A stretch of DNA of 64,000 bases, from contig NZ_PSTZ01000003.1 in assembly GCF_002931555.1 (NCBI RefSeq), positions 124,001 through 188,000 on the forward strand, given 5' to 3'. The position numbers were made by a program, and so were the translations under genes. Below, in pieces: positions 1-64,000 of the stretch. Every line of letters begins with the position of its first letter. Positions within the stretch are counted from its first letter, which is position 1. The notes beneath the pieces were generated by a model. It was given only the letters and a program-made list of their open reading frames with translations. It ran no database searches and had not been told where the DNA came from. This DNA is from Pseudoclavibacter sp. RFBB5. GTDB lineage: Bacteria > Actinomycetota > Actinomycetes > Actinomycetales > Microbacteriaceae.

Positions 1-353
1 ATGAAGCCCTGCCGGAGGAGCCTGACGGCGCTCGCGGGTCGGGGAGCCTCCGCGGTCAGATGCGCGTTGCGGTTCCGGATCGCCTGCACACCGAGCCACA
101 CGAGGTAGACGGCGCCGACGATCTTGATGATCGTGAACGCGAGCACCGACGACGCGACAAGCGCCCCCACGCCGAGGGCCACGGCAAGGACCGCCGGGAT
201 CATGCCGATCGCGTTGCCGACCACGCTCAGCACGCCCGCACGGCGACCGAGCGCGATCGACCTCCCGATGACGAAGAGCACGCTCGGTCCCGGGATCAGG
301 ATGAGCAGCACCGACGCGACAGCGAAGGCGAGCAGGCTTTCGAACGGGACCAT
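1..353 (-). CDS. LysE/RhtB-family amino acid exporter, N-terminal part (runs off the window)
   Basis: The reverse strand reads from an ATG at 353 without a stop to the window edge, about 117 codons. The protein begins MVPFESLLAFAVASVLL and continues with LILIPGPSVLFVIGRSIALG, the Pro-Gly-Pro signature of the LysE/RhtB exporter fold, followed by two more hydrophobic stretches (around residues 38-62 and 64-95). The family has about 200-210 residues and six helices, so roughly half is visible. These inner-membrane proteins export amino acids or small solutes by proton antiport; the substrate cannot be read from the sequence. It lies tail-to-head behind the MATE gene, and the 64 bp between them (354-416) hold no obvious terminator. 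Confidence 0.8.
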   Translation of the reverse strand, partial: MVPFESLLAFAVASVLLILIPGPSVLFVIGRSIALGRRAGVLSVVGNAIGMIPAVLAVALGVGALVASSVLAFTIIKIVGAVYLVWLGVQAIRNRNAHLTAEAPRPASAVRLLRQGF

Positions 354-416
354 GACGCGAACCTAGCGCCCGTCGCAGCGGCGCGCGAGCACTTCTCGCG
401 CTGTGGGCAGGAGAAG

Positions 417-1778
417 TTACCTGGCCGCCCCTGGCACCAGCCACTTCGTTCCGCGCTCGCGGGCGCCCAGCACAAGGGCGCGTGCGCCCATCGTGCCGAC
501 GGCGTAGGACGCCCAGAGCAGTCCGAGCCCCGCGGCTCCCTGCATCCCGAGCGGCAGCACGATCGCGACCCCTGCGACGAGCACGAGCAGCGGAGGGATG
601 CCGGCGAGGGCGAGATAGCGCACGTCGCCAGCCCCGATGAGGATGCCGTCGAGCACGTAGACGAATCCGGCGATCGGCGTGCCGGCGGCGAGGATGAGGA
701 GCCCGATGGGCAGGAGCGCCAAGACCGCCGGGTCGCTCGTGAACACGTACCCGAGCACCCACGCGAGGGCCGCGAAGACGACCGCGAGGATCACGCCGAA
801 CCAGAAGCCCCACTGCTTGAGGCGGCGAGAGATCGCCGTCACCTTCTTGATCTCGCCCGCGCCCAGCGCGTGGCCGACCATGGCCTGGCCGGCGATCGCC
901 AGCGCGTCGAGGGTGAACGCGATGAGGCTGTTGATCGAGAGCAGGATCTGCAGTGACGCGAGCTCCGCCACCCCCTGCTGGCCGGCTGCCCAGACCAGCA
1001 CCACGAGCGACGCGCGCAGCGTGAGGGTGCGGAGCACCATGAACGCGTTGGCCGAGAACACGATGCGCGGGTCGCCGATGCCGGGCCGCAGAGAGACGCC
1101 GAGCTCCCGGCCCGCCCGGATCGCGATGACGATGTAGACGATGGCCATGCCCCACTGCGCGATGACCGTGCCGATCGCCGAGCCTGCGATGCCCCAGCCG
1201 AAGCCGTAGATGAAGACCGCGTTGAGCGCCGCGTTGACGGCGAAGCCTGCGATGGCGACGACGAGCGGCACCTTCGTGTTCTGCAGCCCGCGCAGAAGGC
1301 CCATGGCGGCGATCACGAGCAGCATCGCCGGGAGGCCCCACAGGCTGAGCGACAGGTAGGTGTTCGCCGCCTCGATGACGCCGGGGTCGCTCGTGAAGAC
1401 GCCGACGAGGGGCGCGCTCAGCGGCAGGCCGACCACCAGGAGCACGAGGCCGCAGAAGGCTGCGAGCCACATCCCCTCGATGCCGGCGCGGATCGCCCCC
1501 GGCCGGTCGCCTGAGCCGAGCAGACGAGCCACGACGGGAGTCGTCGTATAGGCGAGGAAGACCATGATGCCGACGACCGTGTGCAGGATCGTCGCGGCGA
1601 CGCCGAGGCCGGCGAGGGCGGTGTCACCCAGGTGGCCGACGAGGGCCGTATCGGTGAGGAGGAAGAGCGGCTCCGCGACGAGTGCTCCGAACGCGGGCAC
1701 TGCGAGCGTCAGGATGCTCCGGTCGAGGGTGCGAGCGTCGGTGCGGTCACGCGGGGAGGGGCCGTCGGATGCGCGCAC
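417..1778 (-). CDS. MATE family efflux transporter (DinF-like)
   Basis: A 453-residue protein with about twelve hydrophobic segments and the MATE pattern near the N-terminus (ILTLAVPAFGALVAEPLFLL, then DTALVGHLG). MATE proteins extrude cationic drugs or metabolites by Na+ or H+ antiport in the cytoplasmic membrane; this one is closest in feel to the actinobacterial DinF branch. The open frame continues upstream to 2021 into the divergent M13 gene, but a GTG at 1778 is a better start: a -10-like box GACAAT (complement of 1785-1790) lies exactly 6 nt before it, the leaderless layout seen repeatedly in this window. Normal length and complete. Substrate unknown. Confidence 0.85.
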   Translation of the reverse strand: MRASDGPSPRDRTDARTLDRSILTLAVPAFGALVAEPLFLLTDTALVGHLGDTALAGLGVAATILHTVVGIMVFLAYTTTPVVARLLGSGDRPGAIRAGIEGMWLAAFCGLVLLVVGLPLSAPLVGVFTSDPGVIEAANTYLSLSLWGLPAMLLVIAAMGLLRGLQNTKVPLVVAIAGFAVNAALNAVFIYGFGWGIAGSAIGTVIAQWGMAIVYIVIAIRAGRELGVSLRPGIGDPRIVFSANAFMVLRTLTLRASLVVLVWAAGQQGVAELASLQILLSINSLIAFTLDALAIAGQAMVGHALGAGEIKKVTAISRRLKQWGFWFGVILAVVFAALAWVLGYVFTSDPAVLALLPIGLLILAAGTPIAGFVYVLDGILIGAGDVRYLALAGIPPLLVLVAGVAIVLPLGMQGAAGLGLLWASYAVGTMGARALVLGARERGTKWLVPGAAR

Positions 1779-1878
1779 CAGGTCATTGTCGCAGAGCGTC
1801 GGCAAGCCGACCGCGCTACCTGTTCGCCCTGAGATGATCCCAGCGTCAGTGTCGGTGGTGTGTCCTAGCCTGAGAGGC

Positions 1879-3891
1879 ATGTCACAGACGGACGACCTCG
1901 CCTCCACCGCTCCCGCATCCGAGCAGCTCCCCTCGGGCATCGACCTGGAGGCGCTCGACGCCTCGGTCCGCCCCGCCGACGACCTGTTCCGGCACACCAA
2001 CGGCAAGTGGATCGCCGCCACGGAAGTGCCCGCGTACCTGCCGGCCTACGGCAGCTTCATCCAGCTGCGCGAAGACGCCGAGAAGGCGGTCCTCGACATC
2101 CTCGAGAGCGGCAAGGACGCCGAGCCGGGTTCAGAGCTCCGCAAGGCCGCCGACGCCTACGCGGCGTTCATGGATGAGGAGAAGCTCGAGGCCCTCGGCT
2201 TCGACCCGGTCCGCCCCGACATCGACCGCGCCCTCGCCGCCTCCTCGATCAACGAGTTCCTCGCCGTGCTCGGCGACCTCGAGCGCACGGGCCTCGGCTC
2301 CTTCGTGTCGGCGTACGTCTACCCCGACCTCAAGTCGCCCGCCGAGTACGCCCTCTACTTCGAGCAGTCCGGCCTCGGCCTGCCGGATGAGAGCTACTAC
2401 CGCGAGGAGCAGTACGCGGAGATCCGCGAGCAGTACCGGGCGCACATCGCCCGCATGCTCGGCCTCGCCGGTCTCCCCGACGCGGAGGAGCGCGCCGCGC
2501 GGGTCTTCGCTCTCGAGACCGAGATCGCGGGGCTCCACTGGGACGTCGTGAAGTCGCGCGAAGCGGAACTCGCCTACAACCCGCGCACCTTCGACGAGCT
2601 CAGCGCCGCCTACTCCAACGTCGACTTCGCCGACTGGACGGGCCGCTGGGGTGCACCCGCCGGGGCCCTCGACCGCGTCATCGTGCGTCAGCCCGACTTC
2701 TTCGAGGGCGTTGCCGGCCTCCTCACCGAAGATCGCCTCGAGGCCTGGCGCGACTGGCTCGTCTGGGGCATCGCATCCCAGTACTCGGGCATCCTCGCCC
2801 CCTCGACCTCCGCAGCCAACTTCGAGTTCTACGGCAAGACCCTCCAGGGCACGCCGGAGCAGCGGGAGCGCTGGAAGCGCGGCACGGGCCACGCCGAAGG
2901 CAAGCTGCCGGAGGCCATCGGCAAGGCATATGTCGAGCGGCACTTCTCGCCGACCGCCAAGGCCAAGATGCTCGAACTCGTCGGGTACCTCACCGGCGCG
3001 TACCGCGCATCCATCACCGAACTCGAGTGGATGAGCCCGGAGACCCGTCAGCGCGCCCTCGAAAAGCTCGAGAAGTTCGTCACGAAGATCGGCTACCCCG
3101 ACCGGTGGCGCGACTACTCCGACCTCGAGATCAAGGACGACGACGTCGTCGGCAACTCGCGCCGCGCATCCGTCTACGAGGCCGCCTACGAGTTCGCGAA
3201 GCTCGGCACCCCCGTTCGCCGCGATGAGTGGATGATGCCACCGCAGACCGTCAACGCCTACTACTCGCCGGGCGAGAACGAGATCGTCTTCCCAGCCGCC
3301 ATCCTGCAGCTGCCGTTCTTCGACGAGCACCGTGACCCCGCCGCGAACTTCGGCGCGATCGGTGCCGTCATCGGCCACGAGATCGGGCACGGCTTCGACG
3401 ACCAGGGCTCGAAGTACGACGGAGACGGCCGCCTCGAGGACTGGTGGACCGCCGACGACCGCGTCGCGTTCGAGCAGCGCACGCGCGCCCTCATCGACCA
3501 GTACAACGAGCTCTCCCCGGAGGGCACCGAAGGGCAGAAGGTCAACGGCGAGCTCACGATCGGTGAGAACATCGGCGACCTCGGCGGACTCGGCATCGCC
3601 TGGAAGGCGTACCGCGCCTACCGCGCCCACGCTGGCTTCAGCCCAGACGACGAAGACACCATCGACGGCCTCACCGCCGCGCAGCGGTTCTTCCTCAGCT
3701 GGGCGCAAGCCTGGCAGCAGAAGGCTCGCCCCGAATACGCCAAGCTGCTGCTCGCCGTCGACCCGCACTCGCCGGCCGAATTCCGCTGCAACCAGATCGT
3801 GCGCAACGTGGATGCCTTCTACGACGCGTTCGACGTCACCGAGAACGACGCCCTCTGGCTCGCCCCGGAGGCACGCGTCACCATCTGGTAG
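1879..3891 (+). CDS. M13 family zinc metallopeptidase (neprilysin/PepO-like)
   Basis: 670 residues, normal for bacterial PepO-type enzymes. The zinc site HEIGH starts at His500 (H500, E501, H504), inside VIGHEIGHGFDDQG, and the third-ligand/Asp motif GENIGDLGG follows about 60 residues later. The N-terminal two thirds form the helical cap domain typical of the family. No signal peptide or membrane anchor is visible, so it is probably a cytoplasmic or non-classically exported oligopeptidase. The ATG at 1879 is preceded by TAGCCT (1866-1871) with 7 nt between, suggesting a leaderless transcript divergent from the MATE gene. The frame is open upstream to 1564, but that part overlaps MATE. A strong hairpin follows the stop. 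Confidence 0.93.
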   Translation: MSQTDDLASTAPASEQLPSGIDLEALDASVRPADDLFRHTNGKWIAATEVPAYLPAYGSFIQLREDAEKAVLDILESGKDAEPGSELRKAADAYAAFMDEEKLEALGFDPVRPDIDRALAASSINEFLAVLGDLERTGLGSFVSAYVYPDLKSPAEYALYFEQSGLGLPDESYYREEQYAEIREQYRAHIARMLGLAGLPDAEERAARVFALETEIAGLHWDVVKSREAELAYNPRTFDELSAAYSNVDFADWTGRWGAPAGALDRVIVRQPDFFEGVAGLLTEDRLEAWRDWLVWGIASQYSGILAPSTSAANFEFYGKTLQGTPEQRERWKRGTGHAEGKLPEAIGKAYVERHFSPTAKAKMLELVGYLTGAYRASITELEWMSPETRQRALEKLEKFVTKIGYPDRWRDYSDLEIKDDDVVGNSRRASVYEAAYEFAKLGTPVRRDEWMMPPQTVNAYYSPGENEIVFPAAILQLPFFDEHRDPAANFGAIGAVIGHEIGHGFDDQGSKYDGDGRLEDWWTADDRVAFEQRTRALIDQYNELSPEGTEGQKVNGELTIGENIGDLGGLGIAWKAYRAYRAHAGFSPDDEDTIDGLTAAQRFFLSWAQAWQQKARPEYAKLLLAVDPHSPAEFRCNQIVRNVDAFYDAFDVTENDALWLAPEARVTIW

Positions 3892-3919
3892 CAGGCCCAG
3901 GCGGCCCACGCCTCGACAA

Positions 3920-3963
3920 GGACACCCCTCGTGACGGAGCCGACTCCATCGCGAGGGGTGTCC
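3920..3963. terminator. Hairpin terminator after the M13 peptidase gene
   Basis: Perfect 12-bp inverted repeat GGACACCCCTCG (3920-3931) and CGAGGGGTGTCC (3952-3963) with a 20-nt loop, 28 bp after the M13 stop. The lipoprotein gene ends on the other strand at 3995, so the hairpin can serve both convergent transcripts. No U-tract, as is common in high-GC actinobacteria. Confidence 0.8.
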
Positions 3964-3994
3964 TCGTCCCAGCGCGTACCTCGCCGACGAGGAG

Positions 3995-4495
3995 TTACTC
4001 GACGCCGTTCGGCGTCCAGATGTCACCGACCTTCGACAGCATGACCAGCGCCCCGGAGCCCAGGTAGGTGGATGCGACAGCATCACCCGCGCACAGGTCC
4101 ACCGAGTCCGCCGCGTACACCGCCGACGAGGTGATGCGGTCTTCTGCATCACCGAAGAGCAGCGCGAACGAGCCGTCGGCGACGGGAAGCGTGCCATCGG
4201 CCAGCTCGAAGTTGCCCGCGTCGATGCCGGTGCTCTCGGCGAGCGTGTCGACCGTGTCAGCAGGGCAGGCGATGACGGCGCCAGTCGCACCGCCTGGCAG
4301 GAGCGCCCCGAAATCGAGCGTCCCACCCATCTCGTTCTCCGTCAGCGCGTCCGCAATCGCCGTGCCCGGCGCCTGCATCCCCTCATCAGGCGCGACGTCG
4401 CCATCCTGCCCGCCGCCCGCGCATCCGCTGAGCGCCAGCAGCGCAGTCAGGGCAGCGGCGGCAGTGAGCAGTTTCGAACGGTGATCGCGGAGCAT
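3995..4495 (-). CDS. Small secreted lipoprotein of unknown function
   Basis: 166 residues from the ATG at 4495 (a TTG at 4501 is also in frame). The N-terminus is basic (MLRDHRSK) followed by a hydrophobic stretch and the lipobox LSGC, so the mature protein should be lipid-anchored on the outer face of the membrane. After a Gly/Asp-rich linker the rest is a small soluble domain with two further cysteines (in AVIACPAD and VDLCAGD) that could form a disulphide. I do not recognise the domain. It stands alone, convergent with the M13 gene and 3' of hemA with about 400 bp between. Confidence 0.75.
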   Translation of the reverse strand: MLRDHRSKLLTAAAALTALLALSGCAGGGQDGDVAPDEGMQAPGTAIADALTENEMGGTLDFGALLPGGATGAVIACPADTVDTLAESTGIDAGNFELADGTLPVADGSFALLFGDAEDRITSSAVYAADSVDLCAGDAVASTYLGSGALVMLSKVGDIWTPNGVE

Positions 4496-4896
4496 TCGCA
4501 AGGGTTCCCATCGACGGAGCGTGCACCTGGCGGTCGGCTCGGAACGCTCGCCGCGGGTTCCGACGAGGCGCGGCGCCCGAGCTTGCCAGCGCCCGACGAT
4601 TGTCCCTCGCGAGTTCGAGGATGAGCGTCAGCCGGTCCGCGTGCCCGTGCATTCGGCGGTCGAGCCGCTGCACCCGTCATCTCGGTCGCCGGCCGCGCTT
4701 TCGGGCTGGCAGAGTCACCTCGTTGAGGGAAACTTCCCACAAGACAGAGAGTTCTCCATCCCGAGTCGCGGCCGAGGCCGGTATAGGCATGGCACCGGAA
4801 TGAAGACCGACGCGAGGACCGGGGCCTCGAGTCCGGGGAGGCCGAAGGGTCGCGGAACGGGTCACCCGAGCCAGGGCGCGGGCAGAGGCTTCGGTG
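4496..4896. other. 400-bp intergenic region between hemA and the lipoprotein gene
   Basis: No convincing gene: the open frames here are shadows with no start signal or recognisable product. It holds one copy of the 64-bp palindromic element (4701-4764), and a short inverted repeat CGGAAC/GTTCCG (4540-4545, 4557-4562) in the upstream region of the lipoprotein gene. Confidence 0.6.
4701..4764. repeat. 64-bp palindromic intergenic element, copy 1 (degenerate left arm)
   Basis: Ends TCGGGCTGG and CCATCCCGA; centre GGGAAACTTCCC at 4727-4738, exactly midway. The right arm (CTTCCCACAAGACAG...) closely follows the copies at 46060 and 56237, while the left arm has decayed. Lies 3' of hemA. Confidence 0.8.
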
Positions 4897-6234
4897 CTAG
4901 GACGTGTGGACGGGGCACTCGAGGGCCCCATCGTCTTCCGCGTCGACGACGCGGGGAAGCGGCGTCGGGAGAGCTGGTGCTGCGGGCGTCTTCGGGGCTG
5001 CGCGCTCGACGGTTATGCCGAACAGCAGCTCGATGGCGTCGAGGTACTCGTCGCCGCGGCCGGCACGGGCGAGCTCCTTGGCGCGCACTGACGGGCTGTG
5101 CAGGAGCGTGTTCGCGAGGCGACGCAGGGCGGCTTCGGCGACCCCGGCATCGTCCTTGCTGGCAACGCGCTCGGTCTCTGCGCGTGCGATGTCGGTGATG
5201 TGCGAGCGGAGCGCGGCGATGCCCTCGGCAACGCTCGTCTCGGCCTGCTGCTCGACGAACTCGCTGGCGGCGCGCGAGACGATGCAGCGGGCTTCATCTG
5301 CTGCGCCGAGCTCCTCGAGGGGAGCGTGGATGCGGATGGTCTCGAGGTCGAGCACCGAGACGCCGTCGAGGCGCCCGACGGCCGGGTCGACGTTTCGGGG
5401 CATGCCGAGGTCGATGATGAGCGTCGACTCGGCGCAGCCGGGCGCGAGGCGGGCTCCGAGCATGAGGTCGTAGTCGATGACCACCGTGTCGGCAGTTGAG
5501 CAGGTGACGACGAGGTCGGCGTTCGACAGGTACTCGGGGAGGTTCTCGCGGTCGATGACGAAGACCCCGTCTCGCTCCGCGAACTTGTGGGCGCGGTTCG
5601 AGGGGGAGTAGACACCGACGCGCGTGACGCCGCGGTCCTGGAGCGCCTTCAAGGAGGCGGCGGCGTACGAGCCGGTGCCGACCAGCACAACCTGCGCTGT
5701 GCTCCAGTCAGCGATCTGAGACGCCGCGAGCTCGAGGGAGAGGCGAACCAGCGAACGGCCGGCGCTCTGCAGCTTCGTGCCCGACTTGATGCCGCGTGAC
5801 GTGGTGGACGCCGACTGGAAGAGGCGCTCGAGCTGGGAGGTCGACATTCCGGCGGCGCGCGACTCCTCGAGCGCTCGGCGAACCTGGCCGGAGATCTCGC
5901 CCTCGCCGACGACGACGGATTCGAGGCCGCTCGAGACTGCGAAGAGGTACTCGGGCACCTGGGTGTCGTGGATGACGGCCATGTTGGCGCGGAGCGTCTC
6001 GACCGAGACGTCGAGTGCCGATGCGATGGTCGGCATGAGCTCCGGGGCGACGGGCTTGGCCGTGTCGATGTCGAGGTAGATCTCGAAGCGGTTGCAGGTG
6101 GCCAGCACGATGGCTCCGTCGACACCGGGGGCGCCGCGGAGCGCGGACTCTAGTTCGCCGTCCTCGCGGGCCGCGAGCTTTTCAAGAACTGGGAAGCTCG
6201 CGGTGCGGTGATTGGCACTCAGACACAGCAACAC
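4897..6234 (-). CDS. hemA: Glutamyl-tRNA reductase
   Basis: First committed step of the C5 pathway: NADPH-dependent reduction of glutamyl-tRNA(Glu) to glutamate-1-semialdehyde, passed to HemL (also in this locus). 445 residues. The catalytic cysteine is C47 in LATCNRFEIY; the GEGEISGQVRRAL segment of the N-terminal domain, the NADPH-binding domain (VVLVGTGSYAAASLKAL) and the C-terminal dimerisation helices are all present. The start is a GTG at 6234 with TACAAT (complement of 6243-6248) 8 nt before it, so the message is probably leaderless or nearly so. Divergent from hemE. The last 70 residues are variable and Ala/Pro-rich. Confidence 0.95.
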   Translation of the reverse strand: MLLCLSANHRTASFPVLEKLAAREDGELESALRGAPGVDGAIVLATCNRFEIYLDIDTAKPVAPELMPTIASALDVSVETLRANMAVIHDTQVPEYLFAVSSGLESVVVGEGEISGQVRRALEESRAAGMSTSQLERLFQSASTTSRGIKSGTKLQSAGRSLVRLSLELAASQIADWSTAQVVLVGTGSYAAASLKALQDRGVTRVGVYSPSNRAHKFAERDGVFVIDRENLPEYLSNADLVVTCSTADTVVIDYDLMLGARLAPGCAESTLIIDLGMPRNVDPAVGRLDGVSVLDLETIRIHAPLEELGAADEARCIVSRAASEFVEQQAETSVAEGIAALRSHITDIARAETERVASKDDAGVAEAALRRLANTLLHSPSVRAKELARAGRGDEYLDAIELLFGITVERAAPKTPAAPALPTPLPRVVDAEDDGALECPVHTS

Positions 6235-6375
6235 GATTACTTATTGTAGAAGTTCTTGGCGCATCCGCTTCTGAGCCATACCTTCCCTTAATCTGCTTGC
6301 GGTCCGGGAATAGGTCGAGATGCGCGCGGTGGCAGGCTGTGCTCCCCGCTCGAGTGCCGGGTAGAGAATGGTGTG
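6235..6375. promoter_or_regulatory. Divergent hemA/hemE promoter region
   Basis: 140 bp between the two start codons. On the minus strand TACAAT (6248-6243) sits 8 nt before the hemA GTG; on the plus strand GAGAAT (6364-6369) sits 6 nt before a GTG at 6376. Both fit actinobacterial -10 boxes driving leaderless mRNAs. No recognisable operator was seen between them. Confidence 0.45.
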
Positions 6376-7509
6376 GTGACCGAGACAGCTCCCGCACCCC
6401 TGCCACTCAGCGATTCGCACCCCCTCTCTTCCGGCCTCACGGCCGACGCGCCGCTCATCCGGGCTGCACGCGGCGAGCGCCCCGAGACGCTGCCGGTGTG
6501 GTTCATGCGGCAGGCGGGGCGTTCGCTGCCGGAGTACCGCGAGCTGCGCACGGGGATCGAGATGCTCGATTCCTGCCTCCGCCCGGAGCTCGCCGCGGAG
6601 ATCACGCTGCAGCCCGTGCGCAGGCACGGTGTCGACGCGGCGGTCTTCTTCAGCGACATCGTGGTGCCGCTCAAGCTCATCGGCGAGGCCGTCGACATCG
6701 TGCCGGGCACGGGCCCGGTCTTCGAGAACCCGGTGCGGACCTCGAAGGAGGCGCACGAGTTCGCGGCCCGCGTTCGGGAGCGCATCAGTCCCGAGCTGTT
6801 CGCTCCCATCTCGGAGGCGGTGTCCCTGACGGTCGCGGAACTCGGCGCGACCCCGCTCATCGGCTTCGCGGGCGCCCCGTTCACGGTCGCCGCGTACGTG
6901 GTCGAGGGCGGCCCGTCGAAGGACCATCTCCGCACGCGCACCCTCATGCAGGCGGACCCCGAGGCGTGGGCTGACCTCTCCGGCGCGATCGCCGAGCTCT
7001 CCGCCGCCTTCCTGGAGGCGCAGGTACGGGCTGGCGCGAGCATAGTGCAGCTGTTCGACTCCTGGGCGGGATCGCTGAGCCGCGACCGGTACCAGAGGTC
7101 GATCGCCGCCTCGAGCGGGCTCGCGCTCGAGCGCGTGAGAGCCTTGCGCACGCCCGCCGGTGAGCGTGTTCGCACCATCCACTTCGGCGTCGGCACGGCC
7201 GAGCTCCTGCCGGACATGCACGCGATCGGCGCCGACGTCATGGGTGTCGACGACCGCATCACTCTGGATGAGGCGTCGCGTCGCCTGGGCGGCAACGTGC
7301 CGCTGCAGGGCAATGTCGACCCAGCCGTGCTCGGCGCGGGTGACGCGGTGCTGCAGGCGCATGTGCGCGACGTGGTCCGACGCGGCAACTCCGCGCCAGC
7401 CCACATCCTCAACCTCGGCCACGGGGTCCCGCCTTCGGCCGACCCTGCCGTCCTGACCGGACTCGTGGAGTTCGCGCACTCGCTGCCGAATGGCGGTCGG
7501 GTCGAGTGA
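6376..7509 (+). CDS. hemE: Uroporphyrinogen-III decarboxylase
   Basis: Decarboxylates the four acetate side chains of uroporphyrinogen III to give coproporphyrinogen III in the cytosol. 377 residues. Family signatures are clear: PVWFMRQAGRSLPEYR near the N-terminus, GFAGAPFTVAAYVVEGG in the middle, and NLGHGVPPSADP near the C-terminus. Of two adjacent GTG codons (6373, 6376), the second is exactly 6 nt after the -10-like GAGAAT and is preferred. It heads the rightward haem operon, and its stop overlaps the GTG of the next gene by 4 nt (GTGA), implying translational coupling. Confidence 0.95.
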   Translation: MTETAPAPLPLSDSHPLSSGLTADAPLIRAARGERPETLPVWFMRQAGRSLPEYRELRTGIEMLDSCLRPELAAEITLQPVRRHGVDAAVFFSDIVVPLKLIGEAVDIVPGTGPVFENPVRTSKEAHEFAARVRERISPELFAPISEAVSLTVAELGATPLIGFAGAPFTVAAYVVEGGPSKDHLRTRTLMQADPEAWADLSGAIAELSAAFLEAQVRAGASIVQLFDSWAGSLSRDRYQRSIAASSGLALERVRALRTPAGERVRTIHFGVGTAELLPDMHAIGADVMGVDDRITLDEASRRLGGNVPLQGNVDPAVLGAGDAVLQAHVRDVVRRGNSAPAHILNLGHGVPPSADPAVLTGLVEFAHSLPNGGRVE

Positions 7510-8936
7510 ACCCGCGACACTCGGAGCAGCCCGAACTCCTCGTCGTCGGAGGGGGCATCGCCGGGATGCTCGCCGCGAGGCGAGCCGCGAGCCGCGGCGT
7601 CCGGGTGCTTCTGGTCGAGGCCGGAGACCAGCTCGGCGGAATGATCCGCCGTGCCCACCTCGGCGACCTGCCGATCGATATCGGCGCTGAGGCGTTCGCG
7701 ACGAAGGGTGGCGCCTTCGCGGCGCTCCTCCAGGAGCTCGGGATGCTCGACGACGTCGCCGAGCCGCGCGCGCTCGGATCCTGGGTGGTGACAGACGGCA
7801 CGGCCGCGCCCATGCCGGCGGGGGGACTTCTCGGGATTCCCGGCGAGGCGTCGCTGCTCGACGCCGAGGCTCGGGCGGCCGTGCACGCGGCGGTCGGAGA
7901 CGCAGGCATCGCCGAGCTCGAGCGCGATCGGCGGCTCGATCCGGAGATCGGTGCCGACGCGCGCAACCTCGAGGCGCTGGTCCTCGCCCGTATGGGGCCG
8001 ATCGTGCTGGGACGGCTCGTGGCGCCGGTCACTCGCGGCGTCTACTCGCTCGACCCTTCGGACCTCGACCACCGAGTGCTCGTCCCCGGCCTCGCCGATC
8101 GCCTCCTCGAGCACGGCTCGCTCGCAGGCGCCGTCGCCGCGCTGCGCAAGAGCGCGCCCCCGGGTGCTGCCGTGCGCACCGTCACAGGCGGGATGCACCG
8201 GGTCGTGGCGCTGCTCGAGCGCGAGCTCGCCGAGCTCGGCGTGGAGGTGCGCCTCGGCACGCGCGTCGTGGCCGTGCGGAAGCACGCGGGGCTGTCTTCC
8301 GGCGACGAGTCCTGGAGCGTGGAGCTCGAAGACGGGGCGAGCGTGCTGGTGCAGCGCATTCTGTCGACGGTCGCCGTCCCGACATCGGAGCCGGCGTCAC
8401 CGGGCGAACGCCCCGTGCCGGCCGAGGTCGTCGCCCTGCTCGTCCGCGCCCCGCAGCTCGATGCCCGACCGCGTGGAACCGGAGTGCTCGTCGGCGACCC
8501 GAGCACGAGCATCCGCGCGAAGGCGCTCACCCACGTCACCGCGAAGTGGGCCTGGCAGGAGGCGGCGGCAGGCGCGGGGATGCACGTGCTCCGCCTCTCG
8601 TACGGCCCCGAGGTGAGCGGGGGAGCCGAGCCGCTCACCGGTGGACTCGACGACGATCAGCTTCTCGCCCTCGCCTGCGCCGACGCCGGTCGCTTGCTCG
8701 GAACCGCCATCGCCGCCGACGATGTCGTGGCCATGGCGAGGCAGGTGTGGCATCTTCCACCTCCTGCGGCACGGCTCGGCCGCGCTGAGACGCTGCGCGG
8801 CGCACGCTCGGCGGCGGAGGCGTCGGTCGGTCTCGCGCTCGCGGGCACCTGGATCGACGGCACGGGGCTCGCGAGCGTCGTGCCCGGTGTGCTCCGTGCG
8901 GTCGACGGGCTGTTCCCCGCGGACGCACAGGCTTAG
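7506..8936 (+). CDS. hemY: FAD-dependent coproporphyrinogen III / protoporphyrinogen oxidase
   Basis: 476 residues. The N-terminal dinucleotide-binding motif LLVVGGGIAGMLAARRAASR and the FAD-interacting ETAG-like region (VEAGDQLGGMIRR) mark the HemG/HemY flavoprotein family. In actinobacteria using the coproporphyrin-dependent route this enzyme (CgoX) oxidises coproporphyrinogen III to coproporphyrin III with O2; the chdC gene downstream supports that reading over protoporphyrinogen oxidation. GTG start overlapping the hemE stop by 4 nt. The C-terminus (LASVVPGVLRAVDGLF) is the usual FAD-side helix. Symbol cgoX would be equally appropriate. Confidence 0.9.
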   Translation: MNPRHSEQPELLVVGGGIAGMLAARRAASRGVRVLLVEAGDQLGGMIRRAHLGDLPIDIGAEAFATKGGAFAALLQELGMLDDVAEPRALGSWVVTDGTAAPMPAGGLLGIPGEASLLDAEARAAVHAAVGDAGIAELERDRRLDPEIGADARNLEALVLARMGPIVLGRLVAPVTRGVYSLDPSDLDHRVLVPGLADRLLEHGSLAGAVAALRKSAPPGAAVRTVTGGMHRVVALLERELAELGVEVRLGTRVVAVRKHAGLSSGDESWSVELEDGASVLVQRILSTVAVPTSEPASPGERPVPAEVVALLVRAPQLDARPRGTGVLVGDPSTSIRAKALTHVTAKWAWQEAAAGAGMHVLRLSYGPEVSGGAEPLTGGLDDDQLLALACADAGRLLGTAIAADDVVAMARQVWHLPPPAARLGRAETLRGARSAAEASVGLALAGTWIDGTGLASVVPGVLRAVDGLFPADAQA

Positions 8937-9033
8937 CGCGAGTTGAGATGCCGAGCGGGGCTAGGCTTGATTCGTGGCTTCACAGCGCCCGATCGACCGG
9001 TCGCGGGCGCACCGGCGAACGATAGGAGTTTTC

Positions 9034-9357
9034 ATGAAGAAGTTCGTGTTTGTGCTTGGCCTCGGTGCCGGGTACGTCCTCGGGGCTCGCGCGGGACGCA
9101 AGCGCTATGAGCAGATCTCCTCGGTCGCGCACACGGTCTGGGACACCAAGCTCGTCCGCGCCAAGCGCGCAGAGGTCGACGAGATCTCCCGCAAGCTCGC
9201 TCCGAAGGTCGCAGACGCGGCCGTCAGCGGCGCGAAGCTCGTGACCGCGCAGGTCACGAAGGCGGTCAAGGACAACGGCAAGAAGGGCTCCTCCTCGAAG
9301 TCGAAGCCGCCGGCCCCCACCGGCACGGTCGGCAACCCGAGCAGCGACGCATCCTAA
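9034..9357 (+). CDS. YtxH-like small membrane-associated protein
   Basis: 107 residues starting MKKFVFVLGLGAGYVLGARA, a short hydrophobic N-terminal helix with Gly-rich face followed by GRKRYEQI and a charged helical tail ending in Lys/Ser/Pro-rich sequence. This pattern is common in actinobacterial YtxH-type envelope proteins of unknown function. The ATG at 9034 has a good ribosome-binding site (ATAGGAG). A GTG at 8974 in the same frame lies exactly 6 nt after TAGGCT (8962-8967), so transcription may begin at that codon and an extended form with 20 extra residues (MASQRPIDRSRAHRRT...) is possible. First of three small envelope genes inserted within the haem operon. Confidence 0.7.
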   Translation: MKKFVFVLGLGAGYVLGARAGRKRYEQISSVAHTVWDTKLVRAKRAEVDEISRKLAPKVADAAVSGAKLVTAQVTKAVKDNGKKGSSSKSKPPAPTGTVGNPSSDAS

Positions 9358-9387
9358 CCAGCACTCCCAGCAGAGAGCGACACACTC

Positions 9388-9849
9388 ATGTCTGAGTCGT
9401 CAGAAAAGACGCCGATCCGCGGGCCCTTCCCCGGCATCGGCCGCACGAGGGCCAACCCGAAGTCGAGGGCGAGCCTCGGCACGCTCGTGACCGACGTCCC
9501 GAAGCTCCTCACGAAGCTCGTGCGCGACGAGGTCGAGCAGGGCAAGCGGGAGCTCATCTCGACGGGCACGAAGTACGGCATCGCGGTCGGCCTGTTCGCC
9601 GCCGCGGCATTCTTCGCGCTCACCCTGTGGGCAGTGCTCGTGACCGCTGCCGTCCTCGGGCTCAACACGGTCTTCGCGCCGTGGCTCTCCGCGCTCATCG
9701 TGGCAGGCGCGTTCCTGCTGCTCGTCATCGTGCTCGGCCTCGCCGGCTACGTCGCGCTCAAGCGCGCGGGCAAGCTCGCGCCGGAGCGAACGATCGCCAG
9801 CGTCAAGCAGGATGTCAACGCAGTGAAGGGGCTCGGACAGTATGAGTGA
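9388..9849 (+). CDS. Phage holin-superfamily membrane protein (Phage_holin_3_6 / DUF1469 type)
   Basis: 153 residues. A soluble N-terminus with the family's helix KLVRDEVEQGKRELISTGTK is followed by two transmembrane segments (YGIAVGLFAAAAFFALTLWA and LSALIVAGAFLLLVIVLGLA) and a short basic tail with SVKQDVNAVKG. Despite the family name these chromosomal proteins are not phage lysis genes; their role is unknown, and they usually neighbour DUF3618 and YtxH-type proteins as here. Start ATG 9388, weak Shine-Dalgarno. Its last 8 nt overlap the next gene. Confidence 0.8.
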   Translation: MSESSEKTPIRGPFPGIGRTRANPKSRASLGTLVTDVPKLLTKLVRDEVEQGKRELISTGTKYGIAVGLFAAAAFFALTLWAVLVTAAVLGLNTVFAPWLSALIVAGAFLLLVIVLGLAGYVALKRAGKLAPERTIASVKQDVNAVKGLGQYE

Positions 9850-10138
9850 GCAGAACGGCGAGGCGACCCTCGCGAAGAAGGAAGACAAGCGCAACGACGG
9901 CCAGCTGAAGGCCGATATCGAGAAGACCCGGCGCGAGCTGGCGGCGACGCTCGACGCGATCGAGGTGAAGGTCGACCCGCGCATCCGCGGTCGCGAGCTC
10001 CTCAACTCCACGCGGCACAGCATCCAGCGCCTGAAGGAAGACAATCCGCTGCTGCTCGCGGGTCTCGCGACCGGTGCAGCGGTTGTCGTGGCCGGCGGCA
10101 TCACGGCCGCCGTCACGCTGTACCGCCGCTCGCGCTGA
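9842..10138 (+). CDS. DUF3618-type small membrane protein
   Basis: 98 residues; the ATG overlaps the preceding gene by 8 nt. A polar N-terminus contains the DUF3618 helix (LKADIEKTRRELAATLDAIE followed by VKVDPRIRGREL), and a single C-terminal transmembrane segment (LLLAGLATGAAVVVAGGITA) ends in a basic tail, so the soluble domain is likely cytoplasmic. Function unknown; it forms a conserved trio with the holin-like and YtxH-like proteins upstream. Confidence 0.8.
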   Translation: MSEQNGEATLAKKEDKRNDGQLKADIEKTRRELAATLDAIEVKVDPRIRGRELLNSTRHSIQRLKEDNPLLLAGLATGAAVVVAGGITAAVTLYRRSR

Positions 10139-10187
10139 GCTGTCCGGCGCTCGTCACGCGCACCCCGAATCATTCCTCGACATTTCG

Positions 10188-10193
10188 TAGAAT
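10188..10193 (+). promoter_or_regulatory. -10 box of chdC (leaderless promoter)
   Basis: TAGAAT exactly 6 nt before the chdC ATG. Suggests the second half of the haem locus has its own promoter in addition to read-through. Confidence 0.5.
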
Positions 10194-10199
10194 AGGACC

Positions 10200-11003
10200 A
10201 TGACCCACTCGAACGAGGTCCCGGCTTACGCGGCCGAGCCCAATGCAACGTCAGCAGTCCCCGCAGAGCAGGCAGACCAGGCCGCTCCAGAAGCGCAAGC
10301 GGGCAATGAAGAGCAGGGTGGGGGCACGACGCTCACGGAGTACACGATGATCTCCGTGTTCCGTCGCGAGACCCTCAACGAGCTCGTGCTCTCAGGGCGA
10401 GACGCCATCAAGGCCGTCGACGAGCTCGATGGCATCGTGGCCGAGCTCGCAGAGAACGGCGTCAAGGTTCGCGGCTTCTACGACGTCTCCGGGTTCCGAC
10501 ACGACGGCGAGCTCATGGTGTGGCTGCACGGCGAGGCGCCGGAGAGCCTGCAGTGGGGTCTTCGACAGATCCGCCGCAGCGAGCTCATCGCACCGCTCAC
10601 CCCGTCGTGGCAGATCGTGGGCGTGCACCGCGCGGCGGAGTTCAGCGCACGCCACATGCCCGCGTACATGCTCGGCAAGGAGCCGCGCCAGTGGGTCACC
10701 GTGTACCCGTTCGTGCGCTCCTACGAGTGGTACCTGCTTCCAGAGGATGAGCGTCGCCAGATGCTCGCCGAGCACGGGCGCGCAGGTTCGTCCTACACGT
10801 CGACGCTCACCAACACGGTCGCGGCCTTCGGCATCAGCGACTACGAGTGGCTGCTCGCCCTCGAGGACGACAACCTGCTCAACCTCGTCGACATGATGCG
10901 CGATCTGCGCCAGACGGACGCTCGGAGGCACGTGCGCGAAGAGGTGCCGTTCTACACGGGTCGCTTCGTGCAGACCTCCGAGATCGTCGAGGTGCTGCAG
11001 TGA
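10200..11003 (+). CDS. chdC: Coproheme decarboxylase (HemQ)
   Basis: Last step of the coproporphyrin-dependent pathway: oxidative decarboxylation of two propionates of coproheme to haem b, with H2O2 as oxidant. 267 residues with a chlorite-dismutase-like fold. Y169 in the motif VYPFVRSYEWY corresponds to the redox-active Tyr, and the His of LAEHGRAG to the proximal haem ligand. The first about 40 residues are an acidic Ala/Glu-rich extension before TLTEYTMISVFR, where the family domain begins. ATG 6 nt after TAGAAT. Its TGA overlaps the GTG of the ferrochelatase gene by 4 nt. Confidence 0.93.
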   Translation: MTHSNEVPAYAAEPNATSAVPAEQADQAAPEAQAGNEEQGGGTTLTEYTMISVFRRETLNELVLSGRDAIKAVDELDGIVAELAENGVKVRGFYDVSGFRHDGELMVWLHGEAPESLQWGLRQIRRSELIAPLTPSWQIVGVHRAAEFSARHMPAYMLGKEPRQWVTVYPFVRSYEWYLLPEDERRQMLAEHGRAGSSYTSTLTNTVAAFGISDYEWLLALEDDNLLNLVDMMRDLRQTDARRHVREEVPFYTGRFVQTSEIVEVLQ

Positions 11004-12286
11004 CCGACGTCGCCCCGCGGCAGACCGGCGAGCGCACTCCCGGACGCAAGCCCAACCCCGCGACGTTCACGCGCGTCGAGGTCAACGCGGCCGTCAGCGC
11101 AGCATCCGACGCCGCCAGGTTCGGGCCGGAGCACACGACCGAGCCCGTCGCATACGACGGCATCCTGCTCGCCTCCTTCGGCGGACCTGAGGGGCAGGAC
11201 GAGGTCATCCCGTTCCTGCGCAACGTCACGGCCGGTCGCGGCATCCCGGACGAGCGCCTCGAGGAGGTCGCCCACCACTACCGCCACTACGGCGGCGTGA
11301 GCCCCATCAACGAGCAGAACCGCCAGCTGAAGGCGTCCATCGAGCGCGAGCTCGAGCGCCGCGGCATCGACCTGCCCGTCTTCTGGGGCAATCGCAACTC
11401 CGAACCGTACTTCAACGACGTGCTCCTCGATGCCCGCGAGGCGGGCTGCTCGGCGCTCATCGCGATCGCCACGAGCGCCTACTCGTCGTTCTCGAGCTGC
11501 CGCCAGTACCGCGAGGACTTCGCGGATGCGCTCGAGGACTCGGGCCTCGGCGGTCAGCTGACCATCGACAAGGTGCGCGCCTTCTTCGACCACCCCGGAT
11601 TCGTGGCGCCCTTCATCGAGGGTGTCCGCGACGCGGTGCTCAGCCTCGCGCAGGAGCACAGTGAACTCGACCTCGCCACCGAGGTCGAGGTGCTCTTCAC
11701 GACGCACTCGGTGCCCCTGGCAGACGCCGAGAACTCGGGCCCTCCCGGCGCCGGCTTCGGCGAGAGCGGCGCGTACGCAGCTCAGCACCTCGCTGTCGCC
11801 GAGGTCGTCGCCCTTGCGGCGCAGCATGAGCTCATCGAGGACACCACGCTCGCCGGCCGGGTGCCGGAGCAGCTCTCCTGGCAGCTCGTCTACCAGTCGC
11901 GCTCCGGACCGCCCTCGCAGCCCTGGCTCGAACCCGACATCAACGACGTCATCGAGGAGCTGCCCTCGAAGGGCGTCAAGGCGGTTGTCGTCGTGCCGAT
12001 CGGCTTCGTCTCCGACCACATGGAGGTGCTCTGGGATCTCGACAACGAGGCGAAGGACTCCGCGGCGGATGCGGGACTCGCGTTCCGCAGGACCCCCACG
12101 CCCGGCATCCACGCCAAGTACGTCGAGGGCCTCGTCGACCTCGTCCTCGAACGTCGCGACGCGATCCCCGTCGGAGAGCGACCGGCGATGACCACCATCG
12201 GCCCCTGGTTCGACGTGTGCCGCCCCGGCTGCTGCGCGAACAAGCGCCTCGGCTTCAAGCCGGCGGTGTCCGGACTCCTGCCGTGA
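11000..12286 (+). CDS. hemH: Coproporphyrin III ferrochelatase
   Basis: Inserts Fe2+ into coproporphyrin III (CpfC). 428 residues from the GTG that overlaps the chdC stop. The frame extends upstream to 10847, but only as a shadow of chdC. The core domain begins near DGILLASFGGPEG; the active-site His lies in LFTTHSVPLAD and the conserved Glu in PWLEPDINDVIEEL. An internal cysteine (SSFSSCRQYRED) and a C-terminal cluster (DVCRPGCCANKR) are probable ligands of the [2Fe-2S] cluster known from actinobacterial ferrochelatases. The first 50 residues are a low-complexity extension. The stop overlaps the hemC start by 4 nt. Confidence 0.93.
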   Translation: MTDVAPRQTGERTPGRKPNPATFTRVEVNAAVSAASDAARFGPEHTTEPVAYDGILLASFGGPEGQDEVIPFLRNVTAGRGIPDERLEEVAHHYRHYGGVSPINEQNRQLKASIERELERRGIDLPVFWGNRNSEPYFNDVLLDAREAGCSALIAIATSAYSSFSSCRQYREDFADALEDSGLGGQLTIDKVRAFFDHPGFVAPFIEGVRDAVLSLAQEHSELDLATEVEVLFTTHSVPLADAENSGPPGAGFGESGAYAAQHLAVAEVVALAAQHELIEDTTLAGRVPEQLSWQLVYQSRSGPPSQPWLEPDINDVIEELPSKGVKAVVVVPIGFVSDHMEVLWDLDNEAKDSAADAGLAFRRTPTPGIHAKYVEGLVDLVLERRDAIPVGERPAMTTIGPWFDVCRPGCCANKRLGFKPAVSGLLP

Positions 12287-13206
12287 CGCTCCGGATCGGC
12301 ACGAGGGGCAGCGCCCTGGCGGTCGCGCAGACCTCGACCATGGCGCGGGAGCTCGAACGCATCACGGGCGAGCCGACCGAGCTCGTGCGCGTGACGACAC
12401 ACGGCGACGTGACCCGCGCGGCGCTCTCGTCGCTCGGCGGCACGGGAGTGTTCGCGAGTGAACTCCGCGACGCACTCCTCGCAGGTGAATGCGACCTCGT
12501 CGTCCACTCCCTGAAGGACCTCCCGACGGCCAAGGCCCCCGGCCTCACCGTCGCCGCCTACCCGGTGCGGGAAGACCAGCGCGACGCGCTCTGCTCGCTC
12601 GGCGGCGCATCCGGTCTGACCCTCGAGCAGCTGCCGCACGGCGCGAAGGTCGGCACCGGCTCGCCACGTCGCGTGGCGCAGCTGCTGACACTGCGGCCAG
12701 ACCTCGAGATCCGCGACATCAGAGGCAACGTCGAGCGGCGACTCCGCTTCGTGACCGATGGTGAGCTCGACGCCGTGGTGCTCGCAGCGGCGGGCCTGGA
12801 GCGCCTCGGGTTCGCAGCGGCGATCACCGAGCGCTTCGACCTCGAGACCTTCCCGAACGCCCCAGGCCAGGGATGCCTCGGCATCGAAGTTCGCGACGGC
12901 GAAACTCCTGCCGGCGTCTCCCAGCTCGACGACCCGACAGCGCGCGCCGCGGTCCTCGTCGAACGCGGCATTCTCGCGACACTCGAGGCCGGTTGCGCCG
13001 CCCCCGTCGGCGCCTCCGCGCGATACGCCGACGGAAAGCTCGAGGCGTGGGCTACCGTGTATGCAGTAGACGGATCTTCGCGGGTGTCCAGCAGACGTGC
13101 CGTGGAGGTCTCCGACCCCCGCGCATTCGATGCCGCCCAGGCAGAACTGGTCACGCTCATCTCGACGGACCTCTTCGATCAGGGTGCGCTCGCGCTGATG
13201 GCCTGA
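12283..13206 (+). CDS. hemC: Porphobilinogen deaminase (hydroxymethylbilane synthase)
   Basis: Condenses four porphobilinogens to hydroxymethylbilane. 307 residues from the GTG inside the GTGA overlap with the ferrochelatase gene. Starts TLRIGTRGSALAVAQT, the universal N-terminal motif, with VHSLKDLPT and GSPRRVAQL following. The cysteine carrying the dipyrromethane cofactor is C238 in LEAGCAAPVGASA. Complete. The hemD ATG follows 14 nt after the stop. Confidence 0.96.
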   Translation: MTLRIGTRGSALAVAQTSTMARELERITGEPTELVRVTTHGDVTRAALSSLGGTGVFASELRDALLAGECDLVVHSLKDLPTAKAPGLTVAAYPVREDQRDALCSLGGASGLTLEQLPHGAKVGTGSPRRVAQLLTLRPDLEIRDIRGNVERRLRFVTDGELDAVVLAAAGLERLGFAAAITERFDLETFPNAPGQGCLGIEVRDGETPAGVSQLDDPTARAAVLVERGILATLEAGCAAPVGASARYADGKLEAWATVYAVDGSSRVSSRRAVEVSDPRAFDAAQAELVTLISTDLFDQGALALMA

Positions 13207-13220
13207 ACGGAGGAGCCACG

Positions 13221-14132
13221 ATGGATGCACCGCTGAAGGGCTGGAAGATCCTCGTTCCCCGTGGAGGCGTCTGGGGCGGTGACGTGGCCGAAGCTGTTCG
13301 GGCTCGCTCCGCCTTCCCGATCACTGCCCCCCTCATCAACTTCGCGAGCCCCAACGAGAGCGACTCGAGGGTGCTGGCCGAGAAGATCCGACTGCTCGAG
13401 AGCGGTCACTACAACTGGGTGGCGGTCACGAGCGCCACCGCAGCGGACGTCATGCACTCGCTCGGCGTGAAGGTGCCGGATCACACGCTCATCGCAGCGG
13501 TGGGGGAGACGACGGCCGCGTCGCTCACGACGGCTGGCTACCGAGTCGACTTCGTCCCCACGCACGACAACTCCGCGAAGGGCCTGCTGCTCGAGTGGGC
13601 CGAGGCGGCGCGCCACCAGCCTCCCATCTCGGTGCTCTGGCTGCGTTCGGAGGTCGCACGTCCCACGCTGGCTGAGGGGCTCGCGAGGCGCGGGCACCTC
13701 GTCGACTCGGTCGTCGCGTACCGCACGGTGGGCGTGCCCGCCGCGGAGAGCATCCAGTACGACATCCGCAACAGCCGGATCCGAGCGATCCTGGTGACGA
13801 GCGGATCCGTGGCCGAGCAGGTCGACAAGCAGTTCTCGCCCATCCCCGACGAGATCTACATCGCCGCGATCGGCCCGCGCACCGCGAAGGACGCCAGGCA
13901 GCTCGGCCTCCGCGTCGACGTCGTGGCGAAGCAGCGCTCGGTCGCGTCGCTGCTCGACGGCCTCGAGTGGCTCGCGAGCGGCAGCGACATGCCAGTGACC
14001 GAGGCGATCGATCTCAAGGCGGTCCGGGCGTTCGAGGCCGAGCTGCAGGCAGAGCACGACAACCAGCCCGTGCCGAAGGAAGACATCCCCGCGCTCGACG
14101 AGGGTCGCGGTCAGACTCCCGGCGACCGCTGA
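13221..14132 (+). CDS. hemD: Uroporphyrinogen-III synthase
   Basis: Cyclises hydroxymethylbilane with inversion of ring D. 303 residues, ATG at 13221 with a good GGAGGA site. Sequence conservation in this family is low, but the order of motifs fits: an N-terminal ILVPRGGVWG, the middle VAVTSATAADVM, AAVGETTAASL, and the later ILVTSGSVAEQV and AAIGPRTAKDARQLGL. The last about 50 residues (after DGLEWLASG) are an acidic tail. Position between hemC and hemB secures the call. Confidence 0.9.
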   Translation: MDAPLKGWKILVPRGGVWGGDVAEAVRARSAFPITAPLINFASPNESDSRVLAEKIRLLESGHYNWVAVTSATAADVMHSLGVKVPDHTLIAAVGETTAASLTTAGYRVDFVPTHDNSAKGLLLEWAEAARHQPPISVLWLRSEVARPTLAEGLARRGHLVDSVVAYRTVGVPAAESIQYDIRNSRIRAILVTSGSVAEQVDKQFSPIPDEIYIAAIGPRTAKDARQLGLRVDVVAKQRSVASLLDGLEWLASGSDMPVTEAIDLKAVRAFEAELQAEHDNQPVPKEDIPALDEGRGQTPGDR

Positions 14133-14229
14133 GCTGCTCGATCGCAGCACGGCGCCGGAATCGGAATGAAGGCAGGGTCGGATCGCGGTCGCGAAGCCGA
14201 CGCTGAACGTTGAGGAAGGACACGATCGC

Positions 14230-15255
14230 ATGATCTCCCCGAGCCGCAGGCCCCGCCGTCTGCGCCAGAGCGACGCCGTGCGCCGCCAGGTCCGCGAGGT
14301 GCGAGTGCACCCGAACGACCTCATCCTGCCCCTGTTCGTGCGCGAGGGGGTCAGCGAGCCCATCGACATCTCGTCGATGCCCGGCGTGCAGCAGCATTCG
14401 CTCGACTCGCTCCGTCGCGTCGTCGATGAGGCGGCGGGGCTCGGTGTGGGCGGGGTCATGCTCTTCGGCGTGCCGGAGACACGTGACGCGGTCGGTTCGG
14501 GCGCCACCGACCCGAACGGCATCCTCAACGTCGCGGCGCATGTGCTCGCGGAGGAGTTCGGGGATGCCATCGTCGTGCAGACGGACCTCTGCCTCGACGA
14601 GTTCACCGACCACGGGCATTGCGGGGTGCTGGATGCCGCCGGCCGAGTCGACAACGACGCGACGCTCGAACGCTACGACGCGATGGCGATCGCTCAGGCA
14701 GACGCGGGCGCCGCGATGCTCGGCATGTCCGGGATGATGGACGGCCAGGTCGCCAGCGCGCGCGCGGCCCTCGACGCGGCCGGGCACACCGACGTCGCGA
14801 TCGTCGCCTACTCGGCGAAGTACGCGTCCGCCTTCTACGGCCCATTCCGCGAAGCCGTCGACTCGCAGCTCCAGGGCGACCGCCGCACCTACCAGCTCGA
14901 CCCGGCGAACCGTCGCGAGGGCATGCGCGAGGCGCTCATCGACATCGACGAGGGCGCGGATGTGGTCATGGTGAAGCCTGCGGGCTCGTACCTCGACGTG
15001 CTCGCCGACGTCGCCGCGGAGTCGATCGTTCCCGTCTGGGCGTATCAGGTCAGCGGCGAGTACGCCATGATCGAGGCGGCCGCCGCGAACGGCTGGATCG
15101 ACCGCGACCGCGCGATCGCCGAATCCATCACCTCCATCCGCCGCGCTGGGGCCGACGCCGTGCTCACCTACTACGCGAGCGAGCTCGCCCGCACCCTGAA
15201 CCTGCAGGCGGGCACCGGAGTGTCGGCGGCCCATGGCAGAGTGGACGCACGATGA
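14230..15255 (+). CDS. hemB: Delta-aminolevulinic acid dehydratase (porphobilinogen synthase)
   Basis: Condenses two 5-aminolevulinates to porphobilinogen. 341 residues; ATG with GAGGAAGGA upstream. The two Schiff-base lysines lie in [14 protein letters not shown] and [13 protein letters not shown]. The metal site reads C121-x-D123-x7-C131 ([13 protein letters not shown]): between the classic three-Cys zinc site (CxCx7C) and the Cys-free magnesium type (AxDx7D), so the metal preference is not obvious. SGMMDGQV replaces the textbook SDMMDGRV. The stop overlaps the hemL ATG by 4 nt. Confidence 0.95.
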
Positions 15256-16604
15256 ACCACGCAGCCTCAGCAGCCCTGTTCGCCCGCTCCCTCGACGTCA
15301 CTCCGGGAGGTGTGAACTCCCCGGTCCGCGCCTACGGCTCGGTCGGCGGCACCCCTCCCTTCGCAGCTTCGGCCACGGGCCCGTACCTGACCGACGTCGA
15401 CGGCAACGAGTACGTCGACCTCGTCAGCGGATGGGGCCCCATGCTGCTCGGGCACGCGCACCCGGCGGTCGTCGCCGCCGTGCAGGACGCCGCGGCCCGC
15501 GGGCTCTCGTTCGGCGCGCCGACTCCGGCTGAGACCCAGCTCGCAGAGCTGGTCGTCGAGCGCATCGCCCCGATCGAGCAGGTGCGTCTCGTCTCGACGG
15601 GCACGGAAGCGACCATGACGGCGCTTCGCCTCGCTCGCGGGTACACGGGCCGCGATCTCATCGTGAAGTTCGCCGGCTGCTATCACGGGCACTCCGACGG
15701 TCTCCTCGCGGCGGCCGGTTCTGGGCTTGCGACGCTCGCGCTGCCCGGTTCTGCCGGGGTGCCAGAGGCCATCACGTCGCAGACCATCGTCGTGCCGTTC
15801 AACGACCTCGACGCCGTGCGTGCCGCGTTCGCCGAGCATCCGGGCGAGATCGCCGCCGTCATCACGGAGGCGTCGCCCGCCAACATGGGCGTCGTGCCGC
15901 CTGAGCCCGGCTTCAACCGCGCGCTCGCAGAGCTCTGCTCGGCCGAGGGTGCACTGCTCGTCTGCGACGAGGTGCTCACGGGCTTCCGCACGGGCCCTGC
16001 CGGCTGGTGGGGTGAGGAGCAGAAGAGCGAGGCCTCGGGTGGGTGGCAGGCCGACCTCTACACGTACGGCAAGGTCATCGGCGGCGGCATGCCCGTCGCG
16101 GCGCTCGGCGGCTCACGCGAGATCATGAGCCACCTCGCCCCTCAGGGCCCCGTCTACCAGGCGGGCACCCTCTCGGGGAACCCGGTTGCGGTTGCGGCCG
16201 GCATCGCGACGCTCGCGCTTGCCGACGCCGACGTGTACGCACGGGTCGATGCGGCCGCGGAACGCATCCGCGCCGCCACCTCCGAGGCGCTCAGCGCCGC
16301 TGGCGTCGCCCATTCGGTGCAGAACGTCGGCAACCTCTTCAGCTTCACCTTCGGCGACGGCGCGGCGCTCGGCTGGACCGGCACCGGAGGAGGCCCGCGC
16401 AACGAAGACGAGGTCAAGCGCCAGGAAGCCTGGCGCTACCCGCCGTTCTTCGCCGCCATGCTCGACGCGGGGGTCAACCTGCCGCCGAGCGTGTTCGAGG
16501 CGTGGTTCGTGTCGGCGGCCCACGATGACGCGGCCATCGAGCGAGTCCTCGCGGCGCTGCCCGCCGCAGCGAAGGCCGCGGCAGACGCCGTGGCGCCAGA
16601 GTAG
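15252..16604 (+). CDS. hemL: Glutamate-1-semialdehyde 2,1-aminomutase
   Basis: PLP enzyme converting glutamate-1-semialdehyde (from HemA) to 5-aminolevulinate. 450 residues, ATG within the hemB stop. The N-terminal [17 protein letters not shown], the [16 protein letters not shown] phosphate-binding region and the PLP lysine K274 in [15 protein letters not shown] are all typical. It is somewhat longer than average because of inserts near [14 protein letters not shown] and [12 protein letters not shown]. Last gene of the haem run; the next gene starts 7 nt on. Confidence 0.96.
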
Positions 16605-16610
16605 GGGCGC

Positions 16611-17249
16611 GTGGAAGAGCTCTCGGAGTGGGTGCTCGGCCTCCGCGGCTCCGGGTGGAGCTTCGCGGTGGCCGCGCTCGTGCTGCTCATCGGCGGCGTC
16701 GTCACGTTCCTGCCCAGCCAGTCGCTGGTCGTCGCGCTCTCCGCGCTGACGGCCGGGGATCAGGGCTGGACGGCGCTCATCAACCTGTTCGGCCTCTTCG
16801 TCTTCTGCGTCGCCGGCATGGTGCTGGGCGACATCGGCACGTACTGGCTCGCGCGAGGCATCGGCTTCGGCAAATGGAGTTGGATGAACGGGCGACGGCT
16901 CACCGCCGTGCGCACACGGGTCGGCGACCAGCTCAAGACCCGGCCGAAGTGGGTCATGGTGACGGTCAGGCTCCTGCCGATGGGCCGCATCGCGACCGTG
17001 CTCGCCGCATCCGACGCCCGCATGCCCATGCCGCGGTTCCTGCCGCTCTCCGTGCTGGCCAGCGCCGTGTGGGTCGGCTACGCGGTGCTCATCGGCGCGG
17101 CGTTCGGTTCGTGGAGTCAGAGCAACCCGCTCCTCATGATGGCGCTTGCCGTGGTCACCGCCATCGCCCTCGGCGTGCTCGCGCAGCTCGTCAACGGCTG
17201 GTTCGAGAAGCTCGCGGAGCGCCGGAAAGCGCACCACGTCGCCAGCTGA
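16611..17249 (+). CDS. DedA/VTT-family membrane protein
   Basis: 212 residues with four to five hydrophobic segments: AALVLLIGGVVTFLPSQSLV, GLFVFCVAGMVLGDIGTYWL, FLPLSVLASAVWVGYAVLIG, and LLMMALAVVTAIALGVLAQL. The GDIGTYWLARGIG element and the amphipathic re-entrant segment TVRLLPMGRIATVLAAS, with its conserved Arg, mark the VTT (SNARE-associated) fold. DedA proteins are implicated in undecaprenyl-phosphate or phospholipid flipping. GTG start 6 nt after hemL, so probably co-transcribed with the haem genes, though there is no evident functional link. Confidence 0.85.
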   Translation: MEELSEWVLGLRGSGWSFAVAALVLLIGGVVTFLPSQSLVVALSALTAGDQGWTALINLFGLFVFCVAGMVLGDIGTYWLARGIGFGKWSWMNGRRLTAVRTRVGDQLKTRPKWVMVTVRLLPMGRIATVLAASDARMPMPRFLPLSVLASAVWVGYAVLIGAAFGSWSQSNPLLMMALAVVTAIALGVLAQLVNGWFEKLAERRKAHHVAS

Positions 17250-17287
17250 GCCCGCCCCTGAAACTGAGCCCGCCCCCGAAGCGCGTT

Positions 17288-17351
17288 TCGGGATGGGTTG
17301 CTCGCTTCGGGATGGGGTGCACTCCATCCCGAAACGCGAAACCCATCCCGA
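17288..17351. repeat. 64-bp palindromic intergenic element, copy 2 (GTGCAC-centre variant)
   Basis: Outer arms TTTCGGGATGGGTT (17286-17299) and AACCCATCCCGAAA (17340-17353). Nested inside is TTCGGGATGG (17306-17315) paired with CCATCCCGAA (17324-17333) around GTGCAC. End-to-end distance between TCGGGATGG and CCATCCCGA is exactly 64 bp, as in the other copies, but the centre is of the GGATGG/GTGCAC type. Sits between the convergent VTT and azoreductase genes and could act as a bidirectional terminator. Confidence 0.85.
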
Positions 17352-17419
17352 AAGAGGCCACTCGGTGAGCGAGGCCCGGGGTCTGCCTGGCCGGGGGCCT
17401 GGCAGGGCGGATGCGCTGC

Positions 17420-18079
17420 TTAGGCCGCGTCCGCCTTGCCACGAAGCTCGGCGAGCTCACGCCCGGACTGGGTTGCCTTCGTCTCGGCGTCCGACTTGAG
17501 GTCGGCGGCGAGGTCAGCGAACTGGTCGAGTGCCGGGTTCACGCCGACGAGCGTGAAGGGGCGCTGGACGACGCGGAGGTCAAGACCCCAGACGTCCTCG
17601 AGCAGACGCGTGAGGTACGGCGTGGAGTGGTCCCAGCCGGCCTTCGGGGTGCCTTCGTCGTAGTTGCCACCGAGGACGGTCGCGAGCGTCGCCGGCTTGC
17701 CGTTGAGGGTCGTGCTGCCCGGGTTGATGCGCGGGTCTGTGTAGGCGAGGTCGAACCAGAGCTTGAAGTGCTGGGAGACGCCGTAGTTGTAGAGGGGGAC
17801 GGTGAAGAGCAGGGCGTCGGCGTCGATGAGCTCGTCGGCCAGCTGCGTGGCGAGGGCGACAGCGGCGCGCTGCTCCTCGGTGCGGTCCTCTTCCGGGGTG
17901 AAGCCTGCGTAGACGGCGTTCTGCCAGGCGTCGGCGGGGATGGGGGAGTCGACGAGGTTGCGGCGGGTCACGACGGAATCGGGGTGGGCTGCAACCCATT
18001 CGGCCTCGACGAGGTCGCCGAGCGCACGGCTCGCGGAGGTGGCGGGCATGAGGCTCGCGTCGATACGCAGCAGGGACAT
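17420..18079 (-). CDS. FMN-dependent NADH-azoreductase / NAD(P)H oxidoreductase (AzoR family)
   Basis: 219 residues with a flavodoxin-like fold. LLRIDASLMPATSASRALGD at the N-terminus binds the FMN phosphate, and VPLYNYGVSQHFKLWFD is the AzoR signature around residues 95-112. Such enzymes reduce quinones or azo compounds with NADH. The ATG has GGAGCACC upstream. It faces away from the HxlR regulator, with a 14-bp inverted repeat (18098-18130) between them, so it is almost certainly that regulator's target and induced by electrophiles or quinones. Confidence 0.9.
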   Translation of the reverse strand: MSLLRIDASLMPATSASRALGDLVEAEWVAAHPDSVVTRRNLVDSPIPADAWQNAVYAGFTPEEDRTEEQRAAVALATQLADELIDADALLFTVPLYNYGVSQHFKLWFDLAYTDPRINPGSTTLNGKPATLATVLGGNYDEGTPKAGWDHSTPYLTRLLEDVWGLDLRVVQRPFTLVGVNPALDQFADLAADLKSDAETKATQSGRELAELRGKADAA

Positions 18080-18097
18080 GGTGCTCCAATCTGATTC

Positions 18098-18130
18098 ACA
18101 GAGTCACTCTGAAAACCAGAGCGACTCTGT
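18098..18130. promoter_or_regulatory. Predicted HxlR operator between azoR-like and hxlR-like genes
   Basis: ACAGAGTCACTCTG (18098-18111) and CAGAGCGACTCTGT (18117-18130): 14-bp arms with one mismatch, 5-bp spacer. It covers the region just before the azoreductase start and upstream of the hxlR -10 box (TACACT, 18146-18151). Confidence 0.75.
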
Positions 18131-18157
18131 GGAGGTTAGCACGGGTACACTGACGGC

Positions 18158-18505
18158 ATGGCAGAGAACGTGCAGGTGCACAGCGCGGCAGCGTGCGACG
18201 GCGCCATCTCGCTTGCCTTCACCCTGCTCGGCAAGCGCTGGAACGGCATGATCATCGACGTGCTCGGCTCGCAGCCGCTAACCTTCGTCGCGCTGCGCCG
18301 CGCTGTGACCGGCATCAGCGACGCCGTTCTCTCCGATCGTCTCAGCGAGCTCGCGGCCGCGGGCCTCGTGGAACGAACCGTCAGCAACGGGCCGCCTGTC
18401 TCGGTCAGCTACGAGCTCACGACGGCAGGCCAGCGCCTCATCCCGGTGCTCAAGCAGCTCGGCACGTGGGCGTCAGAGAACCTCGAACCGGCACGCTCGA
18501 GCTGA
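18158..18505 (+). CDS. HxlR-family transcriptional regulator
   Basis: 115 residues, a single winged helix-turn-helix. LLGKRWNGMIIDVL and LRRAVTGISDAVLSDRLSEL with GLVERTV are the family's DNA-binding helices and wing. A cysteine near the N-terminus (AAACDGAIS) could be the redox sensor, as in YodB/QorR-type members, which respond to quinones. ATG exactly 6 nt after TACACT, leaderless. Divergent from the azoreductase, with the shared palindrome upstream. Confidence 0.92.
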   Translation: MAENVQVHSAAACDGAISLAFTLLGKRWNGMIIDVLGSQPLTFVALRRAVTGISDAVLSDRLSELAAAGLVERTVSNGPPVSVSYELTTAGQRLIPVLKQLGTWASENLEPARSS

Positions 18506-18546
18506 TCCTCGCCCAGGGTCTATGGCCCCGAAGTGGGCCGAACGGG

Positions 18547-19566
18547 TCACAGGTCGCCGCGGACGCGCACAACCGTCCTGCCACGCACCTTGCCGTCCAG
18601 GATGGGCTGCGCGTGGTCGAGCGCCTCTTCCAGGGCGATGACCTCCGTCATCGACTCCAGCAGCTCGCTGTCGAGCTCGAGGAGCCGGTTCCACGCCTCC
18701 GCCCGCACCTCGACGCTCTGCACCACCGAGTTGATTCCTCGCAACGTCACGCCCCTGAGGATGAACGGCATCACCGTCGTCGGCAGGTCGGTGCCCTGTG
18801 CGAGGCCGCATGAGGTGACGATCCCCTCGCGTCTCGTCTGGGCGAGCACGTTGGCGAGTGTCGTGGAGCCGACCGCGTCGACGGCGCCCGCCCAGCGTTC
18901 GGTCTGCAACGGCTTGCCCACCGCATCCGACAGCTCGCGCCGGTCGATGATCTCGGCCGCGCCGAGCCTCCGCAGGTAGTCACCCTCCTCGTCCCCGCGG
19001 CCCGTGGAGGCCACCACCCGGTAGCCGAGGCCCGCCAGCAACGCGATCGCGACGCTGCCCACCCCGCCGGCCGCGCCGGTCACGAGCACGTCGCCATCAC
19101 CAGGCTCGACCTGCTTCTCCAGTGCGAGCACCGAGAGCATCGCTGTGTAACCGGCCGTGCCGATCGCAGCACCGTCGATCAGCGACATCGCCTCCGGCAG
19201 GTGGATGAGGGACTCGTCGTCCACGAGGCACACTTCGGCGAGGCCACCGTGCCGGGTCTCGCCGAGGCCAGCGCCGTTCAGCACCACTCGATCGCCGGGC
19301 ACGAAGTTCTGGGTGCGGGACTCGCGCACGACCCCGACGACGTCGATGCCGGGGACAAGCACATCCGCCCGGCTCACGCCGGGCTTCCCCGCGAGCAGCA
19401 ACGCGTCCTTGTAGTTGAGGCTCGTATAGGCGACGTCGACCAGCACCTGGTCTCGCCGCAGGTGACCGCCGCCGAAGAGCTCATCGTCGAGCTCGTCGAA
19501 CGCGACATCGATGCGAGGCTTGCCCGCCGCGTCAGTGGACTTCGTCGTCAGGTATCCGCGAACCAT
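18547..19566 (-). CDS. Acrylyl-CoA reductase-like MDR oxidoreductase (AcuI/YhdH family)
   Basis: 339 residues of the medium-chain dehydrogenase/reductase superfamily, zinc-free type. SLNYKDALLLAGKPGVSR and PGIDVVGVVRES are typical of the YhdH/AcuI branch; the NADPH-binding loop is LVTGAAGGVGSVAIALLAGL and the C-terminal LRGINSVVQS matches the family. Known members reduce acryloyl-CoA to propionyl-CoA. The 2-methylcitrate operon elsewhere in the window would consume propionyl-CoA, but the link is only suggestive. ATG at 19566, 6 nt after TACGAT (complement of 19573-19578); the longer upstream frame is a shadow. Confidence 0.88.
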   Translation of the reverse strand: MVRGYLTTKSTDAAGKPRIDVAFDELDDELFGGGHLRRDQVLVDVAYTSLNYKDALLLAGKPGVSRADVLVPGIDVVGVVRESRTQNFVPGDRVVLNGAGLGETRHGGLAEVCLVDDESLIHLPEAMSLIDGAAIGTAGYTAMLSVLALEKQVEPGDGDVLVTGAAGGVGSVAIALLAGLGYRVVASTGRGDEEGDYLRRLGAAEIIDRRELSDAVGKPLQTERWAGAVDAVGSTTLANVLAQTRREGIVTSCGLAQGTDLPTTVMPFILRGVTLRGINSVVQSVEVRAEAWNRLLELDSELLESMTEVIALEEALDHAQPILDGKVRGRTVVRVRGDL

Positions 19567-19620
19567 GGCGCCATCGTAGGTGGCCAGTCTCCGAACTCCA
19601 CCTCTGCGACACTGGCTGAC

Positions 19621-20094
19621 ATGATCACGGTTCGCACCTTCCCCGAACTCAGCGCGGCCGAGCTGTGGGGCATCCTGCACCTGCGCTCGAGCATCTTCGT
19701 CGTCGAGCAGGACTGCGTCTACCTCGACCCGGACACCGCCGACTTCGCAGAGGGCACCCAGCACGCGTTCGTCGGCGACGACCCCCTCTACCCCCACAGC
19801 TACGCGCGCCTGCTGCCGCTCGGCTGGCCGGACGAGCACCTCCCGACCGACGCGCGCGCGATCGGCAGAGTCGTCACCGCCGAGAACTCAAGGGGCCTCG
19901 GATACTCGGCCCAGATCATCCGTCACCTCATCGAGATCGCCGACAGCGAGGGGGTCGCAACGGCCCTCAACGGGCAGGCGCACCTCGAAGCCTGGTACGC
20001 GCGATTCGGCTTCGAACGGTGCGGCGACACCTTCATCGAGGACGACATTCCCCATGTCCCGATGGTGAAATACACATCGAGCCCCCACTCATGA
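19621..20094 (+). CDS. GNAT acetyltransferase, ElaA-like
   Basis: 157 residues. The N-terminus ELWGILHLRSSIFVVEQDC followed by YLDPDTAD is the ElaA signature; the acetyl-CoA loop is RVVTAENSRGLGYSAQIIRH and the C-terminal FGFERCGDTFIEDDIPHVPM closes the fold. Substrate unknown. ATG 7 nt after GACACT (19608-19613). Divergent from the AcuI-type gene, with only 54 bp between starts. Confidence 0.85.
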   Translation: MITVRTFPELSAAELWGILHLRSSIFVVEQDCVYLDPDTADFAEGTQHAFVGDDPLYPHSYARLLPLGWPDEHLPTDARAIGRVVTAENSRGLGYSAQIIRHLIEIADSEGVATALNGQAHLEAWYARFGFERCGDTFIEDDIPHVPMVKYTSSPHS

Positions 20095-20157
20095 TTTACT
20101 CGCTCGTAACAAGCATGAATCAGTTCGTCGCAGTGCCGCGGCTAACTTGAGATCCGG

Positions 20158-20174
20158 GCGCCGCTGCGCGGCGC
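20158..20174 (+). promoter_or_regulatory. Leader hairpin upstream of the liv binding-protein gene
   Basis: GCGCCGC (20158-20164) and GCGGCGC (20168-20174), a 7-bp stem with a 3-nt loop, about 20 nt before the AAAGGAG ribosome-binding site. TAACTT (20143-20148) upstream is a possible -10 box. May stabilise the abundant binding-protein mRNA. Confidence 0.35.
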
Positions 20175-20204
20175 TCGCTCTCTGCTTACGTATAAAGGAG
20201 CACC

Positions 20205-21557
20205 ATGAGTAACCTTGCCAAGTCGTCTCCCTCCAGGAAGCTTCGCATCACCACAGGAATCGCCGCCATGAGCGTCGGCGTGTTCATGCTGGCCGCGTGC
20301 TCTTCGACGACAGATGGTGGCGAACCAGCCGCGGACGGCGACGCCGCTGCCGCAGTCTGTGGCCCGGACACGGCTGAGACCGTAACCGAGGTCTCGCCCG
20401 TCGAAGCCCCGACCGCTCAGGAGCGCTCCGAAGCGCTCAAGATCGGCTCGCTGCTTCCGCAGACCGGAACCCTCGCCTTCCTCGGCCCGCCCGAGATCGC
20501 GGGCGTCGACCTCGCCGTCGCCGAGATCAACGCATCGCCGTCCGGCGTGCTCGGCGGCAACATCAGCGTCGTCCACCGCGACTCTGGTGACACGTCGACC
20601 GACATCGCCACGCAGTCGGTCACCGACCTCCTCAGCCAGAACGTGTCCGCCATCGTCGGCGCCGCATCGTCCGGCGTCTCGATGACGGTCATCGACCAGA
20701 TCACCGGCGCGGGCGTCGTGCAGATCTCCCCGGCCAACACGTCGGCCGAGTTCTCCACGTACGCAGACAACGGCTTCTACTTCCGCACCGCCCCCTCGGA
20801 CATCCTCCAGGGCCGCGTCAACGGAAACACGATCGTCAACGACGGCAACGCATCCGTCGGCATCATCTACCTGAACGACGCGTACGGCTCGGGCCTGTCC
20901 GAGAGCATCACCACGGCCGTCGAGGCCGCCGGCGGCGAGGTCGTCGCCTCTGAGGCCTTCAACGAGGGCGACAGCCAGTTCTCGGCACAGATCGACGCCG
21001 TCACGGCAGCCGACCCCGACGCGATCGCGCTCGTCGCGTTCGACCAGACGGCGACCATCGTCCCGCAGCTCATCGGCACCAAGGGCTTCCCCGCCGACAA
21101 GCTGTACATGGTCGACGGCAACATGGCCGACTACTCCGCTGACTTCGAAGAGGGCACGCTGAACTGCGCCAAGGGCACCATCCCCGGCGTCGTCGCCTCC
21201 GACGACTTCCGCGCGAAGCTCCTCGGCATCGACCCCGACCTGAAGGACTACACGTACGGCGCTGAGTCGTACGACGCCGTCATCCTCGCTGCCCTCGCGG
21301 CGCAGGCCGGTGGGGCAGCTGACCCGACCACCATCAAGGACAACATGCAGAAGGTCTCCGTCGATGGTGAGAAGTGCACCACCTACGCCGACTGCGTCAC
21401 GCTCCTCGAAGCTGGCACCGACATCGACTACGACGGCGTCTCCGGCCCGATCTCGTTCGACGAGAACGGCGACCCGTCAGAGGCCACGATCGGCATCTAC
21501 CAGTACGGCAGCGGCAACACCTACTCCAACATCGGAGAAGAGGCCGGCCAGCTCTAA
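20205..21557 (+). CDS. Branched-chain amino acid-type ABC transporter substrate-binding lipoprotein
   Basis: 450 residues. A 30-residue signal peptide ends in the lipobox LAAC, followed by a 50-residue Asp/Ala/Glu-rich linker, then a type-I periplasmic-binding fold of the LivK class beginning LKIGSLLPQTGTLAFLGPPE. VVHRDSGDTSTDIA and IVGAASSGVSM are standard. Four cysteines may form two disulphides (in AVCGPD, LNCAKG, EKCTTY and ADCVTL). AAAGGAG gives a strong start. The matching permeases and ATPases lie immediately downstream on the opposite strand (livHMGF, ending at 22056), an arrangement that allows separate control of the binding protein. True ligand unproven: amino acids, amides or urea are all possible. 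Confidence 0.9.
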   Translation: MSNLAKSSPSRKLRITTGIAAMSVGVFMLAACSSTTDGGEPAADGDAAAAVCGPDTAETVTEVSPVEAPTAQERSEALKIGSLLPQTGTLAFLGPPEIAGVDLAVAEINASPSGVLGGNISVVHRDSGDTSTDIATQSVTDLLSQNVSAIVGAASSGVSMTVIDQITGAGVVQISPANTSAEFSTYADNGFYFRTAPSDILQGRVNGNTIVNDGNASVGIIYLNDAYGSGLSESITTAVEAAGGEVVASEAFNEGDSQFSAQIDAVTAADPDAIALVAFDQTATIVPQLIGTKGFPADKLYMVDGNMADYSADFEEGTLNCAKGTIPGVVASDDFRAKLLGIDPDLKDYTYGAESYDAVILAALAAQAGGAADPTTIKDNMQKVSVDGEKCTTYADCVTLLEAGTDIDYDGVSGPISFDENGDPSEATIGIYQYGSGNTYSNIGEEAGQL

Positions 21558-21573
21558 GCTGACTCGCTGAACG

Positions 21574-21603
21574 AGGGCCCGGGATGCACGCATCCCGGGC
21601 CCT
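21574..21603 (+). terminator. Terminator of the liv binding-protein gene
   Basis: AGGGCCCGGGATG (21574-21586) pairs perfectly with CATCCCGGGCCCT (21591-21603); 4-nt loop, followed by TCC. 16 bp after the stop codon. Confidence 0.88.
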
Positions 21604-21634
21604 TCCGTGTGCCCAGGAGGTGCATCCGCTCACC

Positions 21635-21750
21635 CGCCCGTCCGGCCCGCATAGCCTCGGGGGCCCGCTGGTGCAGCGCGATTCTTGCGGTCGCTGCCAG
21701 TCAAGTGGCCCCTCTGGGGTGCTGGAATGGGCGCTTTGGCTGGCAGCGAT
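21635..21750. repeat. 116-bp direct repeat, unit 1
   Basis: Differs from the unit at 21791 at only two positions (A/G and A/T). Within it TCGCTGCCAG (21691-21700) and CTGGCAGCGA (21740-21749) form an inverted repeat enclosing CCCCTCTGGGG, so each unit can fold into a long hairpin. Confidence 0.9.
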
Positions 21751-21790
21751 GGGGTGTGGATGCGCGGCAGGTGCGGTTTCGGGTTCCGCT

Positions 21791-21906
21791 CGCCCGTCCG
21801 GCCCGCATGGCCTCGGGGGCCCGCTGGTGCAGCGCGATTCTTGCGGTCGCTGCCAGTCAAGTGGCCCCTCTGGGGTGCTGGATTGGGCGCTTTGGCTGGC
21901 AGCGAT
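21791..21906. repeat. 116-bp direct repeat, unit 2
   Basis: Second unit, period 156 bp from the first. Inverted arms at 21847-21856 and 21896-21905. Near-identity in non-coding DNA implies recent duplication or gene conversion. Confidence 0.9.
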
Positions 21907-22055
21907 CAAAAAGCAGCGCGGGGAGGGGCACTTCGACTGGCAGCGGTGGGGTTCGGTGGGGTGCGCAGGGGCTCGCGGCGCGCACGCAGAAGGGCGGGGA
22001 GGTCCCAGCGCGTCTGCTGGAGGCTTCCCCGCCCGTCTGCCGTGGATGCTGGCGG

Positions 22056-22862
22056 CTAGTGGGCCGCGTCGCCGTCCTTCGCCTGCTCGTCCGCGGCGAG
22101 GGTGCCGAGGTAGAGGGCGATGACCTTCGGGTCGTTGAGCAGCTCGCGGCCGGTTCCCGTGTACGCGTCCTTGCCCTGGTCGAGCACGTAGGCGCGGTCG
22201 CAGATCTGCAGGCAGCGGCGCGCGTTCTGCTCGACCATGATGACCGAGACGCCAGCGCGGTTGATCTGGCGCACGCGCAGGAACGTCTCGTCCTGGCGCA
22301 CTGGTGAGAGGCCCGCGGAGGGCTCGTCGAGCAGCAGCACCGACGGGTCCATCATGAGGGCGCGGGCCATGGCCACCATCTGGCGCTCACCGCCCGAGAG
22401 CGAGCTCGCGCGCTGCTTGCGACGCTTCCCCAGCTCGGGGAAGAGGTCGGCGACGAACTCGAAGCGCTCGTTGAAGACCTTGGGCCGCAGGAAGAGCCCC
22501 ATCTCGAGGTTCTCCTCGATGGTGAGCGACGGGAAGACGTTGTTGTTCTGCGGCACGAGGCCGACGCCCTTGGCGACGAGCTTGTCGGCGCGCAGGCCGG
22601 TGATGTCCTCGCCCTTCAGCATGACGCTGCCGCCGCGGATCTTGATCTGCCCGAAGATGGCCTTGAGCACCGTCGACTTGCCGGCTCCGTTGGGGCCGAT
22701 GATGCCGATGAGCTCACCGGGGTAGGCGTCGATCGAGCATCCGTTGAGGATGTTCACGCCGGGCAGGTAACCGCCGACGAGGTCGATGGTGGACAGCACT
22801 GCGTCGCCTCGCGGCGCGGTCGATGCCGGTGCAGCGGATGCGGTGGGCTGCGTCTCGCTCAT
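22056..22862 (-). CDS. livF: Branched-chain amino acid ABC transporter ATP-binding protein LivF
   Basis: 268 residues. Walker A GPNGAGKST, Q-loop LVPQNNNVFPSLT, ABC signature LSGGERQMVAMARAL, Walker B VLLLDEPSAGLSP, and switch His replaced in MVEQN, as is normal for LivF (MVEQNA). The first about 20 residues are a Thr/Ala/Pro-rich extension. Its ATG overlaps the livG stop by 4 nt; last gene of livHMGF. Confidence 0.93.
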   Translation of the reverse strand: MSETQPTASAAPASTAPRGDAVLSTIDLVGGYLPGVNILNGCSIDAYPGELIGIIGPNGAGKSTVLKAIFGQIKIRGGSVMLKGEDITGLRADKLVAKGVGLVPQNNNVFPSLTIEENLEMGLFLRPKVFNERFEFVADLFPELGKRRKQRASSLSGGERQMVAMARALMMDPSVLLLDEPSAGLSPVRQDETFLRVRQINRAGVSVIMVEQNARRCLQICDRAYVLDQGKDAYTGTGRELLNDPKVIALYLGTLAADEQAKDGDAAH

Positions 22863-23872
22863 TTGCTGTCACTCTCCTTGGTCTCGGCCTTGGTCTCGGC
22901 GATCTCCTCGGCGATCGAGGTCGTCCCGAGCACCTCGGCCTCGTACTCGGCGGCCGCCTCGACGCCTTGTTCCTCGGCGATGCGCTCGACTTCCAGTTCC
23001 TTGATGTCGAGGTCGCCGAGGTCCTGGTCGTGGTGCGCGCCGAGGTACGCGTCGATGACGGCCTGGTCCTTCATGACCGTCTCGGGTGGGCCCTCTGCGA
23101 CGATCTGGCCCTCGGCCATGACGACGACCCAGTCGGAGATGTTGGTGACCATGTGCATGTCGTGCTCGACGAACAGCACCGTGGTGCCGTCGTTCTTGAG
23201 CTCCTTGACGTGGCCGAGCAGCGACTGCACGAGCGCCGGGTTGACGCCGGCCATGGGCTCGTCGAGCATGATGAGCTTGGGGCTGCTCATGAGCGCGCGG
23301 GCCATCTCGAGCAGCTTGCGCTGTCCGCCCGAGAGGGACGCCGCGTAGTCTTCGCGCTTCGCGTCGAGCTTGAAGCGAGCAAGGAGCTCGTCTGCCTTCG
23401 CCGTGATCTCGGTCTCGCGCTCGCGCCACAGCGGCTTGAAGAGCGCGCGCAGCATGCCCTCGCCGCCCTGCTGGTCGGCGCCGAGCAGCATGTTGTCGAG
23501 CACCGTCATGCGGCCGAGCGACTTCGTGAGCTGGAAGGTGCGGACCATGCCGGAGCGCGCCACCTTGAAGGCTGGCACGTTCGCGAGCGAGGTGCCGTCG
23601 AACGACCAGGTGCCTGTGTTCGGCTTGTCGAAGCCCGTCAGCAGGTTGAACATGGTCGTCTTGCCGGCGCCGTTCGGACCGATGAGCGCGGTGATCTTGC
23701 CGCGCGGGATCTCTAGGTGCTGCACATCCACTGCCGTGTTGCCGCCGAACTGGCGGGTGACGCCGTCGGCGATGACGATCGGGTCGACCTTCTTGCAGCC
23801 GGGTCCGACCTTGCCGTCGACGAACTCGTGGGTGGGGAGGATGCCCGCTGGTGGGCTCGTCTGCTCAGGCAC
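22859..23872 (-). CDS. livG: Branched-chain amino acid ABC transporter ATP-binding protein LivG
   Basis: 337 residues. Walker A GPNGAGKTT, signature LSGGQRKLLEMARALM, Walker B LIMLDEPMAGVNP, and H-loop FVEHDMHMV. The LivG-type C-terminus (VIDAYLGAHHDQ) is followed by an extra acidic, Glu/Ala-rich tail of about 55 residues predicted helical and without known function. Overlaps livM by 8 nt and livF by 4 nt. Confidence 0.93.
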   Translation of the reverse strand: MPEQTSPPAGILPTHEFVDGKVGPGCKKVDPIVIADGVTRQFGGNTAVDVQHLEIPRGKITALIGPNGAGKTTMFNLLTGFDKPNTGTWSFDGTSLANVPAFKVARSGMVRTFQLTKSLGRMTVLDNMLLGADQQGGEGMLRALFKPLWRERETEITAKADELLARFKLDAKREDYAASLSGGQRKLLEMARALMSSPKLIMLDEPMAGVNPALVQSLLGHVKELKNDGTTVLFVEHDMHMVTNISDWVVVMAEGQIVAEGPPETVMKDQAVIDAYLGAHHDQDLGDLDIKELEVERIAEEQGVEAAAEYEAEVLGTTSIAEEIAETKAETKESDSK

Positions 23873-24845
23873 TGAAGCTCAGCTCCTTCTTGTTTCCGAA
23901 GATGCCCTGGGGTCTGAAGACCACCAGCAGCATGAGCGCGATTCCGACGATGATGAAGCGGAGCTGGGCGCCCTGCGTCATGGAGAGGAAGGTGATCGCC
24001 CCGGATTCGATGAGTCCGTTGATCACGCCCTGCGTGAGGGAGAGGACCACCCAGAAGATCATGGCGCCCACGATGGGGCCGAAGATCGTCGCGGCTCCAC
24101 CGAGGAGCATGATCGTCCAGATGAAGAACGTGAGGCCCGTCGTGTAGTTGGCGGGCTGCACGGCTCTCGGCAGGATGAAGATGATGCCGGCCAGCGAGCC
24201 GAGGAGACCTCCCGTGATGAGGGCCTGCATCTTGTAGGCGAAGACGTTCTTGCCGAGGCTGCGCACGGCGTCCTCGTCCTCGCGGATGCCGCGGACCACG
24301 CGACCCCACGGGCTGCGCATGAGGGCCCAGACGAGGAGCGTCGCGAGGAGGACGATGCCCCAGCCGACGATGCGAGTCCACCAGTCGTACGCGTTGTACG
24401 TGAAGGGACCGAAGCCGTAGGTGCCGTCCGGGATCGGGTTGATCGCCGCGAAGGTGCCCTTGAAGCCGTTGAGGCCGTTGGCGGCACCCGTGACCGAGGT
24501 GAGGCCCGTCGTCGTCACGATGTACCGGAGGATCTCGGCGGAGGCGATCGTCACGATGGCCAGGTAGTCAGCTCGCAGCCGCAGTGTCGGGACACCCAGG
24601 ATGAACGAGAAGATCACCGAGACCACGATGACGCACAGCACGGCGGCCCAGAGCGGCCAGCCGAGGCTGATCGTCGGGATCGCGAACGCGTACGCGCCGA
24701 TCAGCATGTACGCGGCCTGACCGAAGTTGAGGAGGCCGGTGTAGCCGAAGTGGATTCCGAGGCCGATCGCGGCGAGCGCGTAGGCAGCGGTGGTGGGGCT
24801 GAGGAGCTCGCCGACGGCGTTGCTCAGGATGTTTGACCAGTCCAT
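23865..24845 (-). CDS. livM: Branched-chain amino acid ABC transporter permease LivM
   Basis: 326 residues, about nine hydrophobic segments. The motif LGVPTLRLRADYLAIVTIA and the coupling-helix region MRSPWGRVVRGIREDEDAVRSLGKNVF are typical of LivM. Starts 10 bp after the livH stop, overlaps livG by 8 nt. Confidence 0.93.
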   Translation of the reverse strand: MDWSNILSNAVGELLSPTTAAYALAAIGLGIHFGYTGLLNFGQAAYMLIGAYAFAIPTISLGWPLWAAVLCVIVVSVIFSFILGVPTLRLRADYLAIVTIASAEILRYIVTTTGLTSVTGAANGLNGFKGTFAAINPIPDGTYGFGPFTYNAYDWWTRIVGWGIVLLATLLVWALMRSPWGRVVRGIREDEDAVRSLGKNVFAYKMQALITGGLLGSLAGIIFILPRAVQPANYTTGLTFFIWTIMLLGGAATIFGPIVGAMIFWVVLSLTQGVINGLIESGAITFLSMTQGAQLRFIIVGIALMLLVVFRPQGIFGNKKELSFSA

Positions 24846-24854
24846 GTTCGTCTC

Positions 24855-26213
24855 CTAGCCGACTCGCTCGCGGCGGCCGAGAATGCCCTGGGGCCTGACG
24901 AGCAGGACCAGGATGAGGATGAGGAGCGCCGCCGCGTACTTGAGGTCGGCGGGGATGAAGAGGGTCGAGAGCTCGACGAAGATGCCGACGACGAGCGATC
25001 CGACGAGCGCGCCGTACGCGGAGCCGAGGCCACCGAGGGTGACGGCGGCGAACATCAGCAGCAGCACCTGGAAGCCCATGTCCCACGACGACTGGCGGTA
25101 CAGGGCGAGCATGACGCCGGCGAGGGCGGCGAGGCCACCTGCCGTGGTCCAGACGATGCGGATGATGCGGTCGACGTTGATACCGGATGCGCTCGCGAGC
25201 GACGGGTTGTCGGAGACGGCTCTGGTTGCCTTGCCGACCCTGGTGCGGGTCAGGAACAGGGCGACGAGCAGGAGGGTGACGATCGAGATGCCCATGCTCA
25301 GCAGCGAGCCTGTCGTGATGCGCACGGGGCCGAACTCGACGGCCCCGCTGAGACCCACGGAGCTCATCGGGAGGATCGCTCCGCCGAAGAACAGCTGGTA
25401 GATGTAGCGCAGCGCGAGGCCGAGGCCGATGCTCACGATCATGGCGGGCACGAGGCGCACGCCGCGCTTGCGCAGTGGCTTCCAGAGCGTCGCATCCTGA
25501 ACCCAGCCGAAGGCCGCGCCGAGGAGGACGACGATGATCATCGCCACGAAGATGTTGAGCCCCATGGAGACGGAGAAGAGCCAGGCCATGAGGCCACCGA
25601 ACGTGACCAGCTCGCCGTGCGAGAAGTTGTTCAGCCCGGTCGTGCCGAAGATCAGCGTGATGCCGATCGCGCCGAGCGCGATGAGCAGGCCGAAGTTGAG
25701 CCCCGCGACGAGGCGCTCGATGAGCTGCGAGCCGAAGTTGCTGCTCTGCCTCGTGTCCTCGCCGAGCGCGAAGAGGCGACCGACGTTGGTCGTCGACCAC
25801 TCGTCCTCCGTGACCTCGGCCGTCGCCCCGTCTTCGTTGCGGAGGTCCACGCCGTCCGGCAGCGTCTCCGTGTCGAGCGTCACCGTGTAGTTGCCGGGGC
25901 CGGGGACGGGGACGCGCCAGCGTCCGTCCTCACCCGACTCCACCGTCTCGGTGTAGCCGTCGCCTTCGACGGTGAGCGAGACGCCCTCGACGGGTTCGCT
26001 CTCGAAGTTGAGGATGCCGCTGATCGAGTACGCCGACTCCTCCGGGGGCTCGGACTCCGCGTTTGCGGGTCCGGCCATCGAGAAGACGCCGAGGAACGCG
26101 AAGAGCGACATCGCGAGGGCCGCGAGCATTCGGTGCGTTTGGGTGAGCCGGGAACGCCCGGCGGTCGCTGAGCGCGATCCGGCTGGCGGAAGCGGACTGA
26201 GGAGAAGGGGCAC
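24855..26213 (-). CDS. livH: LivH-type ABC permease with an extra N-terminal signal peptide and extracytoplasmic beta-domain
   Basis: 452 residues against about 290-300 for ordinary LivH. The start is a GTG at 26213 with GGAGG seven nt upstream. A long basic n-region leads to a hydrophobic core ending FSMAGPANA (cleavage likely after residue 52). Residues about 58-115 then form a small beta-rich domain (YSISGILNFESEPVEGVSLT ... GRWRVPVPGPGNYTVTL) resembling carboxypeptidase-regulatory/CNA-B folds. The permease proper begins near LIERLVAGLNFGLLIALGAI, with the coupling motif RTRVGKATRAVSDNPSLASA. First gene of livHMGF. The extension may contact the binding protein on the outer face (inference). 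Confidence 0.88.
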   Translation of the reverse strand: MPLLLSPLPPAGSRSATAGRSRLTQTHRMLAALAMSLFAFLGVFSMAGPANAESEPPEESAYSISGILNFESEPVEGVSLTVEGDGYTETVESGEDGRWRVPVPGPGNYTVTLDTETLPDGVDLRNEDGATAEVTEDEWSTTNVGRLFALGEDTRQSSNFGSQLIERLVAGLNFGLLIALGAIGITLIFGTTGLNNFSHGELVTFGGLMAWLFSVSMGLNIFVAMIIVVLLGAAFGWVQDATLWKPLRKRGVRLVPAMIVSIGLGLALRYIYQLFFGGAILPMSSVGLSGAVEFGPVRITTGSLLSMGISIVTLLLVALFLTRTRVGKATRAVSDNPSLASASGINVDRIIRIVWTTAGGLAALAGVMLALYRQSSWDMGFQVLLLMFAAVTLGGLGSAYGALVGSLVVGIFVELSTLFIPADLKYAAALLILILVLLVRPQGILGRRERVG

Positions 26214-26503
26214 GGAGTACCTCCAGTGCGAGTCGGGCTGGGCACGACGACTGAACGAGATTCTGGAACTGCTATTGCTGCAAGCGAGGATTCGCCACTC
26301 TGCGAATCTACGGATGATTTGTATCGGCAATGTTTCTTTGCCGCTACACACGATAGCGGTGCGGGAGTGCCGCTGTGCGCCGTGAGGCGCCCGAACGCGC
26401 AATTTTGTTCTACGTCACCACAAATGTGGTGGCTCAGCGGTTCACAGACTGCGGATGGTGCCAAGATCCTCGGTTCGGGAAGAACGTGGTCGCCTTCGGC
26501 GTG
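26214..26503. promoter_or_regulatory. Upstream region of livHMGF with two operator-like palindromes
   Basis: About 290 bp, less GC-rich than its surroundings. Two inverted repeats stand out: GATTCGC-N6-GCGAATC at 26289-26308 and CACCACA-AA-TGTGGTG at 26416-26431. Both lie upstream of the liv operon start and are candidates for nitrogen or amino-acid regulators; I cannot assign them. No gene seen. Confidence 0.5.
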
Positions 26504-27436
26504 TCACCGACCGGATGGTGCCCCGCTGCCGGTGGTCGCGTGCGCGAGAGCATGCCGAGCGCAGAAGATCGGCAGCTCGCCGCAGCGCTCGCAGGCGACG
26601 AAGCGCTCGCGGCACGAGGCGTCGCTGCAGTTCTGCGTGCGGTGCGTGGGCGCCGCGCACTCTCGGCAGCGCCCGAGCATCTCGGTGTTCGGCCCGAACT
26701 CGAGGTGCTCGCGCGCGTCGAAGACGGCGAGCGATCCCTTCCAGAGGCCTTCGTCGCGGAACTGCTCGGCGTAGCGGACGATGCCGCCGTCGAGCTGGTA
26801 CACCTCGCTGAAGCCGCGCTTCACCATGAGCGCGGAGAGCACCTCGCAGCGCACGCCTCCCGTGCAGTAGGTGACGACGGGCTTCGACTTCAGCTCGTCG
26901 TACTTGCCGGACTCGAGCTCGGCGATGAAGTCACGGGTTGTGCCCGTCTCTGGCACGACGGCGCCCTCGAAGCGGCCGATCTGGGCCTCGATGGCGTTGC
27001 GTCCGTCGAAGAAGACGACGTCGTCGCGCGACTCGACCAGTGCGTGGAGCTCGTCCGGGGCAAGGTGGGTGCCGCCGCCGACCACGCCGTGCTCGTCGAC
27101 CTCCAGTTCCCCGGGCGCCCCGAAGCTCACGATCTCGTCCCGCACCTTGACGCTGAGGCGCGGGAAGTCGAGGCTCTGTCCGTTCTCATCGAGGCTGGTG
27201 CCCTCCGACCACTTGTAGTCGGCGTCCTTGAACGCCGCGTACTCGCGGGTGGTGCGAACGTACCGCTTGAGCGCGTTGAGCTCCCCGCCGAGGGTGCCGT
27301 TGATGCCGTCCTTCGAGATCAGGATGCGCCCGCGCAGCCCCAGCGACGCCGCGAGGTCTCGCTGCCAGAGGCGGATCGCCTCTGGATCGGCGAGGGGCGC
27401 GAAGGCGTAGTAGAGCACGATCTTGGGGACAGCCAT
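26504..27436 (-). CDS. trhO: tRNA uridine(34) hydroxylase, rhodanese-like
   Basis: 310 residues. The N-terminal acylphosphatase-like domain ([20 protein letters not shown]) is followed by a rhodanese domain with the active-site loop [10 protein letters not shown] and a C-terminal cysteine-rich segment ([32 protein letters not shown]). TrhO proteins hydroxylate U34 of certain tRNAs to ho5U using O2. ATG 7 nt after TAAAAT (complement of 27444-27449), leaderless; divergent from the AlkA-like gene. Confidence 0.9.
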
Positions 27437-27515
27437 GCGGTCGATTTTAGGTGAGCGGCGGGGCTTCGAGCGTCGAGGGGGCGCGGATGTCGGTGGGTCT
27501 GCGTACCCTTGCCGC

Positions 27516-28448
27516 ATGCCAGATCGGGTCATGACGCTCTATCGGCCGGCGCTGCCGGTCGATGTCGTGCAGACCCTGTCGCCGCTCATGCGGGGCAGGC
27601 GCGACCCGACCTGCTGGATGCACCCGGTCTCGAGGGACGTGTGGCGCACGTCGCACGCGCTCGCGGGCGGGGCGACGACTGTCTTCCGGCAGGCGCGGGA
27701 CGGGGTCCGCATCGTGTCGTGGGGCGAGGCCGCCGAGATCGCGGTCGACGAAGCCCCGGTCCTCCTTGGTCGCGATGACGACTGGAGCGAGCTGCGCCTC
27801 GAGGCGCTCCCCGAGCTGGCGGATGTGCGGCGTCGCAACGAGGGGCTCCGGCTCCCGAAGTCGGGGGCGGTGTTCGAGGCGCTCAGCGCCGCCATCATCG
27901 AGCAGAAGATCACGGGCCTCGAGGCGCATCGAGCGTGGGACATCCTGCACCGCGACTACGCGGGTGCCGCGCCCGGCCCGGCCGGCCTCGTGCCGCGCCA
28001 CCTGCGGCTTCCGCTCACACCGGAGCAGTGGCGGCGCATCCCGAGCTGGGACTGGCATCGGGCGGGCGTCGATCACTCCCGGACGGGTACGGTCATCCGC
28101 TCCGCGACGGTCGCGTCGGCGCTGGAGCGCACGGCGAGCCTGCCAACAGGGTCGGAGGAGCCACTGCGCCGCCTCCGCTCGATCGTCGGCGTCGGCGTGT
28201 GGACGGCAAACGAGACCGTGCAGCGCTCGCACGGTGACCCGGACGCGCCGAGCTTCAGCGACTACCACATCCCCAACATGGTGGGGTGGGCGCTCGCGGG
28301 CTGCGACGTCGACGACGACGGCATGCGGGAGCTGCTCGAGCCGTGGCGGGGGCATCGCGAGCGCGTCGTGCGCCTTATCAAGCTGGCTGGCAACCCGCGC
28401 CCGAAGCACGGCGCGCGCATGACCGTGCAGGACCACCGCTTCCACTGA
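27516..28448 (+). CDS. AlkA-like DNA-3-methyladenine glycosylase (HhH-GPD)
   Basis: 310 residues. The C-terminal half carries the helix-hairpin-helix [19 protein letters not shown] and the catalytic Asp in FSDYHIPN, hallmarks of the HhH-GPD superfamily; [16 protein letters not shown] is the preceding conserved helix. It should excise alkylated bases. No Fe-S cluster cysteines. ATG 6 nt after TACCCT (27504-27509), leaderless. Confidence 0.87.
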
Positions 28449-28492
28449 CGGGGGTCGTTCGCCCACGGCTGACGCGGTTTTCAGCAAACTTT

Positions 28493-28519
28493 CTGGCACT
28501 CGGCCTGGTCGAGTGCTAA
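28493..28519. promoter_or_regulatory. CIRCE element (HrcA operator) upstream of hsp20
   Basis: CTGGCACTC-N9-GAGTGCTAA. The right half matches the CIRCE consensus (TTAGCACTC-N9-GAGTGCTAA) perfectly, the left half at seven of nine positions, with the correct 9-bp spacer. It predicts repression by HrcA and induction by heat shock. Confidence 0.88.
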
Positions 28520-28535
28520 TTTTCTGAGCAAGGAA

Positions 28536-28556
28536 GTTGACACCAGTCGACTCAAG
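28536..28556. promoter_or_regulatory. Partial HAIR (HspR) site and TTGACA box
   Basis: GTTGACA-N7-ACTCAAG against the HAIR consensus CTTGAGT-N7-ACTCAAG: right half perfect, left half four of seven. The left half contains TTGACA, a possible -35. A further 14-bp perfect palindrome CTCACGATCGTGAG lies at 28570-28583 in the 5' leader. Confidence 0.4.
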
Positions 28557-28609
28557 TTCACCGCAGTCGCTCACGATCGTGAGGGTGCGTACAAGAAAGG
28601 GAAAACGAC

Positions 28610-29023
28610 ATGGCACGCGTCTTCGATCCGTTCCAGGAGATGGAACGACTTTTCCAGGGAGCACCGAACAGTCCGCGTTCGATGCCCATCGACCTCTACC
28701 GTGAGGCCGACCACTACATCCTCACCGCTGACCTGCCCGGCATCGACCCCAGCTCGATCGACGTCGACCTCGACGGCCAGCAGCTCACGATCCGCGCCGA
28801 GCGCAGCACCGTGAACGCCGAGGGTGCCAAGTGGCTCGTGCGTGAGCGCAACGGCGGCAGCTACCTGCGCCAGTTCACGCTCGGCCAGGGCCTCGACACC
28901 GAGCGCATCGCCGCGAGCTACGAGCACGGCGTGCTGACCGTGACGGTTCCCGTCAGCGAGCGCGCGAAGCCGCGCAAGATCGAGATCGAGACCGGCACGA
29001 AGGTCGAGACCATCCAGGCGTAG
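28610..29023 (+). CDS. Small heat-shock protein, Hsp20/alpha-crystallin family
   Basis: 137 residues. After a short N-terminal arm (FDPFQEMERLF) the alpha-crystallin domain runs from about residue 25 (MPIDLYREADHYILTADLPG) to the conserved GVLTVTVPV motif, with a short C-terminal tail. ATP-independent holdase chaperone. RBS AGAAAGGG. Upstream CIRCE and a HAIR-like site indicate control by HrcA and possibly HspR. A 16-bp terminator follows, so it is monocistronic. Confidence 0.94.
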   Translation: MARVFDPFQEMERLFQGAPNSPRSMPIDLYREADHYILTADLPGIDPSSIDVDLDGQQLTIRAERSTVNAEGAKWLVRERNGGSYLRQFTLGQGLDTERIAASYEHGVLTVTVPVSERAKPRKIEIETGTKVETIQA

Positions 29024-29042
29024 CCGACAGGCGACGCAGCAG

Positions 29043-29076
29043 AAGGGGGGCAGTGCGATCTCGCACTGCCCCCCTT
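29043..29076. terminator. Bidirectional terminator between hsp20 and xylB
   Basis: AAGGGGGGCAGTGCGA (29043-29058) and TCGCACTGCCCCCCTT (29061-29076): perfect 16-bp arms separated by 2 nt. Both convergent genes end within 25 bp of it. Confidence 0.93.
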
Positions 29077-29085
29077 CGCGATGTC

Positions 29086-30525
29086 TCAGACGGAACGCAG
29101 GCCCTTGCCTGACTTCTCGGAGTCCCGCGCGAGCTCCGCGGCCGCCGCGAACCGGGCTCGAAGCGCCGCATCAGGCGCCGGCTCCAGGTGGGCGATGGTC
29201 TCGACGGGCCAGTCGGGGCGGCTGCCGGTCGCGATCCAGGCGGCCTGGCGGGCTGCGCCGTCGGCGACGTACTCGCCGGGCGCGGGGATCTCGACGGGAA
29301 CCTCGAAGAGGGTCGGGGCGACGGCGCGCACGCCCTCGCTCAGAGCGGCGCCGCCGATGAGCATGACGCGCTTTGCGTCGACGCCGAGCGCGCGGTGCGC
29401 ATCGAGGGCCTGTGCGAGGCTGCCGAGCATGCCCTCGACCGCGGCGCGGGCGAGGTTCTCGCGTGTGAAGGATCCACGCGTCATGCCGAGCAGGGATGCT
29501 GTCGCGTCCGGCAGGTCAGGAGTGCGTTCGCCGTCGAGGTACGGCACGAACGCGAGCCCGCCGGAGCCCACGGGGGCGGACGCGGCCAGCCGACCGAACT
29601 CCGCGTGGTCCACGCCGAGCACGGTTGCGGTCGTGTCGATGACGCGCGCCGCGTTCAGCGTGGCGGACAGGGGAAGGAACTCGCCCGTCGCGTCGGCGAA
29701 TCCCGCAAGACCGCCGTTCGGGTCGACAACCGGCCGCTCGGCGACCGAGAACACGGTGCCGGAGGTGCCGATGGAGACGACCACGTCGCCGGCGCGGGCG
29801 TTGAGACCGAGCGCGGCACCCGCGTTGTCACCGGCTCCCGCGGCGACGAGCACGCCAGCCGGGGTCTTGCCGGCGACCTCGGACGGGCCGAGCACGCGCG
29901 GGAGGATGACGTCGTGGCCGAGCGCCGCGACGAGCAGCTCGCGGTCGTAGTCGCCGGTGAACGGTGACCAGTAGCCGGTTCCGGAAGCGTCGGAGCGGTC
30001 GGTCGTGAGCTTCGTCAGGTCGGGGCCGAGGGGGCTCTCGTCGGCGGGGCCGTAGCCGAGGAGCCGCCACGTGAGCCAGTCGTGGGGGAGTGCGACGGCG
30101 GCGACACGCACGGCGTTCTGTGGCTCGGCATCCCGAAGCCAGCGGAGCTTCGTGATGGTGAAGGAGGCGACCGGCACGAGGCCTGTGCGCTCGACGAGCG
30201 TCTCCTGCCCGAACTCCGCGATGAGGTCACGGGCGGCAGCCGCGCTGCGCGTGTCGTTCCAGAGCAGCGCGTCGCGCACGACGTGGCCATCGGCGTCGAG
30301 CGCGACCATGCCGTGCTGCTGGCCGGCGACGGACAGCGCTGCGACGTCCTCGAGCCCGCCAGCCGCCGCGGTCGCGTCCTGGACGGCGGCCCACCAGTTC
30401 TCCGGGTCCACCTCCGTGCCGGGGGCGTGCGACGCGCGACCCTGGCGGATGAGCTCGCCCGTCACGGCGTCCCGGATGACGAGCTTGCAGCTCTGCGTAC
30501 TCGAGTCGAAGCCGGCGACGAGCAT
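29086..30525 (-). CDS. xylB: Xylulokinase
   Basis: 479 residues of the FGGY carbohydrate kinase family. [19 protein letters not shown] holds the first ATP-phosphate motif; [13 protein letters not shown] and [15 protein letters not shown] bind xylulose; [15 protein letters not shown] is the second phosphate motif and [15 protein letters not shown] the adenosine motif. Phosphorylates D-xylulose to xylulose-5-phosphate. Start ATG at 30525 after a GAAAG box. Lies behind xylA, separated by a 29-bp hairpin that should reduce its expression relative to xylA. Confidence 0.93.
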
Positions 30526-30562
30526 GGTGGTCTGCTTTCTGTAGTGCTGGGGTGGGGTGCAC

Positions 30563-30624
30563 GACAGAGCTGGGGCGGATGCATGCGCGTCGTTGGACGT
30601 GCGTGCATCCGCCACAGCTCTGTC
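30563..30624 (-). terminator. Long intercistronic hairpin between xylA and xylB
   Basis: 29-nt arms (30563-30591 and 30596-30624) with three mismatches and a 4-nt loop GTTG; the arms start GACAGAGCTG and end CAGCTCTGTC. It lies 36 bp after the xylA stop and before xylB on the same strand, so it probably acts as a partial terminator or 3'-end stabiliser. Confidence 0.8.
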
Positions 30625-30660
30625 AGGGGGACGGGGGAGTCCGTGGGGCGAGGGGCGGGA

Positions 30661-31857
30661 CTAGCCGCGGGCGCCCATGAGGTGCTCGAGCGCGAGCTGC
30701 TGCAGGCGCACGAAGCCGAAGCCCTTGCCGTTGAAGTACGCGTTCGCGTCGAAGTCCTCGTATGCGGAGCGGTCGGCGAGGAAGTCGTCGTACGTCTCGC
30801 CCTCGCCGAGCGTGTTGGTGGAGAGCTCGTCGACGCGGGACGCCGCGAGAGCCTCCTGCACCTCGGGGTCGGCGCGGAATGCCGCCGCGCGCTCCTTGAG
30901 GAGCAGGTAGGTGCGCATGTTCGCCGCCGCCGACTCCCACACGCCCGTCTCGTCCTCGGTGCGCGAGGGCTTGTAGTCGAAGTGGCGCGGGCCCGTGTAG
31001 GTCTGGCCGCCGTTGGGGCCGCCGTTCTCGAGCAGGTCGACGAGCGCGAACGCGTTCTGCAGGTCGCCGTGACCGAACACGAGGTCCTGGTCGTACTTGA
31101 TGCCGCGCTGGCCGTTGAGGTCGATGTGGAACAGCTTGCCCTGGTAGAGGGCCTGCGCGATGCCGGCGGCGAAGTTGAGGCCAGCCATCTGCTCGTGTCC
31201 GACTTCAGGGTTCACGCCGACGAGCTCTGGACGCTCGAGCGTCTCGATGAAGGCGAGGGCGTGGCCGACCGTGGGGAGGAGGATGTCGCCGCGGGGCTCG
31301 TTCGGCTTCGGCTCGATGGCGAAGCGGATGTTGTAGCCCTTGTCGGTGACGTAGTCGCCGAGCAGGTTGACGGCCTCGCGGTAGCGCTCGAGGGCCTGGC
31401 GGATGTCCTTCGCGGAGTCGTACTCGGCGCCCTCACGGCCGCCCCACATGACGAACGTCTCGGCGCCGAGCGAGGCGGCGAGGTCGAGGTTGCGGAGCAC
31501 CTTGCGCAGCGCGAAGCGGCGCACATCGCGGTCGTTCGACGTGAAGCCGCCGTCCTTGAAGACGGGGGCGGAGAAGAGGTTCGTGGTGACCATGGGAACG
31601 ACGAGGCCCGTCGCATCCAGGGCGCCGCGCAGGCGGGAGATCTGGGAGTCGCGCACCTCGTCGGTGGATCCGAACGGGAAGAGGTCGTCGTCGTGGAACG
31701 TGAGTCCGTAGGCGCCGGCCTCGGCGAGCTTCTCGACGACGTGCACGACGTCGAGGTCGGCGCGCGTCGGGCCGCCGAACGGGTCGGTGCCGTTGTAGCC
31801 GACGGTCCACAGACCGAACGAGAACTTGTCTGCGGGGGTGGGGGCTGGCGTGGACAT
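30661..31857 (-). CDS. xylA: Xylose isomerase
   Basis: 398 residues, the short class I type of actinobacteria (about 390). [17 protein letters not shown] at the N-terminus, the active-site His/Asp in [23 protein letters not shown], the metal ligands in [11 protein letters not shown] and [15 protein letters not shown], and [17 protein letters not shown] are all intact. Converts D-xylose to D-xylulose (and glucose to fructose). ATG at 31857 with AGGAGG upstream. Divergent from a ROK regulator, with operator-like sequences between. Confidence 0.97.
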
Positions 31858-31878
31858 GGTCCTCCTGGTTCGACGTTG

Positions 31879-31902
31879 AACAAAATTGTTGCCGTCGCCA
31901 AC
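31879..31902. promoter_or_regulatory. Candidate ROK/XylR operator upstream of xylA
   Basis: AACAAAATTGTT (5-bp arms AACAA/TTGTT) overlaps GTTGCCGTCGCCAAC (outer arms GTTG/CAAC). It lies 22 bp before the xylA start, in the xylA/ROK divergent region, and is the most likely target of the adjacent regulator. Confidence 0.5.
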
Positions 31903-31993
31903 ATATACGTTCGCGGCCGAGATCGCCACCCTCGGAGCGTCCCGAGGGTGTCTCGAGTGCGAGCCGGGCTCGGCGCGGGGCTAAGCTCGCGCA

Positions 31994-33154
31994 ATGAACG
32001 ACGCGCTACCCGCCTCATTCGAATCGTGGCCCGAGCTCGGTGAGACGCAGGGGGTCATCCTGCTCGAGCTCCTCCTCGGCGGTCCAAGGTCGCGTGCCCG
32101 GCTTGCCGAGGCGGCGGGCCTCTCGCGCACGAGCCTGACCCGCATCGCCAGGGACCTGATCGAGACGGGCCTGCTCGGCGAGGGGGAGCTGCAGCCCTCC
32201 GGCCACCGCGGGCGCCCCTCCGAGAGCCTGTTCCTGCGTCCGGAGCGTGCCCACTTCGTTGGCGTGAAGCTCACGGGTGAGGCCGCGTACGTCGTGATCA
32301 CCGACCTCACGGCGCAGGTCGTCGCGAAGGTGTCTGCTCCGCTTCCGAATCGGTCGGTGGATGCGGTGGTCGCGCTCGTCGCCGGGCTGGTCGCGGACGT
32401 GTCCGTCGGCTTCCCGCTCGTCGCGGCGATCGGCATCGGCGTCGCGGGCGATGTCTCGAACGTGGGCGGCGTCGAGGTGCTGCACCGCTCGAACTTCCTC
32501 GGCTGGGACGGGATCGCGCTGTCTCGCCTGGTCGCGGAGGCCACGGGCCTGCCGACGTCCATGTCGAACGACGTGCACGCGCTCGCGGCCTCCCTCCACT
32601 GGTTCGGCGGCCTCGGAGCGCATCGATCGCTCGTCGTCTACGGCCTCGGCGCAGGCATCGGAAGCGGGCTCGTCGTCGCGAACGACGCGGCGCCTGGTGC
32701 CCACGGCCGTGCCGGTCGCATCGGCCACAGTCGGATGCCGGGCAGCGGTGTGACGTGTGCCAAGGGGCACCAGAACTGCATCCACAGCTTCGTGACCATG
32801 CCTGCTATCGAGGCCAACGCCGGCGTCGATCCTGGGCAGTACGAGCTTGCCCTGCAGCGCGCTCGGGCGGGTGACGAGCGGGCGCTCTCGGCCTTCCGCA
32901 GCGCGTCGTTCGCGCTCGGTGTCGCCGTCGCCGAATCCGTGAACACCGTCGATCCGGAGATCGTCGCGATCATGGGCGAGGGGCGCCACATGCTCGACCT
33001 CGCGCCGGATGATTTCGTCTCGGCCGCGACGGAGTACCTGGAGCAGGTCGACTTCTCGCAGGTCAGGATCGAGCGCCCTGACTTCCACTTCGACAGCTAC
33101 GCGCAGGGTGCCGCCGTCGTGGCCATCCGGAGGCTGCTCACCTCGCGAACCTAA
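31994..33154 (+). CDS. ROK-family transcriptional regulator (XylR-like)
   Basis: 386 residues. An N-terminal winged helix-turn-helix (SRARLAEAAGLSRTSLTRIA, then RDLIETGLL) precedes a sugar-kinase-like ROK domain (AIGIGVAGDVSNVGG, GLGAGIGSGLVVAN). The zinc motif expected after the GHS segment is degenerate: it reads VTCAKGHQNCIHS instead of CxCGxxGCxE. Likely represses xylA-xylB and perhaps the downstream transporter until xylose or a derivative binds. ATG 6 nt after TAAGCT (31982-31987), leaderless. Confidence 0.88.
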   Translation: MNDALPASFESWPELGETQGVILLELLLGGPRSRARLAEAAGLSRTSLTRIARDLIETGLLGEGELQPSGHRGRPSESLFLRPERAHFVGVKLTGEAAYVVITDLTAQVVAKVSAPLPNRSVDAVVALVAGLVADVSVGFPLVAAIGIGVAGDVSNVGGVEVLHRSNFLGWDGIALSRLVAEATGLPTSMSNDVHALAASLHWFGGLGAHRSLVVYGLGAGIGSGLVVANDAAPGAHGRAGRIGHSRMPGSGVTCAKGHQNCIHSFVTMPAIEANAGVDPGQYELALQRARAGDERALSAFRSASFALGVAVAESVNTVDPEIVAIMGEGRHMLDLAPDDFVSAATEYLEQVDFSQVRIERPDFHFDSYAQGAAVVAIRRLLTSRT

Positions 33155-33319
33155 TTTGTTTCACTGCTTGACAAAAACATTGCGGTGACTTCAAACTGGT
33201 GCCCGTCGGACCCAAAGGAAGTGTCCGTCACGTCAGTTCGAGGCACTCGGTTCGGAGGGCTGGCGTCAAATCGTCGGCCCCCGCCGACGCGTCTGCAGGA
33301 AGAACAAAGGAGTTCACTC
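33155..33319. promoter_or_regulatory. Promoter region of the sugar ABC transporter operon
   Basis: 165 bp. It contains TTGACA (33168-33173), a possible -35 box with a weak -10 (TCAAAC) 17 bp on. The TTTGT...ACAAA inverted repeat around 33156-33176 resembles the AT-rich sequence before xylA. Ends with the AAAGGAG ribosome-binding site. Confidence 0.35.
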
Positions 33320-34603
33320 ATGCGAAAGAAATGGGCAGCCGCGGCCGTGATCGCGGTCAGCAGCCTGGCACTGGCTGGCTGCAGTCCAAGCGCTCCTGAA
33401 GGCGACGGAGTCCTGACGCTCTGGCACTTCGAGGCGGAGAACAGTGCGATGGGCATCGCCTGGGACGAGGCGATCAAGGTCTTCGAAGAGGAGACGGGTG
33501 CGACCGTCGAGTTCGAGGAGAAGAGCTTCGAGCAGATCCGCCAGACCGCAAGCCAGGTCCTCAACTCGGACCAGGCGCCGGACATTCTCGAGTACACGAA
33601 GGGCAATGCCACGGCCGGCCTCCTCGCCAGCCAGGGCCTGCTCACCCCCATCACCGAATCCGTCGAGGAATACGGCTGGGCAGACAAGCTCGCGCCCGCA
33701 CTGCAGACCACTGCGCGCTACAGCGAAGACGGGGTCATGGGATCCGGCGAGTGGTACGGCGTGCCGAACTACGGCGAGTTCGTCACCGTCTACTACAACA
33801 AGGCGGCGTTCGCCGAGCAGGGCATCGAGGTGCCCACGACGATGGCCGAGTTCGAAGGCGCACTCAAGACCTTCGCGGATGCGGGCATCACGCCGCTCGC
33901 GCAGGCAGGCCTCGAGTACCCCCTCGGTCAGCTCTGGTACCAGTTCCTCCTGCAGGAATCCGACCGCGACTTCGTCAACGACTACCAGCTCTACGAAGGC
34001 GAAGTCGACTGGCAGAGCGACGCGATGAAGAACGCGACCGACAAGGTCGTCGAGTACGTCGATGCCGGCTACATCTCCCCGAACGCCTCCGGGCTCAAGG
34101 CCGAGGACGCGGGAGTCTCGTTCATCAACGGCGACGCACCCATCTTCGTGTCCGGCAGCTGGTGGTACGGGCGGTTCGCCGACGAGATCTCGGGCTTCGA
34201 CTGGGGCATCGTACCGTTCCCCGAGACCGAGCTGAGCCTCGGCTCGGCCGGCAACATGTGGGTCGTGCCAGCGGCTGCCGGGGACCCCGACCTCGCCACG
34301 CAGTTCATCGAGATCACCATGCGCCCCGAGATCCAGGCGCTCATCGGCAACAACGGCGGCCTCCCCGTCGCCGCCAACGTCGACGACATCACCGACCCGA
34401 AGAGCCAGGAGCTCATCTCGGCCTTCAACGACATCAACGAGAAGGACGGGCTGGCGTTCTACCCGGACTGGCCGACCCCGACCTTCTACGACGAACTCGT
34501 CGCGCAGCTCCAGGAGCTCGTGAACAAGACGAAGACCTCGGATGAGGTCCTCGACAGCCTCGGCCAGTCGTACGACTCGTACGCGGTCGACTTCCGCGAG
34601 TAA
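33320..34603 (+). CDS. CUT1-type sugar ABC transporter substrate-binding lipoprotein
   Basis: 427 residues. Signal peptide MRKKWAAAAVIAVSSLALAG with lipobox LAGC; mature domain of the MalE-like (family 1) class: LTLWHFEAENSAMG, a Trp-rich C-terminal lobe (FVSGSWWYGRF), and GIVPFPETELSLGSAGNMWV. Binds an oligosaccharide; the neighbouring alpha-xylosidase and beta-glucosidase suggest xyloglucan-derived or other xylose/glucose oligomers (inference). RBS AAAGGAG. Followed by a hairpin and two permeases. Confidence 0.92.
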   Translation: MRKKWAAAAVIAVSSLALAGCSPSAPEGDGVLTLWHFEAENSAMGIAWDEAIKVFEEETGATVEFEEKSFEQIRQTASQVLNSDQAPDILEYTKGNATAGLLASQGLLTPITESVEEYGWADKLAPALQTTARYSEDGVMGSGEWYGVPNYGEFVTVYYNKAAFAEQGIEVPTTMAEFEGALKTFADAGITPLAQAGLEYPLGQLWYQFLLQESDRDFVNDYQLYEGEVDWQSDAMKNATDKVVEYVDAGYISPNASGLKAEDAGVSFINGDAPIFVSGSWWYGRFADEISGFDWGIVPFPETELSLGSAGNMWVVPAAAGDPDLATQFIEITMRPEIQALIGNNGGLPVAANVDDITDPKSQELISAFNDINEKDGLAFYPDWPTPTFYDELVAQLQELVNKTKTSDEVLDSLGQSYDSYAVDFRE

Positions 34604-34610
34604 TCAGACG

Positions 34611-34642
34611 CGGGGCCGGACGCCATTCGTCGGCCGGCCCCG
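34611..34642 (+). terminator. Intercistronic hairpin after the sugar binding-protein gene
   Basis: CGGGGCCGG (34611-34619) pairs with CCGGCCCCG (34634-34642); the inner ACG/CGT can extend the stem. Only 8 bp after the stop and before the permease start at 34665. It fits the common excess expression of the binding protein over its permeases. Confidence 0.65.
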
Positions 34643-34664
34643 CCCACTCTGAAAGAGACCAACC

Positions 34665-35639
34665 ATGGCTCAGCTGCCGCTTGCGAAAAAACCAGGGCGT
34701 CGCCCGCTCCCCGCCGATGTCAGCTCCTTCCCGGAGCGAGGCGCCTCCCGCTGGGGGTGGTGGCTCTACCTCGTCCCCGGGGCGCTCCTGCTCATCGTCG
34801 TCATCGTCGTTCCCCTCTTCTGGAACGTCTACCTCAGCTTCACGGAGTACCGGGGCATCCGGCCGCCCGAGTTCATCGGGCTCGAGAACTGGGTGAAGCT
34901 CTTCGGGGACTCCGCCTTCTGGGCGTCATTCCGGAACACCATCGCGATGATCATCGCCATGGTCGTGGTCCCAACTGCACTCGGCCTGCTGGTCGCCGTC
35001 GTGCTCTTCGACGTCATCGGCAAGAAGTTCGGTGGCCGCATCGCCAGTTTCCTGCGCGCCACCTACTACCTCCCGCAGATCCTGCCCATGGCCATCGCGG
35101 GCATCGTGATCGGGTGGATCCTGCGCCCGGAGAACGGCGCGCTCAACGTGATGCTCGAAGCGGTCGGCCTCGGTGGGCTCGCCAGCAACTGGCTCGGGAG
35201 TCCGGACACGGCGCTCCTGAGCATCATGCTCGTGCTCGTGTGGGTGCAGCTCGGCTACCCGATCGTCATCTTCATGGCCGCCCTGCAGCGCGTCGACCCC
35301 GAGCTGTACGAGGCGGCGGAACTCGATGGCGCGGGATGGTGGGACCGGTTCACGGCGATCACGCTCGGGCAGATCCGGCCCGAGGTGTTCGTCGTCACCC
35401 TCACCTGCACCATCGCGGCGCTGAAGGTCTTCGGCCCCATCTACGTGCTCACGCGCGGCGGCCCGGGCACCAGCACGCTCGTCCCCAGCTACTACGCGTA
35501 CAGCGAGTTCTTCCAATCCCAGCAGGTCGGCTACGGGGCGACCATCGCCACAGCCCTCACCATCGTCATCGCGATCGTCGCGATCTTCTTCATCCGAGCG
35601 CAGACCTCGGTGGAGCGGAAGGAGCGTGCGGGACTATGA
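34665..35639 (+). CDS. Sugar ABC transporter permease, MalF/UgpA-like
   Basis: 324 residues, six to seven transmembrane segments. The coupling EAA motif reads YEAAELDGAGWWDRFTAITL; the first helix is preceded by a basic, Pro-rich N-terminus. Overlaps the second permease by 4 nt (ATGA). No ATP-binding subunit accompanies the system, so it presumably uses a shared MsiK/UgpC-type ATPase encoded elsewhere, which is common in actinobacteria. Confidence 0.92.
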   Translation: MAQLPLAKKPGRRPLPADVSSFPERGASRWGWWLYLVPGALLLIVVIVVPLFWNVYLSFTEYRGIRPPEFIGLENWVKLFGDSAFWASFRNTIAMIIAMVVVPTALGLLVAVVLFDVIGKKFGGRIASFLRATYYLPQILPMAIAGIVIGWILRPENGALNVMLEAVGLGGLASNWLGSPDTALLSIMLVLVWVQLGYPIVIFMAALQRVDPELYEAAELDGAGWWDRFTAITLGQIRPEVFVVTLTCTIAALKVFGPIYVLTRGGPGTSTLVPSYYAYSEFFQSQQVGYGATIATALTIVIAIVAIFFIRAQTSVERKERAGL

Positions 35640-36517
35640 CCGCAGACGCAGTGTCGAAGCAGCGCGCACCCAAGCGGCCGCGCTCCAAGTACCTCGCCCC
35701 GAACGGCAAGGACTGGATCGCGATCACCCTCACGGTGATCGGCGGGCTCATCATCCTCTTCCCGTTCATCCTCATCCTCCTGAACTCGTTCAAGTCCCCG
35801 AGCGACTACAGCGAGGGCGGCCCGCTCGCGTTCCCGTCGTCGCTGTACTTCGACGGCATCGTCGCGTTCTGGGAACGCACGAACTTCCCGCAGAAGCTGT
35901 GGAACTCGATCTGGATCTCCGGCACGGTCGCCGTCGCCGCCGTCCTCATCTCGTTCCTCAACGCCTACGCCATCGGGGTGGGCCGCGTGAGGGGGCGGAT
36001 GTGGATCATCGTCGCGTTCCTCTTCGCGAACCTCCTGCCGCAGGAAGCGCTGCTCTACCCGCTCTACAACATGTTCAAGATGGTCGGCCTCTACGACAAC
36101 CCGTGGAGCGTCGTGATCATCTTCACGGTCATCCAGAGCGCATTCGGCACCTACCTGCTCGCGTCGGTGCTCGGCACGTTCCCCAAGGAGATCCTCGAGG
36201 CCGCCGCGCTCGACGGCGCGAGTCGCTGGACGGTGCTGTGGCGCGTCGTGTTCCCGATCAGCATGCCGACCCTCAGCGTGCTCATCATCTTCTTCTTCAT
36301 CTGGACCTGGAACGAGTTCCTGATCCCCCTCACCTTCCTGGTCAGCAACGCCTCCCAGACGGTCCCCGTCGCGGTCAGCGTGCTCCAGGGCGACCGAATG
36401 ATGGACGTCACGACGACCAGTGCTTCCGCCCTGCTCGGCGTCATCCCGACGCTCATCTTCTTCCTCATCTTCCAGCGCACGTTGACGCGCGGCATCACCG
36501 CCGGCGCGGTCAAGTAA
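35636..36517 (+). CDS. Sugar ABC transporter permease, MalG/UgpE-like
   Basis: 293 residues, six transmembrane segments. EAA motif LEAAALDGASRWTVLWRVVF; MalG-type C-terminus ending RGITAGAVK. The ATG lies in the stop of the first permease. The alpha-xylosidase gene starts 14 bp after its stop, so transport and hydrolysis are one operon. Confidence 0.92.
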   Translation: MTADAVSKQRAPKRPRSKYLAPNGKDWIAITLTVIGGLIILFPFILILLNSFKSPSDYSEGGPLAFPSSLYFDGIVAFWERTNFPQKLWNSIWISGTVAVAAVLISFLNAYAIGVGRVRGRMWIIVAFLFANLLPQEALLYPLYNMFKMVGLYDNPWSVVIIFTVIQSAFGTYLLASVLGTFPKEILEAAALDGASRWTVLWRVVFPISMPTLSVLIIFFFIWTWNEFLIPLTFLVSNASQTVPVAVSVLQGDRMMDVTTTSASALLGVIPTLIFFLIFQRTLTRGITAGAVK

Positions 36518-36531
36518 GGCGAAAGGCAACC

Positions 36532-38880
36532 ATGAAATTCACCGACGGGTTCTGGCAGATCCGACCAGGCGTCGAGGTCCTCTACGCACAGGAGGTCTAC
36601 GACCTCGAGCAGTCGTCCGACGGGCAGGGCCTGCAGATCACGGCCCCCACGAAGGTCATCGGCTCGCGCGGCGACACCCTCAACAGGCCGATCCTCACCG
36701 TCTCCATCCACTCGCCGCTCCCCGACGTGATCGGCGTCACCATCGAGCACCACCAGGGCGGCAAGCCCCCGCTGGGCTTCTCGCTGCCGGGTGCGACGAG
36801 CGGTCACGCGGAAGTCAGCGTGGGCGAGACGGAGGGCACGCTCACGAGCGGCAGCCTGACGCTGCGGGCTGCTCGCGGTGAGCCGTGGTCGCTCTCGTTC
36901 GAATCGGATGGGCGTGTGCTCACGAGCAGCGGGCACCGCTCAGTCGGGTACGCGGGCCTGCAGGCGGATGCGCAGGTCGACGCAGGAGTCGTCGGGTCGC
37001 CGCGGTCCGGCATGGCGCTGCCGCTCGCTGAGCACTATGTGCACGAGCAGCTGTCGCTCGAGGTGGGCGAGCTCATCTACGGGCTCGGCGAGCGCTTCGG
37101 GCCACTCGTCAAGAACGGCCAGAACGTCGAGGTCTGGAACGCCGACGGGGGCACGTCGAGCGAGCAGGCCTACAAGAACGTCCCCTTCTACCTCAGCGAC
37201 CGGGGTTACGGGGTGCTCGTCGACAACGCGGGCCACGTCAGCTTCGAGGTGGGGTCCGAGGCGGTCGAGCGGGTGCAGTTCTCGGTGCCGGGCGAGCGCC
37301 TCACGTACTACGTCATCGGCGGGGGCTCGCCAGAGGCGGTGCTCGATCGCTACACGCAGCTGACGGGACGCCCCGCGAAGGTGCCAGCGTGGTCCTACGG
37401 GCTCTGGCTGTCGACGAGCTTCACGACCGACTACGAGGAGACGACGGTCACCGAGTTCATCGACGCGATGGCGGAGCGGGAGCTGCCGCTGAGCGTGTTC
37501 CACTTCGACTGCTTCTGGATGCGCGAGTTCAACTGGTCCGACTTCACGTGGGATGCGCGCACGTTCCCGGAGCCAGAGCGGATGCTCGCGAGGCTCCACG
37601 CGAAGGACCTGCGCGTGAGCGTGTGGATCAACCCGTACATCGGACAGCGCTCGCACCTGTTCGCGGAGGCGAAAGAGCTCGGCTACCTGGTGCGCAAACC
37701 CAACGGCGACGTCTGGCAATGGGACAAGTGGCAGGCAGGAATGGCACTGGTGGACTTCACGAACGCGGAGGCCACCGCCTGGTACCAGGGCAAGCTCCGC
37801 GCGCTCATCGACCAGGGCGTCGACTGCTTCAAGACCGACTTCGGCGAGCGCATCCCCGTCGACGTCGTCTACGCGGATGGCTCCGACCCCGTCGGCATGC
37901 ACAACTTCTACACGCAGCGGTACAACGAGGCGGTGTTCGAAGTGCTCGAGGGTGCCAAGGGGGAGGGCGACGCGGTGCTGTTCGCGCGCTCGGCGACGGT
38001 GGGCGGTCAGCGCCTCCCGGTGCACTGGGGTGGGGACTCCACGTCGAGCTACGTGTCGATGGCGGAGACGCTGCGCGGCGGCCTCTCGCTCGCGCTCAGT
38101 GGATTCGGCTTCTGGAGCCACGACATCGGCGGCTTCGAGGGCACGCCTGACGCCGGCGTCTTCAAGCGCTGGGTCGCGTTCGGCCTGCTGTCGAGCCACT
38201 CGCGGCTCCACGGTTCGAGCTCGTACCGCGTGCCGTGGGTGTTCGACGAGGCCGAGGGGCTCGACGAGTCCGATCCGCAGAGCGCCGTCTCGGTGCTGCG
38301 GAAGTTCAGCCGGCTGAAGCTGCAGCTCATGCCCTACCTCTACGCGGCGGGCCTGGAGGCGCACGAGCGCGGCATCCCGATGCTCCGGCCCATGGTGCTC
38401 GCGTTCCCCGACGACCCGAGCTGCCGGTACCTCGACCGGCAGTACCTGCTCGGCGAGCACCTCCTCGTCGCCCCGGTCTTCTCGGCCGATGAGGACGTCG
38501 AGTTCTACCTTCCCGCCGGCCGCTGGACGTCCCTGCTCGACGGCACGACCGTGCAGGGAGGCACGTGGCGGCGCGAACGGCACGGCTTCGACAGCCTCCC
38601 GCTGTACGTGCGCGAGGGTGCGGTGATCGCGCGGCATGAGCGTTTCGACCGCCCAGACCACGACTACCTCGACGGCGTCGTCATCTCCGCGTACCCGGGG
38701 GCGGGCGCTGGATCCGCGGTGACGACCGTGACGACACCGGATGGGGCGAGCGCTGAGTTCGTCGTGAGCTGGGACGACGACTCGGTCAGTGCGACCGGAC
38801 CGACCACGAGCACCTGGTCGCTGCAGCTCGGGGACACCCGGGTGGATGCCGACGGCGCAGCGGCTCGGATCGAACGATGA
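36532..38880 (+). CDS. Alpha-xylosidase, GH31 (YicI-like)
   Basis: 782 residues. GH31 nucleophile D436 in [11 protein letters not shown] and acid/base D502 in [25 protein letters not shown] and the N-terminal [16 protein letters not shown] match the YicI alpha-xylosidase branch rather than alpha-glucosidases (KTDFGE instead of DMNE). Releases alpha-1,6-linked xylose from xyloglucan oligosaccharides or isoprimeverose. Cytoplasmic: no signal peptide, so substrates must arrive through the ABC importer just upstream. ATG at 36532; the open frame reaching back to 35626 is a shadow. The stop overlaps the next ATG by 4 nt. Confidence 0.93.
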
Positions 38881-40292
38881 GCCGCGCTGGTGCGGACTTC
38901 CCTCCCGGGTTCCTCATCGGGGCGGCCACCGCGGCATTCCAGATCGAGGGCGCTGCTCGTGAGGATGGGCGTGGCCCGTCGATCTGGGACACCTTCAGCC
39001 ACACGCCTGGCAAGACCTGGAACGGCGACACGGGCGACGTCGCGGCCGACCACTACCACCGCGTCGAGGCCGACCTGGAACTCATGGCGGAGCTGGGTCT
39101 CGAGGCCTACCGCTTCTCGATCTCCTGGCCGCGCGTGCAGCCGGGCGGATCAGGGCGGGTCGAGCCGCGAGGCCTCGCGTTCTACGACCGCCTCGTCGAT
39201 GGGCTCCTCGAGCGGGGCATCAGACCCATCGCGACGCTGTACCACTGGGATCTGCCCCAGGAGCTCGAGGACGCCGGCGGCTGGGCGAACCGGGAGACGG
39301 CGTTCCGCTTCGAGGAGTACGCCCACGTGGCCGCGGCGCACCTCGGCGACCGGGTGCACACGTGGACGACCCTCAACGAACCCTGGTGCTCCGCCTACCT
39401 CGGCTACGGATCTGGCGCTCACGCGCCTGGCCGGACCGACGGCGCTGACGCGCTCGCGGCGGTCCACCATCTCAACCTGGCCCACGGGCTCGCGGTGTCG
39501 GCCATCCGTGGCGCAGCCAGCAACGCCCCCGACGTCTCGGCGACCCTGAACTTCCACGTGACGCGAGGGGATGACCCCGACGCGAAGCGACGCGTGGATG
39601 CGCTCGCCAACCGCGCGTTCACGTCTCCCATGCTCCTAGGGAGATACGACGAGGACTTCCTGCGGGACACGGCCTCGGTCTCGGACTGGTCGTTCGTCGA
39701 GCCGGGGGACCTCGAGCGCATCCACCAGCCGCTCGACTTCCTCGGCGTGAACTACTACTCCACCGTCACCGTGCGCACCTGGGACGGCGTGAGCGAGCGG
39801 GTCAAGAACGACGGCCACAAGGATATGGGCGGATCCCCGTGGCCAGGAAGCCCGGACATCGACTTCCTGCCGCAGGCCGGCCCGTACACGGACATGGGCT
39901 GGAACATCGCGCCGGACGGGCTCGAGGAGCTGCTCGTCTCGCTCTCCGAGCAGTTCCCGGACCTGACCCTCATGATCACGGAGAACGGCGCAGCCTTCGC
40001 CGACGTCGTGACGGTCGACGGAGATCGGCAGGTCGTCGACGACCCGGAGCGCATCGACTACCTGCGGCGTCACTTCGCCGCCGCGCGTCGCGCCATGGAT
40101 CGCGGCGTCGACCTCCGCGGGTACCTCGTCTGGTCGCTCATGGACAACTTCGAGTGGGGGTACGGGTACTCGAAGCGATTCGGCGTGGTCCACATCGACT
40201 ACGAGACGCAGCGGCGCACCGTGAAGAACAGCGGCCTGTGGCTGTCTGATCTCATCCGCAACCGGCAAATTTCGGGGGTAGGCCGCGAATAA
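38877..40292 (+). CDS. Beta-glucosidase, GH1
   Basis: 471 residues. Acid/base E168 in [14 protein letters not shown] and nucleophile E369 in [11 protein letters not shown]-terminal [20 protein letters not shown] and C-terminal [22 protein letters not shown] are standard GH1. Cytoplasmic. Would remove beta-linked glucose after the GH31 enzyme has cleared xylose from the non-reducing end. Starts within the alpha-xylosidase stop (ATGA). Confidence 0.95.
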
Positions 40293-40481
40293 GTTGGAGG
40301 AGACAACCAAGGCGTTTGACAGGCAGCATCCGCAGGACGGCAGGCTAGGCCCCGAATACAAGGTGGCCGTACGTCGCAGTTCGGTCACGAATCTCTCCGA
40401 AGAGGTCGCGCGCAAGCCCAAGTAGGTATATGTTTGGCGCGACAACTTAGGGCAAGACATTTCAGAGAGGAAATGACCTTC
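40293..40481 (+). promoter_or_regulatory. Promoter/leader of the ChvE-MmsAB operon
   Basis: 190 bp. TATGTT (40430-40435) is a plausible -10. GTTTGGCGCGACAAC directly after it shares GTT-N5-CG-N-CAAC with the candidate operator before xylA. A 13-bp direct repeat TAGGCC(G/C)CGAATA occurs at 40279 and 40346. AGAGAGG precedes the start. Confidence 0.35.
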
Positions 40482-41603
40482 ATGTCAGCAACGAAGAAGT
40501 TGCTCGGTCTCGCAGTCGTTGGAGGCCTCGCACTCGGCCTCACCGCCTGCGACGCGCCAGCAGACCCAGCAGCAACCGGCGAAGCAGGAGCAGCAGTCGA
40601 GGTCGAGAGCGTCGGCATCTCGATGCCGACCCGCGAGCTCGAGCGTTGGATCAACGACGGCGCGCAGCTCCAGAGCAAGCTCGACGAGGCCGGCTTCACC
40701 ACCGACCTCCAGTACGCCGAGAACGACCCGGACACGCAGATCTCGCAGATCCAGAACCAGATCGCGTCCGGAGTCAACGTGCTCGTCGTCGCCGCCATCG
40801 ACGGCTCGGTGCTCGCACCGGTGCTGCAGGACGCGGCTGACGAAGGCGTCACGATCATCGCCTACGACCGCCTCATCAACGACACCGAGAACGTCGACTA
40901 CTACGCGACGTTCGACAACTACGCGGTCGGCAAGCTGCAGGGCGAGTACATCGTCGACACGCTCGACCTCGAGAACCAGCCGGGCCCGTTCTACCTCGAG
41001 CCCTTCGCCGGCAGCCCCGACGACAACAACGCCAAGTTCTTCTTCTCCGGCGCATGGGATGTCCTCAAGCCGTACATCGACGAGGGCAAGCTCGAGGTCG
41101 CCTCGGGCAAGGCACCCGCATCGAACGACGACTGGGCCTCCGTCGGCATCCAGGGCTGGGAGAGCGCTGGCGCTCAGGACGAGATGGAGAACCGTCTCGC
41201 CTCGAACTACAGCGACAAGAAGGTCGACGTCGTCCTCTCGCCGAACGACAGCCTCGCCCAGGGCATCTCGGAGGCGCTCGTCTCCGCCGGCTACACGCCG
41301 GGCTCCGAGTGGCCGATCCTCACGGGCCAGGACGCTGACAAGGCGTCCGTCGTGAACATCCTCGCCGACAAGCAGTCCATGACGGTCTGGAAGGACACCC
41401 GCCTCCTCGGCGACCAGGTCTTCGCCATGATCGAGTCCCTCAAGGCCGGCACCGAGGTCGACGTCAACGACACCGAGAGCTACGACAACGGCGTCAAGGT
41501 CGTCCCCTCGTACCTCCTCGACCCCGAGGTCGTCACGAAGGACAGCGTGCAGGAGAAGCTCATCGACAGCGGCTTCCTCAAGGCATCGGACGTCGGACTC
41601 TAA
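40482..41603 (+). CDS. chvE: Multiple-monosaccharide ABC transporter binding lipoprotein (ChvE-like)
   Basis: 373 residues from the ATG at 40482 (an ATG at 40473 is too close to AGAGAGG). Signal peptide with lipobox LTAC. Family-2 sugar-binding fold: VGISMPTRELERWINDG, the NVLVVAAIDGSVL motif, IIAYDRLINDT with sugar-binding Asp/Arg, and YYATFDNYAVGKLQGEYI. ChvE/XylF members bind xylose, glucose, galactose or arabinose. Together with xylA-xylB nearby, xylose is the likeliest. Followed by a strong hairpin and mmsA-mmsB. Confidence 0.9.
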   Translation: MSATKKLLGLAVVGGLALGLTACDAPADPAATGEAGAAVEVESVGISMPTRELERWINDGAQLQSKLDEAGFTTDLQYAENDPDTQISQIQNQIASGVNVLVVAAIDGSVLAPVLQDAADEGVTIIAYDRLINDTENVDYYATFDNYAVGKLQGEYIVDTLDLENQPGPFYLEPFAGSPDDNNAKFFFSGAWDVLKPYIDEGKLEVASGKAPASNDDWASVGIQGWESAGAQDEMENRLASNYSDKKVDVVLSPNDSLAQGISEALVSAGYTPGSEWPILTGQDADKASVVNILADKQSMTVWKDTRLLGDQVFAMIESLKAGTEVDVNDTESYDNGVKVVPSYLLDPEVVTKDSVQEKLIDSGFLKASDVGL

Positions 41604-41620
41604 CGAGTCACCGACACACA

Positions 41621-41676
41621 CACGGAACGCGCTCGGGCTGGCTGTGCCCCCACACCAGCCCGAGCGCGCTTCCGTG
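41621..41676 (+). terminator. Attenuating hairpin between chvE-like gene and mmsA
   Basis: CACGGAACGCGCTCGGGCTGG (41621-41641) pairs with 41655-41676 apart from one bulged base; 13-nt loop. Lies 18 bp after the binding-protein stop and 64 bp before the ATPase start, so it probably sets the ratio between them. Confidence 0.8.
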
Positions 41677-41740
41677 ACAGCTCGCGCCTGAACGCGCAGA
41701 GCAACACCGAGCGTTGCAGCTCGGAAAGCGAGACGGAGCA

Positions 41741-43282
41741 ATGGTGCAAGACGACAAGATCCTGAAGATGTCGAACATCGTGAAGGAATTCAGCGGTGTG
41801 CGGGCCCTCTCGGGCGTCAACATCGAAGTCCAGCGCGGCGAGGTGCACGGCATCTGCGGCGAGAACGGCGCTGGCAAGTCGACGCTCATGAAGGTCCTGA
41901 GCGGCGTCTACCCCCACGGCACCTTCGAGGGGACCATCGAGTTCGATGGCCGCGAGGTGCGGTACAAGAACATCAACGACAGCGAGCACGACGGCATCGT
42001 CATCATCCACCAGGAGCTCGCCCTCAGCCCCTACCTGTCGATCGCGGAGAACATCTTCCTCGGCAACGAGGTGCAGCGCTTCGGCATCATCGACTGGGAC
42101 GAGACCAACCGCCGCGCGGCAGAGCTGCTGAAGCGGGTCGGCCTCAACGAGAACCCCGCCACCGTGATCCGCGAGATCGGCGTCGGCAAGCAGCAGCTCG
42201 TGGAGATCGCCAAGGCGCTCTCCAAGGACGTGAAGCTCCTCATCCTCGACGAGCCAACCGCCGCCCTCAACGACGAAGACTCCGCCCACCTGCTCGGCCT
42301 CATCGAGCAGCTGCGCGAGCAGGGCATCACCTCGATCATCATCTCCCACAAGCTCAAGGAGATCCGACGCATCGCAGACCGCGTCACGATCATCCGCGAC
42401 GGAGCCACCATCGACTCCATCGACATGAGCGAAGAGGACGCGACCGAGGGGCGGATCATCCGCGCCATGGTCGGCCGAGAGCTCAGCTCCATGTTCCCGC
42501 CCCGCGACGCGGTCATCGGGGAGGAGAAGCTGCGCGTCGAGAACTGGACCGTGCACCACCCCGCCGACCCGAGCCGCAAGGTGGTCGACGACATCTCCTT
42601 CCACGTGCGCGCCGGCGAGATCATCGGCTTCGCGGGCCTCATGGGTGCGGGCCGCACGGAGCTCGCGATGAGCATCTTCGGCCGCAGCTACGGCACCAAC
42701 ATCTCCGGTGAGGTGTACAAGTCGGGCCAGCTGATCTCGACGAAGACGATCGACGAGTCCATCAAGAACGGCCTCGCCTACACCACGGAGGACCGCAAGC
42801 ACCTCGGCCTCAACCTCATCGGCGACATCCAGGCGAACATCTCCGCCGCCGCCGCCAAGAAGGTCGCCCGCTGGGGCGTCGTCGACGGCATCAAGGAGAA
42901 CGGCGTCGCCGAGGGCTACCGCAAGTCCATGAACATCAAGACGGCAAGCGTCGCGACGCTCACGGGCAAGCTCTCCGGAGGAAACCAGCAGAAGGTCGTG
43001 CTCAGCAAATGGCTGCAGACCGACCCGGACGTGCTGTTCCTCGACGAACCCACGCGCGGCATCGACGTCGGCGCCAAGTACGAGATCTACGGACTCATCA
43101 ACAAGCTCGTCGAACAGGGCAGAGCCGTCGTCGTCATCTCCTCCGAGCTCCCCGAGCTGCTCGGTCTCGCCGACCGCATCTACACGATCTCCGAAGGCCG
43201 CCTCACCGGCGAAGTCACCAAGGAGAACGCAACCCAGGAACTCCTCATGCAGTACATGACCGCTGGAAAGGACGAGTCGTGA
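41741..43282 (+). CDS. mmsA: Sugar ABC transporter ATP-binding protein, MmsA/XylG type (two ABC domains)
   Basis: 513 residues with tandem ABC domains. Domain 1: Walker [10 protein letters not shown], Walker [14 protein letters not shown]. Domain 2 lacks a normal Walker A ([10 protein letters not shown]) but has [15 protein letters not shown] and [14 protein letters not shown], as usual for the CUT2 class. ATG at 41741 after ACGGAG. The stop overlaps the mmsB GTG by 4 nt. Confidence 0.93.
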
Positions 43283-44487
43283 CCACCACGAACACCGAGG
43301 CCGCGAGCGAAGCAGGCACCCGCAAAGTCAGGATGTCCGTCGACGTCCGCCAATACGGGATCCTCGGCGCACTCGCCGTCATCATCATCCTGTTCCAGAT
43401 CCTCACCGGCGGAAAGCTGCTGCTCCCCGCCAACATCAACAACCTCATCCAGCAGAACGCGTACGTGCTGATCCTCGCGGTCGGCATGATCATCGTCATC
43501 ATCGCCGGCCACATCGACCTGTCAGTGGGATCGGTGGTCGCCGTCGTCGGCGCCATCACGGCCATCGCCATCACCCAATGGGGCCTGCCGTGGTTCGCGG
43601 CCGTGCTCATCGGCCTCGCAGCCGGGGCGGTGATCGGCGTCTGGCAGGGATTCTGGATCGCCTACGTGGGCATACCCGCGTTCATCGTGACGCTCGCCGG
43701 CATGCTCCTCTTCCGAGGCCTCACGCTCGTGCTCCTCACCGGCGGCACCATCAACGCCCTCCCCGACGAGTTCGTCGCCATCGGCAAGGGCTCGCTGCCC
43801 CAGTCCATGGGCACCATGCTCGGCGGACACGACGTCGTCACCATGCTCATCGCGCTCGTCGTCGTCGCAGCCGTCATCGGAAGCCAGCTGCGCACCCGCG
43901 CCCGCCGCAAGAAGCTCGACCTCCCCGTCGAGCCGGGGGCCGCCCTCATCGCGAAGCTCGCGATCGTCGCGGTCGCCGTCCTCGCCTTCGCGTGGCTCCT
44001 CTCCGCACACAAGGGCCTGCCGATCATCCTGATCATCCTGGCCGTGCTGATCATGCTCTACACGTTCATCCTCCAGCGCACCGTCTTCGGCCGGAACGTC
44101 TACGCCATGGGTGGCAACCTCTTCGCGGCCAAGATGAGCGGTGTGCGCACCGAGCGCGTCAACTTCCTCATCTTCGTCAACATGGGTGTGCTCGCTGCCC
44201 TCGCCGGCATCGTCACGACCGCCCGCGCAGGAGGCGCCGTCGCCTCCGCCGGAAACACGTACGAGCTCGACGCCATCGCCGCTGCCTTCATCGGCGGCGC
44301 GGCCGTGACCGGTGGAGTTGGTACGGTTATCGGCGCAGTCATCGGCGCGATGATCATGGGTGTCCTCAACATGGGACTCTCGATCCTCTCCGTCGACTCG
44401 GCGTGGCAGTCGGTCATCAAGGGCCTCGTGCTGCTGCTCGCAGTCGCCATCGACGTCCTCGGCAAGCGCCGGGGCGGACGCAGCTGA
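43279..44487 (+). CDS. mmsB: Sugar ABC transporter permease, MmsB/XylH type
   Basis: 402 residues, ten or so transmembrane segments. The CUT2 permease signature is [20 protein letters not shown]; further motifs are [18 protein letters not shown] and [20 protein letters not shown] (coupling region). The length and the long cytoplasmic insert ([16 protein letters not shown]) are typical of MmsB/XylH rather than RbsC. GTG start in the mmsA stop. Confidence 0.93.
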
Positions 44488-44615
44488 TCAGTGCTCCGCC
44501 GCCCGCGCCCACCCGGCGCTGGCGGCGGAGCGGCTCGGCCGAGCGCCGACGTGCACGAACCAGGACAGCAGAAGACCAGCATCACCACGACGACGAGCGA
44601 GAGAAGAGGACGCGC

Positions 44616-45767
44616 ATGCCCACCGATCGCGTCGCGTCGTCGAACCTCTCCCTCATCCTCGAGCGCCTCCACCGCGGCGGCCAGGCCTCCCGAGCCGAGC
44701 TGACCCGCGAGACAGGCCTCAACCGCTCCACCATCGCCGCGCTCGTCGCAGAGCTCGCGGATCGGCGCATCGTCGAGGAGCAGGAACCGGTCGCCACGAA
44801 CCTCGTCGGACGGCCCAGCCCCATCGTCAACCTGTGCGACAAGATCGTCGCCGTCGCCGTCGTCCCAGAAGTGGATGCGCTCAACGTCGGCGTCGTGAGC
44901 TTCCGCGGCGAGCTGCTGAAGCGCATCCGCTTCGAGACCGAGAAGCCGCCGACCGCCAAAGAGGCCGTCGCCATCGTCAAGGCGCTTGTCGAGGGCCTCA
45001 GCGAGAGCCTCGACACCCTCTACGAATGCGTCGGCATCGGCGTCGCCGTGCCCGGCCTCGTCCGCGCATCTGACGGCTTCGTGCGCTGGGTGCCGCACTT
45101 CGAGTGGCGCGACGTGCCACTCGCCGAGCAGATGCAGCAAGCCACGGGCCTCCCCGTCCTCGCCGCGAACGACGCCAACCTCGGCGCCGTCGCCGAGCAC
45201 ATCTTCGGCGCGGGCCGCGGCATCAGCAACATGCTCTACATGAACGGCGGCGCGAGCGGCATCGGCGGCGGCATCATCGCCGACGACCGACTCCTGCACG
45301 GTGTCGCCGGGTACGCGGGCGAGTTCGGCCACAACCTCGTCGCGACCCCCGCGGCGCTCGGCAACTCAGGCGATGACGAACTCGAACGCGTCGTCAGCAG
45401 GCGCCGACTCCTGGCCGCGCTCGGCACGAAGAGCGCGAGCGACGACGAGCTCGAGCGCATGCTCCAGCAGAGCATCGACCCCGCCGTGAAGCTCGAGACG
45501 CACCGGCAGCTCGGCGTCCTCAGCGTCGGCGTGCGCAACATGATCAACATCCTCAACCCCGAACGCGTCGTCCTCGGCGGGTTCCTCGGCGTGCTCCTCG
45601 ACCTCGAACGCGACTACTTCCTCGAGATCCTCGCCGAGCACACCCTCGCCCCGAACTACGGCGAAGTCGAAGTGGTGCGCGCCGGGCTCGGCAGCGACCT
45701 GCTCTTCATCGGCGCCGCGGAACTGCAGTTCCAGGCGCTCATCGAACGCGCCCACCTGCACCGCTGA
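44616..45767 (+). CDS. ROK-family transcriptional regulator, second copy
   Basis: 383 residues. Winged helix-turn-helix at the N-terminus (SRAELTRETGLNRSTIAALV), then a ROK domain with GIGVAVPGLVRASDGFVRWV, NDANLGAVAEHIFGAGRGIS, and GYAGEFGHNLV. The zinc-binding cysteines that normally follow are absent altogether (ATPAALGNSGDDELE instead). Last gene of the ChvE-MmsAB cluster, 128 bp after mmsB; RBS AAGAGGA. Likely controls this transporter in response to a sugar. Confidence 0.88.
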   Translation: MPTDRVASSNLSLILERLHRGGQASRAELTRETGLNRSTIAALVAELADRRIVEEQEPVATNLVGRPSPIVNLCDKIVAVAVVPEVDALNVGVVSFRGELLKRIRFETEKPPTAKEAVAIVKALVEGLSESLDTLYECVGIGVAVPGLVRASDGFVRWVPHFEWRDVPLAEQMQQATGLPVLAANDANLGAVAEHIFGAGRGISNMLYMNGGASGIGGGIIADDRLLHGVAGYAGEFGHNLVATPAALGNSGDDELERVVSRRRLLAALGTKSASDDELERMLQQSIDPAVKLETHRQLGVLSVGVRNMINILNPERVVLGGFLGVLLDLERDYFLEILAEHTLAPNYGEVEVVRAGLGSDLLFIGAAELQFQALIERAHLHR

Positions 45768-45817
45768 CGCGGCGCGGCTCTGCGCCGCGCGCTTGGCCAC
45801 GGCGCCTCGCCCGCTTC

Positions 45818-45881
45818 TCGGGATGGGTTTCTCGCTCTATTGCGGGAAATTTCCCCCAACGAAGTGAGATTCCCTTCCCGA
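45818..45881. repeat. 64-bp palindromic element, copy 3
   Basis: TCGGGATGG at the left end, CCTTCCCGA at the right; perfect centre GGGAAATTTCCC (45844-45855). Symmetry extends to TCTCGGGA/TCCCGAGA (45816-45883), with pairing through most of both arms. Confidence 0.9.
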
Positions 45882-45931
45882 GATTGCGTGATCGGGCTCT
45901 CGGGGCAGGTCCCGTCATCGTGCCCTGCGAC

Positions 45932-45995
45932 TCGGGATGGCATGCACGCATGCGGATGGCGTGCACGCCATCCGGAAGCGCGCAACCCATCCGCA
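45932..45995. repeat. 64-bp palindromic element, copy 4 (GTGCAC-centre variant)
   Basis: TCGGGATGG left end and CCATCCGCA right end. The centre from 45953 to 45974 is a perfect 22-bp palindrome (CGGATGGCGTG and its complement). Outer arms are weaker than in the other copies, but the 64-bp length is kept. Confidence 0.85.
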
Positions 45996-46059
45996 GACGG
46001 CATTGGCGGCGTCCGCCCCGGTGCGGCTGTGCGCTTGGCCACGGCGCCTCGCCCGCTTC

Positions 46060-46123
46060 TCGGGATGGGTTTCTCGCTTTATTGCGGGAAACTTCCCCCA
46101 ACGAAGTGAGGTTCCCATCCCGA
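46060..46123. repeat. 64-bp palindromic element, copy 5
   Basis: TCGGGATGG / CCATCCCGA ends; centre GGGAAACTTCCC. Differs from copy 3 at four positions, and the 29 bp upstream are identical too (GCGCTTGGCCACGGCG...). Confidence 0.92.
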
Positions 46124-46174
46124 GGGCGGCGGACCGCCGGGACTGGATGCCGAAAACCCGGCCGACACTCCCGA

Positions 46175-47155
46175 CTAGGCGGGGTTGCGGACCTCGGGGA
46201 ACGCGATGACCTGGCCGGAGTAGCAGAAGCCGCCGCCGAATCCGAGGAGCAGGGCCGGCCCACCTGGCTCGGCGACGCCCGCTTCGACCTGCTTGGCGAG
46301 GGCGATGGGGATGGATGCGGCTGAGGTGTTGCCCGAGTAGACGACGTCGCGCGCGACGACCTCGTCGGCGAGGCCGAGCTGCTTGCCGAGCGCGTCGATG
46401 ATGCGCAGGTTCGCCTGGTGCGGGACGAACGCGACGAGCTCGTCCGCTCGCACGCCGCCTTTCGCGAGGGCGTCGATCGCGACGTGCTGCGCCTGCGTGA
46501 TGGCCCAGCGGAAGACGCTGCGGCCTTCCTGCTCGAAGCGGCCGGAGGGCTGCTGGATGCGCACCAGGTTGCCCAGCTCGGGCTGCGAACCCCAGGCGAC
46601 GGGTGCGATGCCGGGCGTCTCGCTGCGCTCGAGGACGACGGCGCCTGCGCCGTCGGCCATGAGGATGGCGGTGGTGCGGTCGGTCCAGTCCATGAAGTCG
46701 CTCATGCGCTCTGCACCGATGATGAGGGCACGGCTCGCGGAGCCCGCTTGGATCGCCTGGTCGGCGACGGCGAGGGCCTGCGAGAAGCCGGCGCACGCGG
46801 CGTTGAGGTCGAACGCGACGGGGTGCGTGGCGCCGATGCGCGTCGCCACCTGGGCGGCCGTCGACGGCGAGCGGTCCATGGCCGTCATCGTGGCGACGAT
46901 GACCATGTCGATGTCGGTGCCATGCACGTCCGCCGAGAGCAGCGCCTTGACGCCGGCGGCTGCCGCGAGGTCGGTGACGCTCTGCCCCTCTGCGGCCAGG
47001 CGTCGCTCGCGGATGCCGACACGCGAGGTGATCCACTCGTCGCTGGTGTCGAGAGTCAGCGACAGCTCGTCGTTGGTGACGACGCGCTCTGGCGACTCGT
47101 AGCCGACTCCGACGATGCGCGAGTGCACTGGCTGAGGCTGGGAGAAGGAAAGCAT
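46175..47155 (-). CDS. 3-oxoacyl-ACP synthase III family protein (KAS III, FabH-like)
   Basis: 326 residues from the ATG at 47155; a TTG at 47161 is in frame and lies 6 nt after TAGGAT, so it could be the true leaderless start. Catalytic Cys in NAACAGFSQAL, His in FVPHQANLRIIDAL and Asn in YSGNTSAASIPIAL form the KAS III triad. GVGYESPERVVTNDEL and RVGIRERR at the N-terminus are typical. FabH condenses acyl-CoA with malonyl-ACP to start fatty acid synthesis. Here it stands apart from other fab genes, so it may be a second, specialised KAS III. Confidence 0.88.
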   Translation of the reverse strand: MLSFSQPQPVHSRIVGVGYESPERVVTNDELSLTLDTSDEWITSRVGIRERRLAAEGQSVTDLAAAAGVKALLSADVHGTDIDMVIVATMTAMDRSPSTAAQVATRIGATHPVAFDLNAACAGFSQALAVADQAIQAGSASRALIIGAERMSDFMDWTDRTTAILMADGAGAVVLERSETPGIAPVAWGSQPELGNLVRIQQPSGRFEQEGRSVFRWAITQAQHVAIDALAKGGVRADELVAFVPHQANLRIIDALGKQLGLADEVVARDVVYSGNTSAASIPIALAKQVEAGVAEPGGPALLLGFGGGFCYSGQVIAFPEVRNPA

Positions 47156-47299
47156 GATCAACGCAGAATCCTACCCTCCGGTCAGTGTTCGTCTCTGTGG
47201 GTGGTGTTCGGAGCGTGGGGGCTCACCGGATTGCGCGCCGGAGCGGCAGGCGGCGGGCCAGAACGCGGCAGCTTGGCAGCCCGGCAGCGCGTCCGCGCG

Positions 47300-47665
47300 T
47301 CAACCGCGCGGCAGTGTCCCGATCTGGTCACCGGCCTCGTTGAAGACCACGAGCGAGTCGCCGTCGACCTCGGCGGTGCTCGCACCGAGCAGCCAGGTGT
47401 CGACGCCCTCGCAGAACATCATCGTCGAGGCGAGCGCCCCGAACTCGACCGTGCCGTCGGTCTCCGTCCACTCGCCCATGAGTCGGTTGCAGCCGTCGTT
47501 GCCCGTGACCTTGCCGTCGTCGGCGAGGTTGAGGCCCGGCTCGCCCTGCCCGCTCGAGTTCGGGGTGCCCCAGGTGCCGGCTGCGGATGCGGCGGGAGCC
47601 GCGCATCCGGTGAGGAGCAGGAGAGCCGCTGCCGCGACTGCGATGCTGACGCCGATGGTCTTCAC
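47300..47665 (-). CDS. META-domain lipoprotein (HslJ-like)
   Basis: 121 residues from a GTG at 47665 with GGAG six nt upstream (a GTG at 47695 would add ten residues). Signal peptide KTIGVSIAVAAAALLLLTGC ends in a lipobox, then one META/DUF306 domain: GTWGTPNSSG, NDGCNRLMGEW and STMMFCEGV; the two cysteines are the usual disulphide pair. Function unknown; relatives include HslJ, implicated in novobiocin resistance. Lies upstream of the KAS III gene on the same strand, with a 144-bp gap. Confidence 0.82.
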   Translation of the reverse strand: MKTIGVSIAVAAAALLLLTGCAAPAASAAGTWGTPNSSGQGEPGLNLADDGKVTGNDGCNRLMGEWTETDGTVEFGALASTMMFCEGVDTWLLGASTAEVDGDSLVVFNEAGDQIGTLPRG

Positions 47666-47844
47666 GAGGGCTCCGATGCTCAGGGGGATGGCCACATCGT
47701 AGCGACTGGGCGCGGACGATCGGAGGGCCCCTCGCGGGCACCGTGTGGCGGAGCGGACGCACTCCTCGGGCGCGCAGGCCGCGCGGCTCACCGCGGAGGA
47801 ACCGCCCTCCCAGGGTCACACGAGCGAGCGGATACCCTGTCGGC

Positions 47845-48222
47845 ATGCCCGAACTGACCCCAGAACAAGTGGTGGCCCTCAAGGAGCTCGCGATGGGGTG
47901 CGCTCGCCGCGGGGACAGCCAGACGCTGCTGGAGCTCATCGACCAGGGCATGCCCGTCGATCTGCAGGATGCGGCCGGCAACACCGCGCTGATGCTCGCC
48001 GCGTACAGCGGTCACGCGGGCACGGTCGAGGCGCTCATCGGTCGCGGGGCCGACGTCGACCTGCGCAATGCGCGCGACCAGTCGCCGATCGCTGGTGCTC
48101 TCTTCAAGGGCGAGGATGAGATCGTGCGGCTGCTTCGGGATGCGGGTGCCGACCTCGACGCGGGGACGCCGTCCGCGCGCGCGACCGCGGACATGTTCGG
48201 ACAGGCGCACCTGCTGGCCTGA
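47845..48222 (+). CDS. Ankyrin-repeat protein
   Basis: 125 residues, three ankyrin repeats: GDSQTLLELIDQGMPVDLQD, GNTALMLAAYSGHAGTVEAL with IGRGADVDLRN, and DQSPIAGALFKGEDEIVRLL with RDAGADLDAG. No signal peptide; probably a cytoplasmic protein-protein interaction module of unknown partner. ATG 6 nt after TACCCT (47833-47838), leaderless. Confidence 0.88.
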   Translation: MPELTPEQVVALKELAMGCARRGDSQTLLELIDQGMPVDLQDAAGNTALMLAAYSGHAGTVEALIGRGADVDLRNARDQSPIAGALFKGEDEIVRLLRDAGADLDAGTPSARATADMFGQAHLLA

Positions 48223-48314
48223 TCACCCCAGGGCGGTGGGCGAAACCTGACCGGCCGGACTGTGTCGTCGCGTTCGGTGAGCCGCGGAACAAGCGCTTGC
48301 CCCCGGGCGTTCGA

Positions 48315-49244
48315 ATGAACGTGACCACTCTGACGCCGCACGCACCCCCGAGCGATGCCCTCGATCGGGCCCTCGCGTCGCTCGAATGGACGCTCGTCGG
48401 CTCGCACCGGCACCAGCTCACGTCCGGCGAGCCGTTCGCGCGACGCCACGATGGGCCGGGATTCGTCTACGTCTTCGACGGTGTCGCGCGCCTCACGGTG
48501 CAGGGCGCGCCGAGCGAGGACCTCGCGGCGGGGGAGCTCGTGTTCTTCCCGCGCGCGCATTCGATGTCGGTGCTGGCGACGGGTGACGTCGAGTTCATCG
48601 ACGTGGGTTTCGAGGCGGCCCCGCTCGCGCACGCTGCGGCCGAGACGCTGCCCGCCGCGTTGGTCGTGCGCGACTTCGCGCGGCAGGAGCCGTCGATGGT
48701 GGCCCTCATCGATGGCATGGCGTGCGCCTGGGGCCGTGACAGCGAGTCCGGTCGGCGAGGGGGCGTGACCGGGCACCCTCGCGCGGGCGACGCCGTCATC
48801 TGCAGCCGCATCGCGACGACCATCGTGTCGACGGCGCTTCGGGCCTGGAACGAGGCGGGATGCGCGCCGGCGGGCTGGCTGCGTGACGTCACCGAGCCGC
48901 GCATCGCGGCCGCGCTCGAGGCGCTCCACCAAGAGCCGGGCCGCCCGTGGACGCTCGACGATCTCGGGAGGGTCGCGAGGATGTCGCGTTCGGCGTTCGC
49001 CCTGCGGTTCCAGGAGGCGGTCGGGGAGACGCCGATCGGGTACCTCACGCGTGTGCGCATGGAGACGGCGAAGGGGCTGCTGCTGCGGAGCGAGCTGACG
49101 ATCGGCGCGGTCGCGAGCGGGCTGGGCTATGAGTCGCAGGCTGGCTTCAGCCGCGCGTTCCAGCGCCACACCGGGTCGACTCCGGGTCGCTGGCGGGTCG
49201 AGGCGCGGTCGGGGGCAGTCCAGCGGGGGCGCGCGAGCGCGTAG
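48315..49244 (+). CDS. AraC-family transcriptional regulator with cupin sensor
   Basis: 309 residues from the ATG at 48315. N-terminal cupin-like domain (FVYVFDGVARLTVQ, GELVFFPRAHSMSVLAT) of the AraC_binding_2 (cupin_6) class; C-terminal pair of helix-turn-helices, WTLDDLGRVARMSRSAFALR and TIGAVASGLGYESQAGFSRA followed by FQRHTGSTPGRWR. Members near MFS exporters often control them; the MFS gene here is convergent, not divergent, so the target is uncertain. Confidence 0.87.
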   Translation: MNVTTLTPHAPPSDALDRALASLEWTLVGSHRHQLTSGEPFARRHDGPGFVYVFDGVARLTVQGAPSEDLAAGELVFFPRAHSMSVLATGDVEFIDVGFEAAPLAHAAAETLPAALVVRDFARQEPSMVALIDGMACAWGRDSESGRRGGVTGHPRAGDAVICSRIATTIVSTALRAWNEAGCAPAGWLRDVTEPRIAAALEALHQEPGRPWTLDDLGRVARMSRSAFALRFQEAVGETPIGYLTRVRMETAKGLLLRSELTIGAVASGLGYESQAGFSRAFQRHTGSTPGRWRVEARSGAVQRGRASA

Positions 49245-49285
49245 CGGGCATCCGCTCCAAGGCGTGGCCTGGACCCCGCGCGGGT

Positions 49286-49331
49286 GGATGCTGGCGCCCG
49301 CGGCACCCTCGCGCAGCCGACGCCAGCATCC
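49286..49331. terminator. Bidirectional terminator between araC-like and MFS genes
   Basis: GGATGCTGGCG (49286-49296) and CGCCAGCATCC (49321-49331), perfect 11-bp stem, 24-nt loop. Both genes point towards it. Confidence 0.75.
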
Positions 49332-49340
49332 GGAGCGACC

Positions 49341-50555
49341 TCAGTCGGCGCGGCCCGGGAACCGCGCGCTGCCGAAGATCAGGCCGCCGACGACCGCGGA
49401 CGCCGAGGCGACGACGAGCGCGGGCGTGACGCCGATCAGGTCGATGAGGAGCCCACCGACTCCGGCGCCAAGGGTGATGGCGAGCTGGAACCCTGCGACG
49501 GAGAGCCCACCGCCCGACTCCATGCGGTCGGGCACGAGCCGGCCCATCCAGGTGCCGAGCGTCGTCAGCCAGCCGCCGAACCCGATGCCCCACGTGGTGA
49601 CGGCCACCGCGACGAGCCACACTTCGCCGGGCGCGAGCGCGACGACGCCGATGGAGATGCCGATGAGCAGCGGCACGGCGAAGCGGAGCACCGCGAGGTG
49701 CCGGTCGACGAGGAGGCCGACGAGGAAGTTGCCTGCGACGCCTCCGACCCCGAACGCGACGAGCAGCGCGGCCACGCCGACGCTGTCGAGTCCTGGGACG
49801 CGGTCGATGGCGAGGCGGATGTACGTGAACGCGACGAAGTGCCCGAGGACGGTGAGGATGTGCCCCGTCAGGCCGACGCGGATGCCCGGGACGCGCAGGG
49901 TGTCGACCAGCGAGCGCAGGCCGCCGCTCGACGCGGTCGGCGGCACGTGGGGCAGCGCGACGCGCAGGGCGATGGCGACCGCCACGGTCACGATGGCGAC
50001 GCTCGCGAAGATGAGGCGCCAGTCCATGATCGTCCCGAGGTAGCTGCCGAGCGGCACGCCGGCGACGGTCGCGACCGTCGTCCCCGTGTTGACGAGCATG
50101 ATGGCGCGCCCCAGGTGCCTGGGCTGCGAGAGGCTCGCGGCGATCGCGATCGACATGGCCCAGAAGGCGCCGAGCGCGGCGCCGAGGAGGAGGCGCGCGA
50201 CGAGCAGCAGCACGAAGCCGGGCGCGACGGCCACGATCGCGCTCGAGAGCGCCGCGGCCCCGGCGAGGATCACGAGGAGGGTGCGGCGGTCGAGGCGAGG
50301 GACGAGGATGCCGATGGTCGGGGCGGTGAGGAACCCGACGAACGCGGTCACCGTGACGGTCTGACCCGCCTGCCCCTCGGTGATGCCGAGCGACGCGGCC
50401 ATCGAGGGCAGCAGGCTCGGTGGCAGGAACTCGGCGAGGACGAGCACGAAGCTCGTCGCCATCATGGCCGCGATGGCGGCCCACGCCGTCTTCGCGGGAA
50501 TCTGCGTCCGTGGCGCCTGCGTCGCGGGGACGATGGGGATGGTTCCGGTGGTCAT
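49341..50555 (-). CDS. MFS transporter, DHA1 drug:H+ antiporter type
   Basis: 404 residues, twelve transmembrane segments. LAEFLPPSLLPSMAASLGIT at helix 1, the motif-A-like loop VPRLDRRTLLVILAG between helices 2 and 3, and motif C-like VNTGTTVATVAGVPLGSYLG in helix 5 match the DHA1 group (NepI/AraJ/PbuE-like). Probable exporter of a nucleoside, sugar or drug. ATG at 50555. Confidence 0.87.
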   Translation of the reverse strand: MTTGTIPIVPATQAPRTQIPAKTAWAAIAAMMATSFVLVLAEFLPPSLLPSMAASLGITEGQAGQTVTVTAFVGFLTAPTIGILVPRLDRRTLLVILAGAAALSSAIVAVAPGFVLLLVARLLLGAALGAFWAMSIAIAASLSQPRHLGRAIMLVNTGTTVATVAGVPLGSYLGTIMDWRLIFASVAIVTVAVAIALRVALPHVPPTASSGGLRSLVDTLRVPGIRVGLTGHILTVLGHFVAFTYIRLAIDRVPGLDSVGVAALLVAFGVGGVAGNFLVGLLVDRHLAVLRFAVPLLIGISIGVVALAPGEVWLVAVAVTTWGIGFGGWLTTLGTWMGRLVPDRMESGGGLSVAGFQLAITLGAGVGGLLIDLIGVTPALVVASASAVVGGLIFGSARFPGRAD

Positions 50556-50663
50556 GCCCTCACCCTCGCCGAAGACGGCGTCTCGTGGTTGATCGTGCGT
50601 CCGCGGGAGGTAACCGAACGTCCCGCATCCCGAGTGGCGCAGGAACTGGAAAGCGCGCGCAGG

Positions 50664-51749
50664 TCAGTTGCGTGCCTTGCGGGGGATGACGACCTCGCGG
50701 ATGAGCAGGATGATGCCTGCGGAGATCGGGATGGCGACGAGCGCGCCGAGCAGGCCGAGCAGCGTGCCGCCCGCGAGGGCCGCGATGAGCACCACGGAGC
50801 CGGGGATCTGCACGGCCTTCGACATGACGCGCGGCGTGAGGATGTACGCCTCGACCTGCATGTAGACGAGCATCGAGATGAGCACGATCAGCGCCGAGAT
50901 CGGCGACGCGAAGAGCGCGATGATCGTCATGACGACGGTCGTGATGATCGTTCCGATGAGCGGGATGAGCGTGATGAAGAACACGACGACGGCGACGATG
51001 AAGGGGTACGGGGCGCCGACCGCCCACAGCAGCAGGCCGCTGAACACGGAGTTGATGAACGCGAGCACGACCATGCCGCTCAGGTAGGAGCCGACGGACG
51101 CCATGATGCGCTCGGCGTAGTCCTCGAAGCGCGGTCGCACCGACGCGTCGATGAGCGAGTAGCCGGCCTGCTTCATCTTCCCGAGCGTCGCGACGAAGTT
51201 GATGACGAGGATGAAGATGAAGATGCCGCTCGAGACCCCGTTGACGATGGTCGTTCCGACTTGCAGCGCGCCGCCGCCGACGGTGGCCCAGGTATTGGGG
51301 TCGACGAGCGTGTCCTGAGCCCAGTCGAGGGCGTTCTGGGCGGCGCCGTTGGTCGCCTTGTTGACGTCGTCGAACCAACCCTCCGCGATGAGGCGGTCGA
51401 TCTCCTGCGGCACGGTCGTCGCGAGCTGCGTGATCTGCGAGACGAGGATGGGCACGACGACCCAGACGAGGCCGACGACGATCGCGGTGAAGGCCAGGAT
51501 GACGACGACGATCGCCATCCCGCGCTTCAGCCCCTTTCGCTGCAGCCAGCGCACCAGTGGGTCGAGGCCGAGCGTGATGAAGAACGCCACGAAGATCGAC
51601 ACGAGCACGGAGGACAGCTGCATGACGGTGGTCGCGAGGAGCGCCGCGAGCAGCAGTCCGATGGCGACCCAGAAGCCCCACATGACGGGGTTCCTGCGGA
51701 ACAGGTCGGCGGACGTCTTGGACAGTGCCGGTCGGGTTGGGTCGGACAT
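50664..51749 (-). CDS. AI-2E family transporter
   Basis: 361 residues. FVAFFITLGLDPLVRWLQRK near the N-terminus, and the family motif in the C-terminal half (ITLIPLIGTIITTVVMTIIA, then VYMQVEAYILTPRVMSKAVQ) identify the AI-2E/PF01594 family, which forms pentameric membrane channels or Na+/H+ exchangers; the old link to autoinducer-2 is not general. RBS GAGGAGG. Divergent from the prp operon. Confidence 0.9.
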   Translation of the reverse strand: MSDPTRPALSKTSADLFRRNPVMWGFWVAIGLLLAALLATTVMQLSSVLVSIFVAFFITLGLDPLVRWLQRKGLKRGMAIVVVILAFTAIVVGLVWVVVPILVSQITQLATTVPQEIDRLIAEGWFDDVNKATNGAAQNALDWAQDTLVDPNTWATVGGGALQVGTTIVNGVSSGIFIFILVINFVATLGKMKQAGYSLIDASVRPRFEDYAERIMASVGSYLSGMVVLAFINSVFSGLLLWAVGAPYPFIVAVVVFFITLIPLIGTIITTVVMTIIALFASPISALIVLISMLVYMQVEAYILTPRVMSKAVQIPGSVVLIAALAGGTLLGLLGALVAIPISAGIILLIREVVIPRKARN

Positions 51750-51834
51750 CGGTGCCTCCTCGGCAGCAAGGGGATGCGCTCACCAGGGAGGGCGTCTGCT
51801 CGCCAAGGCTAGGGCACGTTCGGGGCGCACGGTT

Positions 51835-51896
51835 ATGTATGCACAAGCTGGCAATGCCTGGGAGGTGCTTGCCCGAAAGCCACCTAATGCATACAT
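51835..51896. promoter_or_regulatory. Paired GntR-type operator sites before the prp operon
   Basis: ATGTATGCA (51835-51843) and its exact complement TGCATACAT (51888-51896), 44 bp apart. The second is within the palindromic AATGCATACATT, 27 bp before the regulator's ATG. The TGTATNCA-like core suits FCD-class GntR proteins and implies autoregulation. Confidence 0.6.
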
Positions 51897-51923
51897 TGAG
51901 GGGTGTTCGACCGAGGAGGTTCC

Positions 51924-52634
51924 ATGCGCGCCAGTGATCGGGTCTACGCGGTGCTCCGCGAGGAGATCCTCGCGGGCGCGCTCCCACCCGGCACCGTCCT
52001 GACCGAGGTGGAGCAGGGACGTCGCCTCGATGTCTCCCGCACGCCGGTCCGCGGCGCCTTCACTCGGCTTCTCGCCGACGGCTTGGTCCGCAGTCAGTCG
52101 CCCAGGGTCCTCGTCGTCTCCGAGATCAGCACCGAGCGGGTCGTGCAGCTCTACGAGCTCCGAGAAGCGCTCGAGACGCAGGCAGCGGCGCTCGCGGCCA
52201 TGCGCCGTGAAGCAACGCAGTTCGAGGCCATCCGCACCCGGCTGCTCGGTGCGCCGCAGCTGCTCGAGCTCGGTGACGCAGGTGTCATCGAGTACTTCGA
52301 GTTGGTGGATGCCCTCGACCGCGCCATCGACGAGGCGGCCGCCAGCGAGTACCTGAGCGTGGCGCTCGAGTCGTGCCGCCTCCACTCATCACGAGTACGC
52401 AGGCTCTCAAGCCATAATCCGGAACGACTCCGGGAAGCGGCGAGCGAGCATCTCGGCGTCGTCGACGCGATCCTCGCGAGGGATCCGCGCCTCGCGTCGC
52501 ACGCGACCCACTTCCACCTGCATCGCAGCCTCACGACCGCCCTCGCCTCACTGCAGGCGCATGGTCCGCCGCCGACCGCGCCGCACCCGACCCTGTCTCA
52601 GCCATCTCCTTCCGAAGGGATCCTCTCCACGTGA
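51924..52634 (+). CDS. GntR-family regulator of the 2-methylcitrate operon
   Basis: 236 residues. N-terminal winged HTH ([39 protein letters not shown]) and a C-terminal all-helical FCD ligand domain ([33 protein letters not shown]). RBS GAGGAGG. It is the first gene of the operon; its stop overlaps prpD by 4 nt. Likely senses a 2-methylcitrate-cycle metabolite and binds the paired sites upstream. Pro/Ser-rich C-terminal tail. Confidence 0.88.
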
Positions 52635-54166
52635 ACCTCCACGACGTCCGAGTCCACCGCAGCGACGAGAACCTCGAGCGCCACGACCAGCTGGCGTGGA
52701 AGATCGCCGAAGTCGCGGCCGACCCCGTCACCGTCCAGGCAGACGTGACCGACATGGTCATCAACCGGGTCATCGACAACGCCGCCGTCGCAGCAGCCTC
52801 CCTCACGCGCGCCCCGATCGTCGCGGCCCGTGACCAGGCGCTCGCGCACGGCGTCTCGCGGCACGGCGCCGGTTCGACGCTCTTCGGGCTCGAGGATGCG
52901 CAGCGCACGTCCCCGGAGTGGGCGGCCTGGGCGAACGGCGTCGCCGTGCGCGAGCTCGACTACCACGACACGTTCCTCGCCGCCGAGTACTCGCATCCGG
53001 GTGACAACATCCCGCCGATCCTCGCCGTCGCCCAGCACCTCGCGGGCCAGCGGGCGATCTCCGGCGAGCAGCTCGTGCGCGGCATCGCGACGGGCTACGA
53101 GATCCAGATCGACCTCGCCAAGGGCATCTGCCTCCACGAGCACAAGATCGACCACGTCGCTCACCTCGGCCCGTCGGCCGCGGCCGGCATCGGCACGCTC
53201 CTCGGCCTCGACACGGAGACGATCTTCCAGGCCGTCGGGCAGGCGCTCCACACGACCACGGCGACGAGGCAGTCGCGCAAGGGCGAGATCTCGACGTGGA
53301 AGGCGCACGCGCCGGCCTTCGCCGGGAAGATGGCCGTCGAGGCCGTCGACCGCGCGATGCGGGGCCAGACCAGCCCGACCCCCATCTACGAGGGCGAAGA
53401 CGGGGTCATCGCCTGGCTCCTCGGCGGCGTGGATGCGCGCTACCAGGTGCCGCTCCCCGCCGCGGGGGAGTCGAAGACCGCGATCCTCGACAGCTACACG
53501 AAGGAGCACTCGGCCGAGTACCAGGCGCAGGCCTGGATCGACCTCGCCCGCAAGCTCCACAACGAGCACCCGCAGCTCGCGACGGCTCCCGACCGGATCG
53601 AGCGCATCCTCATCCGCTCCTCCCACCACACGCACTTCGTGATCGGCTCCGGCGCGAACGACCCGCAGAAGTACGACCCGATGGCCAGCCGGGAGACGCT
53701 CGACCACTCCATCCCGTACATCTTCACGGTCGCGCTGCAGGACGGCGCCTGGCACCACGTCGGCTCCTACGCGCCCGAGCGCGCGGGGAGGCCGGACACG
53801 GTCGAGCTGTGGAAGCGCGTCGTGACCGAGGAGGACCCGGAGTGGACCCGCCGCTACCACTCGCTCGACATCGCCGAGAAGGCGTTCGGCGGCAGCGTCG
53901 AGATCACGCTCACCGACGGCACCGTCATCCGCGACGAGATCGCGGTCGCCGACGCGCACCCGCTCGGCGCGAGGCCGTTCGCGCGGGCCGAGTACGTCGA
54001 CAAGTTCCGCACCCTCGCGACCGGAGTCGTCGACGAGGGCGAGATCGAGCGGTTCCTCGACACCGCGCAGCGCCTCCCGGAGCTGGCACCCGGGGAGCTC
54101 GGCCAGCTCGGCTTCGTCGCCCTGCCCGGCACGATCGAGTACACCGAGGGTGGGGGGATCTTCTGA
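52631..54166 (+). CDS. prpD: 2-methylcitrate dehydratase
   Basis: 511 residues of the MmgE/PrpD family. GTG start inside the regulator's stop. Conserved blocks: [54 protein letters not shown], and the C-terminal [20 protein letters not shown]. Dehydrates 2-methylcitrate to 2-methyl-cis-aconitate without an Fe-S cluster. Overlaps prpB by one base (TGATG). Confidence 0.94.
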
Positions 54167-55080
54167 TGCTGTACGCCAAGACCAGCCCCGCCGACAAGCG
54201 TGCCGCGTTCCGCGCGAGCCTCGCGAGCGGCGATCTGCTTCGCTTCCCCGGCGCCTTCAACCCGCTCTCGGCCCGCCTCATCGAGCAGAAGGGCTTCGAG
54301 GGCGTCTACATCTCGGGCGCCGTGCTCTCCGCCGACCTCGGGCTGCCCGACATCGGCCTCACGACGCTCACCGAGGTGGCCGGTCGCGGCAAGCAGATCG
54401 CCCGCATGACGGAGCTGCCCGCCATCATCGACGCCGACACGGGCTTCGGCGAGCCCATGAACGTCGCGCGCACCGTGCAGGAGCTCGAGGATGCGGGGCT
54501 CGCCGGCATGCACATCGAAGACCAGGTCAACCCGAAGAGATGCGGACACCTCGACGGCAAGCAGGTGGTCGACGAGGAGACCGCGCTCAAGCGCATCAGA
54601 GCGGCGGTGGATGCGCGGCGCGACGACAACTTCCTCGTCATGGCACGCACCGACATCCGGGCCGTCGAGGGGCTCGACGCCTCCATCGACCGAGCCAAGA
54701 AGCTCGTCGATGCGGGCGCCGACGCCATCTTCCCCGAGGCCATGGCCTCGCTCGAGGAGTTCGAAGCCATGCGCGCCGCGGTGGACGTGCCGCTGCTCGC
54801 CAACATGACCGAGTTCGGCAAGAGCGAGCTCTTCACGGTGCAGCAGCTCGCCGACGTCGGCATGAACCTCGTCATCTGGCCCGTCTCGACCCTGCGCATC
54901 TCCATGGGCGCGACGGCGGGCGCGCTCGACGAGCTCATCAGCAACGGGACCCTCACCGGCAAGCTCGACGACATGCAGCACCGCTCGGAGCTGTATGACC
55001 TTGTCGACTACGAGGGGTATAACCACTTCGACAGCGGAGTATTCAATTTCAGCGTTCAGGAAAGGCCAGGTCAACGATGA
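54166..55080 (+). CDS. prpB: 2-methylisocitrate lyase
   Basis: 304 residues, PEP mutase/isocitrate lyase superfamily. Active-site loop with the catalytic Cys in KRCGHLDGK; metal-binding IIDADTGFGEP and MHIEDQVNPKRCGH. LRFPGAFNPLSARLIEQKGF is the N-terminal signature. Cleaves 2-methylisocitrate to pyruvate and succinate. Stop overlaps prpC by 4 nt. Confidence 0.95.
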   Translation: MLYAKTSPADKRAAFRASLASGDLLRFPGAFNPLSARLIEQKGFEGVYISGAVLSADLGLPDIGLTTLTEVAGRGKQIARMTELPAIIDADTGFGEPMNVARTVQELEDAGLAGMHIEDQVNPKRCGHLDGKQVVDEETALKRIRAAVDARRDDNFLVMARTDIRAVEGLDASIDRAKKLVDAGADAIFPEAMASLEEFEAMRAAVDVPLLANMTEFGKSELFTVQQLADVGMNLVIWPVSTLRISMGATAGALDELISNGTLTGKLDDMQHRSELYDLVDYEGYNHFDSGVFNFSVQERPGQR

Positions 55081-56192
55081 CTGAGCAGGAGATCTACAAG
55101 GGCCTCGCAGGGGTGCCCGTCGACTACAGCGCCATCTCGAAGGTCAATCCGGAGACGAACTCCCTGCTCTACCGCGGCTACCCGGTGCAGGAGCTCGCGG
55201 CGCAGAAGAGCTTCGAGGAGGTCGCCCTGCTGCTGTGGGGCGGCGAGCTGCCGAGCGAGGCCGAGCTCGCCGAGTTCGTGGCGCAGGAGCGGGCGGGTCG
55301 TGCGCTCGCGGACAACGTGCGTGCCGTGATCGACGCGCTGCCGACGTCGGCGCATCCCATGGACGTGGTGCGAACGGCCGTCAGCATCATCGGCGCCAAC
55401 GACCCGGATGCGGAGGACCCGTCGGCGGATGCGGAGCTCGCGAAGGCGAAGGCGCTGTTCGCCGCGCTGCCCGCGATCGTCGCGTACGACCAGCGGCGCA
55501 GGCACGGGCTGGAGCTCGTCGAACCGCGCGATGATCTCGACTACTCGCAGAACTTCCTCTGGATGACGTTCGGTGAGGAGGCCGCCCCCGAGGTCGTCGA
55601 CGCCTTCCGCGTCTCGATGGTGCTGTACGCCGAGCACTCGTTCAACGCCTCCACCTTCACCGCCCGCGTGATCACCTCCACGACGGCCGACCTCTACTCG
55701 GCGGTCGTCGGCGCCGTCGGCGCGCTCAAGGGTGCACTGCATGGCGGCGCGAACGAGGCCGTCATGCACACGTTCGACGAGATCGGCGAGGCCGCCAACG
55801 TCGAGGCGTGGCTCGACGACGCGCTCGCGAGCAAGAAGAAGATCATGGGCTTCGGGCACCGCGTCTACAAGAACGGCGACTCACGCGTGCCCACCATGCA
55901 CGCGGCGCTCGAGCGGCTGGTCGAGCACTACGACCGACGCGACCTGCTCGAGCTGGCCGAGGCCCTCGAGAAGAGCTTCGGCGAGCGGAAGGGCATCAAG
56001 CCCAACCTCGACTACCCGGCTGGCCCCGTCTACCACCTCATGGGGTTCGACACCCAGACCTTCACGCCGCTCTTCGCGGCGGCGCGCATCACGGGCTGGA
56101 CGGCTCACATCATGGAGCAGGCGGCGGCCAACTCGCTCATCCGCCCACTCGCGGTCTACAACGGCGTCGACGAGCGCCACCTCGACGGCTGA
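55077..56192 (+). CDS. prpC: 2-methylcitrate synthase
   Basis: 371 residues of the short citrate synthase family. LLYRGYPVQELAAQKSFEEV, catalytic His in LYAEHSFNASTFTARV, GALHGGANEAVM and the second His in MGFGHRVYKNGDSR, with the Asp in MGFDTQTFTPLFA. Condenses propionyl-CoA with oxaloacetate. Context next to prpD and prpB makes the methylcitrate role secure. A 64-bp palindrome follows 45 bp after the stop. Confidence 0.94.
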   Translation: MTEQEIYKGLAGVPVDYSAISKVNPETNSLLYRGYPVQELAAQKSFEEVALLLWGGELPSEAELAEFVAQERAGRALADNVRAVIDALPTSAHPMDVVRTAVSIIGANDPDAEDPSADAELAKAKALFAALPAIVAYDQRRRHGLELVEPRDDLDYSQNFLWMTFGEEAAPEVVDAFRVSMVLYAEHSFNASTFTARVITSTTADLYSAVVGAVGALKGALHGGANEAVMHTFDEIGEAANVEAWLDDALASKKKIMGFGHRVYKNGDSRVPTMHAALERLVEHYDRRDLLELAEALEKSFGERKGIKPNLDYPAGPVYHLMGFDTQTFTPLFAAARITGWTAHIMEQAAANSLIRPLAVYNGVDERHLDG

Positions 56193-56236
56193 CCCGCGGA
56201 TTGACCCGCGGGCTCGCCCGGGCCTCGCTCGACGAT

Positions 56237-56300
56237 TCGGGATGGGAATGTCGCTTCGTGCTGGGGAACTTCCCACAACGAAGTCATCTTTCCATCCCGA
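56237..56300. repeat. 64-bp palindromic intergenic element, copy 6
   Basis: TCGGGATGG / CCATCCCGA ends, centre GGGGAACTTCCC. Outside it, CTCGAC (56228-56233) and GTCGAG (56303-56308) extend the symmetry. Between the convergent prpC and ArsR genes. Confidence 0.9.
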
Positions 56301-56345
56301 GCGTCGAGGAGGCATTGGCTGGGGGAGCCGCGCGTGCGGCACCGC

Positions 56346-56684
56346 TCAGCGCGGACGGATGCTGGCCGACGTCTCGAGGAGCCTCGGCGCCTCGAGACGG
56401 TACAGCCCCCACGTGCCGCTGCGCTCATAGCTGAGGTACCCGCCGTCGACGAGGATCCGCAGGTGGTGCGAGGCGGTCGACTGCGCGCATCCGAGGGCGG
56501 CGACCAGCTCGGTCACCGTCGTCGGCCGGTCGGGGTTCGCCGCGACGAGCGAGAGGATGCGCAGCCTCGTCGGGTCGGCGAGGACCTGGAGTCCGTGAGC
56601 CAGCGCGTTGGCGCCCGCAGCGTCGAGCGGAGCCGCGGATGCGTCACCGGGCCACGCGAAGTCAGGAGTCGGAGTCACGACCAC
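56346..56684 (-). CDS. ArsR-family transcriptional regulator
   Basis: 112 residues. LQVLADPTRLRILSLVAANP, TTVTELVAALGCAQSTASHH and LRILVDGGYLSYERSG form the winged HTH. One cysteine in the recognition helix region (ALGCAQS), not the ELCVCDL metal motif, so metal sensing is uncertain. The GTG start overlaps the end of the MarR gene by about 23 nt, so the two are co-transcribed. Confidence 0.87.
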   Translation of the reverse strand: MVVTPTPDFAWPGDASAAPLDAAGANALAHGLQVLADPTRLRILSLVAANPDRPTTVTELVAALGCAQSTASHHLRILVDGGYLSYERSGTWGLYRLEAPRLLETSASIRPR

Positions 56685-57126
56685 GCCCGCCCACCTGCCC
56701 GAGGCGCAGCTTGGTGCACAGGTACTGAAGCGTGCGCAGCTCGTCGGGATCGAGCGCGCTCGTCATGCGGTCCTGGATGTTGCGCATGTGGGTGCGCGCC
56801 GCGCGTGTGAACTCGGCGCGGCCATCCGGGGTGATCTCGATGAGCGTGGAGCGCAGGTCGAGGCGGTCGTCGATCTTGACGAGGAGGCCGCGCTGCACAA
56901 GCCGGTCGACGAGCCTCGACACGGACGACTGTGTGATGAGCACGTTGCGGTTCAGGTCTCGCAGGCGGATGCGCCCCTGCGGTTCGCGGACGACGTTGAA
57001 GAGCACGTCGTACTCGTTCATCGACATCGAATTGCTCGCGAACTCGCCACGCAGCTCACGCATGATGGAGACCTGCGCACGAAACAGCGATTCCCAAGCC
57101 TCTACCGGGTTGCTTGTCGTCGGCAT
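56662..57126 (-). CDS. MarR-family transcriptional regulator
   Basis: 154 residues. NEYDVLFNVVREPQGRIRLR, LNRNVLITQSSVSRLVDRLV and the wing DDRLDLRSTLIEITPDGRAE are typical of MarR dimers; the flanking helices supply the dimer interface. A perfect 16-bp palindrome lies 40 bp upstream (57166-57181), a likely autoregulatory site. Downstream target beyond the ArsR gene unknown. Confidence 0.9.
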   Translation of the reverse strand: MPTTSNPVEAWESLFRAQVSIMRELRGEFASNSMSMNEYDVLFNVVREPQGRIRLRDLNRNVLITQSSVSRLVDRLVQRGLLVKIDDRLDLRSTLIEITPDGRAEFTRAARTHMRNIQDRMTSALDPDELRTLQYLCTKLRLGQVGGRGRDSDS

Positions 57127-57165
57127 CGGGCCTCCTGCTTCTTCGTCTCGGCAGCTTCCGTCGAG

Positions 57166-57181
57166 TGTACTGGCCAGTACA
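57166..57181. promoter_or_regulatory. Predicted MarR operator
   Basis: TGTACTGGCCAGTACA, a perfect 16-bp palindrome 40 bp upstream of the marR-like start, where it would overlap the promoter. Confidence 0.7.
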
Positions 57182-57269
57182 TTGCTCGGCGGAATCCGGC
57201 GCGACGATGGGGCAGGACTGCCCGTATCCGGGTGTTCCGATGCGGAGTAGCGACCGGTTCGGCGTGCGC

Positions 57270-57965
57270 TCAGAGACGGTCGGGTGACTGCGCGTTCGGG
57301 TACAGGACATCGACGTCGGCGTGGCGGTCGAAGCGGTACCCGGTTCCGCGCACCGTGCGCACGATGTCGCCATACGCGCCGAGCTTCGAGCGGAGGCGTC
57401 GGACGTGCACGTCGATGGTGCGCTCGTTTGGTCGTTCCTCGTCGCTGTCGCGCCAGAGGATGTCGATGATCTCCGTGCGGTCGACGGTACGGCCCTCGCG
57501 AAGCACGAGCGCCTGGAGGAGCTCGAATTCCTTGTAGGTGAGGCCGGCGTTCTCGCCTGAGACGCTCACGCGCTTGCGGGTCGTGTCGATCGTGACACCC
57601 TCGGCCGGGTCCGGCTGGTGGTCCTCCTCGACACCGCGCGCGGCGAGCGCCTGCGGGTCCTGGAGCGCGAGGCGGACGACTTCGACGTCGCGACCGCCCG
57701 CGCCCTTGGGGGCGAGCGCCACGGCGGCGTGCGTCTCAGCGTGCGGCGCGACCTCGGCCGTGACGCGCTTGAGCGCTTCGACGAGCTCGGTGAGCGTCGT
57801 TCCGTCGAGGGTGGCCTTGGCCTCGTCGAGGCCGACGTAGAGAACGAAACCGCGCGCTTCAGGCGCGGCGGGGACCGCCTGGACATAGGCGGGGCGGGGG
57901 GTTTCTGGGATCTGGGTCACGGCATTCAGGGTGCGGGGGCGGCGGAAGTCGGTTGCGAGAGACAT
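57270..57965 (-). CDS. Orphan winged-helix regulator (OmpR/PhoB-type DNA-binding domain, no receiver)
   Basis: 231 residues. The C-terminal 100 form an OmpR/PhoB effector domain: LTYKEFELLQALVLREGRTV, the loop WRDSDEERPNERTIDVHVRR and LRSKLGAYGDIVRTVRGTGY. The N-terminal half is not a receiver: it lacks the Asp/Lys phospho-acceptor pattern and reads as a small alpha/beta domain (FVLYVGLDEAKATLDGTTLT, ELVEALKRVTAEVAPHAETH, VALAPKGAGG) that I do not recognise. No histidine kinase is nearby. AAGGA precedes the ATG; a 380-bp gene-free region lies upstream. Confidence 0.85.
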   Translation of the reverse strand: MSLATDFRRPRTLNAVTQIPETPRPAYVQAVPAAPEARGFVLYVGLDEAKATLDGTTLTELVEALKRVTAEVAPHAETHAAVALAPKGAGGRDVEVVRLALQDPQALAARGVEEDHQPDPAEGVTIDTTRKRVSVSGENAGLTYKEFELLQALVLREGRTVDRTEIIDILWRDSDEERPNERTIDVHVRRLRSKLGAYGDIVRTVRGTGYRFDRHADVDVLYPNAQSPDRL

Positions 57966-58344
57966 TGGATGAAGTCCTTGGAGGTGATGATGCTCGAAGC
58001 GCCCGCGTGTCGGCGGGGCTGGTTCGCGACGGTTCGCGAACGATGCCGAGGGGCTGGAGCCTCGGCGGGATGCGACCGGGTGCAGAGAGCAGAGCGGTCA
58101 CGCTGGCCCAAGGGGCGCAGTGTTCCTTCTTCGAGAGCGAGCTTCACGGAGAAGGGGGCGAAGAATGCGGCGACTCGACGAGCAGAATTCGGAGTCAGCG
58201 ACACATTCGACAGGACATCGCGGTGCTGGGCATCATCATGCCAGCGGTTCCCGTCGCCGAAAAGGCGGTCAGGGTGCGCGATGGGTTCGTCATGCGGCCA
58301 GTATGTTTCTTCGTGACCGCGCATGTCAACAGGTGACGCGAAGT
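57966..58344. other. 380-bp intergenic region upstream of the orphan regulator
   Basis: Between two genes on the same strand (upp, then the regulator). A 130-codon open frame on the minus strand (58316 to 57926) crosses it, but its third-position GC is clearly lower than that of its neighbours and no family is recognisable; I do not call it. The GC content drops towards 58320. It may hold the upp 3' region and a long 5' leader of the regulator. Confidence 0.45.
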
Positions 58345-58980
58345 TTATTCCGCGACACCGTAGAGGCGGTCGCCAGCGTCGCCGAGGCCCGGGACGATGA
58401 AGCCGTCCTCGTTCAGGCCCTCGTCGAGCGCTCCGACGACGACGGTGACGTTCCGGCCGTCGAACGCCTCGCGCATCCGCTCGATGCCCTCCGGCGACGC
58501 GACGATGCAGATCGCCGTCACGTCGACCGCGCCTGCGTCGAACAGGAAGTCGATCGCGGCGACAAGTGAACCGCCGGTCGCGAGCATCGGGTCGAGCGCG
58601 AAGCACTGGCGGTTCGCGAGATTCTCGGGAAGTCGCTTCGCGTAGGTCTCCGGCTGCAGCGTCTCCTCGTTGCGACGCATCCCGAGGAAGCCGACCTCGA
58701 CGTTCGGGACGAGCTTGAGGAAGCCGTCGAGCATGCCGAGGCCAGCGCGGATGATCGGCACGACCAGCGGGACGGGATCGGTCATGCGGAGCCCCGTGGT
58801 CTTCGCGACGGGCGTCTGCAGTTCGTAGGACTCCGTGCGCACGTCACGGGTCGCCTCGTAGCTGAGCAGCGTCACCAACTCCTCGACAAGCGAGCGGAAC
58901 TGCTGCGACGAGGTCTTCTTGTCCCGCAGCACCGAGAGCTTGTGGGTGATGAGCGGGTGGTCGGCTACGTGCAGGCGCAT
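58345..58980 (-). CDS. upp: Uracil phosphoribosyltransferase
   Basis: 211 residues. [20 protein letters not shown] at the N-terminus, the PRPP loop [38 protein letters not shown] and the uracil-binding C-terminus [17 protein letters not shown]. Salvages uracil to UMP. ATG 7 nt after TACTCT (complement of 58988-58993), leaderless; divergent from tadA. Confidence 0.96.
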
Positions 58981-59062
58981 GAAATACAGAGTAACGAAGC
59001 CGGAGGCATCCCGGTGACATCCGCGCAGACCGGCGGCCGCCGGCGGTGGGAGGATGGGCGGC

Positions 59063-59524
59063 GTGTCACTTCACGTCGACGAGCGCCTGCACGAGCTCAT
59101 GGGAATCGCCCTTGGCGAGGCCGAACTGGCGCTCGCGAGCGAGGACGTGCCCATCGGGGCCGTCGTCACCGACGCATCCGGCGCCGTCATCGCGACGGCC
59201 CACAACGAGCGCGAGCTGACCGGCGACCCGACGGGTCACGCCGAGGTGCTCGCCCTGCGCCGCGCAGCTGTACGGCTCGGCACGTGGCGGCTCGACGGAT
59301 GCACGCTCGTCGTCACGCTCGAGCCGTGCGCCATGTGCGCGGGCGCGATCCTCTCCGCTCGCATCGGCACCCTCGTCTACGGTGCCTGGGACGACAAGGC
59401 GGGTGCCGTGGGGTCGCGCTATGACCTCGTGCGCGATCGACGGCTCCCAGAACGCGCCGTCGTCATCGCGGGAGTGCGCGAGGTGGAATGCGCGGCCCTC
59501 GTGCGGGGATTCTTCCGTGACTGA
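59063..59524 (+). CDS. tadA: tRNA-specific adenosine deaminase
   Basis: 153 residues from the GTG at 59063, 9 nt after GGGAGG (an ATG at 59054 has no room for that site). Zinc/catalytic motifs: [11 protein letters not shown] (H, E) and [15 protein letters not shown] (two Cys). [20 protein letters not shown] is the N-terminal family signature. Deaminates A34 to inosine in tRNA(Arg). Divergent from upp. Confidence 0.92.
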
Positions 59525-59542
59525 CTCCCCGAGTGCTGTCGG

Positions 59543-59842
59543 CTAGTCGACGGAGCGGATGACGATCGACTCGGTGCTGACGTGCACGTTGTGGCGTTCC
59601 GTCACGTCCGGCTCCACGAAGATCGCCTCCGCGTGAGGCGCCGCCTCACGGACGAGGGCGCGCAGCTGGGCGAGGACGGGGGGAAGGTCGAGCACCTGGG
59701 GGAGGTTCAGCACGGAGACGCGCACGCCGACGAGCGTGACTCGGTCATCGACTTCCACGCTGCGCACCTGGAGCACTTCACCCACGTGCGGGTTTTCGAG
59801 CAGCAGTTCGCGGATGTGTGCGGCGAGTTCCGGATTCGGCAC
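59543..59842 (-). CDS. Stand-alone domain resembling the cytoplasmic tail of CDF cation transporters
   Basis: 99 residues from a GTG at 59842 with AAGGGGA upstream; TATGCT further up may be its -10. The pattern ENPHVGEVLQVRSVEVDDRV, a beta-strand GVRVSVLNLPQVLDLPP, a helix LAQLRALVREAAPHAEAI and FVEPDVTE follows the alpha-beta order of the CDF C-terminal dimerisation domain, but there is no membrane part. Resemblance is by eye only; alternatively a small unknown protein. Convergent with tadA, divergent from proC. Confidence 0.6.
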   Translation of the reverse strand: MPNPELAAHIRELLLENPHVGEVLQVRSVEVDDRVTLVGVRVSVLNLPQVLDLPPVLAQLRALVREAAPHAEAIFVEPDVTERHNVHVSTESIVIRSVD

Positions 59843-59956
59843 GAGTTCCCCTTCGACGGTGACGAGTAACGGCCAGCATACCGAGACCACCCTGACGGCT
59901 GTCAGAGCAGGTGCTGCATTCGAGCGTTGTCGGTGGTGCATCCGTACAATCCGGGT

Positions 59957-60796
59957 ATGACGGCACTGACATACGCGTTCCTCGGCGGCGGCAACATGAA
60001 CGGCGCGATCCTGCGCGGGCTGCTGGATGCGCCCCTCGGCGAGGGCGCGCGTGTCCACGTCACGACGAGGTCGGCGGCTTCGGCCGCCGCCGCTGAGCGC
60101 GACGATCGGGTCTCGACGACCGCGCTCGAGAACGACCCGCGGGCGAACCTGGCCGCAGTCGAGCGCGCGGACGTCGTCGTCCTGGGCGTCAAGCCCTATC
60201 TCATCGGGGAGCTCCTCGACGAGATCGCGTCCTCGCTCAAGCCGGATGCCGTGGTCATCTCCGTGGCGGCCGGTGTGCGCCTCGAGAGCCTGGCCGCCCG
60301 GCTGCCGGAGGGCTCCCAGATCGTCCGATCGATGCCGAACACGCCCGCGAGCATCGGACTCGGCGTGACGGGTCTCGCCGCCAACGCGTCGACCAGCGAG
60401 GAGTCGCTCGCCGTCGCGGTCGCGCTCTTCGAGAGCGTGGGACGCGTCGCCACCGTCGGCGAAGACCGCATCGACGCGCTCGCGGCTGTCTCGGGCTCTG
60501 GGCCCGCGCACGTCTTCCTGCTGATCGAGCAGTACCTCGAAGCGACGAAGCGCCTGGGCTTCGATGAAGACCTCGCCAAGGAGCTGGTGGTCGGAACGTT
60601 CGAGGGGGCCGTCGGCATGGTCGTCCGCGACCCGGACACCGAACCGGCCGAGCTGCGCCGGCGCGTGACCAGCCCCAACGGCACCACCGAGCGCTCCGTC
60701 GCCGAGCTGCAGGACGGCGACCTCGCGGGCCTCTTCGAGCGGGCGTTCGCCGCCAACCAGCGACGCTCGGCCGAGCTCGCCGCGGAGAACTCCTGA
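59957..60796 (+). CDS. proC: Pyrroline-5-carboxylate reductase
   Basis: 279 residues. NAD(P) motif AFLGGGNMNGAILRGLL, VVVLGVKPYLIGELL, VRSMPNTPASIGLGVTGLAA, and the C-terminal signature ALAAVSGSGPAHVFLLIEQY with VTSPNGTTERSVAEL. Last step of proline synthesis. ATG exactly 6 nt after TACAAT (59945-59950), one of the clearest leaderless promoters in the window. Confidence 0.95.
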   Translation: MTALTYAFLGGGNMNGAILRGLLDAPLGEGARVHVTTRSAASAAAAERDDRVSTTALENDPRANLAAVERADVVVLGVKPYLIGELLDEIASSLKPDAVVISVAAGVRLESLAARLPEGSQIVRSMPNTPASIGLGVTGLAANASTSEESLAVAVALFESVGRVATVGEDRIDALAAVSGSGPAHVFLLIEQYLEATKRLGFDEDLAKELVVGTFEGAVGMVVRDPDTEPAELRRRVTSPNGTTERSVAELQDGDLAGLFERAFAANQRRSAELAAENS

Positions 60797-60886
60797 GCGT
60801 CCCCACGCTTCTCCCGCACGGCGGCGGGCCGTGGGGCCAGGGATGCGTAGGCTTGATGACTTGAACGAACAGCGGGAGGGGCGGCC

Positions 60887-62440
60887 ATGAGCGGTCGGAA
60901 GCATGTCTTCACGGAAGACCTGTACCTCGTGCTCGGCGTCTCCCGCAGCGCGTCGTTGGAGGAGATCCGACGAGTCGGGCGCGCGAGGCAGCGGGAATCG
61001 CATCCCGACCTCGGTGGAAGCTCCGACGACTTCGTGCGGGTCCGCCTCGCGGTCGAGGTGCTCACCGAGGAGAGCACTCGCCGAGAGCATGACGCCTGGC
61101 TCTCCGGCGGGGGCTCGCGCCGCGTCCGCTCACAGCAGCGAGCTCAATGGGCTCCGACGAGCAGACGCTCGGCGGGTGGCGGCGGCCGATTCCGCACGCC
61201 GCCTCGCTCCGGGGCGACGAAGGAATCCGCCACCTCAGCCCCGCGCCGCAGCGCGCACGCGGAACCCGCGACCCGCGACGCCCCGCCCCCTGCCCGCATC
61301 CCAGCCCAGAACTTCGACGTCCGACGCATGGCCTGGTTCCGCACGCGCTGGCCGGAGCACCCCGTGTACTGGCCGCCGGCGGCGGCCGCTCCGCGTCCGT
61401 TCACGCGGCGCGAGCTGACGGCAGTCTCGGTGCACGCGGCCATCGTCGTCATCGGCGCCCTCCTCCTCGTGCTCGACGTGTCGCTCGCGCGGCTCACCGT
61501 TCCGACGTTCGGGCCTGGCGCGGAGCCGACGATGTGGCCCGCCGTCCTCCTCTACGTGGGGTTGAGCGCGGCCTGGCTCGTCCTGCGGCTCAGGGTCCGC
61601 GCGAATCGCTGGGCACTGACCATGTGGCTCGCGACCCTCGTCATCGCCATCGCGGCGAGCGTGCTGTCGGCGACCCTCGGCGTCATGTCCCTGTTCGCCA
61701 CGACGGCAGGCATGCAGAACCCGGCCTTCGCGAGCCTGCTCGTGCAGGCCGCCATCTACCTCGCCGCGGCCGTGTCCGGCTACTTCGCGTGGTCGAGTCT
61801 CGCGCAGCGGCGCATCGCCGTCACCAGGGAACGGCTGCTGGTGCAGCTCGCGAACGAGTCAGCCCCGCCTGCCGCTGGTGGCAGGCGGGTCTGGGGTGAA
61901 CCAGGCCAGACGGCCATGGATGCGGGCGGCACTGCCGGCGGAACGAACCCCATGCGCGCCTTCCTCGCCCAGCGCTCCGTCGGCGAGCCGCTCGCTCAGC
62001 TTCTCCGCATCCCGGGCGTTCGCGTCGTGCACGGGCTGCGCGTCCCCGGCCAGAATGCCGGTTCGATCGCGCACGCCATCGTCAGCGGACGCAGGGTCGC
62101 GCTCGTCAACGACGAGCTGTGGGCGCCCGGCACGTACGGCATCTCGCGTGACGGTGAGCTCACGCACAACGGCGTCGCCTTCTCCTCACCCGCGGCCGAG
62201 TTCCCGCACGCCGTCGAGCGCTTCCACGAGCTGTTCGGGGAGATGTCCGAGGTTCGCGGCTGGATGACGGTCGTCGCGGAACGCGAGGGGCCCCTCGAGG
62301 TCGACAACGCGCTCACCTGGCAGCGAGTTCGCCTCGCCACGACGGAGTCGCTGCTGCGCGAAGTCGGCGACTGGCTCGCCGGCGACGGCAACCGGGTCGA
62401 CCGGCTGCTGCTGCGTGACCTGATCGCGCACAAGCGCTGA
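60887..62440 (+). CDS. J-domain membrane protein with a degenerate NERD-like C-terminal domain
   Basis: 517 residues. A J-domain at residues about 8-70 has its HPD tripeptide intact (RESHPDLGGSSDDF). A Ser/Arg/Pro-rich linker follows (70-150), then four hydrophobic segments between about 185 and 305 (AAIVVIGALLLVLDVSLARL, WPAVLLYVGLSAAWLVLRLR, ATLVIAIAASVLSATLGVMS, and LVQAAIYLAAAVSGYFAWSS). The C-terminal 150 residues resemble a nuclease-related NERD domain (VRVVHGLRVPGQNAGSIAHA, VALVNDELWAPGTY), but the expected Asp-His and Asp-x-Lys are replaced (IAH, VNDE). It may recruit DnaK to the membrane (inference). RBS GGGAGGGG. Confidence 0.72.
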   Translation: MSGRKHVFTEDLYLVLGVSRSASLEEIRRVGRARQRESHPDLGGSSDDFVRVRLAVEVLTEESTRREHDAWLSGGGSRRVRSQQRAQWAPTSRRSAGGGGRFRTPPRSGATKESATSAPRRSAHAEPATRDAPPPARIPAQNFDVRRMAWFRTRWPEHPVYWPPAAAAPRPFTRRELTAVSVHAAIVVIGALLLVLDVSLARLTVPTFGPGAEPTMWPAVLLYVGLSAAWLVLRLRVRANRWALTMWLATLVIAIAASVLSATLGVMSLFATTAGMQNPAFASLLVQAAIYLAAAVSGYFAWSSLAQRRIAVTRERLLVQLANESAPPAAGGRRVWGEPGQTAMDAGGTAGGTNPMRAFLAQRSVGEPLAQLLRIPGVRVVHGLRVPGQNAGSIAHAIVSGRRVALVNDELWAPGTYGISRDGELTHNGVAFSSPAAEFPHAVERFHELFGEMSEVRGWMTVVAEREGPLEVDNALTWQRVRLATTESLLREVGDWLAGDGNRVDRLLLRDLIAHKR

Positions 62441-62530
62441 CCCGGCCTCCGTCGCGCAGCCGACAGACAGCGCCACGGAATCATTCGTGCGACCGATCCC
62501 ACGGCATCCACCGCTGAGTAGCGTCGAAGC

Positions 62531-63760
62531 ATGAGCAACCACAGCATGACTCCGACCCCGACCGGCAGTGCTCCGCTCACCGAGCAGTCCGCCTCCGGCA
62601 GCAGCAGACTCACGTACGACCACGCGTTGAGCCCGATCGGCCGCGGGAAGGGGTGGTGGAGGGGCGTCCTCTTCATCGCGTTCCTCATCGTCGGCTTCTT
62701 CGTGACGTCCATGACGATCGGCGCCGTGGGCATCCTCATCTCCACCCTCACCGGTGAACTCAGCCCGGAGGCGCTCGGAGACGCGGTTGAGAGTGGCGTC
62801 ATCCCCATGACGCCCGCGATCTTCGTCACCAACAACCTCGCGCTCGCGGCGCTCCTCCCGCTGGCCTACCTCGGCCAGCGGATGCTGTTCGGCGTCCGAC
62901 CGGGCACCATCTCGTCGGTCACCGGCCGCTTCCGCTGGGCCTGGTTCCGCAAGCTCGCCCTGGTGATCGTTCCGGTCTTCGCCGTCTACTCGGCCGCGCT
63001 GTTCCTGCTCGAGCCCGCCGAGCTCAACATCGATGGCACGGCGATGCTCATGCTCGTCTTCGTGCTGCTCACGACGCCCTTCCAGGCCGCCTCCGAGGAG
63101 TACGTGGCCCGCGGCGGCTTCCAGCGCGCGGCCGGCTCGTGGTTCGCTGGCCCGCAGCTTTCCTTCATCGTCGGAACCGCCCTCTCTGCGACGCTCTTCT
63201 GCCTCGCGCACGGCGCGGGTGACTGGTGGCTCATCGGGTACTACTTCTTCTTCGGCGTGATCATGTCGGTCACCGTCAAGTACACGGGCGGGCTCGAGAG
63301 CGCCGTGCTCATCCACTCTGCGAACAACGTCATGCTGTTCATCCCGGCCGTGCTGACCGGCCAGCTCAGCGAGGGCATCGACCGCTCCGCGGGTGCGGGT
63401 GGACCGATCATGCTCCTCCCGGCCGCGTTCCTGGCCATCGTCGCCGCCTTTGTGATCTGGCGTGCGAAGAAGGACGGCATCGAGACCACGACGGCCCCGC
63501 TCGTCACCGCGAAGCAGCGTCGCGAGGCCGAGGCTCGGGCCGCCTACGAACTGCACGCTCAGCAGCAGGCGCAACTCGCACAGCAGGCCGCGCAGCAGCC
63601 GATGCAGACCTACGGCGACGCGCCGAATCAGGCCTACGGTCAGGCTGCGAGCCAGCAGCCCGGCCAGGTGCCGAACCAGCACTACGGCCAGGCCCCGAAC
63701 CAGGGTCAGCCGCAGCCGGGTTCGACGCCGCCGGCTGGCACGAACCAGCGTCCCGAGTAG
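62531..63760 (+). CDS. CPBP-family intramembrane metalloprotease with Gln/Pro-rich tail
   Basis: 409 residues. About eight transmembrane segments; CPBP motif 1 is EEYVARGGFQRA (EExxxR), motif 2 LFCLAHGAGD, motif 3 LIHSANNVMLF, supplying the Glu and His ligands of Rce1-type glutamic/metallo-proteases. After the last helix a cytoplasmic tail of about 80 residues is rich in Gln, Asn, Pro and Tyr with recurring APNQ/YGQA units. ATG 6 nt after TAGCGT (62519-62524), leaderless. Substrate unknown. Confidence 0.9.
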   Translation: MSNHSMTPTPTGSAPLTEQSASGSSRLTYDHALSPIGRGKGWWRGVLFIAFLIVGFFVTSMTIGAVGILISTLTGELSPEALGDAVESGVIPMTPAIFVTNNLALAALLPLAYLGQRMLFGVRPGTISSVTGRFRWAWFRKLALVIVPVFAVYSAALFLLEPAELNIDGTAMLMLVFVLLTTPFQAASEEYVARGGFQRAAGSWFAGPQLSFIVGTALSATLFCLAHGAGDWWLIGYYFFFGVIMSVTVKYTGGLESAVLIHSANNVMLFIPAVLTGQLSEGIDRSAGAGGPIMLLPAAFLAIVAAFVIWRAKKDGIETTTAPLVTAKQRREAEARAAYELHAQQQAQLAQQAAQQPMQTYGDAPNQAYGQAASQQPGQVPNQHYGQAPNQGQPQPGSTPPAGTNQRPE

Positions 63761-63792
63761 CGCCGGTCGCTCGGCCGAACCCCCGGTACGAC

Positions 63793-63835
63793 GAAGCCCC
63801 TCGAGATGGAACCAGCGTCCATCGCGAGGGGCTTC
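63793..63835. terminator. Bidirectional terminator after the CPBP gene
   Basis: 18-bp arms (63793-63810 and 63818-63835) with one mismatch, 7-nt loop ACCAGCG; arms begin GAAGCCCCTCG. It stands between convergent genes, and its CCATCGCGAGGGG right arm is shared with the terminator at 3920. Confidence 0.9.
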
Positions 63836-63841
63836 TCCGCG

Positions 63842-64000
63842 TCAGCGGGCGTCGAACGCGTGCTTCGCCTCGGCCGCGAGGCTCGGTTCTCGGAACACGG
63901 CGAGGGCGGTCGCCGCGAGCATCCGAGCCCCGTCAGCGATGGTCGCCGAGGCGTTCGGACCATCCGCGGCCTCGGCGAACTCCCTCGTGTGGGTGACCCC
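63842..64000 (-). CDS. M20-family metallopeptidase/amidohydrolase, C-terminal end (runs off the window)
   Basis: The last 52 codons of a leftward gene, ending in TGA at 63842. GVTHTREFAEAADGPNASAT followed by IADGARMLAATALAVF matches the C-terminus of M20D-type amidohydrolases (AbgB, IAA-amino acid hydrolase), where the His of the HTxxF motif is a metal ligand. Too short for a substrate guess. Confidence 0.55.
   Translation of the reverse strand, partial: GVTHTREFAEAADGPNASATIADGARMLAATALAVFREPSLAAEAKHAFDAR

Follow-up and report, generated by a model that had tools for sequence, protein, structure and literature searches.

A J-domain, predicted membrane helices and a degenerate NERD-like domain joined in a conserved protein of Pseudoclavibacter, and its J+NERD relatives in the Actinomycetes

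The gene at positions 60887..62440 (+ strand, stop codon included) of the window, by which is meant the whole 64,000-nucleotide stretch of Pseudoclavibacter sp. RFBB5 that was analysed, specifies a 517 amino acid protein in which a J-domain is followed by four predicted membrane helices and by a pseudo-NERD domain. Sequence comparisons establish this domain order and its conservation in the genus, the descent of the C-terminal domain from NERD, the loss of the catalytic residues and the purifying selection that acts on what is left. The wider pattern of J+NERD proteins, 54 of which were collected in three groups, is a stronger result than the single protein.

J-domain

The reading frame begins with ATG, directly 5' of which lies GGGAGGGG. 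The J-domain (60917..61093, + strand; residues 11-69) was recognised by the Pfam DnaJ model with an E-value of 6.9e-8, above the cut-off, and carries the HPD motif at 61001..61009 (residues 39-41), in agreement with the original prediction of an intact HPD J-domain. That prediction had proposed the conservation of HPD as a check, and the motif is invariant in 10/10 genomes of the genus and in both loci seen of the sister genus (L026 and L122). The single other Pfam match to the 517 amino acid protein is DUF6057 (E-value=6.7). Among the NCBIfam models it matches the N-terminal part of those of DnaJ type, none near its cut-off, and a search of its own genome with the protein as query returned itself and one plain DnaJ. 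AlphaFold2, run on the whole protein with four near-identical rows, gave a mean pLDDT of 39.9; the J-domain alone was modelled with confidence (block pLDDT 70-89).

A J-domain with HPD is what characterises class C J-domain proteins, and the window protein possesses it. DnaJ and CbpA (classes A and B) have C-terminal substrate-binding domains, and class A also a zinc centre. The window protein shares the HPD-bearing J-domain with them but matches their N-terminal J part alone; neither the zinc centre nor the C-terminal peptide-binding domain was found in it using Pfam and NCBIfam, and its reading as a plain DnaJ or CbpA was rejected on these grounds. An annotation or frame artefact was also rejected, since the same open reading frame exists in 10/10 genomes of the genus. 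A phage origin was dismissed as well: phage records gave no match, and viral contigs contained no relative of the window protein or of L037, a relative with the same domain order. With L039 as the query, viral contigs yielded 14 loci, 13 of which matched within residues 4-68 (the J part) only and one as far as residue 139.

Linker and membrane region

An Arg/Ser/Pro-rich, fast-evolving linker (61112..61402, + strand; residues 76-172) leads to the membrane region (61409..61795, + strand). Here the Kyte-Doolittle plot revealed four hydrophobic stretches, bearing out the earlier claim of a four-helix region; the helices, delimited by eye from these stretches, lie at approximately residues 175-200, 216-235, 241-270 and 281-303, and are also present in the low-confidence AlphaFold2 model of the whole protein. 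At the same threshold the other rows of the genus show 2-4 stretches, some long enough for two helices. The lysyl- and arginyl-residues number 6, 1, 2, 0 and 5 from before the first helix to after the last, the positive charges standing on the J and NERD sides. Since the loop charges alternate, the positive-inside rule would put both ends in the cytoplasm, and the J-domain and the C-terminal end are therefore both probably cytoplasmic. Between the membrane region and the NERD-like domain lies a WGEPG motif (61892..61906, + strand), which is common to a protein of a Brachybacterium plasmid (WGEPGET).

Descent of the C-terminal domain from NERD

The C-terminal domain (61949..62437, + strand; residues 355-517) was not matched by the Pfam NERD model (PF08378), even at an E-value of 10 with the C-terminus alone. 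The ancestry becomes visible through intermediates. Screening of plasmids with tblastn matched two records, Brachybacterium avium (37% identity, E-value=2e-11) and Gordonia pGKT3 (33%, 7e-7), the latter annotated as a nuclease-related domain-containing protein. The Pfam NERD model scores the Gordonia protein at 4.5e-5, above its cut-off, and the Brachybacterium open reading frame at 0.0017, below it. BLAST to P0003 gave 37%. When profiles were compared with each other, the window clade reached a probability of 66.5 (pair E-value 5e-5) against four canonical NERDs and one of 97.3 against a set of seven NERD rows.

The strongest support for descent through intermediates comes from five relatives with the same domain order (L037 and L051-L054). 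All five exceed the Pfam cut-off for DnaJ as well as that for NERD, keep the DH..DxK residues, and have 2 to 4 hydrophobic stretches each. The window domain is thus judged from its sequence to be NERD-derived, like the members of PF08378; it differs from them in having no Pfam match and in the replacement of the catalytic Asp, Asp and Lys. The NERD-like C-terminus that had been proposed from the sequence stands, and a C-terminus unrelated to NERD was rejected on the BLAST, profile-profile and same-order evidence. The AlphaFold2 model of the C-terminus alone, run without three aligned orthologues, was of very low confidence (mean pLDDT 38.9).

Loss of the nuclease residues

The catalytic set of NERD nucleases consists of Asp-His and a downstream DxK, and Asp-His ... 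Asp-x-Lys is invariant in the seven NERD rows that were aligned. In the window protein Ala395-His396 (62069..62074, + strand) occupies the position of Asp-His and Asn408-Asp409-Glu410 (62108..62116, + strand) that of DxK. The first Asp is consequently Ala395, with His396 retained, the second is Asn408, and the Lys is Glu410, exactly the changes (IDH to IAH, DxK to NDE) from which a lost nuclease had been proposed. Across the genus (10/10 genomes) Ala or Pro stands in place of the first Asp, the Lys position holds Glu, Gln or Tyr, and His396 is kept; the second Asp is retained in 6/10. In the sister genus (L026, L122) the first Asp is Ser and the Lys is Glu or Arg, and L026 has also lost the His of the pair. 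We infer from these replacements that the window domain would have no nuclease activity.

Conservation and gene neighbourhood

The gene was found in 10/10 genomes of the genus examined, its own included, and the named orthologue records (Pseudoclavibacter sp. AY1H1, P. helvolus and P. terrae) show 89-97% identity. Within the genus, the five orthologues further removed from the window protein are 63-74% identical to it in the J-domain, 30-33% in the membrane part and 61-68% in the pseudo-NERD; the corresponding values for L026 are 63, 25 and 56%. Conservation is lowest in the membrane part; the identity of the pseudo-NERD to that of the window ranges from 56 to 99% across the orthologues.

Nei-Gojobori dN/dS ratios, calculated for seven pairs among five close orthologues, were 0.03-0.06 for the J-domain and 0.02-0.08 for the pseudo-NERD, against 0.11-0.24 in the membrane part. 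By this measure purifying selection on the dead domain is strong and similar to that on the J-domain, and the ratios led to the rejection of a decaying pseudogene. As the Lys has been lost and the domain is nevertheless conserved with a low dN/dS, the fold would seem to be retained for a purpose other than DxK catalysis.

Directly upstream on the same strand lies proC (pyrroline-5-carboxylate reductase, assigned by Pfam; 59927..60796, + strand), an arrangement found at 10/10 loci of the genus and 2/2 of the sister genus.

Distribution of J+NERD proteins

With the window protein as query (E-value 1e-8), a search of 60 genomes from 60 genera of the family recovered one full-length relative (G029) besides the protein itself. 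The C-terminal profile reached further. In these surveys, which count the window's own genome where it belongs to the set, it matched 10/120 genomes of the family (the J-TM form in four, from the genus and the sister genus), 6/99 of the order (all six with J+NERD), 7/148 of the class (five of which have NERD proteins without a J-domain), 5/60 of family f7, whose members are closest in layout to the Brachybacterium protein, and 77/100 of family f6, which we take to resemble the Micrococcaceae.

The 54 J+NERD proteins of this wider search fall into three groups. Group (a), with the order J-TM-NERD, unites the window clade (12 rows, all dead) and five proteins of f7, all with intact DH..DxK. Group (b) comprises soluble J-pseudoNERD proteins of f6, 30 in 30 genomes, all with Pfam DnaJ and no membrane stretch; Met, Phe or Leu takes the place of the catalytic Lys in these 30, which represent one protein from each of 30 of the 77 matching genomes and ranked high against a profile built partly of Lys-less rows. 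Downstream of the J-pseudoNERD gene a SpoU-type methyltransferase gene was seen at 10/10 f6 loci (L106-L114 and L119), in one case with a small open reading frame in between; the SpoU-type assignment comes from Pfam on one of the loci.

Group (c), a second soluble group, was met by chance among the J-domain matches of the family search with the window protein. Of eight places beyond the window and G029, seven are J+NERD (6 genomes, 6 genera) and the eighth (L028) is, by eye, a plain DnaJ. Pfam recognises DnaJ in 7/7 and NERD at 0.007 or better in 7/7, above the cut-off in 3/7, and Glu or Arg replaces the catalytic Lys. Five of the seven have no hydrophobic stretch; in the other two a single stretch lies inside the NERD part and is more likely a core strand than a helix. 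No conserved neighbour touches the gene at the seven loci. The C-terminal profile missed this group, so further groups may also have been missed.

A convincing membrane stretch is absent from 37 of the 54 proteins (groups b and c). Pfam DnaJ is present in all those scanned, 46/46 in one set and 8/8 in another. The Pfam and NCBIfam matches to the 46 proteins consist of J-domain-type models, NERD in five and one stray DUF7027 (0.008); no model for a J-NERD fusion is among them. An HPD in the open frame was the criterion for calling a row J-fused, and the invariance of HPD in 46 rows is thus partly by construction; it is unselected for the genus and for f6, where 30/30 fetched places have HPD. 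The open frames of L046, L123 and L128 also contain an HPD, which was put down to chance and not taken for a J-domain; Pfam DnaJ is absent in L046 and L123. Twelve of the 14 J-less rows, all except L127 and L128, were scanned with Pfam, which detected DnaJ in none.

Loss of the catalytic Lys and phylogeny

The catalytic Lys is absent in 49/54 J-fused rows versus 1/14 rows without a J-domain in the same frame, a count that includes L006 among the 14 though its J-domain sits in a neighbouring frame; since the rows share ancestry and those of f6 come from the upper end of a ranking, these figures describe a pattern and not a rate. The one J-less exception (L049:1153-1980), from another family of the class, is a NERD protein with hydrophobic stretches and Glu for the catalytic Lys. 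Degenerate membrane NERDs, of which SmdA of Staphylococcus aureus is an example, may be commoner.

The final tree was built on 68 rows, five motif columns having been removed beforehand. The weak NERD-like L126 and L129 (in which, by eye, the Lys looks retained), duplicate places and an antisense frame of L030, which had got into a seed profile, were left out of the trees. Group (c) forms a clade (100/100) among the canonical NERDs, apart from (a) and (b), on branches that are themselves weak (80/39 and 87/16). The f6 proteins form a clade (100/98). L006, the NERD half from the plasmid, groups as sister with the window clade (itself 100/98), with support of 98/91 in the first tree and 100/96 with group (c) included. 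Four changes of the Lys state fall on the starred branches of the tree, one on J-less L049.

With group (c) included, a single clade of the 54 J fusions plus L006 was rejected (p-AU 0.019), as was one of the 49 Lys-less J fusions (p-AU 0.003). Without group (c) neither a single J-fusion clade (p-AU 0.36) nor a single clade of the 41 Lys-less rows (p-AU 0.15) was rejected, so that two losses within this lineage are only favoured. The groups tested were named after the sequences and trees had been seen, which weakens the p-values, and long branches are many in both trees. We read from these alignments and trees a minimum of two fusions; the Lys would have been lost at least twice and perhaps three times.

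Intact forms and their surroundings

At L006:978-2320, close to the beginning of the record of the linear Brachybacterium avium plasmid, J-TM and NERD occupy two consecutive open reading frames in different frames where relatives have a single protein. The split may be real, programmed or an error.

In G326 (L103:6104-14999) the intact J-TM-NERD gene ends some ten bases before a helicase-nuclease gene of 1470 amino acids with a weak PD-(D/E)xK match and RNase H-like matches, downstream of which are a PDC-S14 candidate defence gene and a D12-type type II adenine methylase. This setting resembles a defence island; the link to defence is a lead only. A DUF4062 gene lies 2.6 kb from the intact gene of G328 and a patatin gene 1 kb from that of G341. 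PADLOC gave no match for the window or the Brachybacterium plasmid proteins, and a known defence gene was rejected for the window protein on this result. It named no J-TM-NERD at L052-L054, with one weak partial match at L053 outside NERD, and among the scanned neighbours at the intact loci L104 and L105 it found an ABC1-type kinase alone, with weak matches.

In G093 and G308 the intact gene adjoins open reading frames with a common N-terminal peptide. At L101:246-10110 seven such frames share a peptide like SNxNRVQAGIPEGGQ(F/W)SE..KARP before different bodies, in a run broken by one frame without the peptide and by the J-TM-NERD gene; some frames of L102 carry it too. The peptide might serve a mobile element as a tag for sorting or packaging. 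Both genomes also possess a J-less intact NERD gene elsewhere (L042 and L056).

Proposed function and alternatives

The nearest parallels, drawn by analogy, are DjlA as a membrane J-protein and SmdA as a membrane protein with a degenerate NERD. DjlA of Escherichia coli, a membrane-anchored J-protein, has a single helix at its N-terminus and the J-domain at its C-terminus, and lacks NERD. It resembles the window protein in having a J-domain and a membrane anchor; the DjlA model matches 33/46 relatives at 0.01 but not the window protein.

SmdA belongs to an organism of another phylum than that of the window. It is described as a septum-enriched cell-division factor, membrane-anchored, with a partial, degenerate NERD predicted to be cytoplasmic (PMC9040797). 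By that description it is like the window protein in layout and in the degeneracy of its NERD, and unlike it in having one helix and no described J-domain (PMC9040797). Mutation of conserved NERD residues partly or fully abolished the overexpression phenotype, and a pull-down with SmdA recovered proteases, foldases and chaperones (FtsH, PrsA, SpsB, ClpC, ClpB and HtrA1), the relevance of which the authors leave open (PMC9040797). They stated in 2022 that, to their knowledge, the function of NERD had never before been studied in bacteria (PMC9040797). For a J-NERD fusion itself no paper was found in a literature search whose coverage mostly excludes subscription papers and preprints.

J-proteins stimulate Hsp70, deliver substrates to it and give it a cellular location (PMC3486835). 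The reading towards which we lean, with moderate confidence, is that the window protein is a specialised membrane-anchored recruiter of DnaK whose pseudonuclease serves as a binding or targeting module for a client or nucleic acid. The four helices would fix it to the cytoplasmic membrane, leaving both the C-terminal domain and the J-domain on the cytoplasmic side; the latter would stimulate DnaK, a partnership that we infer, through its HPD; the non-cutting NERD fold would bind a specific client at the membrane or an adjacent nucleic acid; and DnaK would act on the client or complex so bound. The pairing appears to have arisen, and to have lost the nuclease, more than once, and so it probably brings DnaK to something that the dead nuclease recognises. 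The SmdA findings (PMC9040797) incline us, by analogy, to a DnaK-recruiting membrane adaptor with a client-recognising pseudo-NERD. The earlier suggestion, by which Hsp70 would be localised to the membrane for quality control of the envelope or of nucleic acids, is a plausible one. Since the membrane part is the least conserved and 37/54 proteins have no convincing one, the common function may not hinge on anchoring.

The main rival is nucleic-acid tethering: the pseudo-NERD would bind DNA or RNA without cutting, link the nucleoid or RNA to the membrane, and leave it to DnaK to free or remodel the complex. NERD descent speaks for this, as do the retention of the Asp-His pair in 38/55 rows (J-less rows included) and the 10/10 f6 loci with the gene upstream of a SpoU-type methyltransferase gene. 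The window clade, however, has lost the first Asp, and its conserved neighbour is proC rather than a nucleic-acid gene. For SmdA, a connection with the nucleoid is offered by the authors as speculation; they also say that its NERD may have nothing to do with the nucleoid (PMC9040797). We consider a tether fairly unlikely.

Still bolder would be to regard J+NERD as a chaperone-gated nucleic-acid module invented repeatedly in the Actinomycetes, the mobile copies being DnaK-controlled nucleases and the chromosomal ones non-cutting, DnaK-recruiting adaptors on nucleic acid or its complexes, anchored or not; this generalisation is unlikely.

It is quite improbable that the dead chromosomal copies are domesticated antagonists of, or immunity proteins to, horizontally moving DnaK-controlled nucleases with plasmid or defence functions, represented by the intact J-TM-NERDs. 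The patchiness of the intact forms (5/60 genomes of f7), the frame pair on a linear plasmid, the intact gene adjoining PDC-S14, type II methylase and helicase-nuclease genes, and the position of the window clade as sister to the plasmid NERD half would all fit; but that sister relation is weakened by long branches, and the dead forms occur in 10/10 genomes of the genus. In f6, moreover, where C-terminal matches were obtained in 77/100 genomes, the 30 examined are all dead and no intact J-fused form was seen, while PADLOC had no match for the window or plasmid proteins and only the weak ABC1-type kinase among the neighbours at L104 and L105.

Altered catalysis through other residues, such as His396, Asp409 and Glu410, is very doubtful indeed: it can draw on the retention of His396 in 10/10 genomes of the genus and on the acidic character of the DD/NDE stretch in the close orthologues, but the replacements vary among orthologues (Glu, Gln, Tyr or Arg for Lys; Ala, Pro or Ser for Asp) and L026 has lost the His too.

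Little work has been done on what NERD domains do. A J-domain has been placed on NERD in apparently at least two separate lineages, and the nuclease residues have been lost there, which offers a direct handle on the domain. The pattern predicts that NERD would be a binding fold that is worked on with DnaK. Proteins of one and the same domain order, some intact and some dead, can be compared.
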